From NCBI GenBank assembly GCA_013388755.1, contig JACAEQ010000016.1, positions 1 through 37,104 of the forward strand: 37,104 nt of DNA. The letters run 5' to 3'. A program made the position numbers and the translations under genes. The stretch comes from Chloroflexota bacterium (lineage in GTDB: Bacteria > Chloroflexota > Chloroflexia > Chloroflexales > Roseiflexaceae). How positions within the stretch are numbered: the stretch's first letter is position 1; each line of letters starts with the position of its first letter. Below are positions 1 to 37,104 of this stretch, in pieces. The notes below the pieces were generated by a model. That model worked only from the letters and a program-made list of their open reading frames with translations, did not search any database and was not told where the DNA came from.

Positions 1-127
1 CCTATCCGAACACCAGATGGTCACTGTCATGGCGAGCGCGCGCGAAGCAAGCTCCGCTCGCGCCGCTCGATGGCTTCAGCCACGCTGCGCGCGCTGCAGG
101 CGGTCGCTGGCGCTCCTCGCAATGACA
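1..127 (-). repeat. Truncated copy 1 of a ~155 bp MITE-like repeat
   Basis: This stretch is close to the reverse complement of the repeat at 33288-33445, with about six mismatches by eye over ~126 bases. Base 1 falls exactly on the terminal inverted repeat CCTATCCGAA, so the outermost bases lie outside the window. The other end, which in complete copies carries CCCATGGG followed by the second terminal repeat, is missing: similarity stops near 127 and glycosyltransferase coding sequence follows. The repeat supplies the stop codon and about the last 16 residues of that gene. Confidence 0.8.
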
Positions 128-1020
128 GGCGGCGTAATCAGGCCGGCCAGGCCACCGGCAACATAACCGATCGCATCGGCCCATTCGGCGCGTTGCAGTT
201 TCCAGCGCGCCACGCGCGCCAGGTTGGCGAGCGCGATGAGTGAGTAGATCATCCGCTCCGGGCCTCGCCTGTACTTACGAAAGAAGAGCTGGCGGCTACG
301 TGCCAGATAGAATTCACGCAGCCCCGGTACGCCGCGTGTGCTCGCCGACACGGCATGCCGTACCACGGCACCGGGAAGATAGGCGATAGCGAAGCCCGCG
401 GCTCTGGCACGCAAACTGAAATCAGTATCTTCATAGTAGAAAAAGAACCGCTCATCGAACAGGCCGACCCGCTCGAACACCTCGCGACGGACGAGAATCG
501 CGGCGCCGAATGCCGTCGGGATCGCCACCGGCTCGTCGGGCGGCAACCGCTCCAGTGATTCCCCCCACCCGATCGGCGTCGTCCAGTAGCGCCCGACACG
601 CGCTCCAACGCCTGCCAGCACGCCGGGCCGGTCGGCGCGCGCCACAGCCGCGCTCAGGATTCCGATCTGCGAGTGGCGTTGCAACGCACCAGCCATCCGC
701 GACAAGGCATCGGGCGCGATCAGCGCATCATTGTTCAGCAGCAGCACGGCTCCGGCGCCATCGTCAAGTGCCCGGCGGATGCCCGGGTTGACGCCGCCGG
801 CAAACCCGCGGTTCTCGGACAGGCCAATGGTTGGAAGATCGGGGAACTCCGCAACCAGCCGTTCGAGCGAACCATTATGCGAACCGTTGTCAATGAGAAT
901 CGTTGTGCAACGGGCGTAATCCAGCGCCTGGAGCGCCGAAAGACAGGCGCGGGTGCGCTCGTCGTTGCGCCAGTGCAGCACGATGATGGTGACATCCAGC
1001 AAAGCTGCGCTACCTCTCAC
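76..1020 (-). CDS. Family 2 glycosyltransferase with repeat-derived C-terminus
   Basis: The product is a predicted cytoplasmic or membrane-associated GT-A glycosyltransferase of about 314 residues that transfers a nucleotide-activated sugar, probably to a glycan chain. The start TIIVLHWRN, the segment IDNGSHNGS, ENRGFAGGVNPGI and the NND motif in LLLNNDALIAPD are typical of rhamnosyl-type GT2 enzymes (GlcNAc-diphospholipid rhamnosyltransferase-like). The later FFYYEDTDFSLRARAAG holds the ED acceptor-site motif. I chose the GTG at 1020-1018 because it overlaps the upstream stop as GTGA, a coupled arrangement; an ATG farther upstream would run deep into the neighbouring gene. The last residues (VIARSASDRLQRAQRG) are read from the repeat at 1-127, so the original C-terminus was replaced. 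The substrate cannot be told. Confidence 0.88.
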   Translation of the reverse strand: MRGSAALLDVTIIVLHWRNDERTRACLSALQALDYARCTTILIDNGSHNGSLERLVAEFPDLPTIGLSENRGFAGGVNPGIRRALDDGAGAVLLLNNDALIAPDALSRMAGALQRHSQIGILSAAVARADRPGVLAGVGARVGRYWTTPIGWGESLERLPPDEPVAIPTAFGAAILVRREVFERVGLFDERFFFYYEDTDFSLRARAAGFAIAYLPGAVVRHAVSASTRGVPGLREFYLARSRQLFFRKYRRGPERMIYSLIALANLARVARWKLQRAEWADAIGYVAGGLAGLITPPVIARSASDRLQRAQRG

Positions 1021-1946
1021 CGCTGCCCGCGCATCACGCCGGCATACCAGCCGGTGCGCGCCCAGATCACGCCGGGGATCGTCGGCCAGTGGCGGCGCAA
1101 CAACTCCGGCTGGCGCGCATAATAGCCGAACGCATCGCGCACGGCAAGTGCAGGAATGGTCGCGGCGGCCAGCGGCGGGACGGCGCGAACCAGGCGATCC
1201 CATGCGCTGAGGCCGATCAACCGGCGGTAACGGTCAGCCACTGCCGGCCAGTCGTAACCCCAGGCATACATGTGCGCCCAGACACTGCGGGCGTCATGGC
1301 GCGTCGTATAATGGCAGGCTGCCGCCCCTGGTTCAAAGTAGAGTCGGATACCCATTGCACGCAGGCGAAAGGTCAGGTCAACATCTTCGCCGGTGCGCAG
1401 TCGAGGGTCGAATCCACCGATCCGCCGGATCAGTTCGGTGCGAATCGACATATTTCCTGAAAGAAGATACGGGCGCTCACCCGGCGGCGCGGTTTCAAGA
1501 AATGCTCCCAGGCAGGCAATGTTGTCGCATCGTTCCCAGTATCGTTGCTGCTGCAACGCAATGCTTCCCCCGACGACGGTATCGCCGTTCCAGTGGCGTT
1601 CCAGCACGCGTTCCAGCCAGTCGTGGCCCGGCACGCAATCAGAGTCGAGAAAAACGCAGATGTCGCCACGGGCATAGGCAATGCCTGTGTTGCGCGCCAG
1701 GGCCGGCGATACTGGTTCCGGCGTCGCAACGATGCGCACCATACTGTCCTCGTGCGCCAGGCGATAACGATCCTGCCCAACGACAATGACTTCCAGTGGG
1801 CGAACGCTCTGTGACCGCAGCGCGTCAAGAACGACCCCGAGATGCGGCGAATGGAGATTCGGAACGATGATGGAAGCGGCGTGCGGCGCTTCTTCTGCAT
1901 GCCGTGAAGGGTCGGCATATCGGCGCGGTGCTGTCGGTGCGGGCAT
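1017..1946 (-). CDS. Family 2 glycosyltransferase
   Basis: A 309-residue GT-A fold glycosyltransferase. After a ~25-residue Ala/Pro/Arg-rich N-terminus comes SIIVPNLHSPHLG, then VVGQDRYRLAH, ARNTGIAYARGD and the metal/nucleotide-binding DSD in FLDSDCVPGHDW, followed by GGFDPRLRTGEDVDLTFRLRA with the acceptor-site ED. It is a clear paralogue of the gene just upstream (2051-2911): both share PNLHSP, GQDRY, FxDSDC, the WxECDN-like segment and a WARTxWYxGV tail, which suggests tandem duplication. The 104-base gap to that gene and the 4-base overlap with the next gene downstream indicate one operon. The ATG at 1946 is poorly placed relative to a GAGGA only one base away, so the true start is uncertain. 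Acceptor and donor are unknown. Confidence 0.88.
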   Translation of the reverse strand: MPAPTAPRRYADPSRHAEEAPHAASIIVPNLHSPHLGVVLDALRSQSVRPLEVIVVGQDRYRLAHEDSMVRIVATPEPVSPALARNTGIAYARGDICVFLDSDCVPGHDWLERVLERHWNGDTVVGGSIALQQQRYWERCDNIACLGAFLETAPPGERPYLLSGNMSIRTELIRRIGGFDPRLRTGEDVDLTFRLRAMGIRLYFEPGAAACHYTTRHDARSVWAHMYAWGYDWPAVADRYRRLIGLSAWDRLVRAVPPLAAATIPALAVRDAFGYYARQPELLRRHWPTIPGVIWARTGWYAGVMRGQR

Positions 1947-2050
1947 TCCTCAAAACGAGCGGTAGTGCCGCTCATCCTCATCAAGCTTCTGGATAATGAC
2001 ACGATCAAGATGCGACCGGACCGACGGCGGGCTGCCGCACCGGCGATCAT

Positions 2051-2911
2051 TCAAACGCTGCCTCCCTCCGCCACGCCCCAGTACCATGCGGTACGCGCCC
2101 AGATCAGCCCCGGCAGCAGGCGTGGCGCTTGCGGCGCCATCCTGATGACGTCGCGCGCCGCCAGTAGCGGTGCGGCGACTCGCAGCGCCGGCGCCAGCGC
2201 GCGCAGGTGCTCAAGCGGCAGTGGTGGCGGCAGCAGGCGCGGATGCAACCGCCAGAGTGTCGCCTGGGCGCGCCCGAATGCCCGCAGGTGTTCCCATACG
2301 GCGCGCGGCGTGGACCGCGCCGCGCAGTGGATCACGCGCGCGCGCGGCTCGAAGTGCAGCGTGACGCCGGCTTCGCGCAGCCGCAGGCTCAGGTCGGTGT
2401 CCTCGCCCGCTGCGCCTGGAAACCGCTCGTCGAAACCGCCGATAGATTGAAACAATGCCCGTTGCATGCTCAGATTCAGGCTCGGCACATAATCGCGCGG
2501 GCCACCCGGCGCGGTGTCGAGGTACCCGGCAAACACCAGCCGGTTGTCGCACTCGGCCCAGTATGACCCCCGTTCGATCGTCACCCCGCCGCAGACGACC
2601 GGCGCGCCCGACCGGTGACACGCGGCAAGACGTTCGATCAGGTCGGGCGCGGCAATGCAATCAGAGTCGATAAACAGAACGTATTCGCCCCGGGCCGCCG
2701 CGACGCCGAGGTTCCGCGCACGCGCCGCCGAGACCGGGCGCGGTGTCTCGATCATGTGCGCCGGTACCCGGGCCAGGCCGTAACGGTCCTGCCCGACCAC
2801 AAGCATCTCGGTTATCAGGTCGCGTGCGGTTTGCCGGGCAAGCGCCTCGATCACAGCGCCAAGCAACGGCGAGTGCAGGTTCGGAATGACCACAGAAACG
2901 CTGCTGCACAC
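2051..2911 (-). CDS. Family 2 glycosyltransferase, first gene of its operon
   Basis: A 286-residue GT2 enzyme beginning SVSVVIPNLHSPLLG. It has LVVGQDRYGLAR, ARARNLGVAAARGEY, the DSD metal site in FIDSDCIAAPDLIE, and GGFDERFPGAAGEDTDLSLRL with the conserved ED. The start is a GTG at 2911-2909 with an AGGAG about ten bases upstream. It lies 39 bases from the -10 of a consensus-like minus-strand promoter (2950-2978), so it should be the promoter-proximal gene of the three-gene set. Its close paralogue follows at 1017-1946. The products probably extend the same or related surface glycan; there is no direct evidence of the sugar. Confidence 0.88.
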   Translation of the reverse strand: MCSSVSVVIPNLHSPLLGAVIEALARQTARDLITEMLVVGQDRYGLARVPAHMIETPRPVSAARARNLGVAAARGEYVLFIDSDCIAAPDLIERLAACHRSGAPVVCGGVTIERGSYWAECDNRLVFAGYLDTAPGGPRDYVPSLNLSMQRALFQSIGGFDERFPGAAGEDTDLSLRLREAGVTLHFEPRARVIHCAARSTPRAVWEHLRAFGRAQATLWRLHPRLLPPPLPLEHLRALAPALRVAAPLLAARDVIRMAPQAPRLLPGLIWARTAWYWGVAEGGSV

Positions 2912-2949
2912 CGCGCGTTCGCTCCTGTCTCAATCATGGGCGGTTCGCG

Positions 2950-2978
2950 AGTATAGCGACGTTCATGCAAGCTGTCAA
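2950..2978 (-). promoter_or_regulatory. Sigma-70-type promoter of the glycosyltransferase operon
   Basis: On the minus strand the -35 TTGACA (2978-2973) is separated by 17 bases from the -10 TATACT (2955-2950). This is a near-perfect vegetative promoter ending about 39 bases before the GTG start at 2911. It lies back to back with the promoter at 3067-3095. Confidence 0.75.
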
Positions 2979-3066
2979 TTCCACAATAGGACGGAAGTGT
3001 TCATACGTCGCGAAACAATGCTGGTTTGCGTTGGCGGGGCGATGGTTCCGGCGCCTGACGATGACC

Positions 3067-3095
3067 TTGACATTCGCATAGTAGTGGTATATACT
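3067..3095 (+). promoter_or_regulatory. Sigma-70-type promoter of the regulator/metal-pump operon
   Basis: The -35 TTGACA (3067-3072) and the -10 TATACT (3090-3095) are 17 bases apart, the optimal spacing. The start codon at 3124 follows, with GGAG at 3110-3113 as ribosome-binding site. The -10 overlaps the dyad described at 3079-3105, so binding there would block RNA polymerase. Confidence 0.8.
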
Positions 3096-3105
3096 CTTAC
3101 TAGTA
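3079..3105. promoter_or_regulatory. Candidate operator overlapping the -10 box
   Basis: A dyad is centred between 3090 and 3091: TAGTA (3079-3083), three bases, the palindrome GTATATAC (3087-3094), three bases, then TACTA (3098-3102). Just right of it is the 8-base palindrome TACTAGTA (3098-3105). The same stretch contains TACT (3092-3095), six bases, then AGTA (3102-3105), which resembles the TACT-N7-AGTA type of site described for archaeal TrmB. Autoregulation by the adjacent TrmB-family protein is inference. Confidence 0.5.
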
Positions 3106-3123
3106 GTTTGGAGATGAACGACT

Positions 3124-3912
3124 ATGGAACTGATTGACCAGCTCCTCGCGCTGGGTTTCACCGAATACGAGGCCAGAGTCTACCTGGCGCTGCTGCGTGA
3201 GCATCCGGCCACCGGCTATCATATCGGCAAACTGGCCGGCGTGCCGCGTTCGATGGTCTACGAGGCACTCGGCAGGCTCGAGGTTCGCGGCGCGGTGTTG
3301 AAAAGCATTGACGAAAAAGCGACCCTCTACCGCCCCGTGTCACCGGATACGCTACTCGATCGCTACGAGAACAGCATGCGTCGGCGCGTCGCCGAGTTGC
3401 GCGCTGGCCTCGCGCCGCTCTATCGCCCGCATGACGAAGGCCGGCTGTGGAACTTCAGCGGGAGGCGCGAAGCGTTGCACTACGCCAGGGAGTTGATCGG
3501 GCGCGCACGGCGCGAGTTGATGCTGGCGCTCACCGACGCCGATGTCGCCGAGTTGCGCGATGCCCTGGTGCAGGCCCATCAGCGTGGTGTCACTCTGGGG
3601 GTCATACTGACCGGCGACGCCGCATTCGGACTCGGCCAGGTCGTGCGCCATCCGCGTCACGAAACCGAACTACACCGTATGGAGGAGACCCTGATGGTCG
3701 TGGCTGATGAGCAGGAGTTTCTGATCGCCAGCGGCCACGCCACAACATCGGCGACGGTCACCACCAACCCGAATATGGTGATGATTGCGCGCCAGTTTAT
3801 CTGGATGGAACTTTTCGCGCAGCGCGTTTTCGCTCGCCTCGGCGACGATCTGCTGGCGCGGTTGAGCCCTGAGGATCGGCACGTTCTTCAGCAAGACAGG
3901 AGCAACCTATGA
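3124..3912 (+). CDS. TrmB-family transcriptional regulator
   Basis: A 262-residue DNA-binding regulator. Residues 1-65 form the TrmB winged helix (LxxLGFTEYEARVYLALL, then the recognition region GVPRSMVYEALGRLEVRGAV). Residues ~75-95 look like a short coiled dimerisation helix. Residues ~105-260 form a TrmB/phospholipase-D-like effector domain (RRELMLALTDADVAELRDAL, then VTLGVILTGD). The family usually senses sugars or redox state, but this gene overlaps the start of a metal-transport ATPase gene as ATGA and the pair has one promoter, so it most likely controls that pump. The effector domain has a His/Glu-rich run around residues 178-190 (RHPRHETELHRMEE) that could bind metal; this is speculative. 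A dyad over its own -10 box suggests autoregulation. Confidence 0.88.
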   Translation: MELIDQLLALGFTEYEARVYLALLREHPATGYHIGKLAGVPRSMVYEALGRLEVRGAVLKSIDEKATLYRPVSPDTLLDRYENSMRRRVAELRAGLAPLYRPHDEGRLWNFSGRREALHYARELIGRARRELMLALTDADVAELRDALVQAHQRGVTLGVILTGDAAFGLGQVVRHPRHETELHRMEETLMVVADEQEFLIASGHATTSATVTTNPNMVMIARQFIWMELFAQRVFARLGDDLLARLSPEDRHVLQQDRSNL

Positions 3913-6098
3913 CGGCACAACAACTGGCGACACAGCTTCGTGCTCGCCCTGGCGTCATATCTGTGCATTACGATGAGCGGGAGCGCGTGCTCACGCTCCG
4001 CTATGATGGTGGCCGCGTTGACGTTACCGCAATCGAGGCGCTCGCCCGGCGCGCCGGTGCAACCTTGCGCATGCTGCCGGCGGAGAGCCGCCCGCTGACT
4101 CCCGAAGATGCAGAACTGGCGGCGTTGCCATGGATGATACGGTTGACGGCGCTTACCCTCATCACGGTGATCGCCGGATGGATCATTGAGGATTTCACCG
4201 CGTTGCCGGGTTGGATCGCCTGGACACTGTATGCCGTTGCATATGCCAGCGGCGGGTTCTACAGTATTCAGGAGGCATGGGATACCCTCAAACAACGCCA
4301 GTTCGACGTCAACTTCCTGATGATTGTCGCCGCTGTTGGTGCGGCCGTCGTAGGGCAACCCCGCGAGGGTGCCATCCTGATGTTCCTCTTCTCGCTCTCT
4401 GGCACGCTCGAGACGTATGCCATGGGCCGCACCCATGCGTCCATCCGTGCACTGCTCGACATGACCCCCAGGGAGGCGGAGGTCTATCGCGACGATACGC
4501 TCCTGCGCGTGCCGGTCGAAGATCTGCGCCTTGATGAGATCGTCCTGGTGCGGCCGGGCGCCCAGGTGCCCGCCGACGGCGTGGTGGTGCGTGGCGAGTC
4601 GGCGCTGAACGAGTCGTCGATCACCGGCGAGTCCATGCCGGTGGAAAAACGCCCCGGCGCGAGGGTGTTCGCCGGTACGATCAATGGCCAGGGCGCGCTT
4701 GACGTGCGCGTGACCGCCACGGTTGAGAATTCGACGCTCTCGCGGATTGTGCAGGTGGTGCGCGAGGCGCGCGAGCAGAAGGCAAAAAGCCAGGATTTCA
4801 CCGACCGCGTGATCGGCCAGTACTATGCCTACGCGGTGGTGGGCATCACTCTGCTGGCGATCATCATTCCGCTGACGTTTCTCGGATGGGATCTGGGAAC
4901 GACGCTCTATCGCGCAATGACGTTGATGGTGGTCGCTTCGCCATGCGCGCTGGTGATTTCGATTCCGGCGGCGCTCCTCTCGGCGCTGGCAGCATCGGCG
5001 CGCGGCGGCGTGTTGTTCAAAGGCGGGCGGTATCTGGAGGCTGCGGCGCAGGTGAACGTCGTTGCGTTCGACAAAACCGGTACGCTGACCACGGGCCGGC
5101 CCGGCGTCGTGGCGGTGGTTCCCCTGAGCAGTGCGGCAGAGGATCTTGCAGTCGTCGCCGCCGGGGTTGAACTGCCGGCGCATGAGATGCCGCCAGTTCC
5201 CGACGACATGCTCGGGCCGATGACATCGGAGCAGGCGCGCCTCTTTTCGCTTGCGGCGGCAGTCGAGCGCCCGTCAGAGCACCCGCTGGCGCGCGCCATT
5301 GTGCGCGGCGCCGATGAGCGTGGCGTGCCGGTGATTGTCGCGACCGGGTTCGAATCACTGACCGGCTCCGGCGCGATGGCGACGATCAATGGTCGTCGGT
5401 TGACGATTGGCCGGCCAATGTTATTCGACCTGACCCCTGAGGTGGAGGCGCAGATCGCGGCGCAACAGGAGCAGGGGCGCACCGTGGTGGCGCTCGGCAG
5501 CGGGCGTGTGGTCTGGGGCCTGATCGCGGTGGCCGACACGGTTCGCCCGGAAGCAGCGGCGGCGGTTGCAACGCTGAAGCGGATCGGTATCGAGCGAGTG
5601 GTGCTCCTCACCGGCGACAATCGCCAGGTCGCGGATGCCATGGGCCGGGCGCTGGGCGTGGATGAGGTGCGGGCCGAGTTGCTGCCGCACGAGAAGGTCG
5701 AGGCCGTGCGCGAGTTGCAACAGCGCTACGGCCCGGTTGCGATGGTCGGCGACGGCATTAACGATGCGCCGGCGCTGGCCAGCGCAGCGCTGGGAGTCGC
5801 TATGGGCGCCGCCGGCACAGATGTGGCGCTGGAGAGCGCCGATGTACTGCTGATGGGAGACGACCTGAGTCGCCTGCCGGGGGCGTTGCGCCTGGCGCGC
5901 CGGGCGCGGAGCATTGTGCGGCAGAACCTGGCGTTCGCCTTCGCCGTGATGGCAACGTTGATGGTTTTTGCGCTCTTTGGTGCGATCCCGTTGCCGCTCG
6001 GCGTGGTCGGGCACGAAGGCAGCACCCTGATAGTGGTGGCGAATGGGTTGCGGTTGCTGGCAGGGACGATTCATTACAGCGACGTGCAGAATGGTTGA
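3909..6098 (+). CDS. P1B-4-type heavy-metal efflux P-type ATPase
   Basis: A 729-residue inner-membrane pump that exports a divalent metal using ATP. Residues ~1-55 look like a degenerate HMA domain without the CxxC metal site. Membrane helices follow from ~75. The actuator motif TGES is near residue 239, SPC at 344-346 is the membrane metal site, DKTGTLT starts at the phosphorylated D388, SEHPLARAI marks the nucleotide domain, and GDGINDAPAL is the hinge. In the last membrane part HEGST begins at H702. SPC together with HEG(G/S)(T/S) is the signature of the P1B-4 subgroup (Co, Zn, Cd or Fe(II) export; CtpD and PfeT-like), unlike the CPC of ZntA or CopA. The ATG overlaps the regulator's stop. 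A hairpin follows at 6232-6259. Confidence 0.93.
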   Translation: MTAQQLATQLRARPGVISVHYDERERVLTLRYDGGRVDVTAIEALARRAGATLRMLPAESRPLTPEDAELAALPWMIRLTALTLITVIAGWIIEDFTALPGWIAWTLYAVAYASGGFYSIQEAWDTLKQRQFDVNFLMIVAAVGAAVVGQPREGAILMFLFSLSGTLETYAMGRTHASIRALLDMTPREAEVYRDDTLLRVPVEDLRLDEIVLVRPGAQVPADGVVVRGESALNESSITGESMPVEKRPGARVFAGTINGQGALDVRVTATVENSTLSRIVQVVREAREQKAKSQDFTDRVIGQYYAYAVVGITLLAIIIPLTFLGWDLGTTLYRAMTLMVVASPCALVISIPAALLSALAASARGGVLFKGGRYLEAAAQVNVVAFDKTGTLTTGRPGVVAVVPLSSAAEDLAVVAAGVELPAHEMPPVPDDMLGPMTSEQARLFSLAAAVERPSEHPLARAIVRGADERGVPVIVATGFESLTGSGAMATINGRRLTIGRPMLFDLTPEVEAQIAAQQEQGRTVVALGSGRVVWGLIAVADTVRPEAAAAVATLKRIGIERVVLLTGDNRQVADAMGRALGVDEVRAELLPHEKVEAVRELQQRYGPVAMVGDGINDAPALASAALGVAMGAAGTDVALESADVLLMGDDLSRLPGALRLARRARSIVRQNLAFAFAVMATLMVFALFGAIPLPLGVVGHEGSTLIVVANGLRLLAGTIHYSDVQNG

Positions 6099-6231
6099 TC
6101 ACCGGGATCGCGCGCATCTTGTGCACATAACGCCCGTGCTTCCGGCACGCGCATGGTTGCATGATTCTGTACTTCGCTATCGTGTGTGCCTTGCGCGGTG
6201 GTCTCTCTTGCCCTCAGCAGCGCGGTGTTTG

Positions 6232-6259
6232 GCAAGGGCGGCTCGCGAACCGCCCTTGC
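6232..6259 (+). terminator. Hairpin downstream of the metal ATPase gene
   Basis: GCAAGGGCGG (6232-6241) and CCGCCCTTGC (6250-6259) form a perfect 10-base-pair stem with an 8-base loop. No T-run follows, so it may terminate through another route or protect the 3' end. The rest of 6099-6400 holds no convincing gene; the only other signal is the promoter candidate at 6336-6362. Confidence 0.55.
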
Positions 6260-6335
6260 GTCAGCATCATGCTGTCGCAGGTCAGCGCAAAGCGACCATG
6301 CCCCATCAACCCGTCAGCATTGCCCGGGGAAGAGC

Positions 6336-6362
6336 CTGACCAACCAATATCTCAGGTATAAT
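6336..6362 (+). promoter_or_regulatory. Candidate promoter of the sigma-factor operon
   Basis: A perfect -10 TATAAT (6357-6362) lies within the short inverted repeat GGTAT-A-ATACC. A -35-like CTGACC (6336-6341) is only 15 bases upstream, so the -35 match is weak. The GTG start follows at 6401, with GGGAG at 6390-6394. Confidence 0.5.
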
Positions 6363-6400
6363 ACCTACCGCTCAAGCGAAAGCCTGGCCGGGAGCATGGT

Positions 6401-7012
6401 GTGGCAAGCGAAGAATTGCGTCTGGTGACGGCGGCGCAGCGTGGCGATGTCGAAAGTTTCAACGCGCTGGTGCGCCTGTACGAAGGGCGCGTCTACAACC
6501 TCTGCTATCGCATGCTCGTCGATGCCGACGGCGCAGCGGATGCGACGCAGGATTCGTTTCTTGCGGCATTCCGCAATCTCCGCGTCTTTCGTGGCGGATC
6601 GTTCCGCTCGTGGCTGTTCCGCATCGCAACCAACGCCTGTTACGATGTACTGCGCGCGCGTAAGCGCCGCCCCGCCATATCGCTTGACGCGACCATCGCC
6701 GCCGCCGAAGAGGACGCGGCGCCGCTGCAGATCGCAGATTCCGGCGAGTCACCCGACGAATATGCACTCCGGCGCGAGCTTGCGCATGCGATTGAGCGCG
6801 GCCTGGTCGAACTGCCGGAGGATCAGCGGCTGGTTGTCATTCTCTGCGATCTCCAGGGCCTGGCGTACGACGAGATCGCCGAGGTGACCGGCGCGAACCT
6901 CGGTACGGTCAAGTCGCGCCTCAGTCGTGGCCGCGCGCGTTTGCGCGACATACTCCGGCAAGGGGAACTTCTGCCGCAGCGTTTTCGTCATGAAGGCGGG
7001 TTGGAAGGGTGA
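6401..7012 (+). CDS. ECF-type RNA polymerase sigma factor
   Basis: A 203-residue extracytoplasmic-function sigma factor that directs RNA polymerase to stress or envelope promoters. Region 2 spans ~residues 20-90 (ALVRLYEGRVYNLCYRML, DATQDSFLAAFRNL, and FRSWLFRIATNACYDVLRARKRR for -10 recognition). After an acidic linker, region 4 spans ~135-190 (LPEDQRLVVILCDLQGLAY, then VKSRLSRGRARLRD for -35 recognition). The GTG at 6401 is preceded by GGGAG; a nearby ATG at 6396 is out of frame. The next gene, 86 bases downstream, looks like its membrane-bound anti-sigma partner. The target regulon cannot be deduced. Confidence 0.93.
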   Translation: MASEELRLVTAAQRGDVESFNALVRLYEGRVYNLCYRMLVDADGAADATQDSFLAAFRNLRVFRGGSFRSWLFRIATNACYDVLRARKRRPAISLDATIAAAEEDAAPLQIADSGESPDEYALRRELAHAIERGLVELPEDQRLVVILCDLQGLAYDEIAEVTGANLGTVKSRLSRGRARLRDILRQGELLPQRFRHEGGLEG

Positions 7013-7098
7013 AGGTCGAAGATGGGTAGGCAGCCAGTATGGTGTAATGCCCTGCGAGCAGGGTGAACGTCTGGGCGCCACGCCGGTAGGCACATATC

Positions 7099-7893
7099 AT
7101 GGCAACGCAGCTGCCACAACTGAATGACCACGACCTGGAGTTGCTCTCGTCATATATTGACGGGCAGCTCGGCGCCGACGAGCGCCGCGAGATCGAGCGG
7201 CGGTTGCGCGACGACGCGGCATTGCGCCGCGCATACGATGAACTGCGCGCAACGGTGCAGGCGCTGCGCGATCTTGAACCGCTGCGCCCGCCTCGCTCGT
7301 TCACATTCGACCCGGCGGTGGTCGCGCCGCCGCAACCTGCAGCGCGCCTCGGGTGGGGGCGGTTGCTGCAAGTTGCCGGCGTGTTTGCCGCCATCCTGAT
7401 CGCCGCTATCGGAACGCTGAGTGTGCTTGGTTCGCTGGGTGCGGGAGCGCCACAAATGGCCGCCGCGCCAACCGTGCCGGCTGTGGCGCCAATGGTCGCC
7501 GCCGCGCCGACAGTGGCGCCAGCCGCAACTATGGCGCCGTTGTCGGCGCGAGAAAATGTGCCTGCCCCTGCTGCAGGAGCGCCGGCCATCACGTCGGATC
7601 AGGCGGCCGGCTCACCGGCGCTCGAGTCTGCGCCGGAGGCGTCGCCCCTCGCCACGCCTGCCGCGGCTGCAGCGGCTGAACCCGCGCCGGAGGCGGCGCC
7701 CGCGCAGATCGTCGCGACGCCCGCAATCTCATCGCCGGGAACCACGGATCTCGTTCCGCCAACGCCGGCTCCCGAATCGCCCGCGCCAGCGGCGGCCGGT
7801 CCAGATGTACTGCTCATCCTGATGATTGCAGTGGTTGTCGTCCTGGCAGGCGGTGGCGTATGGCTCTGGCGTCGCAGCCGTTCAGCGCAATGA
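7099..7893 (+). CDS. Putative membrane-bound anti-sigma factor with Ala/Pro linker
   Basis: A 264-residue protein. Residues ~10-60 are a charged helical anti-sigma-like domain (LELLSSYIDGQLGADERREIERRL, split here as LELLSSYIDGQ then LGADERREIERRL). It matches the zinc-finger anti-sigma layout but lacks the His-x3-Cys-x2-Cys zinc ligands. A first membrane helix lies at ~88-112. A ~120-residue Ala/Pro/Thr-rich low-complexity segment follows, then a second membrane helix at ~237-256 with a WLWRRSRS basic end. Thus both termini may be cytoplasmic with an extracytoplasmic loop between. Its position just after the sigma gene supports the role. A small hairpin (CCCTGC-GA-GCAGGG, 7050-7063) lies in the gap between the two genes. 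No homologue outside the N-terminal domain was recognised. Confidence 0.75.
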   Translation: MATQLPQLNDHDLELLSSYIDGQLGADERREIERRLRDDAALRRAYDELRATVQALRDLEPLRPPRSFTFDPAVVAPPQPAARLGWGRLLQVAGVFAAILIAAIGTLSVLGSLGAGAPQMAAAPTVPAVAPMVAAAPTVAPAATMAPLSARENVPAPAAGAPAITSDQAAGSPALESAPEASPLATPAAAAAAEPAPEAAPAQIVATPAISSPGTTDLVPPTPAPESPAPAAAGPDVLLILMIAVVVVLAGGGVWLWRRSRSAQ

Positions 7894-7945
7894 GCACTCT
7901 CTTCATATCACGCCGGGAGCGCGGGTGTTCCATCCCGCGGATTCA

Positions 7946-8512
7946 ATGAACCAGGCGACGCACGAACCCGATACGACGCCCGCTGCAACATGGCGCGCCT
8001 GGGTGCGACCGGCGCTCATTGCCCTGATTGCGGTCGTGCTCAACATCATTGCCTACCTGATCATACCGCCGGATCTTGCGCGCCGTCTGGGGGCGCTTGG
8101 TTACCTTGGCGTTTTTTTGATCACCCTGATCTCAAACGCAACGATCGTCATCCCGATCCCCTATTTCGGACTGGTGGCGGCGCTTGCGCCTGGTTTGAAC
8201 ATCGCCGGTGTTGGCATTGCGGGGGCGCTTGGCTCGGTGATTGGCGAGTCGGCAGGGTTCGCCGTGGGCCGCTCGGGGCGCGGCGCTCTCGCGAATACAC
8301 GTTTCTACCGCTGGGTGCAACGCCAGCTCGAACATCCCTGGCGAGCGTTCGCCGTTCTGTTCCTGCTCTCAGCACCGCCAAACCCGGCGTTCGACATCGC
8401 CGGCGTTACTGCAGGCGCGATGGGTCTACCATTCTGGTTATTCGCCACCGCGGTATTTCTCGCGCGGCTGGTACGTTTCAGTGTCATCGCCCTGCTTGGC
8501 GGCGCGACCTGA
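7946..8512 (+). CDS. DedA/VTT-domain membrane protein
   Basis: A 188-residue integral membrane protein of the VTT (SNARE-associated/DedA-like) class, a family linked to phospholipid or undecaprenyl-phosphate flipping. After a short polar N-terminus come helices around residues 20-40, 52-70, 78-105, 125-150 and 158-180. ALGSVIGESAGFAVGRSGRG matches the conserved glycine-rich loop before the re-entrant segment, and SAPPNPAFDIAGVTAGAMGLPFW the second conserved region. I chose the ATG at 7946; reading on upstream in the same frame would overlap the preceding gene and look non-coding. It is convergent with the gene at 8517. The 4-base gap is part of a short palindrome, CCTGAC-GT-GTCAGG (8508-8521), that carries both stop codons. 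Confidence 0.8.
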   Translation: MNQATHEPDTTPAATWRAWVRPALIALIAVVLNIIAYLIIPPDLARRLGALGYLGVFLITLISNATIVIPIPYFGLVAALAPGLNIAGVGIAGALGSVIGESAGFAVGRSGRGALANTRFYRWVQRQLEHPWRAFAVLFLLSAPPNPAFDIAGVTAGAMGLPFWLFATAVFLARLVRFSVIALLGGAT

Positions 8513-8516
8513 CGTG

Positions 8517-8921
8517 TCAGGCGGCGCCGATGATCCGCTCGCGCGGCTGGATCAGCGACGCAATATGCCGGTTGAACGCCAGCAAGTCGAAAGGCTTTTC
8601 GATCATCGGCACGCCGGCGCCGGCCAGCATCTCGTACATACCGCGCGGTGGCAGGGCGCCACATACCAGGAGCACGGGAATGTGTGCCGTTTGCGTTGTG
8701 GTGCGCAGCTCATCAATCCACGCATAGCCGGCGACATTGGAGAATGACCAGTCGAAGATGACAAGATCCGGTTCCTGCTGCGCCAGGGCACGATGGGCAT
8801 CTTGCACATGGCGCGTCAGCGTGATCGTGTACCCCTCCATCGCAAGCATTGCCTCAAACAACCGGCCAAGGTCAGGGTCTTCTTCGACGACCAGGATGTG
8901 GCCGCGGCGCAAGCCTCCCAT
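8517..8921 (-). CDS. Stand-alone response-regulator receiver domain protein
   Basis: A 134-residue CheY-like protein with no output domain. The acidic pocket is E13, E14, D15 (LVVEEDPD), the phosphoacceptor is D57 (LVIFDWSF) and the conserved lysine is K109 (IEKPFD). The usual Thr/Ser switch residue is replaced by Cys-Gly in LLVCGAL, so signalling may differ from canonical CheY. The ATG at 8921-8919 has a strong GGAGG five bases upstream; a longer reading to 8990 has no such site. No histidine kinase is nearby, so its partner is unknown. Bases 8922-9138 upstream contain no gene. Confidence 0.87.
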   Translation of the reverse strand: MGGLRRGHILVVEEDPDLGRLFEAMLAMEGYTITLTRHVQDAHRALAQQEPDLVIFDWSFSNVAGYAWIDELRTTTQTAHIPVLLVCGALPPRGMYEMLAGAGVPMIEKPFDLLAFNRHIASLIQPRERIIGAA

Positions 8922-9020
8922 AGAACCCTCCCCGAAAGCATCTGCCGCATGCGAATATGCATCAACGATGGGCCCTGCGGTCAAAGGCATGGTGCTGGTT
9001 TGGGCGTCGGCCGCAGCGCA

Positions 9021-9046
9021 TTACCGCATATGCGGATGCACGGTAA
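9021..9046. promoter_or_regulatory. Nested palindrome between receiver gene and gdhA
   Basis: The perfect 12-base palindrome CCGCATATGCGG (9024-9035) overlaps the outer inverted repeat TTACCG (9021-9026) / CGGTAA (9041-9046). It lies ~100 bases upstream of the receiver gene start and ~90 bases past the end of gdhA. It could be an operator or an RNA hairpin; no binding protein can be named. Confidence 0.3.
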
Positions 9047-9138
9047 CATGCATACGACGGCCCTTGCGCGGCACGTACCGCATGCTACGCATGGAAAACG
9101 CTGCAAGCGGCGACGAGGATACGCGGCGCGGCGGCGTA

Positions 9139-10404
9139 TTACGGGTACAACCCGCGGATGATATTTGCGTCGGCCACCCGCCGGACGGCCAGCAGGTACG
9201 CCGCCAGGCGCAACGAGATGCGCCGTTGTTCCGCGAGGTCGCACACCTGGTTGAATGCATCAACCATGATATGTTCCAGGCGAGCATTAACATCGTGCTC
9301 GTTCCAGAAAAACGACTGCAACCCCTGAACCCATTCAAAATAGCTGACGGTCACGCCGCCGGCATTGGCCAGAATGTCGGGGACGACAGCAATGCCACGT
9401 TCATCGAGGATTGCATCCGCCAGCGGCGTCGTCGGGCCGTTGGCGCCTTCGACGATCAGCGCGGCACGGATCCGCGCCGCATTGCGATCGGTAATCTGAT
9501 TTTCCATCGCCGCCGGCACAAGAACATCGCACGGTGTTTCGAGCAAGGCGTCGCCGGCGATTCGCTCGACGCCAGGCGCGCTGTACCCTGCAAGCAGGCG
9601 GCGCGGATGATGGGCGGCATAACGCCGCATACCGGCGATGTCGAGCCCATCGCGGCAGACATAACCACCGCTGGCGTCACCCACACCAATCACGCGGCAC
9701 CCCAGTTCGGCAAGCAGCGCCGCTGCCACTCCCCCGACATTGCCAAATCCCTGGACGACCACGTTCAACTGGTCGAGACGTCGCCCGTGCCTGCGCGCCC
9801 ATTCGCGCACCATCAGGCTGACGCCGCGCCCGGTCGCCTCGTTGCGCCCCAGCGAACCTCCCACTTCCACCGGTTTACCAGTAACGACCGCATTAATCGT
9901 ATGCCCCTGTTGCATCGACAGGGTGTCCATGAACCATGCCATGATTTGCGCGTTGGTATTGACATCAGGCGCCGGGATGTCACGTTCGCTGCCGACCACA
10001 ATACCGACTTCGGTGGCGAAGCGGCGCGTCAGTCGTTCAAGCTCCTGCAGCGAGAGTTGCGCCGGATCACAGACGACGCCGCCCTTGGCGCCGCCATACG
10101 GAATATTGACCAGTGCGCATTTCCATGTCATCCACATCGCAAGTGCGCGCACTTCGTCAATATCAACACTCGGGTGGTAGCGCAGGCCACCCTTGGTCGG
10201 GCCGCGGCCAAGGTTATGTTGCACGCGATACCCGGTGAACATGCGCGTCGAGCCATCGTCCATCGCAACCGGAAAGCGCACCGTGAGCTCGCGTTGCGGC
10301 ACGCGCAACACCTCGCGTACATTGTCGGGCAGGGCGAGCAGCGCAGCAGCGCGATCGAACTGCTCCTGTGCGATGCGGAAGGGATTGTCACGATCAGACT
10401 TCAT
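9139..10404 (-). CDS. gdhA: Glutamate dehydrogenase (NAD(P)-dependent)
   Basis: A 421-residue cytoplasmic enzyme that interconverts glutamate with 2-oxoglutarate and ammonium, linking carbon and nitrogen metabolism. The substrate domain contains GPTKGGLRYHP and IPYGGAKGGV, the latter holding the catalytic lysine, followed by the conserved GSERDIPAPDVNT. The Rossmann domain has VVVQGFGNVGG for dinucleotide binding, and ANAGGVTVSYFEWVQ is the late conserved block. The length of ~420 residues fits the hexameric small-subunit class. The ATG at 10404 is preceded by AAGGAG six bases away. It lies 15 bases after the GNAT acetyltransferase gene and is probably cotranscribed with it. Cofactor preference is not clear by eye. 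Confidence 0.97.
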   Translation of the reverse strand: MKSDRDNPFRIAQEQFDRAAALLALPDNVREVLRVPQRELTVRFPVAMDDGSTRMFTGYRVQHNLGRGPTKGGLRYHPSVDIDEVRALAMWMTWKCALVNIPYGGAKGGVVCDPAQLSLQELERLTRRFATEVGIVVGSERDIPAPDVNTNAQIMAWFMDTLSMQQGHTINAVVTGKPVEVGGSLGRNEATGRGVSLMVREWARRHGRRLDQLNVVVQGFGNVGGVAAALLAELGCRVIGVGDASGGYVCRDGLDIAGMRRYAAHHPRRLLAGYSAPGVERIAGDALLETPCDVLVPAAMENQITDRNAARIRAALIVEGANGPTTPLADAILDERGIAVVPDILANAGGVTVSYFEWVQGLQSFFWNEHDVNARLEHIMVDAFNQVCDLAEQRRISLRLAAYLLAVRRVADANIIRGLYP

Positions 10405-10419
10405 TGTCTGCTCCTTAGG

Positions 10420-11067
10420 TCAGCGGAGATCCTTGCGCATATAGATCCAGCGTCGCTGGCGGAGCATCAGGCCTGCCAGCCATGATCGGCGCGTCGCATG
10501 ATCGACAAAACCTGCGTGCATATAGAGACGACGCGCTGCCTGGTTCGAGGCGCTGACGTAGAGCCCGAGAAAGCGTTTGCCGCGCTGGCGCGCTTCATGT
10601 TCAGCATGGGCGACCAGCGCGCGGGCAATGCCGTGCCGCCGGCAGGATGCCAGCACGGCGACGTCGGTAATATATCCTTCACCGCGTTCGATCGTATGAT
10701 CAAGCAGCGAGAGGGCAAAGATCGAGCGCATCGCGCCCCAGACACCAAGGACCTGATGAAACGCAAGCTCAGCAGCACCACTGGCATCGTTCCCCATTTC
10801 CCAGGTGCGCAATGAGATCGTCCCCACCACCAGGCCGCCCGATTCGGCGACGAACATGCCACGCAGTGCGCTCCGGCCCTGGCGGCGCCATGCTTCGGCC
10901 ATGGCCTCGATGCCGCGCGCCATGCCGCGCACGCCGAACGCGGCGCCGAATTTGTCGGCGAACGCCTCGCAGTGTAGCCGCAGGATCGGGTAGATATCAT
11001 CCATGCGCGCGGCACGGATCTGTACTGGCATGCTTGCGGGAATGGGATCGTGCGGCACCGGCAGCAT
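10420..11067 (-). CDS. GNAT-family N-acetyltransferase
   Basis: A ~215-residue acetyl-CoA-dependent acetyltransferase. The GNAT fold is seen from IRAARMDDIYPILRLH (first strand and helix) through GMFVAESGGLVVGTISL to the acetyl-CoA pyrophosphate-binding motif ITDVAVLASCRRHGIARAL and the closing LYVSASNQAARRLYMHAGF. The start is uncertain: the ATG at 11067 has a GGGA a few bases upstream, one at 11031 starts right at the domain, and one at 11097 has no ribosome site. It sits directly upstream of gdhA with a 15-base gap. The substrate is unknown; protein or amino-acid acetylation are both possible. Confidence 0.85.
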   Translation of the reverse strand: MLPVPHDPIPASMPVQIRAARMDDIYPILRLHCEAFADKFGAAFGVRGMARGIEAMAEAWRRQGRSALRGMFVAESGGLVVGTISLRTWEMGNDASGAAELAFHQVLGVWGAMRSIFALSLLDHTIERGEGYITDVAVLASCRRHGIARALVAHAEHEARQRGKRFLGLYVSASNQAARRLYMHAGFVDHATRRSWLAGLMLRQRRWIYMRKDLR

Positions 11068-11328
11068 GGCTTCCCAACACGAAGCGCAGCAGAGCATTCA
11101 GCGACGCTGTGAAGAAGCACCGTCAGAGGCATCCTCTGGCGACACCGATTCAGCGACGGTTCATTGTACACATGCCACGGATGAGCGTCAACCGAAGGCT
11201 GCCGCGCGACAGGGCGCTTGTAAAGACACTGCATGCAAACCCGGGTACGCGGGTCTCCGGCTCGCATGCGCCTGCCGTCAAGCATGGGCAGGAACGGCTA
11301 TGCCGCTTTCAGATAGGCATTTAGCGCC

Positions 11329-11463
11329 AATACCTTTCAGATAAGGCGTTCTGCACCGCACAGCCCCCCCACCCAACCGCCCCCCGCCGGGGGGTGGAGT
11401 CGAACTCCCTCCCCCGCCGGGGGAGGGCCGGGGTCGGGGTGACGGGCGTATTTGAAAGGTATT
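11329..11463. repeat. Second small inverted-repeat element (135 bp)
   Basis: The ends AATACCTTTCAGATA (11329-11343) and TATTTGAAAGGTATT (11449-11463) are inverted repeats matching at 14 of 15 positions. The interior is G/C-run rich and contains two strong hairpins, around 11370-11395 and CCCTCCCCC/GGGGGAGGG at ~11407-11427. The element is directly flanked by GCATTTAGCGCC (11317-11328) and GCATTTAGAGCC (11464-11475), an 11/12 direct repeat that looks like a target duplication. No protein is encoded. Bases 11068-11316 beside it hold no gene. Confidence 0.65.
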
Positions 11464-11470
11464 GCATTTA

Positions 11471-11624
11471 GAGCCTATCCGAAAACCCATGGGCCTGCGG
11501 TCATTGCGAGGAGCGCCAGCGACCGCCTGCAGCGAGCGCAGCGTGGCTGACGCAATCGACCGGCGCGCGAGGAGATTGCTTCGCTTCGCTCGCAATGACA
11601 CCAGTCCGTTATTCGGATAGGCTC
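11471..11624 (+). repeat. Complete copy 2 of the MITE-like repeat
   Basis: A 154-base element bounded by GAGCCTATCCGAA (from 11471) and TTCGGATAGGCTC (to 11624), which are perfect inverted repeats. It is flanked on both sides by TTA (11468-11470 and 11625-11627), a possible 3-base target duplication. Inside is a second inverted pair, TCATTGCGAG near 11501 and CTCGCAATGA near 11590, so the single strand can fold into a long hairpin. It carries no gene. A consensus-like promoter starts 22 bases beyond its right edge. Confidence 0.85.
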
Positions 11625-11648
11625 TTAATGTCGTTGCGCGACCTTCCA

Positions 11649-11677
11649 TTGACACCTCAGGCGCTGAAGGCTACAAT
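11649..11677 (+). promoter_or_regulatory. Sigma-70-type promoter of the two-gene membrane operon
   Basis: TTGACA (11649-11654) and TACAAT (11672-11677) are 17 bases apart, a near-consensus vegetative promoter. The predicted transcript start near 11684 gives a ~65-base leader to the GTG at 11749, which has GGAGGA upstream. Confidence 0.75.
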
Positions 11678-11748
11678 GCTGGCCGTTTCTGATCGTTCTG
11701 CGGCACGGCGCGCCTGCCGCCTGTGATAGATGTGGAGGAAGCGTACAC

Positions 11749-12597
11749 GTGTCTCTTGCGCCACGCTATGACCGGATTGTGTCACTCGTGCTGCTGGTGT
11801 TGCTCGGGCTGGCGGTGGTCGTCTTGATTGACATCAACCCGAACATCCTGCGGGCGCGCTTCGGCGGTGATGTGCCCAGCATCTCCGTCTCCTGGGTGTT
11901 GATCGCTTCGCTGGTGGTGATTACCAGTACGGGCGCCGATGTGTTCATCCGGTCGCATCCGCAGATGCAGACGCGCGCGTTACCGGCGATCAGGCTTGGC
12001 CCGCTACATCTCGAACTGGCGCCGGCGTACTGGATCATTCCCTCGTTCGCAATCATTGCGTCATTCGCGTTCTTCCGTCTGTTTAGCGCCAGCCTGGCGA
12101 CTCTGGCATTCGCCATTGCGTTGCTTGCCGCGGGCGGATTCCTGTTCGGGGCGCTGGTCGCCCAGCACTATTCGCTCGACCGGCGCACCAGCGTTCGCCA
12201 GCGAGCGCGGCTGGCACTGCAGGCGATGGCGTTGTTGCTGGCATTCGGAGTCTTCAGTGCCATCTACTATGCCCGGCTGCGCACGCTGTACTCTGCGGCG
12301 CTGATCGGCGCCAGCGCTGCGCTCCTGGCCTATGCGCTGCTACATATGACGCCAGCGCGCGGTGTGCCCCTGCTGGCGCTCCTGATCGGTCTGACCCTGG
12401 CAGAAGCGACCTGGGCGCTCAACTACTGGGCCGCGCCGTTTCTCATCGGTGGGGCCCTGCTGCTGGCGCTGTTCTATGTCGTGACGGGGTTGTTGCAGAA
12501 CCATCTCGATGGCACGCTGACGCGCCGCGTCCTCTGGGAGTATAGCCTGCTTGGCAGCGCCATGTTGCTGGTCATTGTGTATGTGACGTTTCGCTGA
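11749..12597 (+). CDS. Unknown multi-spanning membrane protein
   Basis: A 282-residue hydrophobic protein with about eight predicted membrane helices (near residues 10-28, 45-62, 92-112, 115-138, 155-172, 178-197, 203-225, 228-250 and a last one at ~262-280). Short basic loops such as YSLDRRTSVRQRAR separate them. I recognise no catalytic motif and no family with confidence. The GTG start has GGAGGA in good position and a strong promoter upstream. Its stop overlaps the next gene's ATG (TGATG), so the product is probably made together with the YhfC-like protease and may be its partner or substrate; that is inference from position only. Confidence 0.8.
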   Translation: MSLAPRYDRIVSLVLLVLLGLAVVVLIDINPNILRARFGGDVPSISVSWVLIASLVVITSTGADVFIRSHPQMQTRALPAIRLGPLHLELAPAYWIIPSFAIIASFAFFRLFSASLATLAFAIALLAAGGFLFGALVAQHYSLDRRTSVRQRARLALQAMALLLAFGVFSAIYYARLRTLYSAALIGASAALLAYALLHMTPARGVPLLALLIGLTLAEATWALNYWAAPFLIGGALLLALFYVVTGLLQNHLDGTLTRRVLWEYSLLGSAMLLVIVYVTFR

Positions 12598-13430
12598 TGG
12601 AATCGTCTGTTCAGTTGAGCATCGGCCGGATCGCGGCGACGGTTATCGCGGCTGGTTTTGAGGTGCTCTTCCCGCTTGTGATCGCCTGGTTCGCCTGGCG
12701 TCACCTGCGCGTGGCATGGCGCTATTTCGCGTATGGGGCCGTTATCTTCCTGATCTTCCAGCTTATCAGCCGCGTCCCGCTGGTCATGGCGCTACAGGGA
12801 ATGCTTGCCACACAGCTGCAGGCGTCGCGCGTGTGGCTGCTCGGCTGGATTGCAGGCCTGTCGCTGAGTGCTGGCCTGGCGGAAGAGATCGGGCGCTACC
12901 TCGGGTATCGCTGGCTGTTTCGCGAGGAAAAGACATGGGCGCGGGCGGTCATGTATGGTCTGGGGCATGGCGGGCTGGAGTCGATGGTGCTGGTTGCCGG
13001 CCTGACGCTGATGGGGTTGATCAACCTGATCGCGCTCAGTACGATGGATATCAGCACGCTACCGTTGACCGCTGAGCAGCAGGAGCAGATCCGCCAGCAA
13101 CTTGCCGCAGTGGCGGCACAACCCGACTGGTTGCCACTGGTTGGTGCATGGGAGCGGCTCTGGACGCTGCCGGTGCATGTGGCGCTGTCGGTGATGGTGC
13201 TCCAGGTGTTCCGGCGCGGTCAGGCGCGGTGGCTCTGGCTGGCGGTGGCGGCCCATACACTGGTCAACCTGGTGGCGGTCGGCATGGCGCCTGTGTTCGG
13301 ATTGCAGGATATGGATGCCATCTGGGCGCCGGAGATTGTCGTCACCATCGCAGGCATGGCCGGCATGTGGGTTATCTGGCGGTTACGCGACGCGCCGGCG
13401 CCCGCGTATGATAAAGCGCATGGCGTATAA
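12597..13430 (+). CDS. YhfC-family intramembrane metalloprotease-like protein
   Basis: A 277-residue membrane protein of the YhfC type, a relative of CPBP/Abi (CAAX) proteases. The conserved blocks are LAEEIGRYLGYRWLF (the glutamate pair, ~residues 95-110), YGLGHGGLES (His in a membrane helix, ~120-130) and AVAAHTLVNLVAVG (His, ~218-232). These residues form the presumed metal site. About seven membrane helices are visible, with a polar stretch at ~150-180 (PLTAEQQEQIRQQLA). It is translationally coupled to the preceding membrane protein. A strong hairpin follows at 13432-13464. Protease activity is inferred from the family, not shown. Confidence 0.85.
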   Translation: MESSVQLSIGRIAATVIAAGFEVLFPLVIAWFAWRHLRVAWRYFAYGAVIFLIFQLISRVPLVMALQGMLATQLQASRVWLLGWIAGLSLSAGLAEEIGRYLGYRWLFREEKTWARAVMYGLGHGGLESMVLVAGLTLMGLINLIALSTMDISTLPLTAEQQEQIRQQLAAVAAQPDWLPLVGAWERLWTLPVHVALSVMVLQVFRRGQARWLWLAVAAHTLVNLVAVGMAPVFGLQDMDAIWAPEIVVTIAGMAGMWVIWRLRDAPAPAYDKAHGV

Positions 13431-13431
13431 C

Positions 13432-13464
13432 GGCGAAGCACCCACGCAACGCGGATGCTTCGCC
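13432..13464. terminator. Hairpin between convergent genes
   Basis: GGCGAAGCA (13432-13440) and TGCTTCGCC (13456-13464) form a perfect 9-base-pair stem around a 15-base loop. It lies directly after the stop at 13430 and just before the end of the coxM-like gene on the other strand, so it can serve both directions. There is no clear T-run on the plus strand. Confidence 0.55.
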
Positions 13465-13481
13465 CCCCGGCACAATGGCGG

Positions 13482-14345
13482 TTATGCGCGGGCACGCTGG
13501 AGCGCTTCGACCAGCGCCCGGCGCGTATACACTTTCACCATCGCCTGGCGATATTCGGCCGAGGCGTGGATATCACCCAGGTAGTCAATTCCATCGCCGG
13601 CGGCAGCGGCAGCGGCTGCCACGTCAGCATCGTCCCCCGCCGTACCGGCCAGGGCCGCTTCGGCTGCTGGCTGGCGCACGGCCACCGCACCGGCGCCGGT
13701 CACCGCGATACGGCACGCCGCAACCGCCCCACCGTCCAGCCTGACATATGCCGCAACACCAACGATTGCATAGCGTGACGCCGGATGGCGCAGCTTGGCA
13801 TATGCGGCGCCTTCGCCCTGGCCCAGCACCGGGAACGTAACCGAGGTTATCACTTCCGTCGGCTCCACGGCGCTGGTCAGCATCGCGACGAACATATCGT
13901 CGGCGGCGATGCTCCGTGCGCCCATCGGGCCGGTGACGTTGATTGTCGCGCCGAGTGCCAGCGCAACGGCCGGCAGGTCAGCAGCCGGATCGGCATGTGC
14001 CAGTGAACCGCCGATGGTACCGCGGTTGCGCACCTGGATGTCGCCGATCTGGCCAGCACACTCGGCGAGCACGAGGCATGTCGAGCGCACGGCGTCGCTT
14101 GTAGCAATCTCATGATAGGTGGTGGCGGCACCGATGATCAGGTTGCCGTTGACGGTGATGCCTTGCAGTTCGGTAACCCGGCTGATGTCGATCAGCACCG
14201 CGGGCTGTGCAAGGCGCAACTTGAGCGCAGGAAGCAGCGAGTGGCCGCCAGCGAGCAATTTGGCGTCATCACCATGCTGCTGGAGCAACCCGATCGCTTC
14301 GTTGACCGTCTTTGGCGAATAGTACTGGAAAGGAGCCGGGATCAT
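13482..14345 (-). CDS. coxM: CoxM-like FAD subunit of a molybdenum hydroxylase
   Basis: A 287-residue medium subunit of the CO dehydrogenase/xanthine dehydrogenase family, which passes electrons from the Fe-S subunit to FAD. The FAD-binding motifs are AGGHSLLPALKLR (32-44) and TIGGSLAHADPAADLP (110-125), both characteristic. LRHPASRYAIVGVAA is the later conserved block. The ATG at 14345 has GGAG upstream. It follows the coxS-like gene after a 170-base gap, which is long for this operon type. No large molybdopterin subunit (CoxL) lies beside it in this window. The real substrate could be CO or another small molecule; the gene name indicates family only. Confidence 0.9.
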   Translation of the reverse strand: MIPAPFQYYSPKTVNEAIGLLQQHGDDAKLLAGGHSLLPALKLRLAQPAVLIDISRVTELQGITVNGNLIIGAATTYHEIATSDAVRSTCLVLAECAGQIGDIQVRNRGTIGGSLAHADPAADLPAVALALGATINVTGPMGARSIAADDMFVAMLTSAVEPTEVITSVTFPVLGQGEGAAYAKLRHPASRYAIVGVAAYVRLDGGAVAACRIAVTGAGAVAVRQPAAEAALAGTAGDDADVAAAAAAAGDGIDYLGDIHASAEYRQAMVKVYTRRALVEALQRARA

Positions 14346-14515
14346 TGTGGCACTCCTCTATATGACGCGAGTCGTGTGGTCGCCCGTATAACCGATCATG
14401 CTCCGCCGTTGCCGGCACCTGCATCTGCCTGGCGCCGCACGGCGACAGCGCTGTGATTCCTTCCGGTGCGGAGAACCAGGGGTCGGGGCGCAGCGCCAGC
14501 CTGGAGATGAGCGCA

Positions 14516-14998
14516 TTACACGGTCACTTGCTCGCCGCGCATTTTTGCCGCAGCGTACTGCACCGCGCGCACAATGTTATGATAGCCGGTGCAGCGGCAG
14601 AGGTTCCCCTCGAGCCCGTGGCGTACCTCATCATCGGTCGGGGCCGGATTATGCTGCAACAGATCGTAGGCCGCCATGATCATGCCGGGGGTACAATAGC
14701 CGCACTGCAGGCCGTGGCATTCCCAGAAGCCCTCCTGTAACGGGTGCAACTGCCCATCGCGCGCCAGGCCTTCGATCGTCGTCACCTCGGCGCCATCGGC
14801 CTGCACCGCCAGCATTGTGCACGACTTGACACTCGCGCCGTTGACCATCACCACACATGCGCCGCACTGGCTGGTATCACAGCCAATATGCGTGCCAGTC
14901 AGGTTCAGTTGTTCACGCAGGTAGTGGACGAGCAGCGTGCGTGGCTCGACATCGCTGGTATGAGACTTGCCGTTGACCGTTACCGTAATCGTCGCCAC
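14516..14998 (-). CDS. coxS: CoxS-like [2Fe-2S] subunit of a molybdenum hydroxylase
   Basis: A 160-residue small subunit holding two [2Fe-2S] clusters. The plant-type cluster ligands are C40, C45, C48 and C60 ([10 protein letters not shown], then C60). The second cluster in the helical domain uses C99, C102, C133 and C135 (QCGYCTPGM and [11 protein letters not shown]). The GTG at 14998-14996 is chosen because GGAGG lies eight bases upstream and the product then has the family length; reading farther upstream adds a non-homologous extension. It follows the coxG-like gene by 34 bases. It should transfer electrons from a molybdenum subunit, not encoded here, to the FAD subunit. Confidence 0.93.
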
Positions 14999-15032
14999 TG
15001 TATATACCTCCTCATCGAGCAGTAATGGAGCC

Positions 15033-15770
15033 TCAGGATTGCCGACCATGCGACCGGCCAAGGATGTAGCCTATCAGGAAGGCGACCACGATCCAGGGCG
15101 CCCATGGGCGTTCGGCGATGAAATCGTTGATAATGCCAAAGACGACCGACTCGGGCCGCAACTGTTCTTCGGGTGGCACGACTACGGTACGCCGTTCGGT
15201 AGGGGGAACGGCAGGCGCTGCCGGCGCAGGGGGGGCTACAGGCGCTTCGAGACCGTTTGGCCCTGGAAGCGGGGCCACCGCCGCTGGCGCCTCAGGTTGC
15301 GCTGGCGCCATGACAGCCGCGGGCATCGCAGTGCGAACCGCGATCTGTTCCACAAGCGCTTTAAGCGACTGGTTGATCAACTGGCGCGATGCGCCTTCGA
15401 TCAGACGCTGCCCGACGCTGGCCAGCACACCGCCAACCTGCGCCTCGCCGGCATACATCAACAGCGTCTGATTCTCCTGTTCGATGAGATCCACGGCACC
15501 GGCACCGTCAACAATGCCATTGGCGCTTCTGCCGTGGGCAATAAGTTTGTAGTGTGCCGGCGGCTCGATATCCTCAAGCCTGATGCGTCCATTATACGTG
15601 CCCCGGATTGCCTGGATGCCGATTTTGACCGTGCCTTCGTACTCGTGATCGCCAGTCTGCTCAAGACGTTCGCAGCCTGGAACGATCCGCGCCAGCACCT
15701 CGATATCGTTAATTGCGGCCCAGACAACGTCGCGCGGCGCATCGATCGTATAGCTGCCGGAGATCTTCAC
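15033..15770 (-). CDS. coxG: CoxG-like SRPBCC protein with C-terminal membrane anchor
   Basis: A 245-residue protein. Residues 1-150 are the CoxG SRPBCC lipid-binding fold ([40 protein letters not shown], then [19 protein letters not shown] in slightly variant form). A Pro/Ala-rich linker spans ~165-205, and a single membrane helix lies near the C-terminus ([16 protein letters not shown]) with a short basic tail. CoxG proteins anchor CO dehydrogenase to the membrane and are reported to handle menaquinone in mycobacteria. I chose the GTG at 15770 with an AAAGGA upstream; the residues encoded farther upstream are Arg/Cys-rich and do not look coding. It is the first gene of the coxG-coxS-coxM set. 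Confidence 0.87.
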
Positions 15771-16197
15771 AGAATGGGTCCTTTCATTGCAGCCGGACGA
15801 ACCCACACTACGGGCGGAGCGACCACGCTGCCGCATCCACCGGCACAGCAACCCGCGCGCCAGGCCCGCCAGGGAGCTACCCACGCCAGTTGCAGGATAA
15901 CTCGTGACCGCGCCGCAGTGATTGCATACATTGTGCTACTGCAGGATACAACGGCCAACGCCGCGTAACTCGTCGTAGTGAAGAACTACTGTCGCGCATG
16001 ACAAAACTCCACCGGCGCTGGCGGAGGACAGCGACTGGTCGCGTACTCGGGCGTATCGTTCTCATGCGCTCGGGGTTAATGGTACCGAGAGGCAGGATGT
16101 TTGTCAAGCAAATGGTCGGTCCGGTGTATGCGGAACCGTTACGGTCACGGCAGTAACTGGTGTCAGGGTGTTGCGGCGCGCGAACGGGTCGAGGCTC
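15771..16197 (-). other. Gene-free leader/intergenic stretch upstream of coxG
   Basis: This 427-base stretch has no convincing gene on either strand. A candidate minus-strand promoter lies at 16079-16107, implying a leader of about 300 bases before coxG. A small inverted repeat is visible in the leader (GTAGT-TCTTC-ACTAC, near 15974-15988). I could not match the leader to a known riboswitch by eye, including the molybdenum-cofactor type. Confidence 0.4.
16079..16107 (-). promoter_or_regulatory. Candidate promoter of the coxG-coxS-coxM operon
   Basis: On the minus strand a perfect -35 TTGACA (16107-16102) is followed after 17 bases by TACCAT (16084-16079), a 4-of-6 match to the -10. It would start transcription near 16072. 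Confidence 0.5.
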
Positions 16198-16491
16198 CTA
16201 TCCGCGACGATCCGGCTCACTGCTCCACAGTGCATTCCATAGATCCTGCATCGTCGTCTGCACCGTAGCGATCGTCTGCCGGATGGGGTCCGGCGAAAGG
16301 CGAGCATCAAGGCGTGTGCGCGCATCTTCGATCACATCGGTCAGGAGTGCGTGCGCATGGCGCCCGTAGAGCATCGTCAGTTCATCGGCGTATCGTTCGA
16401 GCATCAACTCGCGATCATTGGTCGGCTGTGGCTCGGCGAGAAATCGTTCGAGCAGCTGGCGCGCTTCGGCGCGGAAATCATCGGTTCCCAT
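16198..16491 (-). CDS. Small helical protein of unknown function
   Basis: A 97-residue, charged, apparently all-helical protein starting MGTDDFRAEARQLLERFL and ending WNALWSSEPDRRG. It has no signal peptide, membrane segment or recognisable motif. I chose the ATG at 16491 because a GAGGGAG lies eight bases upstream; a longer reading to 16551 adds a Cys/Arg-rich start with no ribosome site. It sits 168 bases after the ParA-like gene on the same strand and ~90 bases before the candidate cox promoter. It could be a partner of the ParA protein or a cox-associated protein; neither is shown. Confidence 0.6.
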   Translation of the reverse strand: MGTDDFRAEARQLLERFLAEPQPTNDRELMLERYADELTMLYGRHAHALLTDVIEDARTRLDARLSPDPIRQTIATVQTTMQDLWNALWSSEPDRRG

Positions 16492-16659
16492 GCGGGTTGC
16501 TCCCTCGTCGTATATGCCGATACGACGGCAAACGCCGGTAACGAGTTGCATGCTAAAGCTACGGTGACCGGTTGAAGATTGAATGGCACAGGGATATCAT
16601 TTCAAGCAGCGCCACAGTGGAAAAGTCCGTCCTGTCGGGCTGCGTATGGCCTGTAACCT

Positions 16660-17628
16660 TCAGCGTTCCCGCGCCAGTACCTGCGTCTTGTAACGGCAAT
16701 GGTCACAATAACTCACGCGGTAGCCGGCCAGGGTCGCATGCTGGAGCGAACGCCCGCAGTTCGGGCATGATTCGGCGGATGGCGCGAGTGAGGCGCTGCG
16801 CGGCGACGCAACCGCAGCGGTGGGCGGCGCAACCGCAGGTGCCGGCCGGCGCGCAACCGGTGCGGGCGCTGCCTGTGCGGCGGCGCCATACCCAAACGTC
16901 TTGCTGATATGCTCGACCAGCAGCGCATAGTCAATCGCACCACGTGAGCGCGGATCGTACTCGTAAATCGTCTTACCGTGCGCTGGCGCCTCAGAGAGCC
17001 GGACGTTCACCCGCACCGGCGGTGCAACCAGCGCGCCGTAACGCGAGCGCAGGCTGGACAGCAACTCTCCTGACTGGCGCACGCGCGGATCGTACATCGT
17101 CGGCACGATCATCCGGATGCTTCCGCTACCGCCTTTAACGCGCCCGACCTGAGTAAACAACAGATCGAGACTCTTCACCGAGAAGTGCTCGATCGTGGTT
17201 GGCGCAATCACATCCTGCGCACACACCAGCGCATTCACATTCAACGGCGTCAACGAACCGGCAGAGTCAATCAGTACAAAATCGTACGCGCCGAGCGCCG
17301 GCTGCAACGCCTGCGCCAGCACCCGGCTCCAGTCGGGGCGGCGGGCGATCACCGGTTGCGCGCCAAGCAATGTCGCGTCAGCCGCCAGCAGATGGAGACC
17401 GGGCCGGGCCTCCAGAACGCAACGATCGACCGCAGCGCCATCCACCAGCACATCGTACAACGTCCGTCGCGGCTGCACCCCCAGCGCCATCGCCAGGTTT
17501 CCCTGGGCGTCCGTATCGACCAGCAGCACCCGCGCGCCTTTCAACGCCAGGCCCGCGCCGACGTTCACAACCGTCGTCGTCTTCCCAATGCCGCCCTTCA
17601 GATTAGCGACCGCAATAACTCGCGCCAC
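16660..17628 (-). CDS. Orphan ParA/Soj ATPase with C-terminal zinc ribbon
   Basis: A 322-residue protein. Residues 1-245 are a ParA-type ATPase: the deviant Walker A KGGIGKTTT (11-19), switch I/Walker A' LLVDTDAQGNL, and Walker B FVLIDSAGSLTPL, with the late NVRLSEAPAHGKTIYEYDP block typical of Soj. A Pro/Ala-rich linker (~250-285) leads to a zinc ribbon with CxxC pairs C288/C291 and C308/C311. ParA proteins position chromosomes, plasmids or large complexes. A ribbon at the end is unusual, and no parB gene lies beside it. The GTG at 17628 has GGGGAG seven bases upstream; a longer ATG start at 17649 is possible. Its cargo is unknown. Confidence 0.88.
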   Translation of the reverse strand: MARVIAVANLKGGIGKTTTVVNVGAGLALKGARVLLVDTDAQGNLAMALGVQPRRTLYDVLVDGAAVDRCVLEARPGLHLLAADATLLGAQPVIARRPDWSRVLAQALQPALGAYDFVLIDSAGSLTPLNVNALVCAQDVIAPTTIEHFSVKSLDLLFTQVGRVKGGSGSIRMIVPTMYDPRVRQSGELLSSLRSRYGALVAPPVRVNVRLSEAPAHGKTIYEYDPRSRGAIDYALLVEHISKTFGYGAAAQAAPAPVARRPAPAVAPPTAAVASPRSASLAPSAESCPNCGRSLQHATLAGYRVSYCDHCRYKTQVLARER

Positions 17629-17696
17629 CTGTCTACTCCCCGGACGCATCTGTGGCTGTATTGCCGCAGTGTAGCACATCCACACCGGCGACACAA

Positions 17697-17712
17697 ACAG
17701 TTAGAAAACTGT
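17697..17712. promoter_or_regulatory. Inverted repeat upstream of the parA-like gene
   Basis: ACAGTT (17697-17702) and AACTGT (17707-17712) form a perfect dyad around AGAA. It lies ~70 bases upstream of the parA-like start in an A/T-richer patch that also contains a minus-strand TTGACT (17742-17737). It may be an operator; I could not define a well-spaced promoter here. Confidence 0.3.
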
Positions 17713-17870
17713 CATAGCTGCTGTGCATCTGTTTAGAGTCAATTCATTGCAGCGTGCTACAGTGGTGCCGTTCCGTGAGATGACGGCGCTGACTTCATGG
17801 CGCGGCGCCACCGTTGCATGTAATGCCGTCGCTGGCGGTATGGCCCGGTGTGCGGCAAGGAGATGTTCTG

Positions 17871-18914
17871 GTGCTTATCGCTCGTTCTCCGGTGCGGATC
17901 AGCTTTGGTGGCGGCGGAACGGATCTGGCCGCGTACTACAGCCGTTTCGGCGGCATGGTGGTCAGCGCATCGATAAATAAGTACATTTACGGCATTGTGA
18001 CGAAGAACTTCGACACGACCTTCCAGGTTATCTCTGCCGATTACCGCAGCAGCATCCTGAAGGTGCCGGTTGATGGCCGGGCCTACACCGGCAGCCTGGA
18101 GATGCGGCTTGGCCAGGTGATTTACGAGCATTTCAACCTGCGCATGCCGATCAACGTGTTCATCGCTTCGGAAGTGCCGCCCGGTACGGGCCTCGGTTCA
18201 TCCAGTTCGGTGTCGGTGACGCTGTGCAATATCTGTAGCACGCTGGTGGGCGAAAACCTGAACAAGCGCCAGCTGGCCGAGACGGCATATGAGATCGAAA
18301 CCAGGCGCCTCGAAGCGCCGATCGGCAAGCAGGATCAGTATGCAGCAGCGTTTGGCGGTCTTAACTGCTTCGAGTTCACCACCGAGGGTGTCCGGGTGAC
18401 ACCGTTGAAAATGAGCACCGGTGGCATCCGCACCCTTGAGCGGCGGCTGATGCTGTTCTACACCGGCGCCACGCGCCAGGCGCGCGAGATCCTGAGCGAA
18501 CAGCGCGAACGTAGCGAGCAGCGCGCCGGAAAGACGGTCGAGGCGTTACATCGGATCAAAGAACTTGGCTGGCAGATCAAGGCTGCCCTCGAAGAGGAGC
18601 GCTTCGATGATTTCGGCGGGCTGCTCCACGAAAGCTGGCAGCATAAGAAACAACTCGCCAGTGGTGTAACCAACAGCGCCATTGATGAAGCCTATGCCGC
18701 GGCAATGCACGCGGGCGCGGGCGGTGGCAAGATCACCGGAGCCGGTGGCGGCGGCTTCCTGATGATCTATTGCCGCGAAGAACAGCAAGATGCGGTTCAC
18801 GATGCGCTCGAAGGGCTCGGCCTGCTCCAGGTGCGCTGCGCCTTCGAATTCGAAGGTGCCCGCATCCTTCTCCATACCAATTTGCTCAATTCGCCCTACA
18901 ACTGGAGTGAGTGA
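17871..18914 (+). CDS. hddA: D-glycero-D-manno-heptose 7-phosphate kinase (GHMP family)
   Basis: A 347-residue GHMP-family kinase predicted to phosphorylate heptose 7-phosphate at C1 for nucleotide-activated heptose synthesis. RSPVRISFGGGGTDL is the N-terminal substrate block, PPGTGLGSSSS (103-113) is the ATP-binding GHMP motif, PIGKQDQYAAAFGG is typical of HddA-like sugar kinases, and KITGAGGGGFLMIY is the C-terminal glycine-rich motif. The GTG at 17871 has AAGGAG eight bases upstream. The next gene encodes the heptose-bisphosphate phosphatase, which strongly supports the heptose role. A fucokinase-like or other sugar-1-kinase activity is the main alternative. It is the first gene of the long glycan locus. 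Confidence 0.88.
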   Translation: MLIARSPVRISFGGGGTDLAAYYSRFGGMVVSASINKYIYGIVTKNFDTTFQVISADYRSSILKVPVDGRAYTGSLEMRLGQVIYEHFNLRMPINVFIASEVPPGTGLGSSSSVSVTLCNICSTLVGENLNKRQLAETAYEIETRRLEAPIGKQDQYAAAFGGLNCFEFTTEGVRVTPLKMSTGGIRTLERRLMLFYTGATRQAREILSEQRERSEQRAGKTVEALHRIKELGWQIKAALEEERFDDFGGLLHESWQHKKQLASGVTNSAIDEAYAAAMHAGAGGGKITGAGGGGFLMIYCREEQQDAVHDALEGLGLLQVRCAFEFEGARILLHTNLLNSPYNWSE

Positions 18915-18989
18915 GGCGCTTCGGCGCAGGGAACGCACGAATGCCCGATCACTGGTCGCCGGTCCAACGGGATGAGAGAGGTGAGAACG

Positions 18990-19619
18990 ATGGGAGCAAT
19001 ATTCCTGGATCGTGACGGCGTGATCAATGAGAATCGCACCGACCATGTCAAGTCCTGGGAGGAATTCGTCTTCCTCCCCGGCGCGCTGACAGCCCTTCGC
19101 TGGCTCAACCTTGCCGGGTTTCGCATTTTCATCGTCACCAACCAGGCCGTGATCGGGCGTAACATCGTCTCGGTTCAGACGGTCGAGGAAATCCATGGTC
19201 GCATGCTGGTGCAGATCGCTCGTCAAGGTGGCCAGATTCACGATATCCGCTATTGCCCGCACGCCAGTGATGCCAACTGCGACTGCCGCAAGCCACGCCC
19301 CGGTATGCTGCGCGACCTTGCGCAACGCTGGGGGGTGAACCTGTCCCGTTCCTATATGATCGGCGACGCCTGGACCGACATCGCCGCCGGGCGCGCCGCC
19401 GGAACACATAGTATACTGGTGCGCACCGGGCGCGGAGCTCAACACGCCACCCTTCCTGAAACACAGCAGCACCCGCCCGACTATGTGGCCAACGACCTGA
19501 TGGGCGCCGTTGCATGGCTGCTGCACCAGGAACAGCGCACCCTGGTCCAGCCGGAAGATGCCCAGCCGCTGCTGGTGCGGCAGGTCGGCCTGGCACCATC
19601 ATACTCGGTTGGCATGTGA
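18990..19619 (+). CDS. gmhB: D-glycero-D-manno-heptose 1,7-bisphosphate 7-phosphatase (HAD)
   Basis: A 209-residue HAD phosphatase that removes the C7 phosphate of heptose bisphosphate. FLDRDGVINE carries the nucleophile D7 and acid/base D9, and IVTNQAVIGR is motif II. The structural zinc site is C89, H91, C97, C99 (YCPHASDANCDCRKPRPGM, the GmhB hallmark), and MIGDAWTDIAAGRAAG is motif IV. I chose the ATG at 18990, with GAGG eight bases upstream; an in-frame ATG at 18972 is possible. A ~35-residue tail after the HAD core has no known role. With the hddA-like kinase it covers two steps of heptose activation. The isomerase and nucleotidyltransferase are not in this window. Confidence 0.93.
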   Translation: MGAIFLDRDGVINENRTDHVKSWEEFVFLPGALTALRWLNLAGFRIFIVTNQAVIGRNIVSVQTVEEIHGRMLVQIARQGGQIHDIRYCPHASDANCDCRKPRPGMLRDLAQRWGVNLSRSYMIGDAWTDIAAGRAAGTHSILVRTGRGAQHATLPETQQHPPDYVANDLMGAVAWLLHQEQRTLVQPEDAQPLLVRQVGLAPSYSVGM

Positions 19620-19679
19620 CCTTCGGGTACGCGCCGTAGTAGACGCCGCCCCGGCGGCAGTGGCAGGAGATCAGACACC

Positions 19680-21410
19680 ATGATTACATGGGACGAAACA
19701 GTCCGTTTGTCGCGCATCGTGCTCCGCTGGTGGTGGGTCATTCTTCTGGCCGTTGCGCTCTCAGGCGGCACCGCTACGCTCATCAGCCTTGTGGGGACGC
19801 GCTACTACGTCGCTCGCGCCACACTCATGATCGGGAACACTATCGAGAGCCAGCGCCCCGAGCCGACGCAACTTCAGGTTGGCTCGGCGCTTGGCCGCTT
19901 CTACCGCGAACTTGCCAGGCGCGAACGTATCCTTCGTCCTGTGCAGGAACAACTGAATCTGCCGTTCTCATGGGAAGTCATCGCCGAGCGGATGCTCGCC
20001 ACGGTCGCGGTCGAGAACGCTAACCTGCTCGAAATCTATATCACTGATTCCAATCCGGTACGGGCAGCGGCAATCGCCAACGCGATCAGTGATCAACTGA
20101 TCGCTTATAGCCCGACATCACCGGATAAGATCGCAGCCGAGCAGATGACCATCGAACAGCAGTTGCGCGAAAGTGAGACGCGCCTGAACAACCTGCGCGC
20201 CCGGATCGAGGAAACAACGCTGCGCCGACAGCAAGTTGTGTCTGCCAGCGACCTGGCGGAGATCAATACGACGCTGACTCAGCTCGAACTCAGCGTCGCC
20301 GCCGAGCAGTCGATGTATAGCAATCTGCTGGCGTACAAGAATAGCAGCGTCGTCAATGTGCTGTTGCCGTTCGAACGCGCAGAACCGCCCGTACAACCGC
20401 TTCCTTCCAACCGCGTGCTGATAGCGCTCTTCGCCGGCCTTGGCGGTTTGCTTCTGGCGCTCGGGGCCGTCTTCCTGCTTGACCGGATTGATGGGCGTCT
20501 GTATGCCCCGCGCGATCTGCGCGATCGTCTCGGTCTGAATGTTCTTGGTGCAGTGTCTGGCGGATCACCGATCCATATGAGCGGTGACGAGGCTGCACAT
20601 GCGCGAATCAATGCCATCCGCACGATCCAGACAAATGTGATGCTCGCGGCTGGTGATACTGATGTACACACGCTCCTGATCACCAGCCCGGGTGTTAATG
20701 AACGCCGAACCGCCGTTGCGGTCGATCTGGCCGATCTCTATGCGCGTTCTGGCCATCGCGTGCTCCTGGTTGACGCCGATCCGGCTGATGCGGCACTGAC
20801 CCGGCTCCTCAACAGGGAACCTGCGGCGGAACGGCCCTGGACGCGCCTGACTGCCACTGCTGCCGCCGAATTGCAGCGCATTATTCAGCCGACGCCGATC
20901 CCTGGCGTGACACTGCTTCCCGTCGTGCCAACAGTCGCCGGGCAACCGGCGATGCTCGGTTCGCGTCGCTGGCAGGAAATCGTCGCCCTCCTTTCCGGCG
21001 CCGCAGACATTGTCATTTTCGATGGCCCCGCAACCCTTGGCGGGCCGGATGCAGCGCTCCTGGCGCCGCATGTCGACGCGGTCATCCTGCTGGCCGATCC
21101 GGCAGTGGACAGCCGAACCCAGATCGATGAAAGCAAGGCGCTGCTCACCCAGCAACCCGAGACGCGATTGCTTGGCGGGATCATGGTGCTGGAGGCGACA
21201 TCCGCCACGACAGGCACATCGTCTGCTGCCGAAGCACCGCACCGGTACGCCCCTCCTGCAACGGCTGGTGACTCTGATGCTGCTGATGCCGTCGTGTCTC
21301 CGGCGACAACCGGCTCAACGCGCAATGGTTCGATGCGGCGGCGCCGTTCCCAGGAGATGCATGATACCGGCGCAGCGGTTACCGGCTCGGAAGGTTCTGT
21401 TACAGGGTAA
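19680..21410 (+). CDS. Chain-length determinant/BY-kinase-like protein with broken P-loop
   Basis: A 576-residue Wzz/CapAB-like membrane protein. An N-terminal membrane helix (~18-38), a periplasmic coiled-coil region (~150-215) and a second helix (~248-270) form the Wzz chain-length domain. A cytoplasmic ParA-like tyrosine-kinase domain spans ~310-490. Its Walker A' LLVDADPADA (D365, D367) and Walker B IVIFDGPATLGG (D448) are present. The P-loop, however, reads SPGVNERRTAVAVDLA (336-351) where family members have a GK(S/T) after the glycine. The C-terminus is Ala/Ser/Thr-rich with no tyrosine cluster. It probably regulates glycan length or export without kinase activity. The start at 19680 has AGGAG upstream. 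Confidence 0.87.
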   Translation: MITWDETVRLSRIVLRWWWVILLAVALSGGTATLISLVGTRYYVARATLMIGNTIESQRPEPTQLQVGSALGRFYRELARRERILRPVQEQLNLPFSWEVIAERMLATVAVENANLLEIYITDSNPVRAAAIANAISDQLIAYSPTSPDKIAAEQMTIEQQLRESETRLNNLRARIEETTLRRQQVVSASDLAEINTTLTQLELSVAAEQSMYSNLLAYKNSSVVNVLLPFERAEPPVQPLPSNRVLIALFAGLGGLLLALGAVFLLDRIDGRLYAPRDLRDRLGLNVLGAVSGGSPIHMSGDEAAHARINAIRTIQTNVMLAAGDTDVHTLLITSPGVNERRTAVAVDLADLYARSGHRVLLVDADPADAALTRLLNREPAAERPWTRLTATAAAELQRIIQPTPIPGVTLLPVVPTVAGQPAMLGSRRWQEIVALLSGAADIVIFDGPATLGGPDAALLAPHVDAVILLADPAVDSRTQIDESKALLTQQPETRLLGGIMVLEATSATTGTSSAAEAPHRYAPPATAGDSDAADAVVSPATTGSTRNGSMRRRRSQEMHDTGAAVTGSEGSVTG

Positions 21411-21416
21411 TAGCCA

Positions 21417-22142
21417 ATGGCGTCCCAGCTCAACCTTTACATTTCACGCCAGGCGTCATCGGTCGGGCGGTATCTATGGGAGCAACTGGTCCAGTGGGCC
21501 TGTGGCTGGATGCCAGGGATCGCCGGTATCGGTTTGCGCGCATTTGCGTATCGTCTGATCATGCATATGGACGGCATTGCCGCGATCGAGGACGGGGTGC
21601 GGATTCGGTTCGCCGACAACGTTGCTCTCGGTCGCGGCGCGTATCTTGACCACGGCGTCTATCTCCATGCCTGCCCTGGCGGCATTTCCATCGGCGCCGA
21701 AAGCTATGTCATGAAAAATGCGATTCTGCACGTCTACAACTTCCGCGATCTGCCGCACGCCGGTATTCGGATCGGTGCGCGCTCGCTCATCGGCGAAGCA
21801 TGCATTCTTCGCGGCCAGGGAGGCATAACGATCGGCGATGACGTCTTCCTTGCGCCGATGGTGCAGATGCTGGCAGTGAACCATATCTACCATGACACGG
21901 CACGCCCCATCAGCCTGCAAGGGATTACATGCCAGGGCATCACTGTCGCCGATGGCGCGTGGATTGGCGGTGGCGCCATCATTCTTGATGGGGTGCGTAT
22001 CGGCCGCAACGCGGGCGTTGGGGCTGGCGCCGTGGTGACACGCGACGTGCCGGATTACTGCGTTGTGATCGGCAACCCCGCGCGCGTCGTGCGCGACCTC
22101 CGTAGCCAGCCGGTGGCGCCGGCGAATGTTCCAGTGTATTGA
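21417..22142 (+). CDS. Left-handed beta-helix (hexapeptide) acyltransferase
   Basis: A 241-residue trimeric-type O- or N-acyltransferase. Hexapeptide repeats run from ~residue 60 to ~225 ([46 protein letters not shown], and [21 protein letters not shown]). The conserved VNHIYHD holds the probable catalytic histidine, as in the WbbJ/maltose-acetyltransferase group. [12 protein letters not shown] near the end is also typical. It begins six bases after the preceding stop, so the two are cotranscribed. It probably acetylates a sugar of the surface glycan; the acceptor is unknown. Confidence 0.9.
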
Positions 22143-22175
22143 ACCGTGCAACATTGCGACCGGTCAGACCCATAC

Positions 22176-22231
22176 CTGCCACCGTGCCACCGTGCCACCT
22201 TCAACGTCAAACCTTCAATGTTCCACCTGCC
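22176..22231 (+). repeat. Degenerate 8-bp then 7-bp tandem repeats
   Basis: Three 8-base units, CTGCCACC, GTGCCACC and GTGCCACC (22176-22199), run into a 7-base ladder: ACCTTCA, ACGTCAA, ACCTTCA, ATGTTCC, ACCTGCC (22197-22231). The 286-base gap 22143-22428 that holds them has no gene. The layout resembles the short tandemly repeated heptamers known from other phototrophs. Confidence 0.6.
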
Positions 22232-22379
22232 GCTCTGATACTTCCTGACGCGCCCCTCACGCCCCTTCCCGGATCGCGTCATCCGATTGTCATATCGCTG
22301 TGTCACTATCTCACCAGTGATCGTATGCGACTGCGCCGCCCCATGCACGAATGAATAGAGCTGTGCCCGCTGTACTGGC

Positions 22380-22407
22380 GGTTATCGGCTGTCGGCTATT
22401 GGTTATT
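22380..22407 (+). repeat. Degenerate heptamer tandem repeat, four units
   Basis: Four consecutive 7-base units GGTTATC, GGCTGTC, GGCTATT and GGTTATT fit the consensus GGYTRTY. They end 22 bases before the start codon of the next glycosyltransferase, just upstream of its AAGGAG. Confidence 0.65.
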
Positions 22408-22428
22408 CACATGTAAGGAGCCAGAGAT

Positions 22429-23661
22429 ATGACAACGTTATCCGTCGTGATCCCAGCGTATAACGAAGAGGATGGTATCGCGGCGATCGTTGAGCGTGTG
22501 CTTGCGATCGAGCCCGAATTGCCGAATTATGGCGTCGATGCGCTTGAGTGCATTGTCGTTGATGACGGCTCGCGCGACCGCACCGCAGACATCGTGCAGC
22601 GCTACGTGCCGCGTGTGCGCCTCATTCGTCAGCCGAACAAGGGGTACGGCGGCGCGCTCAAGACTGGCTTCCAGGCGGCGACCGGCGAGTTGCTCGGCTT
22701 TCTCGATGCCGATAGCACCTACCCGCCCGAATATTTCCCGCAGATGTGCAAGGTGGCGCTCGATGGCGCGGACCTGGTGATCGGTAGCCGTATGGCGGGC
22801 ACGGCAAGTGAGATGCCCCTGGTACGGCGTATCGGAAATTTCATCTTCGCCAACCTGCTCTCGATCGTTGCCGGCGTCCGGATCAGCGATAGCGCCAGCG
22901 GCCAGCGCATCATCAGGCGCGAGGCGCTTCCTGCACTCTACCCGTTGCCCGATACGCTGGATTTCACCCCGGCGATGAGTACGCGCGCCTTGCACGAGAA
23001 CCTGCGCATGGTTGAGGTACCCATTCCGTATAAAGAGCGCTCCGGGCGCAGCAAGCTGAGTGTCGTGCGTGATGGTCTGCGCTTCTTCAAGAGTATTGTA
23101 TGGACCGCGCTGACCTACAACCCGGTGCGGATCTTTGGCGGTCTGGGCGTTCTGCTGTTGCTCGGCAGCATGCTGCTGATAGCGCTGGCCATCGGCATGC
23201 AGGCGCTGGGTGTTGACACGGCAGCGTCCTTCCCGCGCCTCTTCGGTGCCCTGGTGCTTGCAGTGGCCGGTGTCACGCTGTATACCACGGGTACCTCGTT
23301 CAGCTATATTGTCGCACTGTTCCACAAACGCCCGATCCGCCAGGGCATGTTCGGGCCGCGCGGCAACGGTCGCAAGATCGAAAAACATTACTGGTGGCTG
23401 GGCATTCTTGCTGTTTTGCTTGGTATCGCGCTCTATGCCGCTGCGGTCGCGTTCGACCTGACCAACCCTGCGTTGCAGATCTCGTGGTTTGCGCCTGTCG
23501 TTAGCGCGTTGCTGGTGCTGACCGGCGTGCAACTGGTGAGCGCCTGGAGCCTGGCGCGGGTCCTGGCCGAACTGAGTGTGCGCGAAGGGCTGGCGGCGCG
23601 TGATTTACAGGGCGACCACGCCCCTGCGTCGCTGGTTGATGGCCGGTATGTTACGCCGTAG
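22429..23661 (+). CDS. Polyprenyl-phosphate-type GT2 glycosyltransferase with membrane tail
   Basis: A 410-residue enzyme of the dolichyl-phosphate-mannose-synthase/GtrB type. The GT-A domain (1-~225) starts LSVVIPAYNEEDGIAAIVE, with IVVDDGSRDRTAD, NKGYGGALKTGFQAA, the metal site FLDADSTYPPEYF (DAD) and SGQRIIRREALPALYPLP. About four membrane helices follow (~232-262, 272-300, 322-345, 352-375), typical of enzymes that load a sugar onto a lipid carrier or extend a lipid-linked glycan. AAGGAG lies nine bases upstream of the ATG. It is embedded in the glycan locus and probably makes a polyprenyl-phosphate sugar; the donor is unknown. Confidence 0.9.
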   Translation: MTTLSVVIPAYNEEDGIAAIVERVLAIEPELPNYGVDALECIVVDDGSRDRTADIVQRYVPRVRLIRQPNKGYGGALKTGFQAATGELLGFLDADSTYPPEYFPQMCKVALDGADLVIGSRMAGTASEMPLVRRIGNFIFANLLSIVAGVRISDSASGQRIIRREALPALYPLPDTLDFTPAMSTRALHENLRMVEVPIPYKERSGRSKLSVVRDGLRFFKSIVWTALTYNPVRIFGGLGVLLLLGSMLLIALAIGMQALGVDTAASFPRLFGALVLAVAGVTLYTTGTSFSYIVALFHKRPIRQGMFGPRGNGRKIEKHYWWLGILAVLLGIALYAAAVAFDLTNPALQISWFAPVVSALLVLTGVQLVSAWSLARVLAELSVREGLAARDLQGDHAPASLVDGRYVTP

Positions 23662-23705
23662 GGCTGTGCCTTCAACCTGGTGGTATCGCTGGAGGTGAAC
23701 CGGTC

Positions 23706-26021
23706 ATGTCGCAATCCGAGCTGTCTGCGCTCCATTCACCGGCCTCGTTGCCCCACGAGCCAGTCGAGTATGTGCACGCCTATCGGCGCGAAACGCGCCT
23801 CAACTGGCTCGATGGTATGAAGGCGATTGCGCTGTTCTGGATTATCGCAGTACATATTACAGAACGCGTCTTCGGTTACCCGTACATTGCCAACCCGACG
23901 TTCGATTGGCCGCCACTTGCAGAGCGGATCGCGCAGTTGATGCCACTCTATGGAAATGGCGCGTGGGATGTTCCAATCAACCTGATCCGCTATGTCGGCT
24001 GGCTGGGTGATCAGGGAGTGCAGTTGTTTCTGATCGCCAGTGGATTCGGCCTGGTCTGGTCTCTGCTACCGCGTTACTCACAGGCGTCGCTCCCGCTGCT
24101 CGACTTTTACTGGCGCCGTCTCTGGCGCATCTACCCGCTATGGATCGGTGCACATCTCGTGTTCGCCCTCTTTGGGACGTTTGTAGACTGGGGGGCATCG
24201 CTACGCGATCCGCGGTTGTATCTGAGCATGGCTGGATTGCGCATCACACCAGAACTCTTCTATTACTTTTCGCCAGCCTGGTGGTATGTCGGATTGATCA
24301 TCCAGTTGTACATGGTCTTCCCATTACTCTGGGAAGGTTTGCGCCGTCTGGGTCCGGGTCGCTTCCTGTTGCTCAGTTGCATCGTTGCCTTCATCGCTCG
24401 GGCTGCTGGTCTGTTCTTGCTCGACAGCTATATCGATCAATGGCAACGTGGTGCAGTCTTCGTGACACGGTTGCCGGAGTTTGCCATGGGGATGAGTCTG
24501 GCTGTCTGGATGCATCGTTCTCCTGAAGCAGTTGACGGCTGGTTCCGTACCCCGGCGGTTATCCTGGTAGCCGTGGGCGCTTTTGCGATTGGTTGTGGGC
24601 TTGCTCTGACATTGCCAGGCATGATCGTGGCACCGCTGGTCCTCGGCGCTGGCGCATTCATCCCGTGTTACGCTGTGCTAAGGCGGTCCGGCGGAGCATT
24701 GCTGAGTTGGGCAGGGCGCCATTCCTATGCGTTGTTTCTGGTTCACCATCCAATCGTGTTGCTGGCAGTCCCGCAAGGCGACTCCACCGGGGCCTGGCGT
24801 ACCATCCTGGGCGTGGTTGCGGTACTAGGTCTCACGCCCGTTGCTGCGATTGGTCTTGAGAAGTTGGTTGGAACAGCAACAACGCTGTTGGGGCGCTGGC
24901 GCATGCGTTTCGGCATCACCGGGTTGGTGGGCATACCTGGCGGTATTATGGCGCTCCTCGCGCTGTTCGCGCTTGGCGCTGAACTTGCTGTGCGTCAGAT
25001 CGCGCCTCGTGAACCGCCGGAACTGGGCTGGGGCGAGCGCGCCGCACTCATGCCTGACGCGGACGTGGGTTGGCGCCTGAAGCCTTTGCAGACAACCCGT
25101 CTGCGCTGGCAGAGCTATGACTATACGGTGGTGGCGAATAGCCTGGGTTTTCCCGGCCCAGAGTATCCTGTTACACGTGCGCCCGGTTCGTTGCGGGTGC
25201 TGACGGTCGGCGACGCCTATACGAGTGCTGAAGGGGTTGATACCGATAGGGCATGGCCGCGACTGCTTGAAGCCAGTTTGCGGCAGAAACTCGGTGAGCA
25301 CAATGTTGAGATACTGAACTTCGGTATCACCGGATATGGGCCGAACCAGTATGCTGCGGTGGTTCAACGCTACGCACCAGTGTACCGACCGGATCTGATC
25401 ATTGTGGAACTGTTCGTTAATGACTTCGAGGATGTCCTGATCACTGATGATGAGTTCCGCCGGTCAATCGGATTTGACCTGCCGGTGCCCGATGGCTGGC
25501 GCAGTATTGTTGCCCTGAGCCATCTGCGACACCTGCTACGCACCGAGGTGTTTGAACCACTCCGTGAAGCAGTGCGGGGAACACCTCGAACGTATGGATA
25601 CTTCCTTGGCCAGTTCGCCAACCTTGAGCGCGGCCGAACCGATCTAACCGGCGATGGTTACCGGCGTGTGGCTGACCGGTTGTACGAGATCAGGAACGTT
25701 GCAGATCACATCGGTGCGCGCCTTATCATCATCGTCGTTCCTGCGCCGGTACAGGTGTGTACGCCGGAGCAACTGGCCTATTATCCGCGAAGCATTGATA
25801 TAAACGATACTGCGCGCTTTGATCTTGATCAGCCGCAGCGTATGGCATTGTCCATCGCAGAGCGATTGCGCATCCCGGCATATGATTTGCGGCCCGTGTT
25901 GCGCCAGGAAACAGCAGGATGCGTCTATCATCCACGTAACCTGCACTGGACGGCGGCCGGCCACGAAGTGACTGCGACGTTTCTCGCAAATCAACTGGCA
26001 CGTGACGGTATGATCCGCTGA
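23706..26021 (+). CDS. Acyltransferase-3 fused to an SGNH domain lacking the catalytic serine
   Basis: A 771-residue membrane protein. Residues ~30-430 form an acyltransferase-3 (OatA/OafA-like) unit with about ten helices, starting LNWLDGMKAIALFWIIAVH with the conserved histidine. Residues ~495-765 form an extracytoplasmic SGNH-hydrolase-like domain. Its blocks II and III are present (NFGITGYGPNQY and VELFVNDFEDV), but block I reads VGDAYTSAEG with Ala504 where active family members have the nucleophilic serine. The last block reads RNLHWTAAGH with Asn745 in place of the usual Asp; His747 is kept. Acyl transfer by the SGNH part is therefore unlikely by the standard mechanism. GGAGG lies ten bases upstream of the start. 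It probably modifies or binds the surface glycan. Confidence 0.9.
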   Translation: MSQSELSALHSPASLPHEPVEYVHAYRRETRLNWLDGMKAIALFWIIAVHITERVFGYPYIANPTFDWPPLAERIAQLMPLYGNGAWDVPINLIRYVGWLGDQGVQLFLIASGFGLVWSLLPRYSQASLPLLDFYWRRLWRIYPLWIGAHLVFALFGTFVDWGASLRDPRLYLSMAGLRITPELFYYFSPAWWYVGLIIQLYMVFPLLWEGLRRLGPGRFLLLSCIVAFIARAAGLFLLDSYIDQWQRGAVFVTRLPEFAMGMSLAVWMHRSPEAVDGWFRTPAVILVAVGAFAIGCGLALTLPGMIVAPLVLGAGAFIPCYAVLRRSGGALLSWAGRHSYALFLVHHPIVLLAVPQGDSTGAWRTILGVVAVLGLTPVAAIGLEKLVGTATTLLGRWRMRFGITGLVGIPGGIMALLALFALGAELAVRQIAPREPPELGWGERAALMPDADVGWRLKPLQTTRLRWQSYDYTVVANSLGFPGPEYPVTRAPGSLRVLTVGDAYTSAEGVDTDRAWPRLLEASLRQKLGEHNVEILNFGITGYGPNQYAAVVQRYAPVYRPDLIIVELFVNDFEDVLITDDEFRRSIGFDLPVPDGWRSIVALSHLRHLLRTEVFEPLREAVRGTPRTYGYFLGQFANLERGRTDLTGDGYRRVADRLYEIRNVADHIGARLIIIVVPAPVQVCTPEQLAYYPRSIDINDTARFDLDQPQRMALSIAERLRIPAYDLRPVLRQETAGCVYHPRNLHWTAAGHEVTATFLANQLARDGMIR

Positions 26022-26111
26022 TGCTTGCCAGGGTTGACCACATGTGTGATGCCTGCCACGTCCGTGTGGCGATACGACCGGTCGCTCGTTCCATCTGGAG
26101 GTCATGAACCC

Positions 26112-28121
26112 ATGAACCCCGCACATCGCCGTTCTCTTACGCGCCGGCGTTTCATCCAGGTGTGTGCCTGTACGGTGGCCGCCGGCGCCGCGGGCGCAAC
26201 CGGGTATGTCGCGGTTAATGCGCCGCTCCCGGCGCCGCAGCCGGAATCGGCGGCGTTGCTGGCGCAGGCTGCAGGTCGCCCGGAACCAGATGCACCGATC
26301 CTGCTGGTAACCAGTCAGCGGGCGATGCCGTCGTTTGGAGCCTATCTCGGCGCCATCCTGCGCGCTGAAGGGTTCGCCGCATTCCGTACCGCCCGAATCG
26401 ATGATCTCGACAGCGCATTGATCGGTCGTTTCCCGCTTGTGCTCCTGGCTGCCGGCGAGTTGACCTCGCCGGAAGTCGAGATGTTCAGATCATATGTTCT
26501 ATCTGGCGGCAGGCTCATTGCGATGCGCCCCGATCCGCGACTGGCCGATCTTATGGGTGCGCGCCATACCGGGGGCGTGCTGGCGGGTGCATACCTCTCG
26601 GCCGCCGATCATCCACTGGCGCGTGGCATTGACCGACATGCCTTCCAGATTCACACGCCGGTGGAGCAGTATCAACTGGCCGGCGCTGAACCGATTGCCT
26701 GGGCCAGCGCGCATGACGGAAGCACCACACCTTATCCAGCCGCAATGGTCAACCGCGCCGGTAAGGGTATTGCCGCTCTCTGGGCCTTCGATCTGGCACA
26801 CAATATCGCCCTGATACGGCAGGGTGATCCTGGCGCCGTCAATCAGGAGCGCGACGGACTCGACGGGATTCGCACCATGGATCTGTTTGTCGACTGGATC
26901 GATCCGGACGTGATTGACGTACCGCAGGCCGATGAACTGCAGCGCATGCTTGCCAACATGATCCATGCCCTCACGGATGCGATGCCGCTCCCACGAATCT
27001 GGTACCTGCCGCAAGGGGCGACGGCGGTGCTTGTTGCGACAGGTGACGCGCACGGGATTCAGGCAGAGCATATTACGCCAGGGATCGAAATTGCTGAACG
27101 CTATGGTGGAACGATCTCGGTCTATTACACAACCCCCAGGGTCAGCGCCGCACGGCGCACGGCACGGCGAATCCAGTGGTGGGCCGAAACCCTTCCAGTC
27201 GTCGGGCATGTTTTCGAAGAACATTCAGGCTACCCGACACCCCGCCTTGTCGAAAGCTGGCGCGAACACGGCCATGGGTTCGGCCTGCATCCATGGGTTG
27301 AGGAAGGTGTGGCCTACGGCTATAACCATGCCTGGAACGATTTTGTGAAACATGGCTATGGTCCCGCGGCTTCGACGGTGCGTACCCACCGTCTGCTCTG
27401 GTCGGGTTGGGTTGATACTGCGAAAGTGCAGGCGCAGTACGGCATTCATATGAGCCTCGATCATTATCATGCCGGCCCGGCAATGCGCCGGCCCGATGGT
27501 AGTTATGTCAACGGCTACCTGACCGGCAGCGGCCTGCCGTTACCGTTTGTTGACGAGCAGGGCCACCTGTTGCGCGTCTATCAGCAGCACACACATATTG
27601 TTGATGAGCACCAGATCTCTGTATTCGACCATGGATATGAGATGAATCTGAGCGCGGCCGATGCTGTGGCATTATCGCGAGAACAGATCGATCGGGCGGT
27701 CGAACGGTTTCCATCGGCGCTCGGGCTCCAGAGCCACTTCGATCCATATGCGTTTTCGCCCGAAAAGGCTGCACTGGAACGTGACTGGCTCGATGGTATC
27801 CTGCATCATGCCGCCGGTCGCGGTGTTGCCATCATGTCCGCCGAACAGTGGCTGGCATTTACGGAGATGCGGAATAGCGCCGAGATGCGCGACCTGGCCT
27901 GGGATGCCGCGCAACGGCAACTGTCGTTCCAGTTCGTGACCGATCGATCGTCGGATAGGAACATGGAGTTGCTCCTGCCGGTAGAGCACGCAGGCCGCCG
28001 CATGAGCCGGATCACGGTGGATGATACGCTTGTGAGCCCCTTCCGGCGGCAGGTCGGTGGCGTCGAATATCACGTGATTGCCGTACGGCCGGGGCAACGC
28101 CGCGTTCGAGCGGAATACTGA
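26112..28121 (+). CDS. Tat-exported polysaccharide deacetylase-like protein
   Basis: A 669-residue secreted or surface protein. A twin-arginine signal (SLTRRRFIQ, residues 8-16, then a hydrophobic Ala/Gly stretch) directs folded export. Residues ~50-200 look like a glutamine-amidotransferase-like (ThuA-type) alpha/beta domain (APILLVTSQRAMPSFGAYLG). Residues ~300-580 resemble the NodB-type deacetylase fold: VATGDAHG (D312, H314) takes the place of the TFDD motif and GHGFGLHPW (H388, H393) that of the metal-histidine motif, with HFDPYAFSPEKAALE later. I chose the ATG at 26112, ten bases after GGAGG; a reading from 26025 would bury the Tat signal. It could remove acetyl groups from the exported glycan. 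The assignment is by motif only. Confidence 0.78.
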   Translation: MNPAHRRSLTRRRFIQVCACTVAAGAAGATGYVAVNAPLPAPQPESAALLAQAAGRPEPDAPILLVTSQRAMPSFGAYLGAILRAEGFAAFRTARIDDLDSALIGRFPLVLLAAGELTSPEVEMFRSYVLSGGRLIAMRPDPRLADLMGARHTGGVLAGAYLSAADHPLARGIDRHAFQIHTPVEQYQLAGAEPIAWASAHDGSTTPYPAAMVNRAGKGIAALWAFDLAHNIALIRQGDPGAVNQERDGLDGIRTMDLFVDWIDPDVIDVPQADELQRMLANMIHALTDAMPLPRIWYLPQGATAVLVATGDAHGIQAEHITPGIEIAERYGGTISVYYTTPRVSAARRTARRIQWWAETLPVVGHVFEEHSGYPTPRLVESWREHGHGFGLHPWVEEGVAYGYNHAWNDFVKHGYGPAASTVRTHRLLWSGWVDTAKVQAQYGIHMSLDHYHAGPAMRRPDGSYVNGYLTGSGLPLPFVDEQGHLLRVYQQHTHIVDEHQISVFDHGYEMNLSAADAVALSREQIDRAVERFPSALGLQSHFDPYAFSPEKAALERDWLDGILHHAAGRGVAIMSAEQWLAFTEMRNSAEMRDLAWDAAQRQLSFQFVTDRSSDRNMELLLPVEHAGRRMSRITVDDTLVSPFRRQVGGVEYHVIAVRPGQRRVRAEY

Positions 28122-28162
28122 TGCCGGGAATGGAATCTCTGTAATGTGGATGTCGTTGCCGG

Positions 28163-28191
28163 TTCAGCACACTTTCATAAGTGAATACTAT
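28163..28191 (+). promoter_or_regulatory. Weak candidate promoter upstream of the radical-SAM gene
   Basis: TTCAGC (28163-28168) and TACTAT (28186-28191) are 17 bases apart in the otherwise gene-free 28122-28310. The -35 match is poor, so this is tentative. A small dyad TTCA-TAAG-TGAA lies between the boxes. Confidence 0.25.
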
Positions 28192-28310
28192 CTTTAATGG
28201 TGCAGCAATTGTATTCAGCCCGCATGGTGAGCAGGGGAACCTCGCGGCAGCAGACCCCGCGACCCCCGGCGCTCGATGCCGGCTGACCCACGTGGGAGGA
28301 AAGCAAGACA

Positions 28311-30041
28311 ATGTCGGACAACGAGACGAACACGACGAATGGGAAACATGTCGCCCCTGGCGACAAGAAGCAGGGGATCAAGCTTGTTGCGCCCGCCCGC
28401 GCCGATGAGCGCGCCGGCGAGATCAGATTCGTCGACATGCCGCGCGAGAAAAGCCCGCGGCTCGATGTGCTCGTGCTGAACCCGCCCTCGCCCGACGGCG
28501 ACCTGTTCCTGCGCGATATTGCGCGTGTCGGTCGTCGCACCCGCGACGGCATCATCTGGCCGCAGACGGCGCTGGCCCAGATCGGTGCGGTCGTCAAGGA
28601 AGCCGGCTATAGCGTTGACGTGATCGACGCCATTGGCCTGGGGATGTCGTGGGAAGACTTCGAGCGCTATATGCTCAAGCATAAGCCACGCTACATGATC
28701 ATCCATGCCACCGCGCCGACGCTGACCAACGACATGCGCACCACCTTCGTCGGTAAGGCGGTTGGCACGATCAGTATGGCGATCGGCACGCATGTCACGC
28801 CGATGAGCCGTGAGACGCTCGAGTCGTATCCCTCGCTGGACATTGTCATCCGTGGCGAACCGGAAATGAGCATCCTTGACGTCATCCAGACGATCGATCG
28901 CCAGGTGGAGCTGGAGAAGGCCACCGATACGGTGCCGGTCGGCAACCCGGACCTGACGGCGCCGTGGCGCAAGTTACCGTTCCCGGATGCGTCGTACCTG
29001 ACGACCCGCGGCCGCTTTCTCGGCGTCTACCCGCAGGTGATCGCCCGCGCCCTGCGCGAAACCAAAGGCATCGCCTTTCGCAACGAGCACGGCGAGATCC
29101 AGATCAACCCCGACCGCCCGTTCATCGAGAATCTCGATAGCCTGCCGCTGCCGTTGCACGATAAACTGCCGTGGCAGAAATACAAGGTGCCGATTGTCGG
29201 CGGACCGTACACCTTTGTGCTAACGAGTCGCGGCTGCCCGGCCGGCTGCCGCTATTGCATCAAGCATGTGACCTACCAGGCCAGCGTGCGCCATCGCAGC
29301 CCGCAGCACGTGCTCGAAGAGATGTATATGCTGAAGGAACTCGGCATGCATCACATCCACTTCGAGGCGGATCTGTTCACCGTCAAGAAGGAGTTCGTTT
29401 ACGATCTGTGCAATACGATCATCAAAGACGGCATCAAGTTGCAGTGGTCGTGCAACAGTCGCGTTGACTTTGTTGACGAACAGGAACTGGCATTGATGAA
29501 ACAGGCCGGCTGCTTCATGATCGCCTGGGGCCTGGAGAGCGGCAGCGAAGCGGTGCTCAAGCGCGCCCGCAAGGGTACCACCGTCAAGCGCATCGAAGAG
29601 ACGATCGCCGCCAGCCGCAAGGTGGGCATCAAGAACTGGGGGTACTTCATCATCGGGCTGCCCGGTGAGACGGTGGAGACGATCCAGCAGACAATTGCGC
29701 TCTCAAAGCGCATTCCGGTCGATATCGCGCTCTTCCATATCGCCACGCCTTATCCCGGCACACCGTTCTATTATGAAGCGGTCGAGAACGGCTGGATCCA
29801 GATGGATCGCTGGGAAGACTATGACATGTACAACCACACGGTGCTGAACTATCCGCACCTGAGCTCGAAGGATCTGGAGTACTGGGCGAAGCGCGCCGCG
29901 CGTGAGTGGTCACTGCGCCCTGCGCCGATTATGACCTTCCTCAAGGCGGCCGCCAACCGCGAGACGCTCGGCCATCTGTGGAAGATCGGCACGAACCATA
30001 TTCGCTGGATGAGCGGCAGCCTGACGGGCAGTGGTGCGTAG
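28311..30041 (+). CDS. B12-binding-domain radical SAM protein
   Basis: A 576-residue cytoplasmic enzyme. Residues ~50-190 form a cobalamin-binding-type Rossmann domain (LDVLVLNPPSPDGDLFL, then IWPQTALAQIGAVVKEAGY), but without the DxHxxG motif of base-off B12 binders. The radical-SAM core spans ~295-500, with the 4Fe-4S ligands C309, C313 and C316 in SRGCPAGCRYC, the later HFEADLFTV and AWGLESGSEAVLKRARKG (SAM-binding and GGE-like region), and GLPGETVETIQQT. The class includes methyltransferases and cyclases acting on lipids, tetrapyrroles or sugars; BchE is a relative, but the N-terminus does not match it. GGAGGA lies upstream of the ATG. A strong hairpin follows at 30075-30107. Confidence 0.88.
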   Translation: MSDNETNTTNGKHVAPGDKKQGIKLVAPARADERAGEIRFVDMPREKSPRLDVLVLNPPSPDGDLFLRDIARVGRRTRDGIIWPQTALAQIGAVVKEAGYSVDVIDAIGLGMSWEDFERYMLKHKPRYMIIHATAPTLTNDMRTTFVGKAVGTISMAIGTHVTPMSRETLESYPSLDIVIRGEPEMSILDVIQTIDRQVELEKATDTVPVGNPDLTAPWRKLPFPDASYLTTRGRFLGVYPQVIARALRETKGIAFRNEHGEIQINPDRPFIENLDSLPLPLHDKLPWQKYKVPIVGGPYTFVLTSRGCPAGCRYCIKHVTYQASVRHRSPQHVLEEMYMLKELGMHHIHFEADLFTVKKEFVYDLCNTIIKDGIKLQWSCNSRVDFVDEQELALMKQAGCFMIAWGLESGSEAVLKRARKGTTVKRIEETIAASRKVGIKNWGYFIIGLPGETVETIQQTIALSKRIPVDIALFHIATPYPGTPFYYEAVENGWIQMDRWEDYDMYNHTVLNYPHLSSKDLEYWAKRAAREWSLRPAPIMTFLKAAANRETLGHLWKIGTNHIRWMSGSLTGSGA

Positions 30042-30074
30042 CCTGCAACCGCCCGATCGCTCGATCGCCCCTCG

Positions 30075-30107
30075 CGAGGCGCAGAGAAGGTGTTTCTCTG
30101 CGCCTCG
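30075..30107 (+). terminator. Strong hairpin after the radical-SAM gene
   Basis: A perfect 14-base-pair stem (30075-30088 with 30094-30107, core GAGGCGCAGAGAA) encloses the 5-base loop GGTGT. A short pyrimidine-rich stretch (CTTCTCTCT) follows rather than a pure T-run. It probably ends or attenuates the transcript. The remainder of the 317-base gap 30042-30358 shows no gene. Confidence 0.7.
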
Positions 30108-30358
30108 TAGCTTCTCTCTGGCGGTTCAATTCTGATCGACTCGCATCAACGGGCCGACTCAACCTTCCCGACTGTGGGGTTCCATTCAGATACGCAGCGC
30201 GTCTCTATGGCCTGATGCCTGTGACCTCTCGCCTGCACGCAAGTTGCAGAATTGTCACATCGCCTCGGGATGGGGCTTCATCGCAGCGTCACCAGGGCAC
30301 CGCATAATGGTCGTGCGATGAAATCGTGGCATACAAATGTTCTGCTCATGGAGGCACC

Positions 30359-31528
30359 ATGATTACCAGCGCCTCGGCGAGCCCTGTTGCGGCCCCGGTC
30401 GGGCGTCCTGTCGCGCGTGCGCAGGAACGCATCACGGCGATTGATGCATTGCGCGGCGCGGCGCTGGCGCTGATGGCGCTGACCCACGCGGCATTTTTCA
30501 TCGGCGTCGGGATGCAGGCCGAGTCGTATGGTGGCCAGCCTGTCTATCTTCAGAGTGCCGCCTACTGGCTCTCGGGCTTGATGACGACGCTGGCCTCGCC
30601 GATCTTCTTCTGTCTGGCAGGCGTCAGCCTGGCGCTGCTCGAACGAAGCAGGCGCAACAGAGGCGCCTCCGACTGGGAAGTCAGTCGCTTCATCCTGGCG
30701 CGCACCGGCGTGATCATGGCGCTTGACCTGACCGTGTGCGCCTGGTTCTGGCTGGGGAAGATGCCCTATATCCATGTGCTCACCGCGATGGGGCTGGGGA
30801 TGATCATCCTGGCCGGGTTGCGCCTGTTGCCGACCCGCGCCATTCTGGCGGTTGCGATTGCGACATTGCTCGTCCACCAGAGTGCCATTGAGGTGTTGCG
30901 CCCGCAGCTCGAAGCCGGCGCGCCGCAGAGCCTGGCGCAGGCGCTCTTTCTGACCTACAGTTACGAGACGCATCCACCGGTCGGGTTCCCGGTGCTGGGA
31001 TGGGGTCCGGTGATGTGGCTGGGGTTTGTGCTGGGGCGGAATCTGAACCAGCCGACGTTGCGTCGGCCACGCACGTGGATCGTGATCGGCGGAGGACTGC
31101 TGCTGCTCTGGCTGGCGTTGCGCCTGATCGGCGGCTACGGCGATCTGGGAGCATACCGCGCCGGCGACTCGCTGCCGCACTTCCTGGTGATGAGCAAAGC
31201 GCCGCCGAGCCTGAGCTATCTGGCGTTCAAACTGGGCATCGCAGCGCTGATCCTTGCCGGCCTGCTCGCCTTTCCGGTACTGATTGATACCGGGCCGCTG
31301 CGCGTGTTGACGCTGATCGGGCAGACGTCGCTGTTCTTCTATGTCATGCATATCGTGATCTACCATATCCTGGCGCAGCTTTTCCTGGCGCTGGATGCCC
31401 CGGCGCTACCGGGGATCGTCTACGGGTATACGCTCTGGGCGCTGGGAATGGTTGTCCTGGTGCTGGTGTGTGAGCGCTACCGCGCGCTGCGGAAGCGGTA
31501 TCCGGAGAGTATGCTACGGTATCTGTAA
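30359..31528 (+). CDS. HGSNAT-like membrane acetyltransferase (DUF1624 type)
   Basis: A 389-residue membrane protein with about ten helices. It has the heparan-alpha-glucosaminide N-acetyltransferase/DUF1624 start ITAIDALRGAALALMALTHAAFF, the conserved SPIFFCLAGVSLALL, a long-helix region with SLFFYVMHIVIYHILAQ near the end, and a basic C-terminus. Family members move acetyl groups from cytoplasmic acetyl-CoA onto amino sugars across the membrane. The ATG at 30359 is preceded by GGAGG four bases away; an upstream in-frame ATG at 30326 lacks a ribosome site. Lying between a radical-SAM gene and a flippase gene in the glycan locus, it probably acetylates a glycan precursor. Confidence 0.8.
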   Translation: MITSASASPVAAPVGRPVARAQERITAIDALRGAALALMALTHAAFFIGVGMQAESYGGQPVYLQSAAYWLSGLMTTLASPIFFCLAGVSLALLERSRRNRGASDWEVSRFILARTGVIMALDLTVCAWFWLGKMPYIHVLTAMGLGMIILAGLRLLPTRAILAVAIATLLVHQSAIEVLRPQLEAGAPQSLAQALFLTYSYETHPPVGFPVLGWGPVMWLGFVLGRNLNQPTLRRPRTWIVIGGGLLLLWLALRLIGGYGDLGAYRAGDSLPHFLVMSKAPPSLSYLAFKLGIAALILAGLLAFPVLIDTGPLRVLTLIGQTSLFFYVMHIVIYHILAQLFLALDAPALPGIVYGYTLWALGMVVLVLVCERYRALRKRYPESMLRYL

Positions 31529-31564
31529 TGGATAACCGCTGGCCTGAGGATATGAAACAGACAC

Positions 31565-33049
31565 ATGGTTGCTGATAGCGACGCACCGTCGCACAACTCG
31601 GAGAGACGCAGCCTCGGCCGCATCGTTTTGCGGAACACGCTTGCCACCACCTTGAGCGGTGGCGTGCTCAAGGTCCTGAACTTCCTCTATACCGTCTATA
31701 CCTTACGTGTGCTTGGTGAGGCGGGTTTCGGCCAATACAGCGCGGTACTGGCGTTTGTCGGGCTGTTTGGCGTGTTCTTCGAGATTGGCCTGGCGCAGTA
31801 TGTGCAGCGCACCATCGCGCAGGATCCGGCACGTACCCAGGCACTCTTCTGGAACCTGGTGGTGCTGCGGCTGATCCTTGCCATAGCCGGGATGGCGGCA
31901 ATCACGGGGCTCTCGCTCGTGCTGCGCCATGAACCGGCGATGACGTTCGGCGTCGCGCTGTTCACCGGCACCTTCGTGCTGGCAGCGTTCCTGATGCCCT
32001 TGATAACGGTGCTGACGGCGAACGAACGTCTCGATCTCGTGTCGGTCATGGAGGTTGGCGCCCAACTCGTCACAATTGTCACCGGTGTGCTGCTGCTCCA
32101 CTCCGGCGCCGGATTTCTGGGCTTACTCTATGTTGGCTTCATCACCATGCCGCTGCAGATTGTGATGGCCGTCTGGGCCATTCGACGCTATGGCTATGGG
32201 CCACTGCACTTTCGGATCGAACCCGCGAGCTGGCGACCATTCATTCGCGCCAGCCTTCCATTCGGAGTCACGTCGCTGGCGCTGACCTTCAACTTCAATG
32301 CCGATACCGTCATTCTCAATCTGTTTCATAGCAACGCCGAGATCGGCTGGTATAACGCCGCATATGGCCTGGTATTCTCGCTGGTCTCAGTTGCCGGCGG
32401 GTTCCTGACGGCCATCACTCCCTCGTTCTCACGTGAGCATGTGAGCGATCCGGAACGAGTGCGTAGCTGGACACGTGCCAGCGTCCGCTGGATGATGCTG
32501 CTCGCATTGCCGGCTGCAATGGGGGTCTCACTCCTGGCGTCGCAAGCCATCCAGTTGCTCTATGGCCAGGCGTTCGCGCCGTCCGGCCCGGTACTGGCAG
32601 TGATCGGCTGGGATATACCGTTGTTGCTGTTCTGCGCATTCTGCGGCAATGTGACCGCTGCAGTGGGTCTCGAACATCCTGCCGCTCGCATCTACCTGTT
32701 CAGCGCCGCGCTCAACGTCGTACTCAATCTGCTGCTGATCCCGATGTACGGCAAAATGGCCGCCGCGTCCATAACGATCGTGACCGATGTGGTGATGGCC
32801 GGGCAGTTTTTCTTCCTGCTGGCAAATCATATGCAACTGGGGCAGATCCGTGGCTACTTATTGCGCGTGGCCGGCGCCACCGGGTTCATGGGCGGCGCGG
32901 TCTGGCTGGCCGTATCGTTGCCGCTCGCAGTGCCAATCGCGATTGGCGTTGTGGTGTATGGTGTGCTTGCGCTCGCCATGCGCCTCGTCGAACCGGCACA
33001 ACTGGCAGAGATTGCACTGAAAGTGCGCCGGCGAATGGGACCGGCGTGA
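31565..33049 (+). CDS. Wzx-type oligosaccharide flippase
   Basis: A 494-residue polysaccharide-transport protein of the MOP/Wzx superfamily that moves lipid-linked glycan repeat units across the membrane. About 12-14 helices run from GRIVLRNTLATTLSGGVLKV (a typical Wzx start) to YGVLALAMRLVEPAQ. LGEAGFGQYSAVLAFVGLFG and NFNADTVILNLFHSNAEIGWYNAAYGLV match the two most conserved Wzx segments. The ATG at 31565 has only a distant GAGG, so the start is less certain. It follows the membrane acetyltransferase gene by 36 bases. No Wzy polymerase is seen nearby; a polymerase could lie outside the window. Confidence 0.92.
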   Translation: MVADSDAPSHNSERRSLGRIVLRNTLATTLSGGVLKVLNFLYTVYTLRVLGEAGFGQYSAVLAFVGLFGVFFEIGLAQYVQRTIAQDPARTQALFWNLVVLRLILAIAGMAAITGLSLVLRHEPAMTFGVALFTGTFVLAAFLMPLITVLTANERLDLVSVMEVGAQLVTIVTGVLLLHSGAGFLGLLYVGFITMPLQIVMAVWAIRRYGYGPLHFRIEPASWRPFIRASLPFGVTSLALTFNFNADTVILNLFHSNAEIGWYNAAYGLVFSLVSVAGGFLTAITPSFSREHVSDPERVRSWTRASVRWMMLLALPAAMGVSLLASQAIQLLYGQAFAPSGPVLAVIGWDIPLLLFCAFCGNVTAAVGLEHPAARIYLFSAALNVVLNLLLIPMYGKMAAASITIVTDVVMAGQFFFLLANHMQLGQIRGYLLRVAGATGFMGGAVWLAVSLPLAVPIAIGVVVYGVLALAMRLVEPAQLAEIALKVRRRMGPA

Positions 33050-33122
33050 GAGTACGTTGGCGCTGCAGCGTGGCTGACACCGGCCATGGTGTGTTGCGCG
33101 TAGTAACCAGATGCTTCATTGC

Positions 33123-33157
33123 GATTGCAGATTGCGGATTTTTGATTGCAGATCGGG
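33123..33157 (+). repeat. Degenerate heptamer tandem repeat, five units
   Basis: Consecutive 7-base units GATTGCA, GATTGCG, GATTTTT, GATTGCA and GATCGGG lie in the gene-free gap 33050-33479. The layout is like the heptamer ladders at 22197 and 22380 but with a different unit sequence. Confidence 0.65.
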
Positions 33158-33287
33158 CCTGGCTCATCTGGGCATGGTCGACGTTGTGCTGATCTCCGAA
33201 CGGGTTGCCCGGGTTTGCATTCATACGCATCTTCCGAGAAGGTTGATCACCGCGCATCAGTACTCCCGTTCAACCCTCCTGGGGTTA

Positions 33288-33445
33288 GTACCTATCCGAA
33301 AACCCATGGGCATGCGGTCAGTGCGAGGAGCGCCAGCGACCGCCTGCAGCGAGCGCAGCGTGGCTGACGCAATCGAGCGGCGCGAGCGGAGAGTGCTTCG
33401 CGCGCGCTCGCCATGACAGTGACCATCTGGTGTTCGGATAGGCTC
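33288..33445 (+). repeat. Complete copy 3 of the MITE-like repeat
   Basis: A 158-base element whose ends CCTATCCGAA (33291-33300) and TTCGGATAGG (33433-33442) are inverted repeats. TTA flanks both sides (33285-33287 and 33446-33448), as in copy 2. The interior matches copies 1 and 2 (GCGAGGAGCGCCAGCGACC and the following bases) and can fold on itself. It ends 24 bases before the ribosome site of the next gene. Confidence 0.85.
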
Positions 33446-33479
33446 TTAGGCCGGGTTTGAGCGAAAATGAGGAATTCTT

Positions 33480-35357
33480 GTGATGGGGCATCTGCATGGA
33501 TCGGATCAAGGGATTCCTGCGTCACCGGGCATGGATACACGACCTGGACGGTTTGCCGTGTTCGGGTGGTCACGTGCGACGTTGCCGGTAGCTCTCGCTG
33601 CTCTTGCACATGAAGCGAATATCACGCCACGGTTCTGGAATTATGGTGATGCCGGTACACTGTTTGTTCTCAGCAATCACGCCGACATAGCTCAGAACAA
33701 TGATGGGCTGGCGATCGTCATCGGCTCGGCATTCACGCTCGAGGGAGCGCCACTGACGGCGCGCATGATGCTTGATAACGGTATTGCTACGCCCGAGGCC
33801 ATTCGACACGACGCTGTGCGAGGCAATGCCATTGTCATCTGTCTGAGTCTGCGCGGTCCAGTATTCTCTGTCTATCAGAGCGTTGTCACCACTTCCCAGA
33901 TCTTTTACAAACACAGCCAGGAGTTGCTGGTTTGCTCTGATGCTATCCGCTACACAATTGCGCTGCATGGGCGTCCGGAGTTGAATGCAGATGCAATTCC
34001 GCACCATTTGCTGTTCCGTAACGTGACCGGCTCGATGACGTATGTTCGCGACATACATAAGTTGCGTCCGGGGTTTCGAGGAGCATTTCGTGATGGCACC
34101 TGGTTGGTGACGCAGGTGGAACGTCTCGACGATCTGGCAGTCGGACGGCGACTCTACAAGGGGGCTGCACAGGAGCTTGCCGAGATCGATGCACATGCTG
34201 CGTCAATCATTGGTCGTTATGCTCGCCGGGTGAGAGAAGACAATCAGCAGTTCCATGTTTTGCTCTCCGGCGGGGTTGACTCATCACTGTTGACCGCGTG
34301 GCTTCAGACTGGTCTTGCTCCTGACGACCGTATCGCTTCTCTGACCTACCTTATGGACGCGGGGAGTGTGGCCGGTGATGCCGAGTATGCCCGGCACGCG
34401 ATTGACATACTTGGGACGCGCCCCGATTTCGTGCGTATCTCGATGGAGGAATATCCACGCCTGCTTATCGAGTGTATCGAATTGCTGGCACAACCTATCG
34501 ACCATGAGCAGGATCCGTGCTATCTGGCAATGGCAAAGCACCTGTCCCGCCTGCCGGCATCCTGCGTGTTTTCGGGCTCGTCCATTGACACGCTGCTCGG
34601 TCATTCCCATGATAGGCGTTACCGTCAGATCGATCGCTATCGGGCATTCCCTGCCGCCTCGGTGATATTCGGTGCCCTCGGACGCGTGTTGAAACCGGTA
34701 TTGCCAAACAAAGCCTACGGCATGCGTGAGCTTTCAGGATACCTGAGCCACATTGACGATCCGCTGTCGGTATATCATCCGTTTCAAACATGCTGTATGT
34801 ACTCGCCGCCTGATGCCGTGGTTGCGATGTTCGGCCACGAGACGCTGCGACACGCCATGCACACACGAGTTGTTCAGATCGATGATTATCTTGCCAGTAC
34901 ATTGCTGAGTGAGCGTATTCATGGTATTGAGTTTCTGCTCGATCTCCATGATGAAGAAGCCAACCTCGTTCAGATTTACCGAATGTTCGGCCTGGATTTC
35001 GTCTTACCCTTCCTGGACAGCGAATTCGTTGGATTGACGCTCAGTATTGATGCCCGCATTCGCTATGTGAAAGATGGGCAGTACAAATGGCTGCCGAAGC
35101 AGTTGCTCAGACAACGTGTATCGTCCGGTACAGTTGACTGGCCGAAACGTGACGGCGGCTTTCCTGCTGAGCTCTTTGCCTGGATGAAATCTGGTGTGTT
35201 GCGTGAGCTGACGGCTGATATCGCACGGCCCGCATACATGACAACGACGCAGTTTCAGCATCAGCTGGATAATCCTGACTGGTTGACGTGGAACATGCTT
35301 ACACTTGATCTTTTTGAGAAACGTGTCCTTCGCGCAAGTCGGGTGCTGGCGCCATGA
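33480..35357 (+). CDS. Asparagine-synthetase-like protein lacking the glutaminase cysteine
   Basis: A 625-residue protein. Residues ~20-215 resemble the class II glutaminase (Ntn) domain by layout but do not start with Cys, and I see no replacement nucleophile. Residues ~235-600 form the ATP-pyrophosphatase (AsnB) domain, with the P-loop SGGVDSS at 263-269, CVFSGSSIDTLLGH, and DFVLPFLDSEFV near the end. Members without the cysteine use ammonia or an internal amine, as in beta-lactam synthetase and lasso-peptide cyclases. Starts GTG 33480 and ATG 33483 share one GAGGA. The third bases look A/T-richer than in neighbouring genes, hinting at transfer. It is paired with a second such gene downstream. 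It probably forms an amide on the glycan or a peptide; the substrate is unknown. Confidence 0.85.
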   Translation: MMGHLHGSDQGIPASPGMDTRPGRFAVFGWSRATLPVALAALAHEANITPRFWNYGDAGTLFVLSNHADIAQNNDGLAIVIGSAFTLEGAPLTARMMLDNGIATPEAIRHDAVRGNAIVICLSLRGPVFSVYQSVVTTSQIFYKHSQELLVCSDAIRYTIALHGRPELNADAIPHHLLFRNVTGSMTYVRDIHKLRPGFRGAFRDGTWLVTQVERLDDLAVGRRLYKGAAQELAEIDAHAASIIGRYARRVREDNQQFHVLLSGGVDSSLLTAWLQTGLAPDDRIASLTYLMDAGSVAGDAEYARHAIDILGTRPDFVRISMEEYPRLLIECIELLAQPIDHEQDPCYLAMAKHLSRLPASCVFSGSSIDTLLGHSHDRRYRQIDRYRAFPAASVIFGALGRVLKPVLPNKAYGMRELSGYLSHIDDPLSVYHPFQTCCMYSPPDAVVAMFGHETLRHAMHTRVVQIDDYLASTLLSERIHGIEFLLDLHDEEANLVQIYRMFGLDFVLPFLDSEFVGLTLSIDARIRYVKDGQYKWLPKQLLRQRVSSGTVDWPKRDGGFPAELFAWMKSGVLRELTADIARPAYMTTTQFQHQLDNPDWLTWNMLTLDLFEKRVLRASRVLAP

Positions 35358-35409
35358 ACCGTGAGCAAGCTATGCGCCAGTCTCCTGTCGCGATCGAGAT
35401 GGGTTACCA

Positions 35410-37104
35410 GTGAGTGGAGTCTTTGGCTATATCAGTGCCGCACTCGATGAATCAGTGCTTCGTATTGCCGGGAGCATGGGTGCGCGCATGCGCCACCTTG
35501 ACCATCAGATTGTTGATGTATCGGTGGTAGCGCGTGGGGTCGCCCTGGGGCGGCTTGGTATCGGTATCTTCAACCGCGCCTCTCAGCCGGTTGTGGACCC
35601 GAGCGGCTGTGTCTGCCTTGTGCTCTGTGGCGAGTTCTACCACCACGATGTGCAACGCCGGGCGCTGGAGCAGGATGGGTCGCTTTCTGCCGGCGCCGAT
35701 GACTCCCGGTTTGCCCTGGCCTGCTATCTGCGCGACGGTATTGCTGGATTAACCGCACTGGAAGGCGCTTTCACCATTGCCGTCTGGGATGCGCGGGTCG
35801 GGGAACTGGCGATAGTCAATGACCGCTTCGGCCTTTACCCGCATTACTACGCCCATCATGGCGGCGCGCTGTCGTTTGCTCCCGAGATCAAGGGCATCCT
35901 TGCCGCTCCCGAAGTGCCGCGCCGGCTCGACATGATCGCTGTGACCCAGTACCTGCGTTTCCAGCAATTGCTTGGTGAACGCACCTGGTTCGAAGATGTT
36001 CACCTCCTCCCGCCGGCGTCTATCCTGCGTTTCCATCCCGCCAGCAATCATCTTGCGATCGATCGCTACTGGGATTGGGATCGCATTCGCCAGCAATCGG
36101 CAATCGGTTTCAACGATGCCGTTGAAGAACTTGTGCGCCTGTTCCAGCGCGCAATCGATGCGATGACCGCTACGCCTCATCGGGTCGGGGTGTATTTGAG
36201 CGGTGGTCTCGATGGACGTACCATTCTGGGCTTCATCCCTCCGCAGAGACCGGTGATGACGATAACGTATGGTGCGGCAGGGTGTCGCGATGTGGTATAT
36301 GCCAGAGAAATAGCCCGGCGAGCAGGGCGCCCGCACCGGTGGTTCCCGTTCGAGGACGGGCACTGGATCGTGGAACATGCGCCGTTGCATCTGGCGCTTA
36401 CCGAAGGCATGCATAGCTGGATGCATGCCCATGGCATCAGTACCCTGGCTGCTGCACGCGAGTTGATCGATGTCAATCTCTCCGGGTGGGACGGCGGCAC
36501 TATCTTTGGCGGGTATCTGGCGAGTTACACAGATGATGTTCATCTGCTGCGCGCGTCGGGTGAACGTGATCGCGCAAGTCGCCTGTTCCAGGCATTCTGT
36601 CACGATTATGCCTGGCCCGGCCTGACGGATGATGAGTATGCCATGCTCCTCGATCGAGCGACTGCCCCCTATGCCGGCGCAGCGAGGCAGTCGTTCGATA
36701 ATGAGTTTGCGCGCAGCGCGCACTATCCGCCCGACCGGCGAATTGACTACTTCTATTTGCTCCAGCATGTGCGCCGTTCATCCCAGAACCAGATTGTCTT
36801 TGCGCGCTCATCGATTGAAGTGCGCTGCCCGTTCTTTGACTATAGTGTTATTGAGTTTGTCTATGCACTCCCGGAGCATATACGCCGAACACCGGCGCTG
36901 TATCGCAGCCTGCTGACGCAACGGGCGCCGCATCTGGCGCTGGTGCCCTATGATAAGGACGACCTGCTCCCGCATAGTAACCGGTTGATTCGCGGCGCCC
37001 ATGCCCTGACACACAAGGTGAAGCGCCGCATTCACCGCCATATCGCCCCGATCTTCCCGGATCGCCCGCGCCTGTATGCCGACTATGAGCACTACCTGCG
37101 TACC
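35410..37104 (+). CDS. Second asparagine-synthetase-like protein (runs off the window)
   Basis: The gene is open from the GTG at 35410 to the window edge, giving 565 codons with no stop. The N-terminus reads SGVFGYIS after the start, where glutamine-dependent asparagine synthetases have CGI(A/F)G, so the Cys nucleophile is replaced by Ser. The glutaminase-like domain is otherwise well kept (ALEGAFTIAVWDARVGEL, NDRFGLYPHYYA, FAPEIKGILAAPE, LLPPASILRF). The ATP-pyrophosphatase P-loop reads SGGLDGRT (264-271), with Gly for the usual Ser after the aspartate. EVRCPFFDYSVIEFVYALPE is the conserved C-terminal block. It lies 52 bases after the first such gene and is probably in the same operon. It may act as an amide-forming enzyme or a partner subunit. 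Confidence 0.87.
   Translation, partial: MSGVFGYISAALDESVLRIAGSMGARMRHLDHQIVDVSVVARGVALGRLGIGIFNRASQPVVDPSGCVCLVLCGEFYHHDVQRRALEQDGSLSAGADDSRFALACYLRDGIAGLTALEGAFTIAVWDARVGELAIVNDRFGLYPHYYAHHGGALSFAPEIKGILAAPEVPRRLDMIAVTQYLRFQQLLGERTWFEDVHLLPPASILRFHPASNHLAIDRYWDWDRIRQQSAIGFNDAVEELVRLFQRAIDAMTATPHRVGVYLSGGLDGRTILGFIPPQRPVMTITYGAAGCRDVVYAREIARRAGRPHRWFPFEDGHWIVEHAPLHLALTEGMHSWMHAHGISTLAAARELIDVNLSGWDGGTIFGGYLASYTDDVHLLRASGERDRASRLFQAFCHDYAWPGLTDDEYAMLLDRATAPYAGAARQSFDNEFARSAHYPPDRRIDYFYLLQHVRRSSQNQIVFARSSIEVRCPFFDYSVIEFVYALPEHIRRTPALYRSLLTQRAPHLALVPYDKDDLLPHSNRLIRGAHALTHKVKRRIHRHIAPIFPDRPRLYADYEHYLRT

Follow-up and report, generated by a model that had tools for sequence, protein, structure and literature searches.

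Cys-less asparagine synthetase-like proteins encoded beside a flippase in Chloroflexota: a candidate family of amide ligases

The window analysed here, a stretch of 37,104 nucleotides, is one entire contig (G000:C130) that ends in two genes for asparagine synthetase (AsnB)-like proteins, which lie adjacent on the forward strand with 53 bp between them. Gene 1 (P0001; 33480..35357, +; 625 aa) starts with a GTG codon behind a Shine-Dalgarno-like GAGGA, and gene 2 (P0002; 35410..37104, +) is open at the contig end with 565 aa visible. An earlier note, made from the sequence alone, had described tandem AsnB-like proteins that both lack the cysteine nucleophile, with the P-loops SGGVDSS and SGGLDGRT, respectively, and this description holds in every part: Pfam assigns the Asn_synthase domain to both proteins (1.8e-20 for gene 1, 4e-21 for gene 2), and their N-termini read RFAVFG and MSGVFG where Cys-bearing relatives read MCGIFG. 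With the Cys absent from both, use of glutamine is unlikely for either protein, as the note had also stated.

Upstream of gene 1 the window encodes a MOP/Wzx-type flippase (31565..33049, +; Polysacc_synt, PF01943, 2.1e-29), two acyltransferases, a B12-binding radical SAM protein, a Tat-signal protein and a GT2 glycosyltransferase. With a 95-aa C-terminal piece of an orthologue, the remainder of gene 2 was located on contig C6, at whose end the gene resumes after a gap of about 17 codons. There the end of gene 2 overlaps a gene for a GT4 glycosyltransferase, behind which come genes for another flippase, a DegT aminotransferase, a FemAB/GNAT protein and further glycosyltransferases; by its predicted gene products, the cluster that gene 2 enters is exopolysaccharide-type. 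The earlier note had advised looking to the right of the pair for a precursor peptide, an aminotransferase or a carrier: an aminotransferase is there, between the second flippase and the FemAB/GNAT gene, while neither a precursor peptide nor lasso-type partners were found in this extension.

Gene 1 combines an eroded N-terminal domain with intact synthetase motifs. Pfam finds no GATase_7 (glutamine amidotransferase) domain in it, and its first 120 residues contain no Cys at all. It keeps SGGVDSS (34266..34286, +), the motif SGSSID (34572..34589, +), in which Ser replaces Glu348 of AsnB while the Asp equivalent to Asp351 is retained, and Lys556 (35145..35147, +), which aligns with the catalytic Lys449 of AsnB. 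No orthologue was detected in 60 relatives, 400 Chloroflexota genomes and 158 genomes of the class, where the best match reaches 24% identity; a genome-contig scan returned nothing, plasmid records gave no match, and in the phylogenetic tree gene 1 is a long branch without placement. Its GC content is 0.52-0.57 against about 0.58-0.65 in the surroundings, and its GC3 is the lowest among eight genes tested. The 430-bp gap on its 5' side holds a repeat of about 170 bp (33279..33454) that is MITE-like, with terminal inverted repeats (CCTATCCGAA...TTCGGATAGG) and at least 40 copies in the genome at 89-97% identity. Since orthologues are absent, GC is low, a repeat lies upstream and the motifs are intact, gene 1 looks like a recent, lineage-specific local insertion that possibly encodes an active enzyme.

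The composition of gene 2 is different, in that both domains are recognised (GATase_7 at 1.2e-16 besides Asn_synthase). In an alignment of eight rows, comprising gene 2 and its closest homologues, the Ser that replaces the glutaminase Cys in the N-terminal MSGVFGY (35410..35430, +) and the SGGLDGR of the PP-loop SGGLDGRT (36199..36222, +) are invariant, and the departures from AsnB are therefore no sequencing slip. Alignment with AsnB (PDB 1ct9) places SGWDGGT (36481..36501, +), invariant in close homologues, against SGEGSDE of AsnB, so that Glu348 is replaced by Trp and Asp351 by Gly, with loss of the second Mg-binding Asp of AsnB in the gene-2 clade; Ser239 is likewise replaced by Gly. Lys516 (36955..36957, +), the probable counterpart of the catalytic Lys449, is invariant in the eight rows; it is Arg and His in two further members (L097 and L098, respectively), and across the wider clade the position is Lys, Arg, His, Asp or Val. 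Close members retain the PP-loop Asp and, towards the C-terminus, a Lys-Asp, and the Trp-Asp-Gly-Gly motif is strictly conserved among them. An altered Glu/Asp loop next to a retained PP-loop Asp and Lys-Asp points to a site that has been remodelled. An AlphaFold model built from the eight-row alignment (mean pLDDT 49, pTM 0.37) was too poor for inspection of the site.

Homologues of gene 2 with 51-58% identity occur in three Ca. Chloroploca genomes (two copies in Khr17), Ca. Viridilinea, Chloroflexales MAG.66, Anaerolineales UBA5069 and genome G118, and all of them have Ser2, SGGLDGR and SGWDGG. A protein with 45% identity (L098) is sister to this close group, and four more distant members complete a clade of 14 that is separated from Cys-bearing AsnB-like proteins with a support of 100/100. 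Position 2 is Ser or Pro and never Cys in all 14 members, and the NGE motif of the glutamine pocket has become CGE, AGE, VGE, EGE or DGE. Judged by these sequences, the gene-2 proteins are a conserved and distinct AsnB-like family that has lost the glutaminase nucleophile. We found no Cys-less exopolysaccharide AsnB family described in the literature.

At none of the other gene-2 loci is gene 1 present. The earlier note, which had treated the two genes as a unit and had itself named a lack of conservation of the pair in related genomes as evidence to the contrary, is not supported on this point, as gene 1 is likewise missing from the 400 genomes of the phylum and the 158 of the class. What is conserved instead is the unit of gene 2 and a flippase: leaving gene 1 in the window aside, an orthologue of the flippase at 31565-33049 lies directly upstream of gene 2 in all nine closest members, with 44-58% identity between the flippases and, at some loci, 4-base start/stop overlaps between the two genes. 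The flippase and glycan context emphasised in the note is thus real, and for gene 2 it is conserved. Close relatives of the GT4 on C6 are found at 7/9 of these loci, and type I PKS genes follow gene 2 at L035, L050, L097 and the sister locus L098.

Another neighbour is an AdoMet_dc gene for a diverged, SpeD-like pyruvoyl decarboxylase, which follows the gene-2 homologue at L036, L037, L038 and L052 (Chloroploca, Viridilinea and one MAG are among the SpeD loci), with a broken copy at the contig end in L047. In the Chloroploca locus L036 the decarboxylase gene occupies 8616-9041 and the gene-2 orthologue 9025-10968. SpeD of this type (P0005) is encoded in 5/82 Chloroflexales genomes, each of which also carries the gene-2 family. 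In the tree all five loci with SpeD fall into a single clade (86/83), and their linkage may therefore go back to one event. In P0005 the pyruvoyl-forming Ser and the catalytic His and Cys are kept (ESH, HT and FSC aligned), and proteins of this type score 56.7 and 59.2 bits, below the cut-off of 75.65 of the NCBIfam AdoMet decarboxylase family TIGR03330. P0005 is the sole AdoMet_dc protein in G052, G056, G057 and Viridilinea, and in the same four genomes no SpeE exceeds its cut-off, a strict one that only 4/14 control genomes pass; the best SpeE matches of these four genomes are weak, with E values of 1e-5 to 1e-8. In MAG.66 another SpeD, distinct from P0005, is encoded adjoining a SpeE-like gene. 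Diverged AdoMetDC/SpeD homologues without SpeE can decarboxylate arginine or ornithine (PMC10407285). P0005 resembles such anomalous SpeDA/SpeDC proteins in its retained pyruvoyl Ser, His and Cys and in its occurrence in genomes without a SpeE over cut-off (PMC10407285), and it differs from them in that its gene stands behind an AsnB-like gene in an exopolysaccharide cluster rather than in a polyamine cluster. SpeD was rejected as a universal partner of gene 2, as it accompanies gene 2 neither in the window genome nor at the PKS-linked loci. A membrane protein of 823 aa in Chloroploca (L036:14007-16478), suspected to be SpeE-like, was also rejected as such, having no Pfam or NCBIfam match.

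Gene 2 has the two-domain architecture of AsnB (TIGR01536; PDB 1ct9), and both genes share its PP-loop SGG-x-D; unlike AsnB, both lack the Cys nucleophile and have Glu348 changed, and gene 2 has Asp351 changed as well. The synthetase residues SGG-x-D, Asp351 and Lys449 are all represented in gene 1, and gene 2 has the PP-loop Asp and the Lys with Gly for Asp351. Both miss the TIGR01536 equivalog cut-off of 267.1 bits (gene 1 49.7, gene 2 155.7). Among solved structures the best sequence match of gene 2 is an AsnB-like hydroxyamidotransferase (PDB 7ylz; 2.2e-19, or 5e-28 with a profile), a distant protein whose loop reads SGEAADE in place of SGWDGGT. Similar in context are WbpS, WbqG and PGN_1234 (eps_aminotran_1), AsnB-like proteins that, like the gene-2 family in 9/9 close members, are encoded beside wzx in glycan clusters (PMC7468200). 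Encoded downstream of wzx, WbpS amidates a uronic acid, which gives the amide-forming role proposed in the earlier note an experimental precedent (PMC7468200). These described amidotransferases yield a primary uronamide, and gene 2 departs from them in its Ser for Cys and its SGWDGGT for the Glu/Asp loop; both genes fall below the 816.9-bit cut-off of the corresponding family TIGR03108 (gene 1 37.9, gene 2 130.7).

Beyond Chloroflexota the comparison covered plasmid records and pattern scans, in which a Haloferax plasmid protein annotated as 'asparagine synthase-related' (WP_050460374.1) proved likewise Cys-less. It shares with the gene-2 family a Cys-less start (MTGFVG) and a related PP-loop (SGGLDSR), and genes for a polysaccharide flippase-type protein, a GT4 and DegT lie in its vicinity. 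It is 26% identical to the query, a Chloroflexota relative in L100. Cys-less AsnB-like proteins in glycan loci are thus a wider group, of which the gene-2 clade is one variant.

The reading that we prefer, with a probability of roughly 0.42, is that gene 2 encodes a glutamine-independent relative of the WbpS-type uronate amidotransferases, an ATP-dependent ligase that would form an amide between an amine and the carboxylate of a glycan or acyl compound, and that gene 1 is a separate, recent insertion. An amine-using ligase is favoured because the glutamine site is lost, because WbpS beside wzx offers a precedent and because of the link to SpeD. The catalysis, substrate, amine and order of steps that we infer would be as follows. 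Gene 2 would share an operon with the Wzx-type flippase and work there. In the cytoplasm it would adenylate the carboxylate of a glycan intermediate or an acyl intermediate, such as a uronic acid or a polyketide acid, and an amine other than glutamine-derived ammonia would attack the adenylated carboxylate, either ahead of flipping or at about the same time. The source of this amine in the clade of Chloroploca and Viridilinea may be the SpeD-like pyruvoyl decarboxylase whose gene immediately follows gene 2. With its nucleotide site intact, the separate AsnB-like synthetase from gene 1 may be responsible for another, local modification. The more specific version, in which the ligase joins a polyamine-type amine from the dedicated decarboxylase to a lipid-linked glycan or polyketide carboxylate before flipping, is unlikely as it stands; no enzyme for such amine-capping chemistry of bacterial surface polymers was found described in the literature. 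The undescribed chemistry for which the earlier note saw its best candidate here may exist, though the gene-2 family could equally prove to be non-catalytic.

Several other explanations have to be weighed against an amine-using ligase. The replacement of Asp351 and Ser239 by Gly and the variable Lys449 counterpart mean that the gene-2 clade may form no acyl-adenylate, and the family could instead be a non-catalytic pseudoenzyme of AsnB fold that binds a nucleotide or sugar as a partner of the flippase or a glycosyltransferase. The exchange of Glu348 for Trp, the additional loss of the glutamine pocket and the strict flippase linkage would all suit such a protein, and, given how variable the Lys counterpart is across the wider clade, it stays a serious, if somewhat unlikely, rival; the strict retention of SGG-x-D, the C-terminal Lys-Asp and Trp-Asp-Gly-Gly nevertheless suggests a remodelled site rather than decay. 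Plain uronate amidation in the manner of WbpS, with free ammonia or a separate glutaminase as its nitrogen source and a plain uronamide as its product, would conform to what WbpS-type enzymes beside wzx make (PMC7468200) and to the ability of an AS-like enzyme to take ammonia instead of glutamine (PMC13060819). However, no glutaminase gene was seen adjoining gene 2, the TIGR03108 cut-off is missed and the linkage to SpeD or PKS would be unexpected under such a role. In addition, Glu348, which probably handles ammonia in AsnB, is Trp in gene 2. We regard plain amidation as distinctly unlikely.

That the two genes together encode a heteromeric enzyme, as the earlier note had envisaged, is very improbable. 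Their adjacency on one strand at a distance of 53 bp and the differing state of their motifs, kept in gene 1 and altered in gene 2, would fit a heteromer, but no evidence for one emerged: gene 1 is absent from all other gene-2 loci and the 400 phylum genomes, and gene 2 must therefore function there in its absence. The note had also drawn attention to lasso cyclases and beta-lactam synthetase, and Cys-less AsnB-like proteins are indeed known among cyclases of these kinds. Gene 2 gives a weak match to the lasso peptide cyclase family NF033535, which at 106.6 bits is far under the cut-off of 525, with no match reported for gene 1, and no lasso precursor, RRE or protease gene lies in the adjoining 20 kb. 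The Tyr of the beta-lactam synthetase (BLS) dyad presumably aligns at the AsnB Glu348 position, which is Trp in gene 2 and Ser in gene 1, and no BLS or CPS chain is among the PDB matches. A Tyr-Glu catalytic dyad is described for beta-lactam/carbapenam synthetase (reference 68 of PMC13060819). An identity as lasso cyclase or BLS was accordingly rejected on cut-offs, neighbour genes and motif, and a cyclase of either type is extremely improbable.

Cys-less AsnB-like genes are usually annotated merely as 'asparagine synthase-related', and the gene-2 clade is tied to one constant partner, the flippase, and to either of two that vary between loci, namely type I PKS and a SpeD-like decarboxylase. 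These partner genes allow a concrete and testable guess at the substrate and the amine that the gene-2 family may use.

The B12-binding radical SAM protein of the window (28311-30041) is HpnJ/BchE-like; in Ca. Chloroploca the position of its gene is occupied by another, whose 823-aa product is a membrane protein that matches no family. Copies of a MITE-like repeat lie at 33279-33454, at 11468-11627 and, incomplete, at the left contig end (1-126). The element is about 170 bp long and is bounded by terminal inverted repeats (CCTATCCGAA / TTCGGATAGG); at least 40 copies were scored in this genome from 336 first-look candidates.

The sole AdoMet_dc gene of the window genome (contig C55, L043:4641-5126) is located apart from the gene-2 operon, and its diverged sequence has no match in NCBIfam. 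In Chloroflexales MAG.66, the SpeD-like copy that follows the gene-2 homologue (end of L047, G439:C611) stops inside the conserved core close to the contig end, reflecting either an assembly error or a pseudogene.

Loci L013 and L014, from genomes of the family and order of the window organism, encode AsnB-like proteins of 560-580 aa that also lack the Cys (motifs NGEGGDPVFGG and SGGIDSS); they form a second, distinct group, closely related to neither gene 1 nor gene 2. Directly downstream of or near gene-2 homologues, loci L097, L098, L035 and L050 carry type I polyketide synthase genes (KS-AT-DH-KR-ACP), accompanied in three of the four by a thioesterase gene; these loci possibly encode a glycosylated polyketide pathway that has its own flippase.
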